Source of the DNA: Circinella umbellata
Lineage: Eukaryota; Mucoromycota; Mucoromycetes; Mucorales; Lichtheimiaceae
Assembly (NCBI GenBank): GCA_025093555.1
Contig: JAIWNF010000036.1
Span: forward strand, 248,001 to 312,000
Reading direction: 5' to 3'
DNA length: 64,000 nucleotides
Part shown: piece by piece, positions 1-64,000 of the stretch
Position numbering within the stretch: the first letter of the stretch is position 1
How the letters are laid out: the number at the start of each line of letters is the position of its first letter
Position numbers and translations under genes: made by a program
The notes under the pieces: generated by a model
Seen by the model: the letters and a program-made list of their open reading frames with translations, nothing else
What the model was told of the DNA's origin: nothing
The model's database searches: none

Positions 1-2
1 AT

Positions 3-897
3 ACTACTCTTCCATCAGAGTTGAGTACTTTAGCTTCAGTATCATCCGAACAAAAGCTCTCAACTGAATAATCTTCCAAGATCAATGATTATCAACCAAA
101 AGTATTAGAAAGCACAGGTGAACTATCTAATGACAGTAAAAATGATAATATATTCAGTAATTGGGAGTTTCCTCAACAAGAGCAAGTCAGATTACACCGT
201 AGTAAGAAGGAAAAAGGCAAAAATGTACTTAAACAAGAAAATATATATGAACAAAAACAAATTCTTGGAAAACGTAAGATAGACAACCAAGAAGAAGAAG
301 AAACATTGCAGCGGCTAGAAAAACGACCAGAGCAACAATGTGCGTATGAAAAAAAGGACAATCTTTTCTCTCTTCTTTTTTACGTATTATACGTACTTGT
401 ACAATTTTCTTAAAAATTATTATTTTGATGTTGTGTGTTTATATAGATAAAAAGTTTATAGTCGATCAATCCGAAATTTTTGAAGGTAAAAAAAAGCACC
501 CATCATAATACTATTATATAGTGTTATATTAACATAAGATGTATTCACCATCATTCTTGTACATAACATACGTATGATAGATAAAAGACTTGAAAATTTA
601 CTCAAACCTTTGTCTATTAAAGACATTCTAAATGATATGAATCATGATTGGAAATTTGCTCGAGATGAAATGACTGATGGATTCTTTTTTGCTGATAATG
701 GTTATAATAGTAAGTAGATAGTATTTTGATATCCATATGCTATATGAATGGATTCTTATCAACCAATCGGGAATAAATTGATAATACGTAATATAGTTGA
801 TGACAACAACAATGCTGCTAATAGTATTCTTGATGATGAACATGATGATCCTCAACGCTTTATGTGCCTACCATTGACAGTCAAACTCTTTTCCTAG
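3..897 (+). CDS. 3' part of a spliced hypothetical gene running in from the left edge; possibly broken
   Basis: I do not recognise this gene. Proposed exons are 3-339 (GTGCGT donor), 447-485, 581-709 and 797-897, ending in TAG. Intron phases agree at all three junctions: one base is carried over each time. The encoded tail is charged and rich in Gln, Glu, Lys and Asp. It includes the stretches EEEETLQRLEKRPEQQ and LKPLSIKDILNDMNHDW and ends VKLFS. An in-frame TAA at 69-71 interrupts the first exon, so either an unseen intron lies there or the gene is a pseudogene. The 5' end lies outside the window. The splice consistency makes real exons likely; the function is unknown. Confidence 0.45.
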
Positions 898-1047
898 TTG
901 GCCCCTGGGTTCCGTGGCTTCAACAAAATGGAGAAAGTTTTTCAAACAATGTTGGAGTTCAGTGGAAGGTGTCCTATTTGTGTTTTCGTCCAGTCTTTCA
1001 TCACTGCATTTTTAAAACTAGTATAAGCATTCGTGCGTTATAACTCT

Positions 1048-2391
1048 TCAATAAGTTAAGCAGTCAAACACATACCAAACTTCCACCAATCGCCGAATTC
1101 TTTTTTGATCTTTGGTAGGTTCTTGTACATTATTTTCAAACATCATCGCTTCCTCTGCAGTCAATACATGGCGCTTATACGTTATAGAAGTAGCATAATC
1201 AAGACGTGCAAGGCGGTATAAATTACCTAATGTAATTTTGGTGTTGATATCGCGTCCTGTAAGATCAAGTATACGATAATGCATTGGGCTTAAATTGAGA
1301 AGCATTAATAAAACAAATTCTGTCACGTAATATTGGTTTCACTTAACATTGAATAACATACCTTAATCTCTTTTTAGTTTCGTCCATTGATTCATCACAT
1401 AAATCAAATTTTTGGATAACCATTTCATATAAAGTCTTTATAGCTTCGGTCACTTCATTAGGTCGATTTTTATTACTTGGGTTAATTTTGGTTACTGCTT
1501 CTTCGTCAATGCAGATATCATTGCTTATTGATTCAAATAATGATTCTGAACTATCAAGTTCATTTTCTTCAGAACAAACACCATAATTTTTTAACTTCAA
1601 AGGTAATTCGAATTCGTTAACTTCATTTTCATCAAGTGTATCATATTCTTCATTGAGCACATCATCTTTTTCAGCATGGTTTTCATCAATAACATAGTTA
1701 TCTTTATCCTTTTTGTCATCTTCATTGTTAACACTCTTATCGCTCGTACTGTTGCTGGAATCATTATCATTGTCGTCATTCGTATTTTTTTTATTGCCGC
1801 TGTAATTTGGAATCTTAATCTCGTAAAAGCTTTTTTCGGCCATTGATAAAAAGCTATCGTGATAGCCATCACACACATTCCTGATTCCACTGGCCATTTG
1901 GCCTCTTAGATAATTAGTTAGATTATCTTCAATTTTTTTTGTAGCCTTGCGCTCATCAATTTCTTTATTACGTTCATATAATATCGAAATCAACGTGTCT
2001 TTTTCGAATTTTGATAATTTCTATATTTATTATGTAACTATGAACTTAGCTAACCATTTTCCTCTAGTATATGATTGGAATAATGCATATTTATTTATAC
2101 CTTTAAATTTTCTTGGGCTGTAGTAGCCCTTTTTTTTGAATTTGGCCACATTATGGTTCCGTAGAACTTCAAGTTTATTGTTCAATACTTTAAGATAATC
2201 TTCGTAATCTAAACTTAGATCTTCGTTATTCTTGAATAATAAATTGGTGACGATAATAATTTTGAATTGGCCTGAACCGTTGACGATAAAGTTTGTTATT
2301 GCTACAAAAAAAATCAGTTTAATCAATGATTCGTAAGAAATGAAAGAGGTAATACTACATTTTCATTGATTTTTTTCTTAGACTTTGACAT
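1048..2391 (-). CDS. hypothetical acidic protein, spliced
   Basis: Unrecognised protein on the minus strand. The clearest part is an exon from about 1998 to 1362 followed by a 73-nt intron (1361-1289, GTATGT...TTTAAG) and a last exon 1288-1048. The frame runs through as ...KKRL/SPMHYRILDLTGRD... and ends VWYVFDCLTY. The middle is a long Asp/Glu/Asn/Ser-rich, probably disordered segment (about 1550-1780). A start with MSKSKKKINEN at 2391 and an exon around 2104-2310 (ending YYSPRKFK) are plausible, but the intron phases of these first two junctions do not fit cleanly. The 5' model is therefore uncertain or the gene is damaged. No membrane segment or known domain is visible. Confidence 0.45.
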
Positions 2392-3494
2392 GATGTTAAA
2401 TGTACAAGGCGAGCTAAATGGCTCTTTTTATTTTTTTAGCGGTCATTAAAATTGTAATATAACAATGCTGGTCAAATTTTTGTGTAAGGTGCATTCTGAT
2501 TTAAACCGTCAAAATATGGAGTGAAATAAGAATTGACAAAAAATTGTCAGAAATGAAGCTATAAACTTTTTGAGCCGTAATATATGTTAATTGAATAATT
2601 CTGAAAAGATGTTACGAAACAGTTTTTAGAAAAAAAGACTTCCCATCGAGATTGGTTACTCCAAAGCTCTGTTAAAATATGCCATTCTACTACGTAAACC
2701 AATATTTCAAACAAAGGGATAAGCATTGTGTAACCAATAAAAGTGGATGAATTATGGTTACACAAGGTTTCTACTTGCTCATTACGTATAGTTCCTGATT
2801 TTTACCATTTCATTTTCTTAACCTGGGAGAAAGTCTTCAATAAAAGACAATATATATAAGAACAAAAATAAAACTCGAGAAATAGTTGTTTCTAAATATT
2901 ACCTGCATAAAGATACTGTCATCTATACAAAAAAAATTCAAATGATTTCCAGACTGTGCAACCAAATAAAATATAGCCGGATCCGCCATTTTTATTAAAT
3001 AAACAAATAGGACCAGGCTCTCTGGGGAAATAGCAAAAATATCAAATTGTACTATGAAGACTAAGCAGCAAAGAAAAATAGTAGGATACTCCCTAATACA
3101 ACACATATATATACAGTACTATCATCTCTTGTCATCTTGTTTTTATAAAAGATATATAGTATTTCACAGACTTATCTATGGGTAGTAGAATTTTGACAGC
3201 AATATTACCGGGCGGTATCTGAAAATATCTCAAATTTTGGTTTTAGTCAGGATGCATCTTAAACAATGGACTTTATTATTATTACTAAATGAAGAGGACA
3301 TAGTAATGGTTGTAAGTGCAACAGAACAAATCAATATACAATCTTTGGTTACGAAGAGTTTATGATTTATTTAATAGAAAAAATTGATGAGAAAAATAAT
3401 GTTTTATTAGAAATAAACACGTGAATAATGTACGTACAAACATTTTATGTAAGGAATGAATTATTATTGTGAAGAAAAAAAGCCAATTGAAATG
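2392..3494. other. gene-poor stretch with two doubtful short reading frames
   Basis: No recognisable gene. On the minus strand there is a possible small exon starting at the ATG near 2987 (begins MADPAIFYLVAQSG) with a good GTAATA donor. A second open stretch lies at 2559-2765 (contains STFIGYTMLIPLFEILVY). I could not join them in frame, so I do not call a gene. The part next to 3494 is AT-rich and would be the 3' flank of the ubiquitin-like/RING gene. Confidence 0.35.
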
Positions 3495-4565
3495 TCATGT
3501 CATGTCAGCTCGACAAATAGGACAGTTTAATTTCCAAGAATCAATGCACTTCTTGTGAAATTGGTGAGAGCATGATAATGTGATAATGTCATAGCCAAGG
3601 TTTTCCAAACAAATGGTACAAGATTCATTAGTACCGACAGTCAGAGATCTCGCTTCAATACCTAATCTTCTCCAATAAATTTGTTCATTCGGGTTATAGT
3701 ACTGGTATTCGTCTTCTGGGCCAACTCGTATCCAGTCCGACTTGTAACGTGTACCATCTTGTTTCACACCAAAAACTCTGTAATAGCATTCATATAATCC
3801 GGTAGTCAAAGGCGTACCATAAGAACCGCAATTTGGACAAGATGTTAACATACCACCGATTTCAAAAATACCAAATCCATAACGATGAATGACACTATAG
3901 TCAGGAGTACACTTGCACTGAATCTCGATATTAACACCTCTCGTGCATTGTCTCCCTCTCGGTGCATGATCCACAATTTTGAGAGTTAAGCGATTATTTA
4001 TATCAGATACATTTGCAAACTGGAACATTGGGAAAGGGTTCCCCCCGCGCAATCGAAGGGAAAGATTGATTGTTGAGTAATTTGCTATGTTATAATCAGC
4101 AAGTGTGTAATTATCATCCAATATTTTTTTTCTGTAAATGAGAAGCTGTTCGTCAACAGGCATTCCTTCTTTATATTGAATAGCTTGTTTTAAATTACAA
4201 ATAGTTTGCTTAGAGCACAAATTGTATTTAGTTGGTTTCCCAGATAGTCCAAGAACAAAAATTTGAAGAGACTTTTCCCCGTTATGATTATAACTGTTGA
4301 TAATATTACTGTTGTTGTTGTCGCTTTCGTATGTCAGTACTTGTCCAAATAAACTATAGTATTGCATAGATTTTTTGAAGTCTTCAATCAGTTTCCCATC
4401 AATATATAAACGCGGTGACAATGAGTTGCCGATTTCTGTTCCAGAAAGCTTGTTCGTGACACGATCCATAATAAATTGAATAGGTTCGTTGTCTCTCGCC
4501 GGTACGTTTATTGTCAAACCAGGAAAACTGGAAATAAGAACTGGCAGCTCTTTTGGTTTTTCCAT
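3495..4565 (-). CDS. ubiquitin-like domain plus RING-H2 protein (probable E3 ubiquitin ligase)
   Basis: Single-exon gene of 356 aa. Residues about 97-175 form a ubiquitin-like fold with the pattern LLIYRKKILDDNYTLADYNI and end in LRLRGG (170-175), the same C-terminal hexapeptide as mature ubiquitin. Residues about 8-80 look like a second, more diverged ubiquitin-like repeat (RLYIDGKLIEDFKKSM). A middle segment carries Cys pairs (KCTP; CPNCG at 243-247) that could bind zinc. The C-terminus is a RING-H2: C316, C319, C332, H334, H337, C340, C348, C351. RING proteins recruit E2 enzymes and transfer ubiquitin, so an E3 role is likely; substrates are unknown. Because GG is followed directly by NPFPMF, cleavage by a deubiquitinase is conceivable but not shown. 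The start is the only in-frame ATG before the ubiquitin-like repeat. Confidence 0.8.
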   Translation of the reverse strand: MEKPKELPVLISSFPGLTINVPARDNEPIQFIMDRVTNKLSGTEIGNSLSPRLYIDGKLIEDFKKSMQYYSLFGQVLTYESDNNNSNIINSYNHNGEKSLQIFVLGLSGKPTKYNLCSKQTICNLKQAIQYKEGMPVDEQLLIYRKKILDDNYTLADYNIANYSTINLSLRLRGGNPFPMFQFANVSDINNRLTLKIVDHAPRGRQCTRGVNIEIQCKCTPDYSVIHRYGFGIFEIGGMLTSCPNCGSYGTPLTTGLYECYYRVFGVKQDGTRYKSDWIRVGPEDEYQYYNPNEQIYWRRLGIEARSLTVGTNESCTICLENLGYDIITLSCSHQFHKKCIDSWKLNCPICRADMT

Positions 4566-5858
4566 GTCGAGTGGGTTTAAAAAAATGATGAGAGTAAAAA
4601 TTAAAAAATTTGAGAAGTATGTAGAAAGAAACAGAAAGAATTTATCAAGTTCCTAATATATATATGTACCAAGTTCATTGCCGATTAGATAAATTCTTCC
4701 AGACTCTTTGAATGGAAGCGGCGGTAAGTGACTTACCCAAAAACCGGTTATTACTACATGTGCTGTTATAAATAAACAAACACCTCTAGTGATTATTGAT
4801 GTACTTTATATCTTTCAAATTCATACTCAAAGAAACAATTATAAATTTTAATCATTCTAAGATGAAGTTGTTTTTACTTCATATGGTGTGCATACTGTAT
4901 ATTGCACATGGATATCAAATCAAGTAGCAATGTTGGCTTGCATAATGGATGAACTTATGATTAAGTTACGTACCAACAAAATGCACGTAAATATAGTAGT
5001 GTTTTCTTTTTTTTCCCACCGCCTTCTTGCTCAAGCAACGACGACTACGGCTATATTCTTTTTACTATATCAAAGTACACTATCTAGTTGAAAATATGGG
5101 TGTGTTATTTTGAACGGACTTGTTGTTGATGTAACTATCAAATAAAAAAATCGCAAGCAAACAACTTTTGTTTTTCAGAAAAATACACCTGATTATTTCT
5201 CTTTTGTATAATGTTTAAAACTTCTTTATCATAGCGAACTGTGTTATGTTTGGTTATTCGAAGGTTATATATTAATACAAATTATTCACGATCACTCATC
5301 AATATACGATAGAATCAATAAGAACGGGTAGTTAGAAGCTCTATACGTAGCCATCTTCTGGTCTTCATCAATTAACAAATGTAGATTGTTACAAGAAAAC
5401 CAATTATTCCATACGTACGTGAATACAGTACTGTAGTTTTCAAATTATCGTGTTAAAAAAAAGACCTGCTATTTTGGGGCTTCAAGTTTGTTGGCAAAAA
5501 TGTTTACTCGCTGCGACCATTAAAACTTCTGTTTAAGATGATAAAAATGAAAGGATACTATCTCCATATGCTTTATCGAATCTGACAAATAAACTTATCA
5601 AAATACTTTGAGCTTACCATTCTGTGTTATACTTCAACTTATACCAGCCTGCAACAACAAGCTATTATTAATTTTGAAATTGTTCGTTATTTATTATGAT
5701 ATGCTTCCCAACCAAGAACATGTAATAGGTATGCGATAAAAAAAATTAATCACACAACAAAAGCAGAAACATAAAATACAGCATCAAGAAAATCATTTTT
5801 TTGTTTTTAAGTTGAAAACAGTTTATTTATGCCGCAACGGTTAATAAAAAAAGTAAAA
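4566..5858. other. intergenic region between two minus-strand genes
   Basis: AT-rich DNA holding the promoter of the ubiquitin-like/RING gene (on the 4566 side) and the 3' flank of PDS5 (on the 5858 side). The only reading frame of any length, 4888-5091 on the plus strand, has no coding character. I see no RNA gene or repeat. Confidence 0.5.
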
Positions 5859-8800
5859 TTAGTTGGCACGATTTCGTTTAGTAGCTGTTGTCGTTGGTGC
5901 TGCTGATCCTCGTTTCTCTCCTCCTTTTCGCTGTGAATGATAATTTTCATCTAACCAAGTCAAGAAATTTGATGGTAAATATGATTTCTTTAAAGTCTAG
6001 ATAGATAATGAAAAAGTATGATTATAAAATTAATTAATTAATTAAAATCGCTAAACAATGTATTCTTTTATATATAAACAAATGTCCATGTGATATTACC
6101 TCAGTTTGAACTGCACCTGACGGCAGTGAGCGATATAATTTAGATTGTAATCGGATACGAGTCGGGTAAACATTCAAAGGCCATGACGCATCTTCACATT
6201 TCCGTTTGATGAGTAAACTGGCAAGATCACTTAAAACATATGAATTCTATATACATATACATATGTATAGTACTTTAGTAAACATAAAGGAGAAGAAGGA
6301 AAAAGAATAGTATTTGAAACAGTAAATTAATTTTACCTGACTCAATTCACTTGATACCATATCTTTAGAAGACTTAATTTTTTGTGCAACGTGATATAAA
6401 AAGGATACATTGTCTGGTGCAGCAACACAACTCAAATAAAATTCAAAGTATTGAGTAAATGTAATGAGATCATCGGTTGCAACGGTAAAATCGGGATGAT
6501 GTGCTAAGATATGTAAGAGTTGTACGAAAGAAGTTTCTATAGCAACAGAGTCTAAGTAAAAATAAAAATAAAAATAGGATGGATTGAGCATTATCGTATT
6601 TTTTTCCGGTGTTGTTTAAAATCTGAGCACGATATAAATCAAAAGAAAAAGAAAAAGCTTACTGTCGTATTGCTTCAAAGCTCGCTTTTGAATAAAATAT
6701 TTGATCTAGCAACACAAAAAAAAACAAATACATTCAGCAAAGACAGCCAAGATGGTTGTAGCATGGTAACAGTACCAAAAAAAAATCACTTACTTGTTTT
6801 ACTAATTCAACTTCCACTTCATGCGCAACAAGGAAAAGTACTGATAAGTATCGCATATGCACTTGATTTGTTGGAATACCCTTCATTAATGTTTCAGCAA
6901 AACCATATCGAACTTGATAACAAGGATCCTAGAAAAATATAATCATTTGTTTGTTAGCAAAAATAAACATCAACAAATAGTTGACATATATTCTCTTTTA
7001 CTGTTGTCAATTTCGTTTTACCTGAATTGTTAAAGACAAATGCTCGAACTGAGAAACATTTAATTGGTTTTGATAAGCTTGCATATGTGTTAATTTGATC
7101 ATAGATTGTGCTGCTGCTAAGCGAAGATGAGATGATTCAGGTGCACTTTGGTTCTTTGAGATAGCTATTTCACAAGTTCCTTCTAATAGTGTCCATAACA
7201 AATTAAATACTCGCTCAACAAACATATCATCCACACCATATTCGACAGATGATATCAGATAATTCACGAGTAATTGTAAAGCAGCAAGCTAATGATATAG
7301 CATTAAAATAATAGAACTAATCAGAATATTGTCTTAAATTGATATGTAGATGCTTCTTACCTTTGCTTTAGATAAATCTTCTAATTCTTCATATGGTTTC
7401 CATTGTATCATATCAGCATCTGCTTCCATATCGGTCTATAATCCATATTACTCATTAGTTTGGTTTGTTAAATATATAGAAAAGAAGATTAGAGAGAAAA
7501 AAGACAGTTACTCACAACATTAGTACCGGCTTCAGTTGAAGTCCCTAATAATTGGTTCTCGATGAACTCAGCAAGCGTTTGCATATGACTTCCAATACGT
7601 TCCGGAATATAAAGAGCAAATTCAGAAAGGCTGGTCATTTTGAGTGATAAAGAATTATCTTCAACAGATAATCCATCAAGAGCACTCTATTTAGCAATAA
7701 AAAAAATATGTTAAGTGTTTATGAAAACATGTTTTTCTAGCCATATATTCTATTTATGAAGAATCAAAAGTTAACACAAACCTGAATGACTTCTTCACAG
7801 ATATCAAACGCATACATATTGCTTAATATGATAGAAGCATTTCTAGCTTGTGTAAGATTTCCTTGGTGAATAAACGACGCTAATTTACTCAAGATATCAC
7901 TGAAAAATAAATAAATATATTTATCAATAACCTATGTATATTTATTTTCTCCTTTTATACAACTATTTTACCTATCATAAACACTCATTGTTACTTTGGC
8001 TTTACTGATTTGGGCAAGAAGGTCAAGTGCATTATCAACTATTCAAAAAAAGGAAAAGAAAAAAAAATAACATTAGCTATCATGACGATAAATATTTGTT
8101 TGTATATCTATCAGCTTTAAATACATACCGATCGTTGTGTTTACATCAGTGATACCGCGAATTAATTCATAAACATGATCCTCGTACATAATAGGGAACG
8201 ATGTAGCAATTTCCTAAACATATCATATAAAATCCATTAGATTATTGTATTTCTCTTGAAAATGTAGAAGATCAAAATATTTACTTTCAATAACTCTTGA
8301 GCTACTAATGCTTTTGGATTTTGAGTAGCTCTGCGTCTAGATCGATTAGGTTCTAACATTCCTATCAAGCTTGGAATAATGGTTTTGTTCAAAATAACAG
8401 GTGCAGCACGGGTTAATACTGGTTCCAAGGCTTCATAAGAACCCGGTAATACATCTGAAAGTTTTTCTACAAGCAATTTCTAAATGAACAGAAGAAATAT
8501 GAGTCTAAGTTCCTCGTTCATTCTATAAAGAAAAGAAATGATCAGAGCTCTTTATCACTATGTAATTTATTACCTTTGCTTCTATAATTTGTTTATATTC
8601 GCTATTCGTATCAGTAGCAGTTATAAGTAACTCCAATAATGTTTTATCATTAGCTTGGACTTCAGCAAGTCTTTTCAGTGCACTTGATACTCGTGCAGGA
8701 TCGGCAAAAGATGCTGGAATAAAGGGTAATGAGATTAGAAACATTTATATTTTTTGGTCACTTAACATAAATGTAACTAAGTTCTTATATATATATACCT

Positions 8801-11489
8801 GAGATATGTTTAACGATCATTTCTAATTTTCGATTAGCAGCCGAAGTTGTTTGTTCACCATCTACTTCCATTTCTTGTTCTTCTTCCTATTAATATAATT
8901 ACTGGTGACTTAGCAACGAAGTAATCATATAAAAATATATATTATATCCATCGAAAAACTTTTTTACTTACGGTTGGTTCACAAGCCTTGACAAAATGTT
9001 GAATACCAACAATGGTTCTACAGATTTTATAAAAAGGTATTTAGTTTAGCGATAGTCCTAACACTTATATAAACAGATCATAAGCAATTTTTTTTACCCC
9101 TTCTGTTTATGAATATAGGCACGGAACGCATTCTTAGATCGTGGTCCAAATGATCCAATCATTAATACCAAACGTTCTGTTCTTTCTTTCTCATTTTCAA
9201 TATATGGTAGTAAATATTGATTTACGGTAGCTTCTAAAGAGACCCTGTAATATAAAATAAAAAGATGGTTAATCTATAAAGATACTTTCATCTATAGATA
9301 TATTTATATGACACAGCTCTTTTTTTTTTCTCTGGTAATAATGATAATAATTACGTTGCAGAAGCATCATCTGTGTACATAGCCTTGAATAAGGCTTCAG
9401 GAATCCATCCAAGTTTTTCTTTGACTTGATTATCACCTTCCAATCTAGTTTATGTTTTTATATATAATAAAATCAGTTTCTCTTTTCAACTATTGATTAC
9501 TTAACAATATAGAAACTTACATTTGAGGAAAAGCAGTGTTGTATATTTTTCCAAGAGTGGCCATTGCTTCTTTTCGAACCAAACTCTAAAACGTTTATAT
9601 TGTATCAATTATCCCATTTCAAAAAAAAAATACACCCATTGTATATATATATATGATGTATATTACCTTTTTATCCTTGGATCGTTCAGCGACATGTTCC
9701 AGTACAGTTTTATTCATATCACGTACAATATGATTATTTTCGAATTCACTGATGATTCGACATACTGTAGCACGTACTTTTTCATCTGGATCCAAAATCT
9801 TTTCCTTAAAGCAATCTGTGTTCGTTACAATATTAGAACAAATAATAATTTGTATATAAACCCCTCCACTATATATCTCTGGAAAACAAAATTCCTAGTA
9901 TTACCATTTAATTCAGATACAACATGTGGATGATTCACGTACACTTCCTTGCATTTTTCAATCCATTTGATACGAAGTTGTACAGACTTGTCATTGCGTC
10001 TATTTTTTATAGATAAAAAGAAAAGTTAATATCAACTTATTCTCTCTATACTTGTGATTAACCTAATTACTATTAGTAATTTTACCTTCCAATCCAAGTT
10101 TTCCAAACACCAGGATATCGTTGAAACAAGGTTGTATTCTTTTCAGCAAACATATTACCCACAGTTTCCGTAGCCATACATCGAACTTTAAGATCATCCA
10201 CTTTCATTTCTTCTTCTAATTGAGGTAATACATTGATCAACAGGTTGGGTACAACTGAATCAATACGTTGAATGATTTCATGTGCTTTTTGTAATTCTTC
10301 TGCTTCTTGTTGAGACCCATTACTTTGACCCATTGCAACCAATGCATCAGAAAAGTACTATATAAGTGTAATATGTGTAAGAGTTATTTAAATTTACGTT
10401 TCTACAATAATTCATCCATTGTCTTTTTTTTTCGTTTACCTGGCAAACACGACGTTGAAGAGGATCAAAACAAGTATTACAAATTTCCAAAGCCATTAAA
10501 TAACATGGATTATCGGTGGCCTATTCATTTACATAACAGATATACAAATATATATATATATATATATTTAGCCTTTTTCCTTGCTCGTGTATATAATTGT
10601 CTTGTAAAATAACCAACCTTTTCAAATTGCTCAAGCATCATACCGAGGGTTTCATCTGATAATGTGGAAACTTCTTCAATAATTTGAACCATAAGATCAA
10701 TCATGCATACTTGAATGTTTCTTGGCATGTCAGCTCTAAATATAACCATATAATATACATATAAGGTTGAGTAAAAAAAAAAACTCACGCATCAACAGTT
10801 TCTATTTTTCTCAGTTTAATTATTTATTACCTGATGGTATTAAAGAAACAGTTAAAAAATTCTGCACATAATTCTTGTGCATTATCCAAATCGGCAATAA
10901 TAAGAATACTTTTTACAGTGGATAAACTTTCCAATAGATAGAAATAAAGTGAAAATTGTGGATGATCTTGTGATACTTTAAGTTGATTTAATTGAGTTAA
11001 GAAAAGTTGAAAAATATTCTAAAATAATAATATTAATACTATTTTCCTTTTTTATTTTTTTGTTTCCACAAGATTCTTCGCTTGTTTACTTACGATTGTT
11101 TCTTTAGTCGAGAATGGTGCTTCAGGTGCATATAATCGTAACATGTCAGCTAAACAAGTTGCTGCGTATGCTTTTACAGCAGGAGATGAATGTTTAAGAA
11201 TTTTCGGGTTAACAAGTTCTTTAGCTGTAGCATCAAGCGATTGTTTAACGATTGCATCTTGTGAAATTGAGCGTAATTCTTCGTGTAATTCCTAATAAGT
11301 TTGTAATGCATTTAGAATAATACGTAAATCAGTTTTTATTTCATTTTTGCCAGGCACAAGAAAGCTTAATTTAAGTACCTTTAAACGGTTAGTTAATTCT
11401 TTAGCATCGATCGTTTTTGCAACTAAACGAGACTTAAATTCAAGAGCCTTCTGTTCTAGAGGCTGTTGTGGTTCGTCTATATCCATCAT
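5859..11489 (-). CDS. PDS5: sister chromatid cohesion protein PDS5, 26 exons, about 1147 aa
   Basis: Cohesin-associated HEAT-repeat protein that binds the cohesin ring in the nucleus, maintains sister-chromatid cohesion and regulates its release. Exons from 5' to 3' run from 11489-11379 (MMDIDEPQQPLEQKALEFKS) and 11291-11094 down to 6246-6100 and 5996-5859 (ends TKRNRAN). The 26 summed lengths give 3444 nt, divisible by three. Family signatures include VKAYAATCLADMLRLYAPEAPF near the N-terminus, DMPRNIQVCMIDLM, HVAERSKDKKSLVRKEAM, and ERLVLMIGSFGPRSKNAFRA. The length is slightly below the 1200-1280 aa typical of yeast orthologues. The C-terminus is a short basic tail (SQRKGGERRGSAAP). Introns are 49-130 nt with GTAAGT/GTAAAA donors. 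Orthology is firm; individual splice sites are hand-called. Confidence 0.9.
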
Positions 11490-12212
11490 TTTATTTTATT
11501 TGTTCTTTAAGATTAATTATACAAATAAAAAGTTAAAAAAGCAAAACTGGCGTAACGCGCTTTTTTTCTTTATTTTTAGAGACCAGCTTTTTTCATGGAC
11601 GCGTTCGTGTTGACTTTTGAAATTTTCAACAGCGCGTTTTCAATGACAAAATTGGCAGTTAAAGCTAGTGTATCTAAGGAAACAAATGTTCCATTTTACT
11701 TATAATGAATTACTGTTTACATGTAGTACAGCCATTAAAGTATCTTTGATTTACACATTAAGAATCTAATGAGTTATATTTGGCGATTCGACCATAGAAA
11801 AAGAAAAATAACCATTTTAATATAATCACTGTTGCCATGGCTATTAAATAAACATTATTCTCAATTCAATATAGTAACAACAATACATATATAAAACTGC
11901 TAAACTATTTAATATGATAATTTTCCCTTTTAATCGTAACATTCAAAACAGTTCTTATGGACTGTCACATTACTCAAGAATATTAATAAAAGTCCACACG
12001 GATCCAAATAGCCCACGTTTCATAATACCAATCGAAACAAAAAGAAAACCAAAGAAAACCAAGAATTGATAAGTTTGGGGGAAGTGTTTATACAATTTGA
12101 CAACGCAAAAAAACATGGAATTTGTTTTTGCTTAAAAAAAAGACAAGAACTTTTTTGTTGATTTTGGAATGAATAATATTTTCAACGACGAATATTGTAT
12201 TTTCTTTTTTTT
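11490..12212. other. intergenic region upstream of PDS5 and downstream of RPS27
   Basis: AT-rich region between the PDS5 start codon (11489) and the RPS27 stop codon (12213). It would contain the PDS5 promoter. No reading frame, RNA gene or repeat that I can support. Confidence 0.5.
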
Positions 12213-13147
12213 TTAGTTTAACTTTCTGCGGAAAGAGGAACCTATTTTAATAAATAAGCAAAATAGATAATCATAATAACAAAAGTAAAAATGTTATATG
12301 ATAGAAATGATAATATACAATGATTAGTTTATCTGATATATAATAAACGCGTATTTTTTTTTAATTTTCTTACCTTCAGTCAAACGGGCACGACCACCAG
12401 TGGGTTGGCAGAGAACAGTACCGCAAGATGAGCACAAAACAACGGTTTGAGCGTGGCTGAATACGGTGCTAATGTTCAAACAACCTAGAAATAGCATATA
12501 ATTTTATATTATATTAGTAAGAATACTTCTTTTCCTTCTACCTACAACTTTCTTATTTATAATAGTCAATTGTTTTATGTTCTTACCAGGGCACTTAACA
12601 TCCATGAAGTACGAGTTGGGAGAGGCCACAAGTCTCTTCTTCTTGTGGCAGCGCTTCTCGTGTTCAGCAGAGGGATTCAAAAGGTCAATAGCCAACTATA
12701 AATTATTAATCAAAATGATTTCGAGTCAACGATACAAAGTTTCATTCATTTTTTTAATGGCGTTCTTTTTTCTTTTTGCACAAAAGGTTCGAGGTAGAAG
12801 GAGAAAAAGATTCAAATCGTTTTTGTTCTTATTGTTATTGTTGTTACGTATACGTGTATAATATAATTCGCTTTTTTCGATTGAACGTTTCTTGTTGAAA
12901 ATGCTTGTTGGCAAAAATCATTTAATGTATTTTTGTTCGAAATCGTCGGTTCGGTGTCAATGTTTTAAAAGGAATGTTGTATATATCGTTTTTGTTGGAT
13001 AATTTTTCCATCCATCCATCCATCCATTATAATCCATCCATTCATATCGATATTTCTCTTTTTTTCGTGATCAATCCCTCTTCTTCCTTTTCCCTTTTGC
13101 GCAAAAAAAATACACCCATTCATCCTATTCCTTTTACTTACAGTCAT
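12213..13147 (-). CDS. RPS27: 40S ribosomal protein S27 (eS27)
   Basis: Small-subunit ribosomal protein of 84 aa, the same length as human S27. Exons are 13147-13142 (only ATG ACT), 12695-12587, 12484-12374 and 12241-12213, total 255 nt. The protein begins [17 protein letters not shown] and contains [33 protein letters not shown], and [16 protein letters not shown]. The four cysteines of the C-x2-C...C-x2-C zinc finger are all present (CPGC and CSSC). The start choice rests on the two-codon first exon, followed by a perfect GTAAGT donor and a 446-nt intron. Starting inside exon 2 would need a TTG. The first intron is much longer than the others (102-132 nt), as is common in highly expressed ribosomal protein genes. 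Confidence 0.92.
13007..13051 (+). repeat. CATC microsatellite in RPS27 intron 1
   Basis: Short tandem run of CATC units (CCATCCATCCATCCATCCAT, then imperfect copies to 13051) inside the long first intron of RPS27. Probably simple slippage; no function inferred. Confidence 0.8.
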
Positions 13148-13999
13148 TCTGCAAAAGGCTCAAAAAAAGGAAGGGTCCATGATTCTTTCGGCTGTCCATA
13201 TATTGGCATCAATATTTTTTCTCCGACGAGTCTTGTGTGCTTTAGTTTCTCAGGCTGCGGCAAATATGTGAGATTTTCCCCTGACATTTTTTTTTATTTC
13301 ATGCAAATTACTAATTATGTCGCAGTGCCTGTTTCTTCTATACTATCTGTTGCTATGATTACTGTTTCACAAATGAGTAACTGGATCTAATGATTTGATA
13401 GTGTAGCGCAGTAAATTGCCTTATTTACATAACGTTTACAACAAAAAGAGCAGATGACATAAAGTATATATTAATAGTTCATGAACTGCGGTAATTCATA
13501 CTTGAATAAAGAGTCTTGATAAACTTATTCTATTTGTAACATACAGATTACATAGTTTATAAATAGTAAATAAAAAAATCGACAGAAAATATTATAAACC
13601 GCTGTTACTACTATTATTACTACTACGGAGTGAATACGTACCTATTCCCGTTGCCAAAGGATTACTTTTATCAAATTGTTTATTTTGTTATATGTCAAAT
13701 GTTCTTTTAAGTTATGTAATAATCTCGAATAATTTTTGGTGACTAGCGAACTTTTTATAATTTATCTTACGTTATGACTAATGTGACATAACTTTCATCT
13801 GAGGCAGTATTTATAAATGCCGATTTTTCTCTTTATTTGTTTACCTTTTTGAAGAGAAAAAGCCATCATTTATATTATCTACGTATCTAATTAAAATTAA
13901 AAGAAATTCATACTTATATGCATCATGTAATACGTATGTATATAAAGAATTCTTTACAAAAAAACTTTACCATTCCGTAATAGTCTAGTTATATATATT

Positions 14000-15850
14000 A
14001 TTTATATTCAAAGCCTCCTCTTACGTACTGGCGTTTTCAGTTTAAAGCTCATTTGGTTTTTATGTGTATATGATAGTAGTTCGCAATCACACTGAGCCAC
14101 AAGGAAGCAACCAGGTCCTCATAGGCACGAGTAGCGTATAGTTTTCAAAGTTAATAAATATAAATTATAATTTACGTACGTATAAGCAAAGCCATGAACT
14201 GGGAACAAACATGACATTAATATTGTATAGATATATATTACGTATCGCTTATAAAAAGAAACCACTGGACCCATCCAAGTACTATTTACGTATTCCTTCA
14301 GGGATTGTCAACTATTTTTATTCAAATATTTTTTGCTCATACGAAAAAACGTCTTTCAGTTATCTACGACAACAGTTCGGAGCAGTCTTTAATAAACATA
14401 TGTTCACGATTGCTTTCAGGGTAGGTAACGACCAGAATAGTGCCATCAATAATCTCCACAAGTTAGATAATTATTAAACTAGGACATCGGATCAATTCTC
14501 TTCTTGATGCATTACCATGAACAATATTCATTTCTTCAAGAGTTAAACCATACAGACTCTAGCTCTCACCATTAGCAAGTTTTTCAGTAAACATCTTAAG
14601 ATTTTTTAAGTGACATATATGGACAATTATTATTTAATTGTTTCCGATGTTCTTAAAGTGGTCATCATTTCGAAAAGTCATATGGGACCACAGTGTTCCT
14701 TTCCAAGTTTACAATTTTCAATAATGACAAATTTTCAAAACGTCACATAAAAACATTTTAAACTAGACTTAGTATTTATTTTGTCTATTATAGTCTCAGC
14801 ACGTACCTAATAGTTTTCAGCTTGGGTATGTGTCGTCCATGTCTGTTATACTACATTAGTACTTGGACATAACACTTACTAAAATAGAATTGATTTGAGC
14901 ACGTTACAATTTTCTATTATAGAAGCAGCAGAATTATGTATATTATTTGATGAATATAGGCTATATGTCATGTGTCTATGACTGTTTTCCTTGGGAGCTG
15001 CTACTCTACCATTTGGATATACGTATTGTCAATTGTGCTTATGTAAATTGATTCTGCATTGCTACCAAGTCGCTTCCTCGATGTTTGGTTTTTTTCCGAA
15101 TATTTAACTTCTAAGCGAATGCCAACTATATATAAGCCTGAGTGTTACTGCTTGATTCATTTAATGTACGTACCATAAAAAATCTTTTTATAATATCTCG
15201 TTTCTTGAAGTTTACTCGAGTTTGTTTAAAATACTGTGTTATACGTACGTAGTCAAAAAATATTGAGTTATCGATTGTCACTGCGTATTGTAATCCATAA
15301 TATTCTATGCTGCCTTCTTATCCATCCAGATCTGATGCCATGCTTTTCGATATTCCCATACAATCAAATATATGTTCTTGAGATTGTAAGCACTCTCCCT
15401 CACATTTTCAAGAATTAACAGGTACAGGTTCCGCTGATACGTAATAGCATTAGAAATTTAAGTTTTTAGTTAGCTGGGCTTGTGAAATTAGATTTTGGTG
15501 CTTATCAAGTGATTCATACTGTAACTCGTCACCACGCACTGTGTTGAAGCCGTCTGCACATGAAGAGATCGCTTGTTCATCTGTTCTTTGCATGATTAAT
15601 ATTCCACTAGCGTAAAAAACTATCTCTACCCATGGAAACATACATGATCATTTACTGAGTTTTTTTAATTCCGTCTGTACGTAAAGATTTCTTTAATTGC
15701 CAATATATCGGCATGAGTGTTGAGAACTGTGACGTTGTGCGCATCAAGATTTTTTAAAGCTTCTATGTTTGGTCAACTGCTCTGTCGTATTTAATTACAG
15801 CAAAAGGCTTTATATGCATAATGGTTCATCTTCTGTTCCGGTTATAATTT
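14000..15850 (-). pseudogene. decayed unrecognised protein-coding gene
   Basis: Several minus-strand segments have amino-acid composition and local open reading typical of coding DNA but are separated by stops and frame changes. About 15840-15660 contains NIEALKNLDAHNVTVLNTHA and DILAIKEIFTYRR. 15641-15450 starts MFPWVEIVFYASGILIMQR. About 14590-14400 contains LANGES, a stop, then SLYGLTLEEMNIVHG and IIDGTILVVTYPESNREHMF. About 14130-14010 contains LYATRAYEDLVASLW, then TPVRKRRL and a stop. I do not recognise the family. The order is consistent with one minus-strand gene, but this is an inference from composition only. Confidence 0.3.
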
Positions 15851-16632
15851 GTTTATAGCAATAAAGAGTAATTTTATAACGAAGCTACGTATATATATTT
15901 ATAAGAAAGCGATTAAAATCAGCAGCAGTTGAATAGATTTTTATAGAAATGCAACGGACCTGAAAGTTGTCACTTACAGACATGAATCAGCAAAGTCGCA
16001 ATTTTCGTATCAATGCGCACCAAAATAAACATACGTAGCTCATAAAACAACTTATTATTTGAGCATATGAAAGCTTACAACAAAAGGCTACCTCCACTCT
16101 ATAATTAACAAATAATATAACCAGTTATATACAGGCAGCTATTTTTATTTGTTACACAAACACACGACAGACGTAATTACAACTCTTTGCTACCAGGATT
16201 ACAAGTAAATGGCGGTTATAATACACATGTTTGTTTCCACAAAAGCGATCAATCTTACAACTTGTAGTGGCTACGTACCAAAAATAAAAGGGTACGTAGG
16301 TCTATGCGACTTTGAGATGATGCACTATATTTTCAGTTGTGATACGTAGCTTATCAAAAGTTTTCATCAAATTACAGAAAGTAACAATGTAACAACAAAT
16401 AATATTCAAATCATGGCACAGTTAATAACAAATTATTATTGGTATTAGCATAATACTTAAAATGATCAGGGGGTAAACTGGCGCAGCATGCATGAGTACA
16501 AATGTTGTCAAACAATCTAAAAAGTAGCCACTAATAACAATTCCCTATCAAATATTCCAAAAAAGGTAATAGCCGTCCAATGGAAAGTGAGTCACGATTT
16601 TTTGATAACTAAATCCATATATAAAACTCGGA

Positions 16633-16655
16633 ACCACCCACCCAACCCACCCCCT
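16633..16655 (+). promoter_or_regulatory. C-rich tract just upstream of the GlnRS start
   Basis: A run of CCACCC/CCAACCC units lies about 40-60 bp upstream of the GlnRS ATG, in otherwise AT-rich DNA, and is followed by an 11-T run. Position suggests a core-promoter or 5'UTR element; no factor is assigned. Confidence 0.3.
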
Positions 16656-16694
16656 ATTTTTTTTTTTGACTATCAAAAAGTTAGATAACTTTCA

Positions 16695-19262
16695 ATGGAC
16701 GACCTCGTTCCCATCTTTGTAAAAATCGGTCTTTCCGACCAAAAGGCTAAGGACACTGCTAAGAACAAGAAATTAGCTCCTAGTCTTGAAGCTGTCATTG
16801 ACGAAGCTAAAGTACGCGACTCAGGTTGTGATAAAGAACCTGGCAATTTATTATACCAACTTGCTTCAACAATCACAAAGGATGCTTTAAAGCACCGTGC
16901 ATTTATTGTTAGTAAAATCATGGCTGGTGATCTCAAGTCTGCTGATCAAGTTACAGGTAAATCGATTGATATTGATATATATAACATATACCCACATAGA
17001 GAATAGGAAATTAAATAAAGAAAGAGGAAGAGAGCGAGTGAGTGACGAAAGAGAGGCTATTTGCTGTTACTGTTGAAAGAAGTATATATACTTAAAATAA
17101 ATCTTTGGATTTTATTATTAGCCGCCATCAAATATGCCGAAGACTGTCCAGAAACTATTTCCATTGATGCATTCAATGAAGCAGCAGGTGTGGGTATTGT
17201 CGTGACACCTGAACAGATCAAAAGTGCCGTTGCTGATTATATTACTGCTAATAAGGACAACATTGTTGAAAACCGTTACCGTGTTTTGGGCCCTTCTCTC
17301 GCAAATACCCGTAAATCAGCAGCTTTACGATGGGCTGATGGTGTTGCTGTCAAAAATGAATTGGAAGCTCAATTCCTTGCATTATTGGGCCCTAAAGATG
17401 AACGCGACGCTCCTCAAAAAAAGAAGAAGAAGGAAAAGAAGGAACCTGCTCAACAACAACAAAAGAAAAAGGCAGCTGAGGAAGAAAAGCCTGTTGATTT
17501 GAGTAACATGTTTTTCGAAGGTGAAATCTCCAAGTTACATAAAGCTGGAGGAAATAAACAAATCAAGCCTGAATTGATGGAAGAACATTTGAAGAGAACT
17601 GGTGGCAAAGTAGTTACTCGTTTCCCACCAGAACCTAATGGCTATTTACATATTGGTCACGCTAAGGCTATCAATGTCAACTTTGGTTATGCTAAGGCAC
17701 ACAACGGCATAACTTACTTACGTTATGATGATACCAATCCTGAAGCTGAAGAAGAAAAGTATTTCTTGTCAATTTTAGAAACTGTCCAATGGCTCGGATT
17801 TGAACCATTCAAGATTACTTATTCGAGTGATTATTTCCAAGAATTATATGAATTGGCTATCAAGTTAATCAAGAAGGGTTTGGCATATACTTGTCAGTGT
17901 ACAGGTGAGGAAATTCATGCTCATCGCGGTGGTGATGATGGTGGTGCTCGTACAGCTTGTGTACATCGTGATAGACCTATCGAAGAAACTTTGGAACAAT
18001 TTCAAAAGATGAAGGAAGGTAGATACAAGGAGGGTGAGACTACTCTGCGTATGAAGATGGATTTAGAAAATGGCAACCCTCAATTTTGGGATTTGATCGC
18101 CTATCGTGTCTTATTTACGCCCCATCATCGTACTGGATCCGATTGGTGTATTTACCCAACTTACGATTTTACTCATTGCTTAGTCGATTCATTTGAAGAC
18201 ATTACACATTCGCTCTGCACAACTGAATTCAGACAATCACGTGAAAGTTACTACTGGCTTGTTGATGCTGTCGAGGTATACAAGCCTGTCCAATGGGAAT
18301 ATGGTCGTCTTAATGTCACTGGTACCATCATGTCCAAACGTAAAATCTTGAAACTTGTCAATGAAAAATATGTCAACGATTGGGATGATCCTCGTATGTA
18401 TACTTTGGTTGGTATTCGACGACGTGGTGTTCCACCAGAAGCCATTAACAATTTTGTTTTGGAATTGGGTATTACTACATCCAAGAGTACAATTGATGTT
18501 ACACGATTTGAAGCCAAGGTTCGCGACTACCTTGATAAGACAGTTCCACGTACCATGGTTGTCATGGACCCCATTAAGGTCACTTTGGAAAATGTTGCAG
18601 ATGATTATCTTGAATGGGTTACTGTACCCAACATGCCACGAAAGCCTGAAATGGGTGAATACAAGATTCCTTTTAGCAAGGTATTCTATATTGATTCTTC
18701 TGATTTCCGTGAGGTGGATTCCAAGGATTACTATCGCTTGGCACCTGGAAAGACAGTCGGTTTATTACATGTTCCAAGACCTGTTCGCTGTGTTGATATC
18801 AAGAAGGATGGAAATGGAAAGATTACTGAATTGGTATGCCGATATGAAAATGAAGGCGAATTCAAGAAACCAAAGACATATATCCATTGGGTTGCTGAAG
18901 CCCCTCAAGTCGGTTCGCCTGTCAAATTGGATGAAGTCCGTTTATATGAGCCACTTTTCAACCATTCTAACCCCGATGCAGCACCAGGTGGTTTCTTAAA
19001 TGATATTAACAAAGACTCACTTTCAGTTGTAAAGGGTGCTTTAGCATCTGTTGGTATCTATGATCAGATTTCAGATTGGATTAAAAAGACAGGCGGCAAG
19101 AATAAGGAAAGTATGCGCTGGCAATTCGTACGTACAGGCTACTTCTCTTTGGATTATGACACTGAATTGGATACTACAAAGGAAGGCAAGGATGCATTGG
19201 GCAAGATTATCGTTAACCGTACCGTCACTTTGAAGGAAGATGCTGCTAAGCAAAGCTTATAG
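16695..19262 (+). CDS. GLN4: glutaminyl-tRNA synthetase, cytoplasmic
   Basis: Class I aminoacyl-tRNA synthetase that charges tRNA-Gln with glutamine. Two exons, 16695-16956 and 17122-19262, give 800 aa, in the usual range for eukaryotic GlnRS. Residues 1-200 form the eukaryote-specific N-terminal tRNA-binding region (starts MDDLVPIFVKIGLSDQKA), followed by a lysine/glutamine-rich hinge (about 187-205). The catalytic core has the HIGH motif PPEPNGYLHIGH at about 256-267 and the KMSKS-type motif as MSKRK at about 491-495. The anticodon-binding barrels follow, including FNHSNPDAAPGG. The intron has GTAAAT...TTATTAG borders and restores Q-V-T-A-A-I-K. Downstream is a short spacer before the next plus-strand gene. 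No anomaly seen. Confidence 0.95.
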
Positions 19263-19635
19263 TTTTAGTATATCATCAAAATAAAAGAACATATTATTTG
19301 CATTACAAAAAAAAAAGGATCAATGGGGAGTATTATTTGTTTGTTTGTATTTTGTGTGGTACTAATCTTCAAAAAAAAAGCGGTATAGTGGAAAGAATAG
19401 AATATATTTCACTGGCAATAAATGAGTGGCATCAAATTGAATTATCTTTGAATACATGTGTCAAAAAACCCATTTCAATCTCTTCTTTGACAGCAGACAG
19501 TAGTCGCTGTTACACGGCAACTTCTACAACGCATTTCTCCGCTTTCCCTTATTTCTTTCACACACCCAAAAAGCTTCCATTTGCTTCTCCCTTCTTTTTT
19601 TTTTTGTGACCTCTCCTTTTTGCATTCTAAAAGAA
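19263..19635. other. spacer between GlnRS and the next plus-strand gene
   Basis: GlnRS 3' flank, then a pyrimidine-rich stretch (about 19540-19625, with an 11-T run) just before the next ATG, typical of promoters in this window. No gene seen. Confidence 0.45.
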
Positions 19636-21143
19636 ATGTTTAACAAAAGAAATAAATCAGACGATACCTTTTTTCAATTTACTTCATTTGATAGACCAAC
19701 AAACAAATCTTCGGGTACCATTCTGCCTACAGACATACCAACACCTGAACAGCACACTATACAAAAGAGGAAAACACCAATTACTAACGAAACTGACGAT
19801 GACAATAGCAGTAAGAAAAGTAAGAAAAAGCGCTCGACAACGAAGAAAACAAATGACATACCCATTGTCATGTCAGCTGATACTTCTATGAATAGCGGTA
19901 TATCTAAGCTGGTTATACCCAAGCGTAGAAAAAGAATTTCGAACAGCAGCTCCCAGACGACACGACGATCATATAATGGAGACCAAAGTAATAGTTCACA
20001 GAGTTTAATACAAGCTCTTGTGGATGAAATGGAAGATTTTGAGACGGAATCAAATTCTAGTACTCTCAGAAAATACGAAATGATTTCATTAAATGGGGAC
20101 CACGATGCTCTCCTGAAAAAAGTGTTGAAGACTATAGGCAACAACTAATTGACAGAGTATCAAAATCCATGGCAGTATCGACAAATGTTACCGAAGAGAC
20201 CAATATAGAGCAAAATTTGGAAGTCAGTACATCTGCTTTTCTACCTCGCGAGTCTTATGCACAACTTAACGAAACAACACCAAATACAAAAGAATCTATG
20301 CCTGTAACGCCAAACTCCACAAAAGAGATGGATATAAACTGTAACAATTCTACAGCAACCATCCCTACTAGTGTCACTAGAATAAGAAGTTTTGTCAAAT
20401 CAGCACAACAGGGGGAGCCTAACGATGATGGAAATAATGAACATTCAGCTGAAGAAAATCTGACGAGGGAAGAAGCAGCAAATGCAAAAGATACCATGGT
20501 TATAGCAACCGCGCCAATGACAAAAGCTACATCAAAAGAGGCAAACAAACCCCTTCATTCAGGAACCGCATCTGCACCTACCTCAAGGGTTACCAGAAGG
20601 GTTACAAGACAATCTATCAGACTGGCACAACAACAAAAAACTTCTAGTAACTACAATGAAAGTAGTACCCATTCAGTCGAAAAAGCAAAATCGCAAACTC
20701 CTGTGAAAAGAGCAAGTAAGAAAAAGACGACCAAAGCAACGAAGAAGTCAAAAGTCACAGATAAGACAGCTGAATCTAATAATTCAGTAACCGTTGTACC
20801 TACTTCAACGATTTCATACAATGAAAACTCATCAAATTCAGTAGCAACTCGTGACAATGTTTCTACACCTGATAATCAAGAAATAGGAACTAATATTGAT
20901 AAGAATACTACCACACAACATACATCAAACGTAGTAGCGGATGATGAATGTAAACAATGTCGGAAAACAAAACATTACTACGACTTTAAAAAAGCACAAA
21001 TTGACATGGAAATGACTAACAACAAGCACCAATATGAATTGAAACGAGCGTCGATGCGAACAGATTTTGTGTGTTCATTATTGGATAAAGGACAAAATCA
21101 AGAACAGATTACTTTTTGGCTTCGAGAATGTTTTGATAAATAA
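19636..21143 (+). CDS. unrecognised Ser/Thr/Asn-rich basic protein, two frames joined by an apparent frame change
   Basis: The first frame runs from ATG 19636 to TAA 20148 (MFNKRNKSDDTFFQFTSF...; basic clusters KKSKKKRSTTKK and PKRRKRI). The second is open in another frame from about 20050 to TAA 21143. The frames overlap around 20050-20148, where the second reads SPEKSVEDYRQQLIDRVSKS. No GT...AG pair can join them, so a one-base change, possibly in the A6 run at 20116-20121, seems to separate them. The second part has lysine-rich blocks (KRASKKKTTKATKKSK) and a C-terminal helix-prone region with CKQCRKTKHYYDFKKAQ and FVCSLLDKGQNQEQITFWL. The basic clusters suggest a nuclear, perhaps DNA-binding protein. 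The family is unknown. Confidence 0.5.
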
Positions 21144-21395
21144 TAAAGAGAGAGAGAGAGAGAATAATACAAAACAATCCTATTGAATGCACTGATATTA
21201 GTGGAATACCTTCATCAGCCACTTTTTTTTACTCCCTCCTTATCATGACTTTTTTTTTTGTCGGTCAATCGAGATAGGTGTGAGAGAAAGAATTGGAATT
21301 TGATCTATCTGTTGTCATAACGACTGCAATTATATATTAACATTCACATCAAAGAAAAAAAAAGTATATATACCCAGGAAAAAAAAAGTACTAAT

Positions 21396-22007
21396 ATGGA
21401 TTTTCATGGTAACGAACAAGGAAGAGACATGTTCCTTAAAGTATTCAAGGAAGCTGACGATGCCGCACAAGATGCGTCTGATGCCGATCCTTTCCCAGCT
21501 TACATTGACATTGACATGGAACAAGGGAGTTTAGCACCATTTTGTCCAACATCAGCATCACGCGTTATTAAATCATTAAGCATGGCAAATGTATGCAGTA
21601 ATGATACTGTTATAGACATCGGTTCTGGTGATGGTCGGTTTGTGACAGCAGCTATATCAGCATTTAATGCACGAAGAGCGTTGGGTGTCGAAGTCGAAGA
21701 AGATTTAATTGAATTATCAAACACGTTAGCAAATAAAGTATTGGATAATCCAAAAGATAGAAAGAGAGCCGAGTTCGTTCAAGGTGATTTTTTATCTCAA
21801 TTACCGTTGGTGCGTGATACTGAATGGAGTGTCATTGTTCTATTTCTCCTCCCAGACCACGTTGAAAAATTCGCCGATCTTTTATTACATCATTATCGTA
21901 ATGGTGCTCGAATTATTGCTTTGGTATTTAATTTGGATGAAATACCTGAACTCAAGTCGATACAGCGGGATGATTCTGCAGGCATTTATATTTATTCGAA
22001 GAATTAA
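21396..22007 (+). CDS. class I SAM-dependent methyltransferase, ATPSCKMT/FAM173-like
   Basis: Intronless gene of 203 aa. The SAM-binding motif I is VIDIGSGDGRFV at residues 72-83, preceded by PTSASRVIKSLSMANV, which matches the start of the FAM173 fold. The acidic post-I position is GVEVEEDLIELS, and motif III-like QGDFLSQLPL and VIVLFLLPDHVEKF follow. In animals members of this family trimethylate lysine 43 of the mitochondrial ATP synthase c-subunit or other mitochondrial proteins. Here I see no clear N-terminal targeting peptide (acidic start MDFHGNEQGRDMF), so location and substrate are open. The ATG follows an A-rich leader. Confidence 0.75.
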   Translation: MDFHGNEQGRDMFLKVFKEADDAAQDASDADPFPAYIDIDMEQGSLAPFCPTSASRVIKSLSMANVCSNDTVIDIGSGDGRFVTAAISAFNARRALGVEVEEDLIELSNTLANKVLDNPKDRKRAEFVQGDFLSQLPLVRDTEWSVIVLFLLPDHVEKFADLLLHHYRNGARIIALVFNLDEIPELKSIQRDDSAGIYIYSKN

Positions 22008-22346
22008 TTGATAGTAGTTTCATCACATGTACTACAACAATCCAATCCAACTCCACTCACCCAAGCTATTTTTGTTCCTTATTTTTACCACCACTTTTTC
22101 CGAATTAAAAAAAAAAATCATGCCCTCCCACATGTTCACTCTTGCTCACTCTCAAATATACATATTAATCCCCATTTATACACACGCTAAATGTGAATAT
22201 AAACTAGCAGCAGATATTTAAAGCAACTCATTTGATTTTCGCCACTCTTGTTTCTCTTCTCTTTTTTCTTCTCCTTTTTTCTCCCCTTCTTTCTTTTTCT
22301 ATTTCACACGCTCTAATAGAACATATTTATATAAAGATAAAATAAA
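22008..22346 (+). promoter_or_regulatory. polypyrimidine-rich promoter/leader of the F-box gene
   Basis: The spacer between the methyltransferase stop and the next ATG ends in a long CT-rich block (about 22237-22310, TTTCTCTTCTC-type repeats) and then an A-rich leader. Such blocks precede several genes here and probably mark core promoters. No gene within. Confidence 0.4.
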
Positions 22347-25004
22347 ATGGCTCGACGCAAATCTGTTCAAGAACTAGTTAAACCTCTTCGTAAACTTTCA
22401 TTATTGGGCGGTACAACAGATAAAAGGTATAATAATCCATACCATTCATTGGTATAATAATTTTTCAAGGAGAGAGGAGAGGAGGATTTTAAAACGCACT
22501 CATAAAAAAAAAAATAATGCATATATTTTTTCTTTTATTTTAAAAAGCCCAACAACACCAACCAGTCCAGACAATAAAACAATAACTGAATTACAAACGA
22601 CTCAGGAACATGAACATGAACAATGTGACATTATTAGTTGGTTGCCAAGAGAACTTGGTTTATATATTTTCACTCTAATTTCCTTTTCTGATTTAGTTCA
22701 AGCACAACTTGTAAGTATAATTTCTTCAAATAATAAAAATAAAAAAGAGGGGGTGAGAGTAAAAAAATAAAATAAAGAAATATCAATATGAACTGAGTTG
22801 GTTTTTATACTTTCTTTTTATTATTAATAGACGTGCCGTGTCTGGTGTCGAATTGTACGCGATCCATCTATATGGAAAACTCGGTACTATGATCTTCATA
22901 GAAGATTTCCGGATTTGTACTTTCATAAACAACAGCAACAACCACTTCCACAACAAAGAGAGGCTGAGCAACATCAACAACGAGAACGACTAATGGATGA
23001 TATTCATGAAGAAGAAGACGAAAAGGAGGAAAATGTAGGACAAGAGAACGATGATGATGATGATGATGATATGACATGGCAAACAAAATACTGTCGAGCA
23101 CGAACTCATGCGAATTGGCGAATGGGGATTGTACAACGAAAGCAACTTGTTAGTGACCATAACAAAAGCCGAATTCTCTCTGTCAAGCTCAAAAAAAATT
23201 ATTTGATAACACTTACGGAGGTAAACTAACAATCTTACTATATATAACACACTTTATCTATCTCTCTTCGATTGGTGAAGAAGGATAGAAAAAGAGAGAT
23301 AGAGAGAAAAGCTTACTGTAACCAAGCATGATAAAACTAAACTATAAAAAGTAGAATAACATAGTTAGTTTATATCAATATACAACTTCTCTTGGATTTC
23401 GTTTAGTATCTACTTGGAGTTTCGGTGATCCAGTTCATAATTCGGTTGAATGTATTGACATTCTTCCAGAAATTAATATTCTTGCTGTTGCTATGTGTGG
23501 ATCGTAAGTTTTTTTTTTGCTTTTTTATTTATTTATTTGGTATCGTTCTTTTAGTACGCAGATCATCCATACAGAACCTTTTTTATGTTGCACAACAATC
23601 ACGCTCACCAACAATTATTATCATAAACTGAATTTATTATTGATATCTTTCCTTGATAAAAAATAAATAAATAGAAAGTGTGTATTTTATGATATCAATG
23701 AACAAAGTAATGATCCAATCCAAGTGCTTAAGGGAGGTAATCATCCATGGTTTATACCGGATTCAATTGCATTATCACAAGATTACTTTGCTGTTTCCGG
23801 AAGAAAACCATCTGCTGTATTCATCTGGAATTGGAGAAAAGGTGTCCGCTTATCAAATAGGGTAAATACATTAACTAGAAGTAGAATATTCTGTTACCAC
23901 TTACCCCTATTTTTTTCCGAGGAAAGGACAATCTAAAAAGATAAGAAACTTTTTTCTTTGTTTCTTTCTTTTTATACTCACTATGACATTTAATTGAATA
24001 TGTAGGCATTTGATAATCAACCACACAGTGTTTATATTGTCAAGAGTAATATTATTATGATTAGCGTTGATGGACTTGTTCACGTGTTTGATATATTTGA
24101 TCCCCCACGGCAGTCTGCTACATTCAATTTGCCACCATGCAATATGCCATGTTTAGGATATGATGGTTCATTAAATATTGTATTGGCGCCTTTTGCAGCA
24201 CATCGAATTCATCATTTTAAGTGGGATCCAACAACAGCAACACCCAACGGTGCTCGATATATTAGGAGTCCCAACAGTAATAATAACAATAGTAATAGTA
24301 ATAACGCAAGCAACGACACTAACACAACAGATCAATCACCACCACCACAAAAAACATTGACCAGTTCGATATCTTCTTTATTGTTTAGTCGACCCAAACG
24401 TCAACGAACAACATATATTGATACGGCTGGACGTAAAGCTGCACGTTCGTTAAGGAGGTATTCCTCCTATAATGAATACGGATATGCATGTCAAGCCCGA
24501 ACAGCTTATTATATTAAACAAGTTCAAGAACAAGAAAAAATGAATAACAGAATTAATAATGACGGTACGAGTGCAGATAGAAAGAAAATGAAGAAACAGA
24601 TTAAGGAGGAACCTGATTTCCATAGTCGACTACGACTTATCAGCTCAATAAGAACATCCCCACTGGGGTGGACTACACGACATATTGTCAGTATAGCAGT
24701 CCATAACGATCGGGTGGCTATTGTCAATCGCCGTGGTGGTATTGCTTTATTCGCAGTAAATGGAACAACAGCAGCAGATGTGACATTTAAAAATGGACAA
24801 TGTCAATGGATTGAACGAGATAAAAGTACTTTTCGTGACGGGGACGACCTTTCGGATGGATACGATTTTGTAAGAAGTCGATTAGCCATGGGAGATATGG
24901 GAATAATATATGGAGGACGTGATGGAAAATTATGGTGGCTCGATTTCAGCTGTAGGCCAGATGAAGAAGATATTTCTTCAGCTACTCCAATTACTAGTAG
25001 TTGA
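22347..25004 (+). CDS. F-box protein with a WD40-like beta-propeller
   Basis: Six exons: 22347-22426, 22548-22710, 22831-23220, 23355-23503, 23675-23861 and 24006-25004; 1968 nt, 655 aa. An F-box lies at about residues 49-105: DIISWLPRELGLYIFTLISF, SDLVQAQLTCRVWCRIV, and PSIWKTRYYDL. It is followed by an acidic/Gln-rich linker with a DDDDDD run and then propeller-type blades (NYLITLTENN..., STWSFGDPVHNSVECIDILP, VFYDINE, AVFIWNWRKG, MISVDGLVHVFDIFD, GIALFAVNG). F-box proteins bind Skp1 in SCF ubiquitin ligases and the propeller selects the substrate. The intron 3 acceptor at 23354 was chosen because it is phase 0 and gives a continuous blade. The stop TGA touches the stop of the convergent JMJD5 gene. 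Confidence 0.8.
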
Positions 25005-26551
25005 TTAAAACCAGAAACTAACGCTGAAACTCATTTCAAGTGATCGAACGTAATGCCACCATTTTGGCTATATTTATATATATATTTATATATATATTGT
25101 TAATACTAATAATACTAATAAATACTGTGTCGTATTATCTTTGACTCTTTTTTATTTATTTATTACTGATTACTTACTGGAATATATAATAATTCACCAG
25201 CTTGTAGTATGCATTCAACAAATCTGGCTTCTTTTAATAATGGGAAATTCTCAAAATTTGGATGTTCCACGTCAACCTATTGTTATTATCGTATTTTTAC
25301 CTCAATAAGTTTCCATTTTATTGTGATTTATATATGTATATAAATTACCTGACTGGTGTTTGACATGATACCATCATAAGGATATAATCGCTGTGTTTCA
25401 GAGGGTGCGTATAATCGAATATACTTGGATCCAACAACTTGTGCCAATACATTATGATATGGATCATGATGTAATGGGGATACGGTTCCTCGAGGCCCAA
25501 ACCAAGCATTTTGAATCACATCCACCGGCGCTTCGGTATAGCGTTCACTAAGCTGTGGTTCACAATAGCAATAGTCTGGTATACTAATATCATCTGCCAA
25601 TTTCGGAATCTGATAAAATAAATCATGCTGAGCGAGATAGGCTGTTTCTTGTTTCTGTTGCTGGTCCGTATTTTTTAATACCACATGTGTGTGAAGGAAT
25701 TCTTCTATCCTCATCATCTTTTGCTGCCATGTATTATCTGTATATTTACTTCCTAATTCAACAGGTACTACACGATCGCCTGCAACGGATACAAAATAAG
25801 CTAAAGATGGCCATTTGTTTCGTGCAGGCCAATGTTCAATAGCGCCTTGAGGAATAATGAACGGCTGATCGTTTTGTAATAGCTGAACAAAAGATAAGAA
25901 ACTTGGTATTTGGTTGAGTCGTTTGACTGGATGAGTTATTTGGGCTGTATGTGGTGGAGGTAATCGAATACTAGCACCTTTGTCAAGCCAATGTGGTGTA
26001 TATACCGATGACAGATATGTTTGTAATTGATCAATAATGAAATGAATTGTTTCACGCCGTTGTGGACCCGGTGCACCACTAATAATCATGGCTGTATCAA
26101 GTATATTTATCGTGTCGCGTGCTACTTGTTGCTTGGTGTCGTTGCCGCTATTCTTACTATGATGAAATATACCAATCATGCAGATAGCTTGCAAAATACT
26201 TGCGTCCATAATTAATTGACGCCAATGGGCAGGTACATTTTGATATGGATAAAGTAGGATTGATTCTTGAGCTAGATCTACAAGTGCTTTCGATTGTCGT
26301 TGACTTTGTTCAAAATCATGCTGAGAAATAAATACATTGTTGGGTAATCCTGAAAGTATCTTTTTAAATAATGTCACAATTGACACTGTCCATTCTATTT
26401 TATTTTTATCAAATATCAATCACAATAAGAAAAGTTATATCACAGTTCTCAAACAAACAAACAACAAAAATAAATAATAATAACCTTGATAACAAGTATG
26501 ATCTTTTAATAAATGTAAAAGTTTACTATAACAAAGAGCAGATTTTAACAT
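25005..26551 (-). CDS. KDM8: JmjC-domain protein, JMJD5/KDM8 type
   Basis: Exons 26551-26485, 26394-25349, 25276-25178 and 25067-25005; 1275 nt, 424 aa. A helical N-terminal half leads into a cupin/JmjC fold. The Fe(II) ligands are in PLHHDPYHNVLAQVVGSKYI (H331, D333), and the distal His is in the last exon, PKWWHYVRSLEMSFSVSFWF, which aligns with the JMJD5 end YWHYVRALDLSFSVSFWW. JMJD5-like enzymes are 2-oxoglutarate oxygenases reported as arginine hydroxylases; the substrate here is unknown. The first exon encodes MLKSALCYSKLLHLLKDHTC and is joined in phase 1. Without the 63-nt final exon the catalytic site would be incomplete. It lies just downstream of the DnaJ gene on the same strand, and its stop codon directly adjoins the F-box gene stop. 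Confidence 0.85.
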
Positions 26552-26714
26552 ATGTTTAAAGTATGTACGTGTGTGCTTTTTTAATATAATATGATTGAAT
26601 GCAAAGAAGAAAAATGTACAAGTGCGTTCGTGTAGGTAGGTAGATAAAAAAAAAAATATGAAATAAATGAAGGGAAAAGGACAGGTGATACAATAAGAAA
26701 AAAAAAAAGAGAAA

Positions 26715-27952
26715 TTATTGAAAAGCATTTTTGATTGCTTCCTGTTGCTGTGAAGTTAGACTGGTTGGGAATTTTACATCATATTTTATAATCATATTGC
26801 CTTTTCTCCCTGTCTTTGAATTAGGCATACCCTCATTCTGAACGACAGATTCTTGACCCGGTTGAACTACAGCATTTTTATTATTTACTGCCAACCTTCG
26901 ACCATCCAAAGTAGTGATTGTCTTTGAGAAACCTGTTAACGCTTCAGCAAGTGACAAAGTAATCGTCGTCCGTAGATCATCCCCTTCACGTTTGAATGTT
27001 GGATGTGGCTTCTCTTCAACAATAAATTCGATATCTTGCGTTTGACCATTTTCCAACTCGTCCCCTTCACCTGGGAAACGAATTTTGGTACCAGCTTTCC
27101 AACCTGGTTTCACATTAATTGTAAGAATCTTGTCAGTGTTCATGGTACGACCTGTTGCACCATCTCGAACCTTGCGAGTTACTTTAAGTCGTTTGGTAGT
27201 GCCCTTATATAAATCTTCTAAAGAAATAGGTAATGGTCGTTTGATGGCGGGTGGTTTTTGTGGCTGTTGCTGCTGTCGCCTAGCTCCTCGAGGCATACCG
27301 CCACCTCCACCAAATCCAAATCCACCAGGCATACCGCCTCCACCCCCTAACTTATCATCGTCATCGTCGGCGTACATTCTTGAACTACCACCACCTCGTG
27401 GCATTCCACCCATGCCGCCGCCGCCACCCATGGAGGCAAAGAAATGTTTGAAAATATCGTCAGCATCAGATGGATGGAATGGTTTGAACCCACCTCCTCC
27501 GGGTCCACCACCACCCATATTGAATGTATATGTGCGTGTACCTCCTCCACCTGGGAAACCACCGGCACCAAATCCTCCAGGGAATCCTCCTTCGGCTCCA
27601 CCAGCACCAGGTGGGGGTGCACCGCCTTTAAGTCCTTCTTCGCCATATTGATCATATATAGTCCTCTTGTTTTTGTCACTCAGTACTTCAAAAGCTTCAC
27701 CGACCTCTTGAAACTTTTTCTTGGCTTCTTCTGCTTTATCTTTGTTTCGATCTGGATGCCATTTTAATGCTATTATTATTATTGTATAAAATTTTTGATG
27801 ATTAGTGTTTAGTTTACGAGAAAAATATTTTTTCCACGCCATATAAAAAAAAATTGATAATAATAATTACCTTGCTTTCGATAAGCTTTCTTAATCGTAT
27901 CATCATCAGCATTTTTAGCTACACCAAGAATTGCATAATAATCTTTGCCCAT
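26715..27952 (-). CDS. SIS1: class B (type II) Hsp40/DnaJ co-chaperone, Sis1-like
   Basis: Two exons, 27952-27871 and 27769-26715, 378 aa. It has an N-terminal J domain ([20 protein letters not shown]) with the HPD motif at residues 32-34, which stimulates Hsp70 ATPase. A long Gly/Phe-rich then Gly/Met-rich region follows (about 75-190, [13 protein letters not shown] and [10 protein letters not shown]). Two C-terminal substrate-binding barrels contain [19 protein letters not shown] and [16 protein letters not shown]. There is no cysteine-rich zinc finger, so it is class B like Sis1/DNAJB1, not Ydj1. Cytosol and nucleus are expected. The 101-nt intron splits the J domain after YRKQ. The stretch from 26552 to 26714 is its 3' flank and the JMJD5 promoter. 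Confidence 0.92.
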
Positions 27953-28722
27953 TACTTATTTATTTGTAAATAATATATATTTATATATGTATGATTTTGC
28001 GTGAAAAGGCCTGATATAAATTCAATAAAAAAAGGTAATAAATAAGGAAGGAAAAAAAACAAGAGGAAAAAGGAAAAAAAAAAAAAAAAGAAACACAAAG
28101 CAAGGGAATTTGATGCACGGAATATATAATAAAAGACCCTTTCCATGCATTTCTATGGCGTTCTCCCACCATTGCATAAAGTTCGAGGTGCTGGAATTTG
28201 AACACCGAATAACTTTTTTAGATTCGCATTTTGCGAGAATCTTCTTGTCTTTTTATTTCCATGTATCACATAAATTATTTTAGTTTGAATGTTCAAAACG
28301 AAAAGAAAATACAAAGAGCATAATTACTAAACAAAAATTATATGGGTAAATATGTTTCAAATCAATGAAATAAGTTTAATATGGGATTTGTTTCGTTATA
28401 ACTTTAGAAAGAAAGAACTTTTTTTCTGTGGTTGTACAATTGGATCAAGAAGAATTGCTGGTAATACACAAACAAAATGCTTATATACATAAAACTCTCA
28501 TTTTTATCAGAAAAATTCAATAAACTTTTTATAATGACAAAAACTTGGGCGCGGATAACAGGAAAAAAATTAAATTATTTGAAATTTTTGATGTGGCTTC
28601 CGAAGGAAGCCACATCAAAAGTTTACTATACTTCGTTGGAAAGAAAATGAAATAGCGGGTTTTTATTGGTATATATATATATATATATTTTGCTTATCTT
28701 TTATGTTGTTTTGATACATATT
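27953..28722. other. spacer upstream of DnaJ and downstream of the FHA kinase
   Basis: Contains the DnaJ promoter side with a purine-rich block (28040-28095, A/G only), then AT-rich DNA, the perfect hairpin at 28586-28620 and an AT dinucleotide run (28672-28688). No gene seen. Confidence 0.5.
28586..28620. repeat. perfect 16-bp inverted repeat with GAA loop
   Basis: Left arm 28586-28601 (TTTTGATGTGGCTTCC) and right arm 28605-28620 are exact reverse complements around a 3-nt loop. It lies about 100 bp beyond the stop of the minus-strand FHA kinase, so it could act in 3'-end formation or be a tiny foldback insertion. Confidence 0.85.
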
Positions 28723-31700
28723 CTACTGCCTTTTATTTCTTCCACGATATTTCGGTAATACAATGTTTGATACACGAAATAGAGGTGCTTGTGAAGACTC
28801 GGGCGCTGCGCGAAGCCCACGAGATGCTACTATTAGCTGTTGTGGCTGCCGATGAGAGCTATCATTATTATTATTATTAATATCTACATCCAATGATGTA
28901 TTTAAAGGACTAGAAGTACGATGTAGAGAAACTGCTGTTGATGAAGTCGATGGAGCAGATACAGCATCTTGATTCCATATAATAACTGGTTGCTGTAGTG
29001 TAGAAGACGGTTCATATAATGAAAAAAAAAGAAGTATTATTGTAACTTAATGAAGTAGGAGGTGTTGTTTCGAGGTTACTAGTGGGAATGGAAGAGAACT
29101 GCGGAATATGGGCCCGGGTAATATGTCTAGGGGAAAAGATTATAAATTAACAAGCGCCATGGCGCTTGTTAATTTAGAATCATTGTTTAAAATCAACTAT
29201 TGTTTAGTTATAGTAATCAGTCCATAAATGATATTGATAACTACACCTCTTTTATTTGAAGCATAATAAAGATGGAAGAAGTATGGTACTTGCAGGGCTG
29301 TGATTCTACATAATATGTATCACCCTCGTTATTATAAACCCAAGTTTTAGTTTGTAAAATAATACCGACAGTAGGCCTACAGTAGTTTGCTATTACATAT
29401 CAATTTTTTAAAGTCAATAAATCCTGCATGAATGGTTATCACCAATTTGCTGTTTTATTTCTGTATTTCTGGTGTACAAATTTCTTATTTACAACATCTG
29501 AGAATATACGTTCCATTTTTTTTTCACCTCCTTGTCTCATCATGACTTTTTTGTTTCTTTTTATCAAGTCCTCAACCTAAAAATATTAAAATTTTCAGTC
29601 AATAACAGTTCCCCTTCTTTTTTTAGTCTTCTTGATACTTACATCAAGTTGCATCCAATGGTGTTCCTAGATAGAGAAAAATAAATGAGTCTTATTTCGT
29701 CAAAACAATTATATACGAGTGGAGCTCCCACGTATATACTCGAATAAAGTAATATATACCTGAGCAGACTTGGCAGTAATCCGCATCTTTGGATTTACTG
29801 TTAGCAATTGACAAATAAGATTTTTGGCTATGTTGTAAAACAATATTATATATTAATTGACATATGTTCTCGCTCAGAAAAAAAGTTTTGTCAAGTCAAT
29901 AACGGATCTAATACCTTCAGATCTAATGTTAACCCACTCTTGTTCATCAAACTTGCAAGTAGTTTCTATATCATCTATTTTTCGAAAAAAAAAAATATTA
30001 GGTATACCACCATAAATATCAAATAAAAAAGATCAACCAACCAACCGTACCAAGGAATGGCAAACGACCAGAAAGACAAACATAAAGGATTACTCCTGAA
30101 CTCCACAAATCGACTTCTTTTCCGTAAATATTATTCTTTAGTTCTGGTGCTTCTATTTGTATTGAGATAAAGAAAAACCGCATATAAGATTCATATATTA
30201 ATTTCATTGTTTGATTCGTTTCACGTACTATAAAATCGAGTACCACAATTACTTGATAGTGGTAAATTTTCATGTTTCATTGTGGATAAGCCAAAATCTC
30301 CAATCTTGACATGTAAGGTTTCATAGTCAACCAATAGCACTATTTGAAACCAATATATATATTACTTATCGTTAGGATAGGCAACAACAAAATAAAAATG
30401 ACAAGAAAAATAAATTATACCGTTTTCTGGTTTGAGATCCCGATGAACAATCTGTTGATCATGTAAGAACTATATAGTAGATCACTCAAATTCTTTGTTA
30501 ATTATCACATCAAAACAACAAACATACGTATGAATCATATTTTTTCATCAAAATAAACTTGAACAAAACTCACATCAACAGCGTTAAAAAGCTGATGAAA
30601 TACAAAACGAGTTTGTCTTTCATTTAACTTAGTACAAAGAGCTAAGTAGTCACAAAGGTCACCACCAGCAACACTTTATAGAAAATTAATAGCACAAGTT
30701 AGTTTCAAAGCAACAACAAACATAGGTACATATATATGTAAAAATGTACTTACTACTCAAGTGATAAGTAAATGTGGTTTCGATCCTCAAAAACTTTTCC
30801 TATTTGCATTATACAAGGCTATCGACAATATAAAAGCATATCCAATATGTCAGTCAAAAATACATTCTACACCCTACTTATCCATATTTATTTTCTTTCT
30901 TACGTGGGGATCAATTGCCATCATTAGACCAATTTCATTTATTGCTGAAAAATAACAGCTGCGGTACGTTTTATTGATACGCTTGATAGCGAATTCTTTC
31001 GTGGTAGTCTTTTTAAACGCATGCACCACACTGCCAAATCCTCCACTTCCCAGTGTTCTACCGTTGTCGTATTCGTCATGAATAGACTAAGATGAATAAG
31101 ACATATAAGTATATTTCAAAATCAACTTTTAATCCACACTGTGTATATAAGTTTACTATACTTACATTTACTTTGAACCTTGCAGGAAGGATAATTTTAA
31201 ATGCTAATAACAATATAATTGTATATGAAATCAATAACCCACACATTTGATAGATAGATGAAGATAAAGAAGAAGAAGATAATATGCGTTCATATTCTTA
31301 CCCGGGCCACCTTCGTCACCGGTGAATGATATACAATCACCTGATTCTACCTGCTTACGCTTGTTTACTGGTATCAAATTACTATTTACATATGTACCTT
31401 GAAAACTTTTAAAATGAAAGAAAATTCACAATAAGGAACATGTAATATTGAAGATAAGAAAATTGCTACGGAGACCCCCATCTTTTGGCCTTACGGACAT
31501 CCTGACGGATAAAATTTATAAAATAAGATTTTAAACCTACACAAACAGTAGTAAAAGCATTATCTACATTATTAACTTATTTAGCAGCCCATATCTAGTA
31601 TTAAAAGTAAATTCTATTTGTTTGTTGTCTCATCATACAGATTAAAGTCCCCATTTATGTTCGTAACGATTTAATAGTAGTTGTGTAGATGGTGGAACAC

Positions 31701-32499
31701 AATGCCATTATATTGAATGGATGTGTGCCTTTGAAAAATTAATTAAAAAGTCTGGTGTCCATAAGAGTTGAAAGTACCTACCATACCATGACTTTGGGGT
31801 TTCCATAGCAATTCCCTATTGATAATAACCATAATAAATGAAATAAACGTTTGTATACCTGAAGTTATGGACATATACTTTATTAGTTTGTTGATTCACA
31901 TCATCCCAGGTTTCCTAAATACAATTATTGTTATTAGTACATACATTTATATACACTCATTAACATACGTGATAAGAGCCCGAAACCAAATCTGATTTTG
32001 ATTCTTCAAATTACCATGTATATTAAGCAATGTCTTTTTTCAATTTTACTATGGTTATATCTATATCATAGATATAAATAAATGATATAAATTAAGCTAC
32101 GTATTTGTGATTGCGTCGAAAGTGATTATTACTATTTATCACTATTATATAATAAAACAAAATTACTACATACGTGAAATCGCAGTGTTGAGAACTACCA
32201 ATGAGATATCCAGTCCTACTGGCAGATTTATAAGACTGTCTCCAAAGATATCCCGAAGGATTCTCAGGCACAGTTGCTTCCAGGTACCCCCAGGCATTAT
32301 AATGTGTTCTAAAATCAACACGGCAAATATATTGTTGTTGTTGTTGTTGTTGGTTGGAGCAGGTGAAAGGCTTTACCATTTTTCGTGGTTCTTCATTTTT
32401 TTGGGAATTTGCACGTTTTTTGCTATTACTCTGATATGATGGAGTTTTTTCACGGGATGTCAATGATGATTGCATCCCCTTGAGATTAATAACGGTCAT
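28723..32499 (-). CDS. FHA-domain Ser/Thr checkpoint kinase, Chk2/Rad53/Cds1-like
   Basis: Seventeen exons, 32499-32174 down to 29376-29290 and 29126-28723. An FHA domain (about 90-180) has [21 protein letters not shown] and GTYVNSN, for phosphothreonine binding. The kinase domain follows: Gly loop LGSGGFGSV (202-210), Lys K225, HRDLKPEN (315-322), DFG (337-339), and APE in [20 protein letters not shown]. The FHA-then-kinase order is diagnostic of the DNA-damage and replication checkpoint kinases. Phases agree through exon 16. In the last exon an extra T in a 9-T run (29021-29029) breaks the frame; with 8 T it would continue as [16 protein letters not shown] and end RGRNKRQ. The C-terminal extension includes [17 protein letters not shown]. 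Either a sequencing slip or a shortened protein. Confidence 0.82.
29143..29176. repeat. perfect 34-bp palindrome in the last intron of the FHA kinase
   Basis: The half TAAATTAACAAGCGCCA (29143-29159) is followed immediately by its exact reverse complement (29160-29176), centred on CCATGG. It sits in intron 29127-29289. It could form a cruciform or RNA hairpin. Confidence 0.88.
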
Positions 32500-32541
32500 A
32501 TTTTTTTGTGCTCTTTTTTTTTATGATGGTATCCTTGTAAA

Positions 32542-32890
32542 AAGTACTAGAAAACAGCAATATTTGAATGGGTAACAATAACAACGAAAAAATTATAGTT
32601 TTGGTAATGAGTATTAGAAAACAGTAATATTTAAATGGGCAACAATGATAACGAAAAAATTATAAAGGTGAAAATGCGTTATGGTAGCCTGGTAATGAGT
32701 ACTAGAAAACAGTAATATTTGAATGGGCAACAATGATAACTAAAAAATTATAAAAGTGAAAGTGTATTATCGTAGCCTTGGTAATGAGTACTAGAAAACA
32801 GTAATATTTGAATGGGTAACAATGGTAACCAGAAAGCAGTAATGTTTAAATCGAGTAGCAATGGGAACGAAAAAATTGTAAGTGAAAGAA
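32542..32890. repeat. degenerate tandem repeat, about four copies of roughly 60-90 bp
   Basis: The phrase AGTACTAGAAAACAGTAATA with its continuation (ATTTGAATGGGYAACAATGATAAC, then GAAAAAATTATAA) recurs starting near 32543, 32611, 32699 and 32788, with a weaker fifth copy near 32830. Copies are separated by GTAGCCTTGGTAATG linkers. The array begins about 45 bp upstream of the FHA kinase ATG. Confidence 0.8.
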
Positions 32891-33004
32891 AGTAGGTAAC
32901 ACCAAAGAAGTTCGCGTTTGATACTGTTTAGGTTCACAACTATTATGCACGACCCCAATGCGGAACAATGACGAAGTATTTGAACTCAAAAAATAGGGGC
33001 ACGG

Positions 33005-33412
33005 CTAAAGTGAACGACTAGCCAGTACCTTCTCAATTTTACCATACATGTGACCCGAAAAATATGCGGGTAAATTTGTTTCCATAGAAAACTCAGTGAC
33101 CAAAAAAAAAAGCATACTTTTTTTACTTTTATTACTTTGAAAATATCGAAATGACAACAATACTGCTTTCGACATCATCCTAGCCACCACTTACTGAACT
33201 GGTTCTCATTGTTTCAGACATACTAAGTTATTTTCAGGCAGACAAAGACAATAGAAAACGTGTACAACATGTCGAAGTCGTGGAAGCGATGTTGGTAAAA
33301 TAATCGCTGACAGATTACTCGTTACATTAGAAGGAGCACCTTCATAATGTTCGTCGATATTGTGAATGACGACGCTGTGTTCTAACATGACATGACGATA
33401 ATCCATATACAC
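33005..33412 (-). pseudogene. unrecognised coding-like fragments
   Basis: Two minus-strand open stretches, 33412-33206 (MYMDYRHVMLEHSVVIHNID...SNVTSNLSAIILPTSLPRL) and 33190-33005 (ETNLPAYFSGHMYGKIEK). They are separated by stops and have protein-like composition. No family recognised; probably remains of a gene or element. Confidence 0.25.
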
Positions 33413-34035
33413 GTTGCCCTTAAACTACGTTTCTACCCATTTTTTTCATATGTTTAGATTCTTATTTCATTTACTCATCCATTATTCCTCTTTTTGTTCA
33501 ACAAGTAGTAAATATGATCAAACAAGGTAAGGTAAAATAGATAATAGAAATTGTGGTCTTTTATGAGAATCCATAACCTCGTATTAAAGTAAATAAAACT
33601 GATAGTCAATATTAATTAATCTTCTTCAAGTCTGTATTTATAATCTTTTGAAGCATGATCTTTTTATTCTATAAATACAACATGTTTCATAAAGGATCCA
33701 TGTATTTCAAGATTAATTCTAAATTATTAGTTTTTACCATCATCTTTATCACCACTTTTATTATTATCATTTTCTTTATTGTTGTTACTATTACCATTAT
33801 CGGAATTTTAAAAAACATGTTCTGTTTCTGCGATTCAAATGTGTGGTAAAATTAAGAAACGGCTAGGGGGTGTTAAAGTGAATGAGGCAGTGAAACCAAT
33901 AAAAATAGACTATGACGTTTGGATTTAGCCAATTAATTTTGACTGTGACAAGTTGCTGAGATTTAAACAGGTGGCATAAGAGAGAGAAGAGAGTTCATAA
34001 ATTATTACTGCAAAAACCCTCTTTTGCGTTTGCCA

Positions 34036-34584
34036 ATGTCAGAACATTCACCACCGCCAAACTCACCACACCTGCCAGTTTGGCAAGGACCATCTGCAGA
34101 TAGTCCTACTCGATATGCTGATGCTGCTCGCAAAACACCCCCAAAAACTCTAAATCATCTAAACAATCTGGAACTCGCAATGCATCTATCATCCTCCACA
34201 CCAATCATCAATATGACCACCTTCTCACCACTGATCCTGCTCTACTTGCTATTGCTCGATCACAAAATCCTAAAAGTGTTATTTTCAACTTTCAACAGCT
34301 TTTATCTAGCACCAAAATCGAAGACCTTCTTGTCAAAGATGTAGGTCCAGTCATTGCCCTCAATACTAGGGTCAGCAAACAACAACACATTCCAGCTGAA
34401 GTTCTTTTTACTAAGCCTGAACACCGTCAACAAGCCATCACAGATGGAATTATTGTCAAGGGTGAACGCATTATCGCACTCCCACATATTGCTGCAGACA
34501 CAAATCTTATTAAAGTCAATATGTACCAACTACCTGTCTGTGATCCTCGAGAACTTACTGACGAACTCTTCTCTATACTAGCAA
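34036..34584 (+). pseudogene. LINE ORF1, 5' part
   Basis: Starts MSEHSPPPNSPHLPVWQG with ...SPTRYADAARKTPP. After a one-base frame change in the C5/A5 run near 34137-34147 it continues in another frame (NHQYDHLLTTDPALLAIA, ...KDVGPVIALNTRVSKQ..., VNMYQLPVCDPRELTDELFS) up to the CACTA insertion. With the insert removed it joins the second half as ...SILA/KYGQVAQIRAC. ORF1 products are RNA-binding proteins needed for retrotransposition. Confidence 0.7.
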
Positions 34585-34613
34585 ACACTGCGCAAACAAT
34601 TAAGAATCCACAA
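34585..34613 (+). repeat. left terminal inverted repeat of the CACTA element
   Basis: 29 bp, starts ACACTGCGCAAAC and ends ATCCACAA; exact reverse complement of 41985-42013. Confidence 0.9.
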
Positions 34614-34735
34614 CTTTTTTTACTTTGGGATTCTTGCAGCCAAACTTGGACTCTGTAAGAATCCTAAAGTTATAAGTTGTGGATTCCTATATCCAAAGTG
34701 GGGGTATAGCTCTGCATATTTATTTTGGTTTACCC
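34601..34735. repeat. left subterminal repeats of the CACTA element
   Basis: The motif AAGAATCCACAACTT and its reverse complement (AAGTTGTGGATTC) occur at 34602-34616 and about 34673-34686, with shorter GGATTCTT/AAGAATCC copies between. Similar motifs lie at 41957-41997 at the other end. In CACTA elements such subterminal arrays are transposase-binding sites. Confidence 0.7.
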
Positions 34736-35793
34736 CTATTCTCTCTATATGCAGTATTTAAGTTTTTTTTTACGATGGCATGCATAGCATAACCTTATGT
34801 ATACTAGTGTATATGGTAATATTAATTTATTCTGATACATTATATTTAGAATGGATGTACCAAAGAATAAAAAATAAAAGAGCAAAAAAATATTAGATGG
34901 ACGATATATGAAATAGGTTTAAAAGTAATATTTTATTTGATTATTTTAATAATAATAAAAACGATACAACTATTTAAAAATAACTACGAATCATACTATT
35001 TGAAGGGGTGAAATATATTTTGTAAAAGTAATAAGAGGGGTATGCATTATTTGCATGTAGAAGATATGAGGAGTATGCAACCGGATGAAAAACTAGGTAG
35101 AGAGGAACTCAGATTAGTCAACTTAGAGAATGTCAGAGATTACTAAAAAAATGTTGTTAATCTATATAACGGGTGAAAAGAGATGTAGGAAAGTTGATTA
35201 GTAAAAAGAAAAGTCAAGTGAATGGCGTAAAAAGGAAGGCATAAAAATAAACGTGAAAAGGATACTTACGATACAAAACCATTTAAATAATTGTCGGGTT
35301 TATCTAATAAAAGAACATATATGAATAAGATAGTTACGACGGTGAGAAGAAGAAATAAACAGTTATCATCAAAGGGATACTTAAAGTTATATATAAAAAG
35401 ATAGAACGGATAACCATAGTAATAAATTCAGATCCGTATCCTATAAAAAAAGAAGCATTAGATTGAGAGAAATTATTTCATCTGAACAAATAATAAAAAA
35501 GAAAGAACCTTACCAGCTAAAAAAAAAGAAAGAAATAGAGGGAAGAGAAGCAATAAATAAGGATCAAACAGCCATGGACTTTATATACCCCCTATGTATA
35601 CATTATAAAAAATTTTAACATGCATATCAAGCTCTCTATAAAAAAAGTAATTAGTGAAAGATATACTTTTCTTCCTTCTATTTTCTTTTCATCCCCAAAC
35701 ACGTTACTACTCCCAACGTAAAATATCACTCTCAAATAAATCGTTTTTTTTTAAGAAAAGAACTAATTGTTTTACTTTCTTGTTACTAATTAG

Positions 35794-36847
35794 ATGTCTT
35801 CCAACAACAACAACAATAACGATAACAACAGTCGCCGCCAGCAACATGCTGAGAGAGTGACAGAGATGAATTTTCATCGTTTGCAGGACGAGTGCTCTTC
35901 TTTGCGTGCTGGGCAGGCCGCAATGAAGGTCCAGATGGATGCTATGTCAGCTTACTTGGCAAGCATCCAACAACAACAACTTCCACCTCCTCCTTCTAAT
36001 CCAGCACCTGAGGTGGACAGAAATAGTGTGAATTTGTGATTGTAAGATAATTTACCTTTTATTCTTCATAGATCATATATAATAAGTTCATTAATCAAAA
36101 TTCATAGAGTAACATCCATTCGCGCCATGCTTTGTTCGCCGATGGTGAAGGATACCATTATGACGAGACGTTCCGTTCGTGTCACAACAAAGAGGTAACA
36201 TACATTATCTCTGCGTACTGCAAGGGTAGTCCTGGCGGCTGTGTGTTGGACGACAAGGCATTGCACAATCAGATCTTGACGTTCTTCCATGGCCAGAAGG
36301 TATCTTCAAGCCGGACTGTCGAGCAACAAGCCGCCATTGGTCAGCGTAAACGACGCTATAAACGGGTCTGGCATGTTAGTATAATTGAATAAAACTAATT
36401 TAAAATTGTTCATTCAAAAGAAAATATTTCTTACAGATTATTAATTTATATAGAAACTCACGGCGCGTAAAAATGCTCATCAGAAGTATAAAGCTTCATT
36501 AGAGGCTCAATATCCTGGTGGTGAAGAGCTTCTTCGTCGTGAGTGCATGTCACCCGAGCTGTCTGACGCTGAATCAGAGGCTGATGGTCTCGTGCGGTTT
36601 ACGCCATCATTCCGCAAGCCCAATGTAAATAACGAATATATAGTAACTTAGAAAGAAAAAATATCGTACTAAGCGAATCTCATTGTAAATTATATAGGTC
36701 GAGAGATATTTTGGAGAGCTTGATAGATTGAGCAAAGGAGGAAGAAAGCGAAAGGGCTTAGAAGCCAGAGAAAGACGTGTTGGCGGGGTTGTTGATACCT
36801 CAATCAGTGAAGAGACAGTTGCCAGTTGGCCCGACTGGGCAAAATAA
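35794..36847 (+). CDS. accessory gene of the CACTA element
   Basis: Four exons: 35794-36012 (or 36027), 36108-36374, 36454-36624 and 36698-36847; about 268-273 aa, all junctions phase 0. The N-terminus is Asn/Gln-rich with a helical part (MNFHRLQDECSSLRAGQAAM). The middle contains GYHYDETFRSCHNKEVTYII and FHGQKVSSSRTVEQQAAIGQ. The C-terminal half is highly charged (KLTARKNAHQKYKASLEAQY, GGRKRKGLEARERRVGG) and ends SWPDWAK. I do not recognise a named family. Its location, opposite the transposase in a CACTA element, and its basic coiled character suggest a TnpA-like DNA-binding partner. It looks intact, in contrast to the transposase. Confidence 0.6.
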
Positions 36848-36924
36848 ATATTTTTCTTTTTTTACTTCATACATTTTTTTTATTCTTATTTTTATGTGTT
36901 CTATACTATATAACTATTCTATGA

Positions 36925-39900
36925 CTATATTTCTATTCTACGTGCCATTGGAATTACGACAATCTTGGATGTATTTGGGTTTCCTTGTGGACCGTATGCT
37001 ACAATAGCTACTTGGGAAGAGATGCGGTGAACTGGTAATATTGAGTGACGATCATCTGCCATAAAACGATTACGCCACTCCTCAAGACCTTGTTGTTCGA
37101 AACGTTGACCTGCTTCAGTACGATACCAACGGACATATGCGAAATAATGTTGTTTTGGCATCCGATCAACAACAAGTAAATGGCTAAAATAATATTGTAC
37201 TTGACCTGTCCAAGCTACAACATCACCATGTTGAAGGAATAGAGCTTGTATATGCGATCCTCGAATTGACTTTGATAATGCTGACCGATATTGCTGACCA
37301 AATATTTCGATCGATCGGAACTTTTCCACCTCATTATAACAACATATTCTTCCTGGCGTTTGCTGCAGAATACTATAGACTCCATCATAATGTTGTTGGT
37401 AATGCTGTAACAATAATTCGTATGATTGCCCATTGAATCTTGTTTTTTGCCCTTCTGTCATTGATAATAATGTGTCTGCTGGTAGTGGCTCGCTCCCAAT
37501 AACGTCGATACTCGGATCCGAAGACAATTGATTGAAGATAAGTGGGTTGTATTGTGCTTGATTTTGTTGATAAGGTGTATGTGATTGACCAGCAATCTTT
37601 AATAAAACCTCTAGTTCTTGTGGGCGACCCACCAAACGACTGCTTATTCTTGTACGAATAAAATCAAGAGCACCAGTTTTTTCAATGAAACGTTTCATAA
37701 ATGTCAATTCGAAGGAATCTTTTTGGTTTGTTTCTGCATCCTTCATGAAACCGTTGTACCTCTCAAAGCTGAACAACCAATACGTATATATGGTGGGAAA
37801 AATCCTCGATTGTTTCGCGTAAATGAAGATGAAGATGCATATTTGGTGTTATGCACTCTGGACCGTATAAAGAAGAACAACGCCCCACAAATCCTTTCAA
37901 CAATCGATCAGCATCATCAATCTCCTCGTATGTGATAGACGTCTTGGAAAGGATACGGCAGGCATCAACAAATTTCATCCAATTATTCAAATGGGCGGCG
38001 GGAAGTTTATTTTTGAGCACAAATGGAGAATATACTAGGCACCATGCTTTCCAGTCAGCAGCTGTCATGAATCCAAACTTGCGTTCAATTTTTCGATTCA
38101 AAGATGGGACGCCAGGTGGCAATACGATACCATCCGCCAATTCTTGCATGTCAGATCCATCAGCATTGGTGAGCAACCCATGTTCTCTCCATATACGCAC
38201 CATTCGATCAGCAGTTCCAAGAAAAAGGTTATGCATGGGGTCTATCAAAACGCTACGCACGGGATCAAAATATGGGAGGCGGTGAATTTGTGACCATCTT
38301 GTACCTGTTTCGCGTTCTATACGCGTACGTGCTGCCTGGGTTCTTGCTTCCAACCATTGCGCTGCAGCTGATGCGTTGCTTTCACGAGTTCGTAATCCAT
38401 GTTCGCGATCAATAACATTTCCCGAATAATCGAGGTTAGATGTTCCTGGAAAAACAACAAACTCTCTTGTACATTTGTGACATGCTCGGGTGCTACTGTG
38501 TGATGTAAATCCTCCTACTTTGCGGGCAGCAGGGATGTCACAAGCAATATTCAACAAGGCAGCGCGAATAAGTGTACCATTGGGCTCTTGATATGTTGGA
38601 ATTGTGATACCATTGAACAAACGAAGTAGTGAATCCACGAGAGGTTCCAAATAGGAGTTTATTTCATAGTACTCGGTTCTTTTGGTCCAGGCATAACACC
38701 AACAAGGATAACATTTTCGATTTTGAAACGATCAGCACGAGGTAGATTGTTACATACAAGATATATGGCACCACATGAATAACCACTATCAAATGGTGCG
38801 AACCAATCAATATTCAATGTGAGCATTAATGAACGTGGTGTTTCAACGAAAGGTAAACCAGTGCTGGGATCAAGGAGGTCATACCACATCATACCATCGT
38901 AAACGTCATTGAAGAGACCTGGCTCCATTGGCCGACTTTTCCATTGTTCAATTTTTTCTTCAAAATTTTCGCGCATAAAAAGTCGTTTCAAACTGTCTTC
39001 CAAAGGATAATATGCATATTTTTTATATGGGGTTCCACGACTATTTGATGATGCTGTTGACTTTAATAATGGTGTATCGCAAAGAGTACCATTCATACGT
39101 CTACTTGGATTTGTACAATTTGGTGGACCTGGTAATGGATAAATAGCATGACAAGTTGGACACGCACTAAACATTCGAAGGTCCTCAGTCAAATAATCAA
39201 AGCCAATCCATTTTTTCATGCCAGCGATCGAATGTGGAATACATTGACGAATTTCTTCACCGCCAAAACTACCGATCAACACAGAAATGAAGCTAATGAG
39301 AGTGTTTGCCATACGTTCGGATATGTGGTTGATTTGAAAAAGAACGAGGAAGACAAAATATAGATTAAAGGATGTTGTAGATGATCGAGTGGACTACTAG
39401 TAGGTACGTTGATTTCATGAGCTGAATATAATATACATAATGTTAATAATTGATAACTTGGTTTTATCTATTTTTTATTTCATCCATTTTTTTTATTTCA
39501 TCCATTTTTTTTATTCATCCATTTTTTTATTCCATCCATTTTTTTTATTCCATCCATTTTTTTTTCATTTGATTCAATATACATACCTTCATTATCGTCA
39601 ACAATCGCACCATCAAACTCGATATCAATGGCTGGACGAATTTCTTCATCGCTATTGACACCATGCTCTTCATCTTGGTGTGCATCAAACTGCTCGGGCA
39701 AGAGACCATCAACTACAAATAGTTAGGATGGTATTTATTATTATATACTCGATTATTTGTTCAGCGTCTTTCCACGATATTACATATTATTGATATCTTA
39801 CCATCAGCATATTCATTTTCATCATTATAATCTTCGCCATAACCATCATCATAATCGGTAACATTATTATTATTGACATCATCATATTGATTATTATCTA

Positions 39901-40158
39901 TATCCATTTCTGTATCACCGTCTATGTTACATGCATGTGGTTAGTTTTGTACAACTTCTCAGTTTTTCAAGTATAAAATATATTATTCATACCATCACTT
40001 TCAATGGAGGGAGCACCTGTTATAGCTTCATTTATAATGGCAGCATTTTGATGTTCACGATACGTTCTTCCATTAACAAGCAAACCTCTTCCTAGATTAC
40101 GCTGTTGACACAAAGGACAAAAGCAAAGGTATAAACGAGTATCAATGATGTTTGACAT
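36925..40158 (-). pseudogene. Tnp2-type transposase of the CACTA element, frameshifted
   Basis: N-terminal exons begin at 40158 (MSNIIDTRLYLCFCPLCQQR, a Cys-pair motif), then 39919-39827 and 39714-39590 (acidic), then the core. Core signatures match the Tnp2 family: FSACPTCHAIYPLPGPP, MLTLNIDWFAPFDSGYSCGA, FKIENVILVGVMPGPKEPS, LEPLVDSLLRLFNGI, HSSTRACHKC, and FSFERYNGFMKDAETNQKD. Open blocks are 39312-38659, 38650-37763 and 37776-36925. The frame breaks at about 39340-39350, at 38650-38662 (between KEPS and NSYLEPLVD) and near 37790-37810 (before IYTYWLFSFERYNG). No introns fit these points, so the gene is inactive as read. Confidence 0.8.
39470..39570. repeat. T-rich minisatellite in a transposase intron
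   Basis: About five copies of TTATTTCATCCATTTTTT (16-19 bp, varied to ATTCCATCCATTTTTT) between the acidic exon and the core of the Tnp2 gene. Confidence 0.8.
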
Positions 40159-40613
40159 GGTGAGAATACGGTAAGTGAAAGTAGTAAGATTGGATAGAAA
40201 TAATATGAAAGTAGTTTTTTTTTCTTTCTCTAGTCACTCTCTTTTTATATTGAATTTTATCATCTACTTTTTGCTGTTGTTATTACTCTTACAATTACTA
40301 TATTTATTTTATCATCCATAACGTTATACTACTTTTTCTTGGCACGTCGATGACATGAATGTATAGTAAGTATCACTTTATTTTTATTTATTTTTGATAA
40401 TAATAAATTAATAGCTTTTGAATTATTGCAGCAGTTCATCTTGGCGCCTTGGCAGTATAAATTTGTAGTAAGTTATTATTATGAATTTAATTCCAAAACA
40501 CGCCTTCTTGGCAACTCTCCTTAATAGGTAATTGTCAATGTCAATTTATAAAAATATACACGAGGAAAACATGAATTATTAATGGATATTTTATTATTAT
40601 TATATTGCTTGGC

Positions 40614-41329
40614 TTAGATCACGAATAAGTCTTTATAATTGCACATGTTCAGCTCCCGGTTGCAATTATCCAACTTTTCCTCCAACAACTTAATGATCGT
40701 TTGATGTTCGATCGTATATTCTTCGGCACATGCTTCCATCATGGCTTCATTAGCAGTTGTGTGCCAATCCTGCAACTGCTCCTCAAGTTCCTCCTTTCCT
40801 CCGAATACACCTTTCTTTTTGCTGCAGTTACAGCCTTTTCCATATCTTTTTTATAACGAATGTCTTCGTTTTTGTCATCTATTTCACGTTGAAGATCATC
40901 GTAGATCCTTTTCTTAAGATTCACTTGAGCGACACTAATTAAGCTCAGTTAGAATGCAGGTAAGTGCGCTATACTGTTATAATAAAAACAATGGCTTACA
41001 GTTTTTCATCAATAAAAGAGCTCAACTCGGCACCAAATTTTCCCTCCTGGTGCTCTTTCTTCAAATATTCCAAAACTTCAGCACAATAAGGTGACAACTC
41101 ATTTTGCGGCACATTAGAAAGGATATCAAACAATGCTTTAATACTATTCAAAATTTACTAGCACTCAATATAATGACAGGTAATAAAAATATTTTATAAT
41201 ACAATAATGATTTAGAAGAACATACAACATTGTTTCTCGACCGTATAGTTGTCCCAATAACGTGTGGAAACTCATTCCATCGCTTTCAATGGTTTGTTGT
41301 TTGGTATTTTTGCTATTAATAAAAGACAT
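40614..41329 (-). pseudogene. coiled-coil protein gene of the CACTA element, frameshifted
   Basis: Begins MSFINSKNTKQQTIESDGMS at 41329, with two further exons (one containing LFDILSNVPQNELSPYCAEV, then KKRIYDDLQREIDDKNEDIR). The remainder continues in another frame (GKEELEEQLQDWHTTANEAM, IIKLLEEKLDNCNRELNMC) to a TAA at 40616-40614. The frame change lies near 40835-40850, in the A/G-rich stretch. The Glu/Lys/Gln heptads suggest a coiled coil. It sits between the right terminal repeat and the transposase, same strand, so it is probably an element gene. Function unknown. Confidence 0.5.
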
Positions 41330-41984
41330 TTTTTTTAAAAATCAAATAAAGGTGTCAAAAAAGCTGAATAAAAAAAAGTTAATTATCCTTTATTATTATC
41401 GTTCATAAACAATCATGTAAAAGTATATCTTGTGATGTGATTTTCCTCTACAATTGTCCTCCCCTTGCTCCAAGAAAACTTTTCTTTTACCTACCCCCAA
41501 CTTAAAACTGTTTACCTCTCTTTTTACACGATCGTTTTTTTTCTACTAAACACTGTTGTGCATATTTTTTTTTTACTATGCATAAAAATACTTTTTTTAT
41601 TACTCTCAACTTCCCCTATTTTTTATTCTTGGCTTAAATGGACCCCCTCACCGCAAATAAAAAAAAACATTTGTTTGAGACTATAACTGATAGAGATTTA
41701 CTTTCTGATGACTTATTGCGTTTACTGATCTATTTTTTTTTTAAATCAGAAAGGTTTCCATTTCATTCATTAATATATTTTTGTCGGCAACTTGAACTTA
41801 TAAAATAGCTTTTATGGTTATACGTAACTGAAATTACTTTTTAAAACTAGAATATAACCCCCTGCCCAAATCGTGCAGCAACTTGCATCCACTTAGTAAA
41901 TTCTTATGTTTTATTTATATCATCATAAAAAATCGGGGTATGTCTCCCCCAACCAGGATTCTTAGGAATCCACAACTTTTTAAC

Positions 41985-42013
41985 TTGTGGATTCTTAATT
42001 GTTTGCGCAGTGT
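41985..42013 (-). repeat. right terminal inverted repeat of the CACTA element
   Basis: 29 bp ending GTTTGCGCAGTGT, exact reverse complement of 34585-34613, followed by the AA target duplication at 42014-42015. Confidence 0.9.
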
Positions 42014-43162
42014 AAAATATGGACAAGTTGCTCAAATTCGGGCATGTGTCTCCTCAAAAAACCATGTTTTCAAAGGCGAAGCTACCGCCCTTATTGATAT
42101 CTCTTTGCTTGGTGATAAAACACCTCAGTTTCCTCGTTTCATTCATCTCGAATCGCCTTTTCCAGCCAAAGCACACATACGGGTCAAAGGAATGCCTCCT
42201 TATTGCAGCTATTGTCGAACAGAAGGTCATTACATTTCCAAATGTAATAATCTCAAAGAACAAAGAAAAACTCGTAAACATCCCTATACTAGTTGTGGTG
42301 ATACAGATCATCTCAATGAAATTGATGTCTGCTGCAAAAATCACACTCCAGTGGTGATTCCTATTCCACCTTCACCTATCAGCAAACAGGCCACTATTAC
42401 CACCACCGAATCTTTCAACAAAAAGTTACACGAATTCGATACATACATGGCCGATCATCGAACAGGCACATCTATGTGGGACAGTCGTTATGCCCCAACA
42501 AACATTTCTGATGACCAGGTTTATCACAACTATGCCACCATCCGCTTACCATCCAGTGCACCTTCAACTCCTACCAGTGATTGGGCCTTTGATCATCACC
42601 AATATCTTCTCCTTTCGCAACGCCTTGATAGTCTTCACCAAGAGCACCAGCAACAACATTTCAATTTGTTATAGACTAGACCTGTCTATAGTGAACTTTT
42701 AACCAGGTCAATAAATGATACAGTAGAAAAAGAGGTTAATTTTTTTATTTTTCCAGCCCAGCAGCCCTTTTATACTGCTGAACCGGCTTGTACAACCCAT
42801 ATAACCATGAGTTCGCTTTTACCGAAGTCTGCCTGTTACCAAGTCTGTAACACAATTCAACTTCAACTTCAAATTCAACCTCTTTTTTACCCTCATCTTT
42901 GGTACAACCTTTGACTGACGTTTCACCAACACCAGACACTCCATCCTCCGAATTATCTAATGATACAGTTCATGCCACCACCTTTCCTTCTCCAATGGAG
43001 GGAATTCAATCAAATAATAGCAACACCAGCTCGTCCAACCTTTCTCGACATGCACAACTCTCTCCATCACCTTCACCCAATAATGAGGTAAATTCTGTCC
43101 CTTCTAAAATTACTACACGTTATGGACGCACTATCAAATGGCCACGTCGTTTATCCTATTAA
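42014..43162 (+). pseudogene. LINE ORF1, 3' part with CCHC zinc knuckle
   Basis: Continues the ORF1 frame after the CACTA insert: KYGQVAQIRACVSSKNH, then GMPPYCSYCRTEGHYISKC (a C-x2-C-x4-H-x4-C knuckle), then a Pro/Ser/Thr-rich tail to a TAG at 42672-42674. Coding character persists to about 42900. The last block, 42899-43162, is in another frame and ends KITTRYGRTIKWPRRLSY. The knuckle binds nucleic acid. ORF1 is broken by at least the TAG and one frameshift. Confidence 0.7.
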
Positions 43163-43227
43163 TAAAAAAAAAAAAAAAAAAACAAAACAAAAACCGATCT
43201 TTATTTATCTCTTAATTTACATAATTA

Positions 43228-43375
43228 ATGGCTGACTTATCTACTAACAAATCGATTATTCTTGGAACCCTTAATGTACGGGGTCTTCAAGGCGTTGCTC
43301 AAAATCTCAACACTAATAACCATCATAAAGATCACCCAAAAAAACAATTATTACGATATCTTATATATAATAAAC
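43228..43375 (+). pseudogene. LINE ORF2 start, N-terminal endonuclease strand
   Basis: Starts MADLSTNKSIILGTLNVRGL, the first beta strand of an APE-type endonuclease (LNVRGL motif), and runs to LLRYLIYN. There the PIF1-helicase segment interrupts it. The frame would resume at about 45137 (NNNSPLSPNILAIQEHNV). Confidence 0.65.
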
Positions 43376-43538
43376 AATTCAATAAAATTACCTTCCTTAT
43401 ATGGATTAGGCTTTTTTTTCTAACCCAACTGATTTTTATCTTACTGCTACAACCTCGAAAATAATTTTTTTCTGCGTATTTACATACAATATTATTTGTT
43501 GTCTCTAAACTTCAATACTTCTTATTCCTCAAACACAG

Positions 43539-44770
43539 ATACTCAGTGAAGCAAGATTTATTATCTGGGATGAAGCACCAATGTTTCATAAGTTTGCATT
43601 AGAGACTGTTGATCGGTTACTGAGGGAAACCACAAGTATTAATGAATGACAGCTGCTCCATGTTCCGTTTGGTGAAAAGCCTGTTGGTATAGGTGATTAT
43701 TTTCGGCAAACTCTCCCTATTATAACTAAGGGCACAAAAGCAAATTTTCTAGATGCCTCTTTGATCAATTCTTACGTATCTTTTTCATAACAACATTGTT
43801 CATCGACTTCGTCTCACTCAAAATATGCGTGTTCAACAAAGCTCTGATTCAGCAGTTGCTACTCAACCTCAGCAATTTGCTGATCATCTTTTACGCATAG
43901 GTGAAGGAAGAGAATCAGAAACAAATATTCCTGATTCTGATGCTGTAACTATTGATTTGCCTTGCGAATCATGTATCACAAGTAGCAGCCTTACAACTGT
44001 TGTAGGAGCTGCTTATCCCAACTTGAAGATGAATTATAATGATCGCAATTATATGACAGATTGTGCTATTTTACCACCCTACAATGACTACGTCCGTGAA
44101 CTTAATAATGCAGTACATTATATTTTTCCTCGCGAATAATATGAATACTTTTTTTCTGATAACATCGTTGATTCTGAAGCATTTGCCACAATTCATCCAT
44201 CTGAATATCTAAACACGACTTCATTAAACAACTATCCTCCACATCAAGTATCGCTTAGACTACATTAACCAATTATGCTATTTCATAATATCAATCCCCA
44301 AAAGGGTTTATGTAATGAAACACACTTAATATGTCTAAACTTTTACCACACGTTATAGAAGCTAAAATTTCCCAAGGACATTTTGCAGGTATCATATAAC
44401 TTTCCTTTTTTAACTTTATTAATGTTCTATAAAATAGTTTATATACCTATGTTTTCTATGCTATCATTTAGGTGAAATTGTCTATATCCCTCGCATTACT
44501 CTATACTCTAAAGACAATGACCTTCCATTTAAACTATGTCGCCGCCAATTTCCTGTTGTTCCTACATTCGTGATGACTATTAACAAATCACAAGGCCAAA
44601 CACTTGATCGCACTATACTTTGTCTATATAAACCTGTCTTTGCTCACGGCCAACTATATGTAGCATTATCTCGAGTATGCACACTAGACTCACTCTCTAT
44701 TTTTTTTTCTTCCTCTTTCTCCATCTTCTCCGGAACAATCTCCTCCACCTACCTCCTCCACTTCAAATAG
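43539..44770 (+). pseudogene. PIF1-like DNA helicase, C-terminal half, decayed
   Basis: Recognisable motifs in order: ARFIIWDEAPMFHKFALETV (motif II, DEAP), DYFRQTLPIITKGTKANF (motif III), MRVQQSSDSAVATQPQQFAD, a block with YMTDCAILPPYNDYVRELNN, then after an intron-like gap GEIVYIPRITLYSKDNDLPF, QFPVVPTFVMTINKSQGQTL and HGQLYVALSRV (motifs V/VI). Several stops and frame breaks occur (for example after REYYEY-like sequence at 44140 and near 44270). No Walker A motif is present, so the 5' half is missing. Confidence 0.75.
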
Positions 44771-44969
44771 CCAATATAGTTTACCAACAAGCTTTCTCTA
44801 ATCTGCATACCTAATAAAGAACTTGAACTTAGTATCTTAATAATGGTACTTCTAAAAGAGACATTAACATTTAGTTAATAGTCTAAAAAATGGAATTTTT
44901 TTTTGCTTTTATAATTTCATAGGAAAGAACATCAGTGTCACGAATAGTATAATTTAGAATTTTTATTGA

Positions 44970-45118
44970 AGTGGGCTGGGGGGTCTGGGGGGTGCCTGCC
45001 CCCCCCCCTCCAGAGAGGGGGTTTGGGGGCTTGCCCCCAATGAGCCGCCAAACCGCAGCTCCGGAGGGGTTGACACGAAGCGAAGCGGAGGGGCTCAACC
45101 CACGAAGGTGCGAAGGTG
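44970..45118. other. GC-rich island at the edge of the helicase insert
   Basis: About 150 bp of strongly G- and C-rich sequence in an AT-rich window. It has runs of six to nine G or C (for example CTGGGGGGTCTGGGGGG), GGGTTGA...TCAACCC inverted arms at about 45066-45101, and a GAAGCGAAGCGGAGG phrase. It may be a transposon terminus or G-quadruplex-forming DNA. Confidence 0.7.
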
Positions 45119-45124
45119 AAGAAG

Positions 45125-46116
45125 GCTCGTTTACATAATAATAACTCACCCCTCTCTCCCAATATATTAGCTATACAAGAACACAATGTCTCTCCCTCTA
45201 ATCATTGTAGCATAGAACTCTATCTCCAATCAGAACAGTCTTTTTGGTCTCCCTTCTGTGCCTTATTTAGAGAAACACTTCAAAGTTATTATAAATACAG
45301 AATTAAAAAGAAAGGATATAAAATTTAAAGATTCATCTATTATTTAAATTTAATTAAGGTTTAAAATTGATTATAATATTTGAAAATTAAAAAAAAATTA
45401 AATTTAATGTTTTATTTGAATATATGAAAAAAAATAAAATGTTTCAAGAAAATTAAAAAAGAAATGTTTCTCTTAGTTTAGATTCAAACATTCACTTTTC
45501 CCAACCCACTCAATTTCTCTCTGGTCATGTATTAATGACTCAGGTAACATATCTCAACAACATCGTTCAACCCTTCTACATCATCTGTATCTATAGACCC
45601 GCTCAACAGTCCCAACAACAATCTTTTTATCAAGAATTCAGCAACATTTGGTCCTCATTTTCACCAACTACTCGTCGTCACACTATTCTTCTTGGAGATT
45701 TTAATCTGCAACTTCACCGCCAACATCAAGCACCTTCCACCTGGCGCAACATTCTTGCAACTGAACTGGTAGACTGTATTACACCATCTGGTGGAACACC
45801 ACTTCCTACTTTCAAAAGTTCGCGTTACTGCTCCTGCATTGATTATATTTTTCGCGGATCTGACCTTGTCACCAAACGACCAGACGTGTTTTTCTTAGAC
45901 TCCGCTGACTGGACAGACCATTGTTTGCTAACAACTTGTATCCCTCTTCCTATCATCTCAGGGCCAGGTATATGGCGGTTTCATCCATCTTACCTTTCAC
46001 AAGACCCGTTTTTGGAAAAACTCTTTTATTTATTTGATGTTCTGGAAGAAAATTCATCTTCCACTCCTATTTCTCCACAAGAAGCATGGGATGCTCTAAA
46101 AGCAGCTGTTAAATAG
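45125..46116 (+). pseudogene. LINE ORF2 endonuclease domain
   Basis: Reads LSPNILAIQEHNVSPSNHCS ... FCALF, is interrupted by the MITE (45270-45472), then SLDSNIHFSQPTQFLSGHV and onward. APE-endonuclease signatures are the catalytic Glu in AIQEH, the GDFN motif in TILLGDFNLQLH, CIDYIFRGSDL, and TDH in SADWTDHCLL (SDH in most members). The frame ends at a TAG (46114-46116) after ALKAAVK; coding sequence continues beyond it (KRSQHRQLPFLQCERRRLLR). Confidence 0.75.
45270..45472. mobile_element. 203-bp AT-rich MITE in LINE ORF2
   Basis: Terminal inverted repeats GAGAAACA (45270-45277) and TGTTTCTC (45465-45472), with TTA on both sides (45267-45269, 45473-45475). The 3-bp TTA duplication fits PIF/Harbinger-type (Tourist-like) MITEs. 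Removing it with one TTA restores LINE ORF2 as CALF/SLDSNIHF in frame. No coding capacity. Confidence 0.75.
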
Positions 46117-48059
46117 CTGAGTCTTACTCATGGTCGCCAACTTAAACGCTCTCAACACCGTCAACTACCTTTTCTTCAATGTGAACGTCGTCGTCTGTTA
46201 CGCGAACCACAGCTAGACAATAATTCTCTTAATAATATCGAACATCAACTCGGAAATATACAAAATCAACAGATGAACACTCTTGCTCTGCATTCTCATC
46301 AAAATTGGTAGGAACAGGGCGAAAAAAATACAAAATATTTTACAATATTCTGAAACAACGTCAACAAAAACAATTCATTCATCAACTTCACTCCTCCCCC
46401 GATTCATCTGAATATCTATCTAACACATCCGACTTGCTAAACCTTACCCGAAATTTCTATAAAGAGTTATATACTCCAGCTGATATATCTACTGCAGACT
46501 TACAAGATTTACTTTCTTCTGTTCCGACTACTGCCAAATTGTCTCTACCATTACAAGAAAAAATCATACAACCAATTACAATAGCCGATCTCATACATCA
46601 ACTCAAATTTACTTTAACACAATCAAGTCCTGGCGTGGATGGTCTTCCCTACTCCTTTTGGCGGGTGGTGTTCGAACACCCTTATGTTGCACACCTGGCA
46701 ACCCAGGTTTATACTGATGCTCTACTTACACATAATTTTCCAAAGTCATGGCTGAAAACTGTGGTCGTATTACTCCCAAAAAAAGGTGATACCACCCTCT
46801 TGAAGAATTGGAGGCCAATCAGCCTCATCAACTGTGATTATAAGCTGCTTACAAAAATTTTGGCTCGATGCTTGGACCTCCGCAATTTAATCACTCCATT
46901 TCAAACTGGCTTTATGGCAGGCCAGTCTATTTCTGACAATGGTCTCCTCTCGCGCCTAGTCATGTCTCATGCTCAACTACAACAACATCATGGAGCAGCT
47001 TTTATGATGGATCAGGAAAAAGCATATGATCGGGTTCATCTAGTTTATCTGTCTCGTGTGCTGCAACATTTTGGTTTTCCCTCCGAATTTATTTTATGTA
47101 TCATTTCTCTTTCTTATTCTACTAATGTTCATATTAATGTGAATGGTCATATCTCAGCTCCCTTCACACAAAAACGTGGAGTGCGACAAGGGGATCCCAT
47201 TTCCCCCTTACTTTTTAATCTTGCTTTTGAACCTTGTCTTTCTTATATTTTATCTTCACCTTTACTTACTGGCTTTTCATTTTCACCTATTAGTTTTCTT
47301 CAACCGGCCGTTCTTCTGACTCCTCCTCCTCCTCCTTTGAAGCTACTTGCTTATGCCGATGATTTACTAGTCTTTATCAACTCACCACACGAAATTTAAC
47401 ACCTATTCAACATTTTACAAAAATATGGCAATGCTTCCAACAGTAAAATCAATATACAAAAAACAGAGGTGGTGTCCTTGTCAGGGACACCTCTCACCTC
47501 ATGGCTTCCTACTATTAACAACTTTAACATTACCACCATTCACAATTGTCTCAGTCCTCATGCGATTCGCTATCTTGGCTTTCCACTAACTTCACACCCT
47601 AATCAGCTCAAACATTATTTTTCCATCATCATCAACAAAATTGAACGTCATAGTGATTACTTACAGCAACGTAATCTTTCCATCAAAGGCAAAGGTTTGA
47701 TAGTCAATTCGCTACTTCTAAGTAAGTTATGGCACATTCTCACTGTAACACCGGCTTCACCATCTATCTTTCAACAAATTAAATCTATATGCCGGAAATT
47801 TCTAAAAACTGGCTACCCTCCTACATCTTGGAATTCTTACTGTCAACCTCGCTTTAAAGGTGACATTGGGCTTATTGATCCCTCCTTACAACAATCAGCA
47901 CTACAATCTCGTTGGATCTGTGGTCTCTTTGGCAATGGTCTAGCATCTTTTATTTATGTTTATATTATTTACATTGTATACCAGTTTTCTGAAGCTCTAA
48001 CCTTATTCCATGCTTTTTTTACTTCTACACCAATATCACACTTCCCAAAAGTCCTCTAG
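46117..48059 (+). pseudogene. LINE ORF2 reverse transcriptase domain
   Basis: After the TAG the frame continues (QLGNIQNQQMNTLALHSHQN), then a one-base frame change near 46325. The main RT block spans 46305-47399: TLTQSSPGVDGLPYSFWRVV, LKNWRPISLINCDYKLLTKI, DQEKAYDRVH, KRGVRQGDPISPLLFNLAFE, and LLAYADDLLVFIN with the catalytic YADD. A TAA at 47397-47399 and another frame lead into the thumb region (RYLGFPLTSHPNQLKHY, LSIKGKGLIVNSLLLSKLWH) ending at 48059. It copies RNA into DNA at the nicked target in intact elements; here it is inactive. Confidence 0.85.
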
Positions 48060-48266
48060 CCACTTATCGAATAACGTTATTTATATACATATATATATAT
48101 ATTCCTTATATAAATATATGTATTTTATATACACTTTTGTATACTAAAACATTATTATTCTTAAATTATACACATGTTATCTATATGCAGTTACATATTT
48201 AAAATACACTTACTATATTAGGTAACAGGTTACACATTTTTACATCATAAACATTTACCCAGATAC

Positions 48267-49640
48267 ATGTTACTGTTACCCTTAATAATAACGTTTTTCA
48301 TCACTGCATGTCATCAATTAATACCATCATCCTTTTTCCACCATTTACGACACATTACACCAGCCACAGCACTTCATATACCACTTCATATGGTTGTGCA
48401 ACCTTCTTCCCCAATAGCACCCTCCTCCAAAAAATTAATTGATGTACGTATAGGCGCTCTTTTTATATTTGACCCTGTTGGTGGCCTACGCCTTCGACTT
48501 CCTAGTGAAATTCAAAACACCAAAATTAAAACACTTCGTCAAGCTTTTCGAAATTCCTGGCTTCTATTGTCTGAATGGGTTAATAATTTATTACATCCAA
48601 CAGTTTGGACCATTCCACCAACAACCACCATGAAATCAGCACTACTTTCTTCTATCCCTCTGTTGTATCCAACGTACAATGGCTTAATTATAACGGTCAT
48701 TTAATATTATATATTTAAATACAGCATTTTTCAATTATGTTTCACGGACATTTTGATATTTCACGGTGCGTTTCAATGACTCTTAATATTAAAGAAGTCC
48801 GTCTTCTTTAATGTTACTATTTGACAGCTGCGTTGATATATTATTTTATCAACGGCAAAACGTATAGGACATCTTGTTCACATATTTTATTGTCATTATT
48901 CATTGTCATTAACAAATCGGAAGACTATCATTGTTTCATATATGCATATTGATATACCCGTTCATTGATTAGGATTTAATATAAATAGTGTTAATAATTT
49001 CATTTAATAAACTTCAGTTCAATTATTGTTCTTTTGGGTCTCGTTGACTTTTATAACGTCTCTTTTATTTTATTAATTCTATTAATATAACACCCTCTAT
49101 CCAACAGTACTTCTCTTCAACACCTCTCCACCTCAACCCTACATCATACACTAGATAGCTTCTTATCTCAACAACCAAATACCATCACAAAATCCAATTG
49201 GGTACGATTCTGGCGTGCATCCATACCTCATAATACACGTACAGTCTGGTGGCGGTTACTCACCAACCATATACCTACCAGACAACTACTCCACTCTCAT
49301 ATACCTACTCAGGCTACTTCACCCATTTGCATGCATTGTACTGTTGCCGTGGAAATGGTCAGACATTTTTTCATTGATTGTCCTAATAAACATCGAGTAT
49401 GGTCTATCATTGTTCAACGCCACAACAGTGATTGGACTTCTGATGAACTGTTTCAATTTATCACTACTCTTCAACCACCACATACAATGAATAACACACG
49501 CACCGCTCTCACCTACCATTCTCAGCATCACTATTCATACTATTTGGTGCCATCATTGGAACTATATTTTCAATCGTTCACCTTTCCGTGCAGGCATTAT
49601 TACCAATATCATTGACAACAACATCTGTGTTTTTCAAAGG
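48267..49640 (+). pseudogene. LINE ORF2 C-terminus with zf-RVT-like region, split by a solo LTR
   Basis: The block 48267-48660 (GALFIFDPVGGLRLRLPSEI, LLHPTVWTIPPTTTMKSALL) is interrupted by the LTR at 48661-49092. After it come NWVRFWRASIPHNTRTVWWR and LLTNHIPTRQLL, then CMHCTVAVEMVRHFFIDCPN and HRVWSIIVQRH. WWRLL...C-x2-C...H-x3-C is the pattern of the zinc-binding domain at the end of many LINE reverse transcriptases. Frame changes are present. The 205 bp before 48267 is AT-rich and may be another insert. Confidence 0.7.
48661..49092 (+). mobile_element. solo LTR, 432 bp
   Basis: Begins TGTTGTATCC and ends AATATAACA (TG...CA ends), flanked by the 5-bp direct repeat CCCTC (48656-48660 and 49093-49097), the classic mark of an LTR-retrotransposon insertion. 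It lies inside LINE ORF2. No internal retrotransposon sequence is present, so it is a solo LTR left by recombination. A related inverted copy is at 52099-52504. Confidence 0.85.
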
Positions 49641-49910
49641 AGGATTATGGTCCATAAAGAGACTCAGGTTGTGGAAACTCCTTAGACATTTCTTATCTTT
49701 CCTCTCTTCTCTCTTCTCTTTTTTTCTTTTTTCTTTCTATTTCTCTTTCTATCTTTTATTCTCTTCTCGATGTCCTTTTCTTTCCCTCCTACTAGGAAAT
49801 TCTCAATTATAAGAGCCTCCCGCTAGACGTATTCTCTTTTCTTAATTTTTTTCTCTTTAATTCTCTACAACAGGCGAGTCCTTTCTACTCTCCGATACAA
49901 TAAATTATAC

Positions 49911-49921
49911 AAAAAAAAAAA
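49911..49921 (+). other. A-run marking the LINE 3' end
   Basis: Eleven A residues after CAATAAATTATAC, directly following the last LINE coding sequence and CT-rich 3'UTR (about 49680-49860). Fits a reverse-transcribed poly(A) tail. Confidence 0.6.
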
Positions 49922-49985
49922 TTATTACTGTCAATCTTTTTAAAAAAAAGTTATTGGGGTCAAAGGCTGTATCAATAGTGACAAA

Positions 49986-51830
49986 ATGGAATTTAACTTT
50001 AATAATAAAAGACGTGGAAGAAAAACAGGAGGAAAAAATCCTAATGCCAGAAGAAAATCTAATGGACCGAAAGCATTATCTAATGGAGAGTTCATTGCGT
50101 TTAGAGATGAAAATTCTGCTGAGGCAAGTGATTCCAGGAACAATGTCAACAATGGGGTCGTTAATAGGGAATCTACCAGTAGCCGAACTATTGCCATTGA
50201 ATCGAGCCCAATGGAATCGGCTTCTTATGAATCGGCAAGCACTTCTTCAGAAGCATTAACTGTACTTGAAGAATTAGCTACTGTTGGTGAGCTCCTAGAG
50301 GAACAAAATCCAGAGGAGATAGTAACAGATAGTAATGTTGGTGATGACGATGAAGCTGAAGAAGCTGATATGCCGATACCAGAAGAAGATGAGCGAGCTG
50401 ATGAGGATGAGGATAGTGTGCTTGAGGAATATTTTCATAAAATTCAAGATCGCATATGAGTTGAAATGTATCATAATGCAGATCAATTTCCTCAAGAATA
50501 CCAAAATGGAACATTTTGGGTTTATCCAAAATGTTCATTTTTTGAATTAATGGGAGAACAGAAACTCGATCCAAATCTTTTGTACTTTCCGCGTGTTTTT
50601 TTGTGGTTCCCTCACCTTTTATTTAAGAAGTTTTTTAATAAGGAACTAAAGTGTCCTGGATGTAAACAAACTCTTGGGAATAATGGTTATACAAAGACTC
50701 CTTTTGCACGCAGAGTAATAGATATTGATAGGTAAAAGTTAAGTTATAAATATTTTCAAATACTTTCACTATATATGGAATTATTGAAAAAAATTAAAAT
50801 AAAATTAAAATTAGTTGCTCTTATATAATGGGATACCGTTATCAGTGTTCTACAACTGGTTGCAAAAAGAGTTATATCAGCAATGATACCGAAATGATTC
50901 ATCAGCTACCAGAAACATTGCAATGTGAATATCCCGGATATATGACTCATCGAAGTGGACTATCCAAAACTCTGGGCGACCCATATAGACCATCCGTTCA
51001 AAACTCTGTTGGTGCAAAAAGATTCCGTAAGATAATTCGAGAGATATATCATCTCAAGCACGCTCGACTTCATTTACAGTACATCCAACATACTGTCTAT
51101 CAAAGATTACATCAACCTACAATAGCTGATATTATAATTCAGAACCAACAAAAAATAACACCATTTTCTTCATTTAATGATCGATCTAAGTATGCTGGTC
51201 ATGTTCCATCCCCGCAATTCTTCTGCTCATTTTATACTGCATTTATTGGAGAAATAAGACATTTAATTGATAAGGAAATGGAAGTTCTTGATGGTGTATA
51301 TCTTAAAGGTGATCATACATTTAAGATAATTAAGCTGATAAATAAAATCAATGGTCAACCAGTATTTACAGCTCTACATACAGTATTGAACGAATATGAA
51401 GAAGTTTGACTTCAATTTCTCGTTCCAACAAAAGCATTGTCGAATCTACAGTGTGCTTTCGAAGCCATGTAGAAAGCTTATGATTTATATGGATACACAC
51501 AGCCACATATTTTTTTTACTGATAATGTAACTGGAGATCAGAACTTTCTTAAAAATGTTTTACCGTCACTTTCACAAGATGTCGTACCTGTTACTGAAGT
51601 AGAATCACAAGAACCTTTAAATGTCCGTCGTTATCCACTGCTTACCATCCCAAACAATATTGACATAAAATGTATTCATGGATTTCTTGATATTGAAACT
51701 TGTGCCGCCAGCTTGATTAATAACAGAACTTTTCAAGCCATTGGATTTGATTGTGAATGGCCTTATAATACTCAAACATATCAGCAGGAAAAAATCACAA
51801 CAATTCAAATTGCAGATAATAATTGTGTAT
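49986..51830 (+). pseudogene. truncated copy of the transposase-exonuclease gene
   Basis: Starts MEFNFNNKRRGRKTGGKNPN and is homologous in order to the gene at 53556-57747. It has an acidic leader, a zinc-binding block (LKCPGCKQTLGNNGY ... ARRVIDID, intron 50732-50814, then CSTTGCKKSYISND), TLQCEYPGYMTHRSGLS, the DDE-type block DGVYLKGDHTFKIIKL ... IFFTDNVTGD, and the beginning of the exonuclease (GFDCEWPYNTQ). In-frame stops are TGA 50457-50459, TGA 51407-51409 (where the other copy has Arg) and TAG 51470-51472. Homology ends near 51830, inside the exonuclease domain just after its first motif, so the catalytic C-terminal part is lost. Confidence 0.75.
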
Positions 51831-52098
51831 GAGATAAATGCGAGTAGTAAAAAATAGAAAGATGGGACTAAAGTAAATATAGTTGAAAATCTGTTTATTC
51901 CTGAAATAAAATAACTACTCTTTTATATCTTTTCTAAATTATGTGACTATCTTATTTTATCTGATCATGGCTAAACTATGTTTTATACGAATGGATGAGA
52001 GGACCTATTATATTTATTCTATTATAAATATTAATTCTAGATCATTCTCTGAAACCATTTATGACAGTTGTTACTAATCTCATTCTTCCTTTGATGTT

Positions 52099-52504
52099 TG
52101 TTGTATCACTAGAAATTAATAATAAAAGAGATGTTATAAAAGTCAACGAGACCCAAAAGAACAATAATTGAACTCAAGTTTATTAAATGAAATTATTAAC
52201 ACTATTTATATTAAATCTTAATCAATGAACGGGTATATCAATATGCATATATGAAACAATGATAGTCTTCCGATTTGTTAATGATGATGAATAATGACAA
52301 TAAAATATGTGAACAATAAGTCCTATATGTTTTGCTGTTGATAAGATAATATATCAACACAGCTGTCAAATAGTAACGATAAAGAAGACGGACTTCTTTA
52401 ATATTAAGAGTCATTGAAACGCACCGTGAAATATCAAAATGTCAGTGAAACATATTTGAAAAATGCTGCCGTTATGATCAGGCCATTGTACGTTGGATAC
52501 AACA
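52099..52504 (-). mobile_element. second LTR copy, inverted and slightly shorter
   Basis: Reverse-complement relative of 48661-49092: begins TGTTGTATCACTAG and ends GGATACAACA. It shares long blocks such as GTCAACGAGACCCAAAAGAA and TTTCACGGTGCGTTTC (reverse sense). 406 bp versus 432 bp. The bases on either side (ATGTT and AATCT) do not form a target duplication. It separates the two transposase-exonuclease copies. Confidence 0.8.
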
Positions 52505-53555
52505 AATCTGACTAAAAGTTGATGGATTCTCGTTATCATGCTCAAAATCGATGGTCCAATTTATACACGTTTCCTTCTCTAAAATAGTACTCAAAGTAGA
52601 AAGTCGATGCGGAATCATAAAAAGAGTAATTCATGTAAATGAGGAGCAATTACTATTTTTTATATAGTCCATAGGTATATTTTTTGATGACGATCAATAT
52701 GTACAGAATGCATTGCCCAGCCGATATTAAGTGTAAATTTGATATAACGATCTATGCTGCTTTGCTATAATACCCATTTGGACATATTTTTTTTGAATAA
52801 GTGATGTGAGAATATTCATGCATGATATATTTTTTGGAACGCACTACTAACTGCTGTGACTTGATTTTATTTTTTGGTGCACAATGGGGATGTAATAGTT
52901 ATCTCCATGTATCGGCGAAAGACCAGTGTTTATTTATATTGATACTACTAAATTAGGATAAGGGATGTATACTATCACAATGGGGGTGCACGACTTTTAG
53001 AGGTCCCCGTAAGTACCATGGGAACTTTTTTTTCTAAAAAGAAAAGCGCAGTTTTAAAAAACTGCACCTGATTTCAGTTTTGCCCAAAACACATAAAAGT
53101 GCCTGGCTCCAGCCAATTAAAAACAATTTAGAGGATAGTTAAAATCCATTTTGATTGGATAATGAAGTTTCTTTCCCCATCATTTTTTTTTTTTCGTTAC
53201 TGTTACTGTTACTGTTTTTTGAGTTTCGGGATTTTATTCTGTTACGCATCACTACAATGGGCGGCCCTACAATGCCCAGGGGAATTTTTGGCCAATAAAA
53301 TTGCTATATAGTGGAGCCAATCAAATGCTTTTCTTGTTGCTATGTGAGGAAAAAACTATAATCATACTACGGTTGTATGGGATATGTTAACATTATATGA
53401 GATATATGGAGAGTTGTATCCATGTGTAACATTTTGACTGTTGTTTTTGTTATAGAAAGGGTTGTATACATGATTGTTTTTTTTTTTGTTCTGTTGTTAT
53501 TTCTTTCTTTACATTTTTTTTTTTTTTTTTTTTTTACTTTTTGAATATAATAAAA
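52505..53555. other. spacer upstream of the second transposase-exonuclease gene
   Basis: No gene recognised. Contains a hairpin GCAGTTTT/AAAACTGC (53048-53065), two near-direct CTACAATG..GCCC phrases (53251-53275), a GGAGCCAATC phrase at 53313-53322 echoed by GCTCCAGCCAATT at 53106-53118, and T-runs including a 22-23-nt run ending about 53535 just before the ATG. It may hold the 5' end of the element, but I found no terminal repeat. Confidence 0.4.
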
Positions 53556-55101
53556 ATGGGAAGAGTTATGAAGTCTGCTCGTTCTGTAAAGAACCCTATT
53601 AATAAAATTTTCTCGCTACCCAACACACTACATTACCTTACGAAAAGAATGATCGCGTTCAACAATCCCATGTAAATGTAAATGACAATATACTGGTTAT
53701 TTTAAGATATATCAGTTGAATAAAATTATTAACAATACTTTATAATAGCATTCGGAACAAGCTGTTCTTAATGAAAGTGTTGGTGATACGATGCTTGAAA
53801 TTGAAAAAATTAGTTTGGAAACTTTACAGGACGAGCAGACTGAACAACAAGAACAGCAGCAACAACTTAATGATAATACTGGTAGTGATAGTTCATCAAA
53901 TCACCAACAAGAAGAACCAGATGGTACTCCCCTTGGTGCTGTTCGAGAATATTTATTAAAAATAAAAAAGAAGATTACAAAAAATAAAACCATGCTGTAT
54001 AACGAACATAAATTCTGGATAGAGCCAGAGTCGCCATACTTTTGTTTCCGTGGTCGTCAGAAATTTGATCCAGTTTTACTTTATCGTCCACGTATATTTA
54101 TATGGGCTCCAGATAAACTTGTTGATATTTTTTGCCAAGCTCCAAATTGTGGAGGTAAACTCCACAGTGATGGTTTTAATTGTGATCCTATTGCGCGCCG
54201 AATTGTGGATATCGATAGGTAATAATATTATAAAGACTTGTAGACTATTAATACAATTAATATATCAAAGTAACAATGGATTTTAATAAATATGGATAAA
54301 ATTATGTATATAGTTGTTTTTACATCCTTTCTCAACGCTACAGATGCTACAAATGTAAAAAGACCATTAATGGTCATGATAGTGAACTCATGGATAGTCT
54401 ACCGTACCACATTCAATCAATATTCCCAGCTATATTAACTCATCGAGGTGGTATTTCAAGACAGGTTGCTGATTTACTTCGACCTTGCTTTCAAAATGCT
54501 ATGGGACCGGAACGTCTACATGATCTACTTCAAGAACTTCATCACCTTCGTTATAGTCGTCTCCAACTTACATATTTAACTTCAATTGATCATTAACAAC
54601 AACACGCTCCACAATTATCTTTCTTTGAAAGAAGTGGGGCAAATCAAAGTCATCCATCATTTTCAAATTTCGACGATCCGCTAGGATACGCTGGTTATGT
54701 TCCATCAGCTACCTATTTACGTATGATATATACAGCAATTATGGACCAACTTCGATTATTTATGGATAAAGAGATGGTGGTGTTGGACGGTGTTATTTTA
54801 AAAGGAGATCACACGTTTAAAATAATCAAGCATATGGCAAACGTTGGTGGTGAATCGACATTTTATGCATTATATACCGTATGTAACGAGTTTGAGGAGA
54901 TCAGGCTCCAACTATTAGTACCAACAAAAAAATTGGCACATTTAAAAACATCATTTGAACAAATGTTGAAGTCATATCATTTATACGGTCATCAAGAACC
55001 TCAAATATTTTATACAGACAATATTGCTGGTGATAAACGATTTTTGCAAGAAACCATCCCTTCACTAAATCAACCTTTATCTGCTACTACAACTACAACT
55101 A

Positions 55102-55132
<31 letters not shown>

Positions 55133-57747
55133 GTCATCATCGTCATCCACAACAGCAAACAACAATAATTCAAATTATATATCACTTCCAGATCACATTT
55201 CTCCTCGTTATATTCGTACAGTCAGTGATGCAAACATAGCTATAGAACAAATATTAAGTGATATCCAGGATGGTCGATCAATAACAATCGGTTTTGATAC
55301 CGAATGGAACTATAATAAAGTTACAAAATACATTGGAAAGACGGCTGTCGTACAAATTGCGTGTAATGATTTGCTATTAATTTTACCTATATTGCATTAT
55401 GGAGAACTACCCGAGAAGCTGATCGATTTGTTAAAAAGTAACAATGTTGTTAAAGTTGGGCGTAATGTGGAAAACGACCTTGCAAAGATCAATCGTGATT
55501 ATCAAGTTGACGCCGATAGAAGACATGTAGTAGAGCTAGGCTCATTTGCAAAAGAACAAGGTGCTGTTCAAGACGGTAGAACCAACTTGTCAAACATTTG
55601 TGCTGCTGTATTGGGGTTACCTTTATACAAAGGTGATGATGATAGATTAAGTAATTGGGAAAGTCCATTACTGTCACCAAATCAAATATATTATGCTGGG
55701 CTCGATGCTTGGGTATCTTTAAACGTGTACAATAATTTGATTGAGCGTAGCAAGAATTTAAGAAAGCACAATTATATATCCAATGATTCTATCCAACCAA
55801 CACCCCCACAACAATTTCTTCGTCAATATACGTACCAAGACGACAATCAAGGCCAAGAGTATTTAGATTCTGAATCATCATTGTATGATGAAGATATTTT
55901 TGAAGAACAAGCCGAAGAAGAAGTAATAGAGCAAAATGAAAATTATGGCATAACAAGAATTTTGAAAGACCCATTTCATTTAATGGCCCAGCTCAAAGTC
56001 CCAAAGAAACACAGTCTGGGTATGTACATTTTTAAAACATTACATATAGCTTTGATCATGTAGCTGAAATTACGTATGAATTATATGAGGCATTTTTATA
56101 TACCTATCAGATTTTACTATTTTTTATACCTATAGCAAAGGAATTTGCACGTCGTTTACGCGATGCACTATTTGTAATAGATAAAGATGATAGAAGAAGG
56201 ATTGAAACATATTTACAAAGTCAAAATATCACATTCAAGTATATGTTATCAAAAAATCCAGCTTGGGTCATGAAACGAGTGAAACGGATAATTCCTCCAC
56301 CAAACGAACTGTATCCTGTTGTTGAATTGCTATTCCAAGAGTATGGTCGACAAAAATGCTCACTAACAAATCGTACATTATTTGACGATCAAACTTGGAA
56401 GCAAGCTGAAAATGTTTTGAATACAATTCGATGTGGCTATGTATCAGATCCTCCAGGCGTGTCATTCTATTTTGAAATTGGCAGAGACAAAAACCAATTA
56501 CCTTTATATAGGTGCACTCGTGGGACCAACACTCTTGAGGGGGGTGTTCATATGAATATTATTCGAAAGTTTGCTTCATTTGGGGCCGCGCCTAAATTAA
56601 CTGATTGTATCCTTGCTGATTATCGCTTACGACACAATATCCATGTACGCAGCATTATATTATATGATTTTTTTTTTTAGTTGCATTGATTTTTTGTTGA
56701 TGGTTGTAAGCTGACTACTTTATTTTCTAGGCTAGTATGAAAAACAGATATAAAACAAGACATCAGGGCCACTATGATCCATGGCTAACAGAATCAATTA
56801 ATATTTTATGTCAAAAGTATGGGATGAACACACTAGACCCACGATTTAATGGTGGATATACTAATGGACGATTGCGTCTGATCTCAGGTCAGGAATCCTT
56901 TGGCATTACAGCAATACCAGAAGAAATATCAAAATCACTCAACATGCACCATATACCACAACAACTTCCTGATACCACTGTTACTGTTCCAATGTTGATT
57001 TCTGTTAGTACTCGCTTAGCTATACCCACTGGCATTATGAATAACCCAAGAGGAGCATTATATAATTATCTCGCAACAAAGCAACAAGTTGAAAAAGCAG
57101 TACTGCCACTACACACACAACTAGAATTCAAATTATTTTCAAAAAAATTGCGCTGTATACATAGCCATAATCAATCATCTATCAATTGGAATGAATTAGC
57201 ATGCGAATGGAATAACATTGTAAATACTGGCATGGCACCATATACCCTTTTTTACAAATCACCTGAACACCTTGAATCATTTTATAACTCTTGTTGGAAA
57301 AAGAGAAACGTGGCGTACAATAGTATAATGAATAGCAATGGTGTATGTGAAACAATGGAGTATCAATTGCAATCCCCTGATAGATCATATGAAGTTGTAT
57401 CTGCACAATACCCTGCCCCTTTACGTATTAATGCTTCTATTAACCCTCAAAATGGAATACCTGTTTCACCTTCTGCTATTTCATCTTTCTTACAATCACC
57501 ACCATCATCATCGTCACTAAATCCCACAGCAGAAAACACATCCATATTATCACAAACAATAGTACCACAATCATTATATACCAATAACAGCCGAAGCAGT
57601 GGAAGAGTCATTACAACCTCAACAATATTACCAAGAAAAAGAACACGAAGATCAAAAAAAAAAGTAGTTATACCACTAATACCCAACCATCATCTCCAAC
57701 TCCGTATAGAAAAATCTTACCATTTTCATCACCAGAAGTATTCTTAA
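53556..57747 (+). CDS. candidate DDE transposase with inserted DEDDy 3'-5' exonuclease domain
   Basis: Proposed exons 53556-53585, 53648-53671, 53749-54218, 54344-56019, 56136-56644 and 56731-57747; phases agree; about 1241 aa with one in-frame TAA at 54594-54596 (probably a former CAA). Order: Gln-rich leader; zinc-binding block (FCQAPNCGGKL ... CYKCKKTINGHD); DDE-like block with Asp in LKGDHTFKII (54807) and Asp in IFYTDNIAGD (55017), 69 residues later; poly-Ser; then an exonuclease resembling the WRN/RNase D class (GFDTEW at 55290-55307, KVGRNVENDL, YYAGLDAWVSL). The C-terminal exon 56136-56644 has CTRGTNTLEGGVHMNIIRKF with a candidate Glu (56537) and YRLRHNI. Ends in a Ser-rich basic tail (RKRTRRSKKK). 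The exonuclease assignment is firm; DDE is inferred from spacing. The two first mini-exons are uncertain. Confidence 0.7.
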
Positions 57748-57835
57748 ATCCTCCCCATCAAACTCCGTAACTCATACATAACTCGAATAAAGCGATAATC
57801 TTTTTTCCATATACTTTTTTATTTTTGTTACAATA

Positions 57836-58720
57836 ATGAACCCAACTGATTTTACAGAACTCTTTCCTGAAGAGATTGTAATTAACATATTTTCACATCT
57901 CAACATTACTACTTTCAAAGTTTTTTTACATTATTATTGGATTTCACCATCTTGGAGAAGAGTTTTAATGCATTGTATTTTCCCAAAGATATCCCATCGC
58001 GTTACTCAAAATCCACCATTCAGCAACTTTGTCCTACAAAGATTCAAGGCTTTGGAACACGAAAAAACACTTTTAACTTTCTCGGCACAACGCGTCAAGC
58101 TAGGCTCACCAGTGGTATATTCGTTCTCATTCTTATTCATGATGTATCATGTTGCGGATATTGACATGGGGATAATTGGGAGAACCTATGATGCAAGTAA
58201 TGTTTTAAGAATGAAAATATATATATTTTTTTTGTTTGAACAGTGACATTTTATAAATTTTATACAAGAGTTAAAATTAGTTTTAACGTGTCTATTATGC
58301 AACAAAATTTTACATTTTTATATAGGTTTCTTCTGTTCGACTGAAACTATATTCAATATAATACTTATCTGCGGTAGTAACTGTTTGGAAACAATTCGTA
58401 TTAACTCGCGTCTAGTTAAAAAGGATTTTCAAACCATGTTGTGTCATTTGTATAATAGTAGCACACTACAAACAATTATTATTGAAGGGGTTCTTGACGT
58501 TGGTGCTTTCGACGTTGGTGCTGTTAGAGGTGTATCGGTTGATACTCCGAACACTACTCTTCGTAATTTTTACGTGAATAACTATCGAGGGACAGATGAA
58601 GCGAAGAAACAACTCATACGATTCATAGTCAACAACTTTACACAGATCGAGACAATTCACATTCATCGAAACGAGAATTTCAGGTACGTTTTTAACGATA
58701 TAATACTTATATCTGTTTAG
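57836..58720 (+). CDS. F-box protein, probably with degenerate leucine-rich repeats
   Basis: Exons 57836-58196 and 58326-58720, about 251 aa. N-terminal F-box-like segment FTELFPEEIVINIFSHLNIT and SPSWRRVLMHCIFP, followed by helix/strand alternation with leucine/isoleucine spacing (LYNSSTLQTIIIEGVLDVG, TTLRNFYVNNYRG, FTQIETIHIHRN). The intron is phase 1 (GATGCAA/GTAATG...TATAG/GT) and joins RTYDA to SFFCSTETIFNI. The gene may instead end through a 37-nt intron at 58733. Such F-box/LRR genes are often expanded in Mucorales-like genomes. Partner in an SCF ligase is inferred only from the F-box. Confidence 0.5.
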
Positions 58721-59017
58721 GAGAAGAGGTTAAATTTACAGCATGTGGTGTTGTGTAGAGATTTTTTCTGTAACTCTCTTTTTTTTGTTCTTAACCTCTT
58801 TTATATATAAAGTCTAAAAAGAGAAAGAAAAGATATTACAAAACATAAAGTTCAATCTACAAAACGAGTGATCTGGAAATTCGGGAAGTAGAAGAATCTG
58901 GCAGGGTAATATTTAAACAATTTGCATTACAAAGTTTAAGTATATATAAAATACTTTCACTTCTACTTTTTACTTTTTATTACTCAATTTTTTTGCTCAT
59001 TCAATTAAAAAATAATA

Positions 59018-60590
59018 ATGTCAACATCTCCTAATTATCAATACGAAACTGTTAAAGTTGAAGTCTTTCCAAATGGAGTAGTTCATGTTCAACTCGATCG
59101 TGAAAAGGTTTGTTACAAAAAATAGATCTTGAAAGAAGAATAAGTTTTTTTTTACCTATCAAATTAAATACTAATTTCTCGAGGTTGGTTGATTTGATTT
59201 GATTATATATATAGCGTTTGAATGCTTTCAACTATAGGTATGTTTCTTTACACACCCGAAAAGGCTATTCAATTATATATTAATCATAAAATTATATAAT
59301 ATTATTATATAGTTTGATTCGTGATATTCTTCAAACATTCAAAGATATTGATACTAATAGTAATGTTCGTTCTGTTGTTCTTTCTGGAGCAGGTCGTATG
59401 TTTAGTGCTGGATTAGATTGTAAGTTTATTATTGATATTTTTTTTTTATTTTCTGCCCTTTTCTTATATTACAAAATTAATATTCATTATTTTCTGCATT
59501 AACATATGAAATAGTAAAAGAAGGTTCTTCAAAGAAAAAGATTTCTCCTGATTCAGATGTTGCTAGACAAGCTTTTGCTCGACAAGATCATCTTAGAGTA
59601 AGTTTATATGTATTTCATTATAATAGAATTTTATCACATATACGTATAAAATTGTAAAAATAAATCATAATATAATAGTGGTTCCAAAGCTCTATTTCAT
59701 CATTAGAAAAATGTTCTAAACCTGTAATTGTTTGTATTCATAATGATGCTATTGATGCTGGTATTGATTTATTCGTTATGGCACTAAAGATTCTTATTAT
59801 TGTGTCAAGGTAAATTATCTCATTATTATATATTTTACCATTAGTTAATTAACGTTATTATTATCGCGTATTATTAGGAAGTAGATGTGGGTCTTGCTGC
59901 TGACATTGGTACTTTACAATGTTTACCTAAAGTCATTGGTAATGCTAGTTTAATTCGTGAATTAGCTTATACTAGTCGCAAGTAAGTATTTTAGAATGGT
60001 TATATTTATATATTTATAAAAGAATCTAACCAATTTGCATCAATTGATATAGTATGTATGCTGATGAAGCTTTACAATGTGGACTTATTAATAAAATCTT
60101 TGATACCAAAGAACAAATGATCGGTAAAAAGACCAGCTTTTTTTTATGTCACTTTATATGATAAATAATTTTAGGAATTAATACAAAGATAATAACATTT
60201 ATATGTATACTGTAGAGGAAGCATTGAAAATTGCTAGTGAAATTGCAACTAAATCACCAGTTGCTATTGTCAGTACCAAGTAAGTTTTATTTAAATCTAT
60301 TCTCTCTAAAGATATATTTTTTCTTACTCAACTTTTAACACATACACACACAAAACAAAGAAAACTATTGAATTATTCACGTGATCATAGTGTGGATGAA
60401 GGCTTAGAATATACTGCTGTTTGGAATAGTGCTATGCTTATGACTAAGGTAAAATATTTAGTAATTGAAGTTATTATTACACGTATTTTTTAGTAATAGA
60501 AAAAATATATTTATTTATTTTTATCAGGATATTCCAAAGAGTGTTGAAGCTTTTATGAAAAAGAAACCTGCTGCTTATGCTAATCTTTAA
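59018..60590 (+). pseudogene. dienoyl-CoA isomerase (ECH1/DCI-like) with a frame-breaking deletion
   Basis: Ten exons from MSTSPNYQYETVKVEVFPNG (59018) to KKKPAAYANL (60590). The crotonase fold is clear: VVLSGAGRMFSAGLDLKEGS, the conserved EVDVGLAADIGTLQCLPKVI with the two acidic residues of delta3,5-delta2,4-dienoyl-CoA isomerases, and YADEALQCGLINKIF. The enzyme would act in beta-oxidation of unsaturated fatty acids. Exon 5 (59679-59809) is 131 nt, and after GIDL it lacks about 13 nt compared with the family pattern before RY...TKDSYYCVKEVDVG. The downstream part is thus out of frame and the sum of exons is 824 nt. The oxyanion-hole glycines are also altered (HNDAIDAG for the usual HGGCIGGG type). 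No canonical SKL-type peroxisomal tail. All other introns agree in phase. Confidence 0.7.
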
Positions 60591-63500
60591 TTATTTAAAA
60601 TGAAACTTTTGTAATAGTAAAATATAAAGTGGGTTTTATACACTTGGGTTCTACAAATTATTACTTTTAAATAAACCAACCTACATAAGAATTCTATTCA
60701 TATCAATAAGATATTATTACGAATTATTATTTTATGGTGTTCTATTGAATTCAATTTGTACTATTTTAATGACCGTGTACCACCAAAACTTTTAAAAAAA
60801 ATACCATTTGCAATTAATCAAACACGATCTTCGAATTCAAAAAGAACATTTACGAATATTAAAATAAACAACGTCTAACTCGAAATCAAAAACACCATCT
60901 ATGATTAATAAAATAACATCTGCAAAGATAAAAAAAAAACCCCCAGTTCATCTCGAAATTCAAATAAGACACCATGTGCGAATACCTGTTAAAAAAACAT
61001 ATAAGAATTCAAAAACGTCATCAATGAACTCAACAAATCACCATGGTCGACTTGTTTTCACAAACTCTTGTTAGAAATATTGGCTGTTTGAGTTGAATCG
61101 CATCAATACAGCTTTTTAATAGACTGTTCTGATATAGGCGTTCATTTCATGAATGAGGCATTCCCCTCGTACGATCCTTTTGCTAAAGATGAAAGTATAT
61201 CAGCGAATGCACGCTCGATATGATCTTAGAAGTAATCTGTTCAGGCGATGGTCGATAATAAAAATGCGATAGGGTTTGGCAAATAATGGTGTTCAGTAAA
61301 AACCAAGTCTTCTTTTCATGAAGGTCTACCAAAAAAACGCAAAAACAGAAAATCGTTATGCGTTCGACCACTATAACCGTATTAAACGAATGTTTTATGG
61401 GTAAGCTATATTTAATTTAATTAAACAAAAAGTGTATTTAAACTAATATTACATATCAGCAAATATTGTTGAAAAGGTCATCACGACGTTACAAGATACT
61501 ACCAAACATCCATCAGACTTCGTATGAAGCACGAAGGATACAAAATAGTGGGGTACTGCAGAGAGCTCCCCTGGTAAGGAAACAGCTCTAGACAGGCTGT
61601 AATTCGAGCAGTACATGGTTGATCGTCTTTGAGAATGATCATGGATTAACAAGGTTATTGTTCCACCTTTATTGCAGGTCCAACTAACCCATTAGCGAGC
61701 ACGACAATAACATAGAGAGTGGCAGATGGAACAATGCAAGGTAGATTTTGAACTGGTGGACATGTATTCATGTCCTCAAGACTTAACAAAATTTTTATAG
61801 ATCTTCTTTGATATGTGTCCAGTACGAAGAATGTGTGTTCTGGTGGTCATTCTTGACTATGCTGGACTGGCAACAGTAGTGCCAGTCAACAAATTCCCAA
61901 CACTTTCAAATTTTATAAAAATTATTTTGATCAACTTGTTCTAATAATCACTATATGATGACTATAGGCAACATAAAAACTTAAAACCCTCCCCCGCCAT
62001 TGCCAACCATTTGCCTCACGAAAACAAATGTTAAAAGTTTTCGAACGAGAAACATTATTAGGCATAAAAAAAATTGGAAGTGTTCCATTGTAGAAAAGGA
62101 AATTGCCACCGATCAACATAGATAGTATTTTGGTGAGAGTTGACGGTTGAGGAAGGTAAAGATTTTATTAAAGTGATAGTAGAAAGAGAGAAAAAAAAAA
62201 TAGAAATGGGGTCGAATCAGAGTACGTATGTAGCTGTATAGAGAACGTTGGGTACAAAAAAATGAGCTATGTTTATAGCCGTACAGAATAGCTTCTAAAT
62301 TACTATTAAATAAGTATTAGGAAAAGCTCAAAGAATTTTACCTTGTCTGGTTTTTTCTTTAATTCTCACTCTTGTCAAAATAACATGTTTACGAATGCAG
62401 CAGCAACTTTCGATACCACGAAACACAAAACTGAAGATCCAATGTGATACTTTTTCAACAAATGATCGAATTCATTACCAAAATCAGGTTCTAAAATTCA
62501 ATAGCTTCAAAATACAAATGTCGTCTCTTATAGCGGAAGGAGATTATCATCACCAACGATCAGAATCAAATCACCACTACAACTACATGGGTTAAAAATC
62601 CAGTAAAGCATTGTTTAGAATGAATCGAACTTCCTGCTCTTGAACTAGACTAGTTATACCGCACGCCCTTATTTCACCCCAACTGGATTTGAAATAAATT
62701 CAAGCAAGTGGCTTTTTTTTAAAAAAAAAAAGCAGGTATATTTGTATGAGTAAAAAAAACCTTTATTTCTTTACAATCGTTATAAATCGGCAGACACCAA
62801 TCTAATAAATCAATAGACAACATCTACGAAACTGCTCATAATACTACGGAAAAAATAAAAAGAGAAATTCATTCTATACAGCAGATGCTATTGAGAAAAA
62901 AAAAGACATCGTTAATTAGTAGTTTAAAAAGTTATAGAAAACCTTTTTTTATTATAAAAGCAATAAGATATATAACAAAGTCGAAAGCATCTCACGACAT
63001 CTGCTTAGCCATTTTGTTCATTTAATGTTCAAAACATGTATAAAAAAGTATAGAAAGGTTGGTAAAAAAGTTTCGGTGGAATTTAGAGGGACATGAGAAT
63101 TTTTATATAGTCTTTTTTTTTATTATGATTATAGTTCTCAACTTATAAATAATAAACTCGCGTTTTTTACTATTACTTTTTTGTTTGTTATATGCCAGCT
63201 GGTAGGAGACATTGGTAGTGTCATGATACATTTACTCTATTGACTTATTAAATAGATCTTTAGTATATATAAGAGATAATGCTCGATAAATAGTAAACAA
63301 GGAATATGGTGTATCTGTGATATTTTTATGCGCTTTTACTCTTATATATATGCATTATCGCTCTAAATATTATTATCACGGACATGAATACTATTTGATT
63401 ATGACCATCAACACCATCAATTATTTTCCTATTATCATCCAAGATAACGATTAACACCATCCATTATTTCTTTTTTTATCATCCAATATAATGATCAAGA

Positions 63501-64000
63501 CCATCAGTTGGTCAGTTATTCTATTTATTATAATTGAATATAACAATCAAGGCTATTTGTTATTTCTTTATTACCATCCAACAACATAACAATCAACACT
63601 ATTAAATATTTATTTGTCAAGCGTACAAATAATCACTTACCACTACAACATCATCAACTTATATTTCTATTTATTCTACTACTGATCAGGAAAGCCATTT
63701 ATCTGGCGTATAATAAGATAACCGCAAATCTATCATATAGTTGTTACAACTATTCAATGAATCAAGCTATAAATTAATGTAAATTATCATTTATAATAAT
63801 ACATAATCTAAAATAATAATAATAGATATACTATTAGTATATATATATATACTAGTCTTGTTCATGTTTTTTCTTACATAGAAATAGGTTACAGTAGGCA
63901 TAAATTGCTGTAGCAGACTAGATAACATATAAAAAATAATATCAATAATAAAGTAAAAAGTTGGATGAAATAAAAGAAGTAGTTAATATATATATAACAC
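60591..64000. other. 3.4-kb AT-rich region without a recognisable gene
   Basis: Short minus-strand coding-like pieces occur at 61143-61250 (HIERAFADILSSLAKGSYEG) and 61931-62119 (MLIGGNFLFYNGTLPIFFMP, FREANGWQWRGRVLS), and a short plus-strand frame at 62395-62595. None extends or matches a family I know. An A/T hairpin (62711-62734) and a degenerate tandem array (63408-63602) are present. AT microsatellite at 63837-63851. Confidence 0.45.
63408..63602. repeat. degenerate tandem repeat, period about 44-50 bp
   Basis: Four to five imperfect copies built on AACACCATC..TTATTTC...TATCATCCAA-ATAACAATC, starting near 63408, 63451, 63496, 63548 and 63594. Confidence 0.6.

What the first reader, a model, noticed from the sequence alone, without database searches (positions are those of the whole stretch)
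53556..57747. DDE-type transposase apparently carrying a 3'-5' exonuclease as its insertion domain
One long gene joins a zinc-binding N-terminus, two Asp motifs with transposase-like spacing (GDHTFK ... YTDN, 69 residues), a complete DEDDy exonuclease (DTE; ND; Y-x3-D) and then a conserved TRGTNTLEGGVH block with a candidate catalytic Glu. Many cut-and-paste transposases hold an insertion domain between the second Asp and the Glu. Here that place seems taken by a WRN/RNase D-like nuclease, which would be an unusual way to process DNA ends or host flaps. Motifs are seen; the DDE assignment and the mechanism are inferred.
Basis: partly seen in the sequence, partly recalled or inferred. Interest (0 to 1): 0.85.

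Follow-up and report, generated by a model that had tools for sequence, protein, structure and literature searches.

The report
Fungal jumping gene carrying an exonuclease
The gene is a decayed copy of a fungal cut-and-paste transposon whose transposase carries a Werner-type exonuclease inside its catalytic domain, an arrangement described in 2013 for Dada transposons and seen here with inverted-repeat ends and without insertion into small RNA genes at the sites examined.

Summary
The gene at 53.5-57.8 kb encodes a Cys4 zinc site (Pfam DUF6729), Asp54807, Asp55017, a complete DEDDy exonuclease, a DxxH motif and Glu56537. Homologues in Mucorales, and incomplete ones in Agaricales, keep this order. 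The DDE triad is kept in 25 of 25 rows that cover it, all five DEDDy residues in 36 of 41. AlphaFold models of two homologues place the flanking parts in an RNase H-like transposase core closest to ISCth4 and the insert closest to WRN exonuclease. The gene lies in a mobile element: sister copies of about 5,568 bp, 99.9% identical, have 23-bp terminal inverted repeats and 8-bp target duplications, and uninterrupted versions of three insertion sites carry the 8 bases once. The window copy is dead: right end lost, one in-frame stop. The architecture is not new: Kojima and Jurka (2013) reported a DEDDy exonuclease between the second Asp and DxxH in Dada transposons of Laccaria and Ectocarpus. What differs here is TIRs, 8-bp duplications and no RNA-gene targeting at the sites examined. 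How the exonuclease serves transposition is inferred.

The parts
53260..53282 (+). left terminal inverted repeat of the window copy (GGCGGCCCTACAATGCCCAGGGG); element starts at 53260, flank ends CTACAATG
   Evidence: alignments with the C18 and C207 copies begin at exactly 53260; one match in the window to the pattern searched
53749..54218 (+). exon with acidic/Gln-rich N-terminus and first zinc Cys pair (start of DUF6729)
   Evidence: splice sites inferred
54344..56019 (+). main exon: second zinc Cys pair, D1, D2, exonuclease, DxxH; contains in-frame TAA at 54594-54596
   Evidence: splice sites inferred
54807..54809 (+). first catalytic Asp (KGDHTFK)
   Evidence: aligned column D in 52 of 52 rows that cover it
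55017..55019 (+). second catalytic Asp (FYTDN)
   Evidence: aligned column D in 50 of 53 rows; N, A, Q once each
55188..55766 (+). WRN-type DEDDy 3'-5' exonuclease domain (D55296, E55302, D55476, Y55692, D55704)
55968..55979 (+). DxxH motif (DPFH)
56136..56644 (+). exon with helical insertion domain and the catalytic Glu block
   Evidence: homologue models; 62% identity to the sister protein
56537..56539 (+). catalytic Glu (TRGTNTLEGGVH)
   Evidence: E in 44 of 44 rows that cover it
56731..57747 (+). last exon, C-terminal region, to stop
57776..57776 (.). point after which the copy no longer matches its relatives: right end and right TIR missing
   Evidence: C89 and C151 copies continue together beyond it, the window does not

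Best explanation
The gene is the transposase gene of a degraded copy of a cut-and-paste DNA transposon. Its transposase is an RNase H-fold DDE enzyme of the DxxH group (IS256/hAT/MuDR/P/Kolobok/Dada). A WRN-type 3'-5' exonuclease with intact catalytic residues, plus in the P0011 model a small beta region, is inserted between the helices after the second Asp and the DxxH strand. A helical insertion domain is still present between DxxH and Glu. Shown: fusion, motif conservation, predicted fold, recent mobility, TIRs and 8-bp target duplications. Inferred: the DDE site cuts both ends and joins them to staggered target DNA, and the exonuclease, held beside the active site, trims 3' ends made during excision (of the element or of the empty donor site).
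Against: Three of six sister-family copies show no matching 8-bp repeat. Five of 41 rows have lost exonuclease residues, and one homologue (P0052) lacks the exonuclease altogether, so either it is not strictly needed or that gene model dropped it. The second Asp is replaced in 3 of 53 rows. The exonuclease is less conserved than the core (mean column 0.45 against 0.63). The profile of the family has no PDB sequence match outside the exonuclease, so the transposase fold rests on predicted structure. No biochemical evidence. Catalytic distances were not measured. Structures were predicted on homologues, not on the window protein.
Confidence: 0.82

Rival explanations
1. The exonuclease works on RNA or on silencing intermediates rather than on transposon ends: it protects the element against RNA interference, as a relative of MUT-7/Nibbler-type nucleases might.
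For: The domain also matches EXD2 and Nibbler/mut-7 homologue. Mucoralean fungi use RNAi (recalled, no call).
Against: Closest match by sequence and fold is WRN, a DNA exonuclease by general knowledge. It is embedded in the transposase core, not encoded as a free protein.
Confidence: 0.12
2. The exonuclease is a structural or DNA-binding module whose catalysis is dispensable.
For: 5 of 41 rows have lost catalytic residues (P0017, P0022, P0031, P0032, P0048); P0017 and P0048 have lost most of them and keep D, D and E.
Against: 36 of 41 keep all five residues although mean column conservation of the domain is only 0.45.
Confidence: 0.2
3. A domesticated host gene rather than a transposon.
For: Long open frames in several fungi.
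Against: Many copies in one genome, recent near-identical insertions with TIRs, target duplications and uninterrupted sites; the window copy is truncated and interrupted.
Confidence: 0.02
4. Not a single protein: a separate exonuclease gene inserted in a transposase gene by annotation or assembly error.
For: The window copy has introns and a stop.
Against: One 865-aa frame spans zinc site to Glu in near-identical copies; the same order recurs in full-length proteins such as P0044 (Zychaea), P0054 (Phascolomyces), P0008 and P0011 (metagenome), and in part (exonuclease to DxxH, Glu not reached) in P0027 (Lentinula).
Confidence: 0.02

Closest known systems
Dada transposons with exonuclease (Laccaria bicolor and Ectocarpus siliculosus; Kojima and Jurka 2013, PMC3706591)
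   Same: DDE transposase with DxxH; DEDDy exonuclease with all four acidic residues between second D and DxxH; N-terminal C4 zinc site (C-x4-C ... C-x2-C spacing of Dada-U6_DR as in the window); D-D spacing 68 in Dada-U6_DR, 70 here; introns; length 5.57 kb inside the 4,666-10,979 bp reported.
   Different: Reported Dada: 6-7 bp target duplications, no terminal inverted repeats in Dada-U6 and U1, insertion in snRNA or tRNA genes. Here: 8 bp, about 23-bp TIRs, no RNA gene found at the sites examined. No Dada sequence could be compared directly.
ISCth4 transposase (PDB 6XG8, 6XGX; IS256-like by recall)
   Same: RNase H core with helical insertion domain; best fold match of the core.
   Different: Bacterial (recalled); its 355-402-residue chains match the core and not the exonuclease; 8-13% identity in the alignments.
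WRN exonuclease domain (PDB 2E6L, 2FBT)
   Different: There part of a RecQ-type helicase (recalled), here inside a transposase.
KolobokD, KolobokE and ISL2EU transposons
   Same: DDE transposons that also encode exonucleases (passages read).
   Different: DEDDh, lambda-type or YqaJ nucleases, described as an accessory protein, downstream of the transposase domain, or in a second ORF.
Pfam DUF6729 (PF20499) proteins
   Same: The N-terminal zinc part of this family.
   Different: Only a domain of unknown function; no paper in the library holds the name.

Membership tests
DDE (RNase H-fold) cut-and-paste transposon | D, D, E conserved in an RNase H-like fold | tested here: met
   25 of 25 rows that cover all three; predicted topology and ISCth4 match; distances not measured
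DDE (RNase H-fold) cut-and-paste transposon | terminal inverted repeats and target duplications | tested here: met
   exact 8-bp repeats in 5 of 9 insertions examined (3 of 6 sister, 1 of 1 own subfamily, 1 of 2 third subfamily); uninterrupted sites for three
Dada superfamily | DxxH (or CxxH) after second D, then E | tested here: met
   D 42 of 44, H 44 of 45, E 44 of 44 rows
Dada superfamily | N-terminal CCCC zinc finger | tested here: met
   window C-x4-C and C-x2-C; both Cys pairs clear in 7 of 9 homologue N-termini printed (not in P0020 and P0052)
Dada superfamily | C-terminal CCHC zinc finger | tested here: inconclusive
   Cys-rich C-terminus in 7 of 15 C-termini printed, several of them partial proteins, and in the sister family, other spacing; not seen in the window copy
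Dada superfamily | exonuclease between D2 and DxxH (Laccaria and Ectocarpus members) | tested here: met
Dada superfamily | 6-7 bp target duplications | tested here: not met
   8 bp
Dada superfamily | no terminal inverted repeats (stated for Dada-U6 and U1) | tested here: not met
   17 of 23 bp terminal match
Dada superfamily | insertion into multicopy small RNA genes | tested here: not met
   0 tRNA genes in 9 sites with flanks joined; no Rfam match at gathering score in 10 occupied stretches (weak test because a split gene would be missed); in 3 uninterrupted sites only two sub-threshold Rfam matches, neither at the insertion point. One site lies in a flavin oxidoreductase gene. Three of four sites searched are in multicopy DNA
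Dada superfamily | direct sequence similarity to a named Dada transposase | not testable with these tools
WRN-type DEDDy exonuclease | DxE, D of the second motif, Y-x3-D and WRN fold | tested here: met
   (all five residues in 36 of 41; the Asn of N-x3-D is the commonest residue but at only 0.49)
IS256 family | sequence-level membership | not tested
   fold only

The most novel reading that the evidence does not exclude
The exonuclease-bearing fungal elements form a lineage of their own, distinct from the RNA-gene-targeting Dada transposons: they have TIRs, 8-bp duplications and dispersed insertion, and the built-in exonuclease is part of how their ends are processed. That would make two nucleases of the same fold superfamily, one nested inside the other, work on the same DNA ends.
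Probability: 0.35. Interest if true: 0.55.

Novelty: new variant of a known kind. Interest (0 to 1): 0.38.

Why it matters
It indicates that an RNase H-fold exonuclease can sit inside an RNase H-fold transposase core without displacing the helical insertion domain. It gives defined ends, target duplications, uninterrupted sites and very recent copies for an exonuclease-bearing element, so the 2013 suggestion that the exonuclease processes 3' ends can be tested on real ends. It also explains what the Mucorales proteins with DUF6729 plus '3'-5' exonuclease' labels found here are: transposases, not host repair enzymes.

Tried and rejected
Host-gene and split-gene readings were rejected (see rivals). 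KDZ transposons were considered because they are common in fungi; I saw only a listing and the outline and passages of PMC12730594 ('exonuclease' 0 times), and dropped them once the Dada paper matched; KDZ membership itself was not tested. Literature on this architecture: searches; of what I opened, only PMC3706591 described it (section 5 and passages read); PMC8869645, PMC3985635, PMC4482050, PMC9587614, PMC4046053 by passages only. I do not claim that nothing else is in print. Inverted-repeat search in the window gave no terminal pair, because the right end is gone. Scans of viral contigs with the alignments could not start. PDB sequence search with the profile hit only exonucleases. Whether P0052 truly lacks the exonuclease or its gene model skipped it could not be decided. 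The first RNA-gene test on occupied sites was weak, since a gene split by the insertion would be missed; it was repeated on joined flanks and uninterrupted sites.

Full report
What is there. The window gene spans about 53.5-57.8 kb on the + strand. Direct reading shows a zinc site split over two exons (C-x4-C, then C-x2-C), KGDHTFK (Asp 54807), FYTDN (Asp 55017), a DEDDy exonuclease, KDPFH (Asp 55968, His 55977) and TRGTNTLEGGVH (Glu 56537). Pfam gives DUF6729 on the zinc exons (25.2 and 37.3 bits against a cut-off of 27) and DNA_pol_A_exo1 (55 bits, cut-off 23.6) on the middle. A TAA at 54594-54596 interrupts the main exon; the close homologues P0001 and P0002 have no stop there.

It is a transposon copy. 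Seven other copies that I fetched share 87-94% of their DNA with the window in their main pieces (one piece 83.5%). Two of them (C18, C207) begin to match exactly at 53260 and two others at 53261 and 53263, where GGCGGCCCTACAATGCCCAGGGG starts. The match ends at about 57776, while two copies (C89, C151) continue together to a right end ...CCCGGGCC. So the window copy has lost its right end. On contig C18 a left end (10422) and a right end (23374), 13 kb apart, are flanked by TTCTATTT on both sides.

A sister family shows recent movement. Of six copies fetched, four (C11, C163, C174, C1) share only the element, about 5,568 bp at 99.9% identity, and two (C160, C157) also share the right flank with C11. 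Ends are GGCGGGTCTGAAGTGCCTGGGCC and, reversed, GGCCCGTGTGACATGTCTGGGCC. Three of six have 8-bp duplications (ATCAAAGT, TAAAATGG, CAGAATTT); three do not. A third subfamily (two copies, C1 and C24, 98.4% identical over 5.4 kb) has AATTTATG in one copy and a 7-of-8 match in the other, with its boundaries judged by eye. The 17-of-23 TIR match was not reached in 20,000 random pairs from inside the sister element (maximum 16).

Empty sites. I joined the flanks of nine insertions with one copy of the 8-mer and searched four of them in the genome. The C160 site has an uninterrupted relative at C79, 157 of 162 identical, with ATCAAAGT once. The C18 site has ten uninterrupted relatives at 92-98%; the one read has TTCTATTT once. 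The C1 site lies in a repeat with many partial matches, and the relative read has CAGAATTT once. The C163 site is found only at its own flanks. The C160 insertion interrupts a gene whose downstream part matches the NADH:flavin oxidoreductase family (90.8 bits). No tRNA gene appears in any of the nine joined sites or in three uninterrupted loci. Rfam gives nothing at gathering score in ten occupied stretches, and in the three uninterrupted loci only two matches far below their cut-offs (SCARNA7 28.8 against 65 bits, mir-297 24.9 against 90), both away from the insertion point. So three of four sites searched are in multicopy DNA, but none looks like a small RNA gene.

One protein, conserved. 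In the sister family a single 865-aa frame carries the second zinc Cys pair, D1, D2, exonuclease, DxxH and Glu (L009:4107-6704); five of six copies keep that frame and one has 511 aa. Homologues come from Circinella, Mucor, Zychaea, Phascolomyces, Helicostylum, Parasitella, Fennellomyces, Apophysomyces and metagenomes, and from Lentinula, Gymnopus and Stygiomarasmius, whose proteins here stop before the Glu. In one alignment of 71 rows (68 database proteins, the sister frame and two window pieces), D1, D2 and E are intact in 25 of 25 rows covering all three; single columns show D1 52 of 52, D2 50 of 53, E 44 of 44. All five exonuclease residues are intact in 36 of 41 covering rows; the exceptions are P0017, P0022, P0031, P0032, P0048. 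Of 15 proteins measured, D1-D2 is 70 residues in 12 of the 13 where my pattern found both (71 in P0017), and DxxH to Glu is 151 in 11 of 12 (152 in P0059). P0052 (Apophysomyces) has only 51 residues between D2 and DxxH and no exonuclease; a gene-model error is not excluded.

What is known. Kojima and Jurka (PLoS One 2013, PMC3706591; [quoted passage not shown] This is the same architecture. The reported Dada ends differ: 6-7 bp duplications, no TIRs in Dada-U6 and U1, small RNA gene targets. Since those features were tested here and not met, and no Dada sequence could be compared, I call this a Dada-like, exonuclease-bearing element and do not file it as a Dada member. The Laccaria elements may share the features seen here; their termini are not given in the passages I read.

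How it probably works. Shown: fusion, predicted fold, conserved catalytic residues in both sites, TIRs, 8-bp duplications, uninterrupted sites, recent copies. From established knowledge of DDE transposons: end cleavage and strand transfer with an 8-bp stagger. Inferred: the exonuclease trims 3' ends at the excised element or the donor break. The frequent but not universal retention of its catalytic residues suggests a useful but not indispensable step, or recent decay in some copies. An RNA-directed or purely structural role is not excluded.

Verdict. Real and correctly spotted, but the key architecture has been in print since 2013. What this work adds is the Mucorales element with its defined ends, its insertion sites and the structural placement.

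Noticed in passing
window 49936-51828: Partial, interrupted copy of a sister subfamily of the same transposon (93.6% DNA identity to L022:1788-3673, contig C101), lying just upstream of the gene.
   Followed up: partly
window 29111-29409 (- strand): Right-end fragment of the window's own subfamily, ending in CCCGGGCC, for which my pattern found no left end on that strand of the window.
   Followed up: partly
window 52099-52468 and 48722-49092: Two inverted copies, 94% identical, of another repeat flanking the 49-52 kb stretch.
   Followed up: no
window 57837 onward: An open frame that looks F-box-like by eye (LFPEEIVINIFSHL, motif from memory) begins about 60 bases after the transposon copy breaks off.
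   Followed up: no
L009, L010, L013: Three sister-family copies share the same right flank (a flavin oxidoreductase gene) but have different left flanks, two of them next to runs of A: segmental duplication, recombination or assembly join.
   Followed up: partly
P0017, P0048: Homologues in which the exonuclease domain is kept in outline but has lost most catalytic residues while D, D and E remain: possible natural controls.
   Followed up: partly
P0011 residues 484-590: Small beta region of unknown kind after the exonuclease; its fold was not searched on its own.
   Followed up: no
L049 (C173:46000-49400): The C18 copy sits in a dispersed repeat that has ten uninterrupted relatives at 92-98% in the genome; the repeat was not identified.
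   Followed up: partly
L051 (C164:15000-16400): The C1 (L014) copy sits in a repeat with inverted matches, which looks like a small inverted-repeat element.
   Followed up: no
genome G000: By comparing places, most of the 49 PF01612 matches in this genome look like copies of this transposon family, so exonuclease gene counts in such fungi would be inflated.
   Followed up: partly
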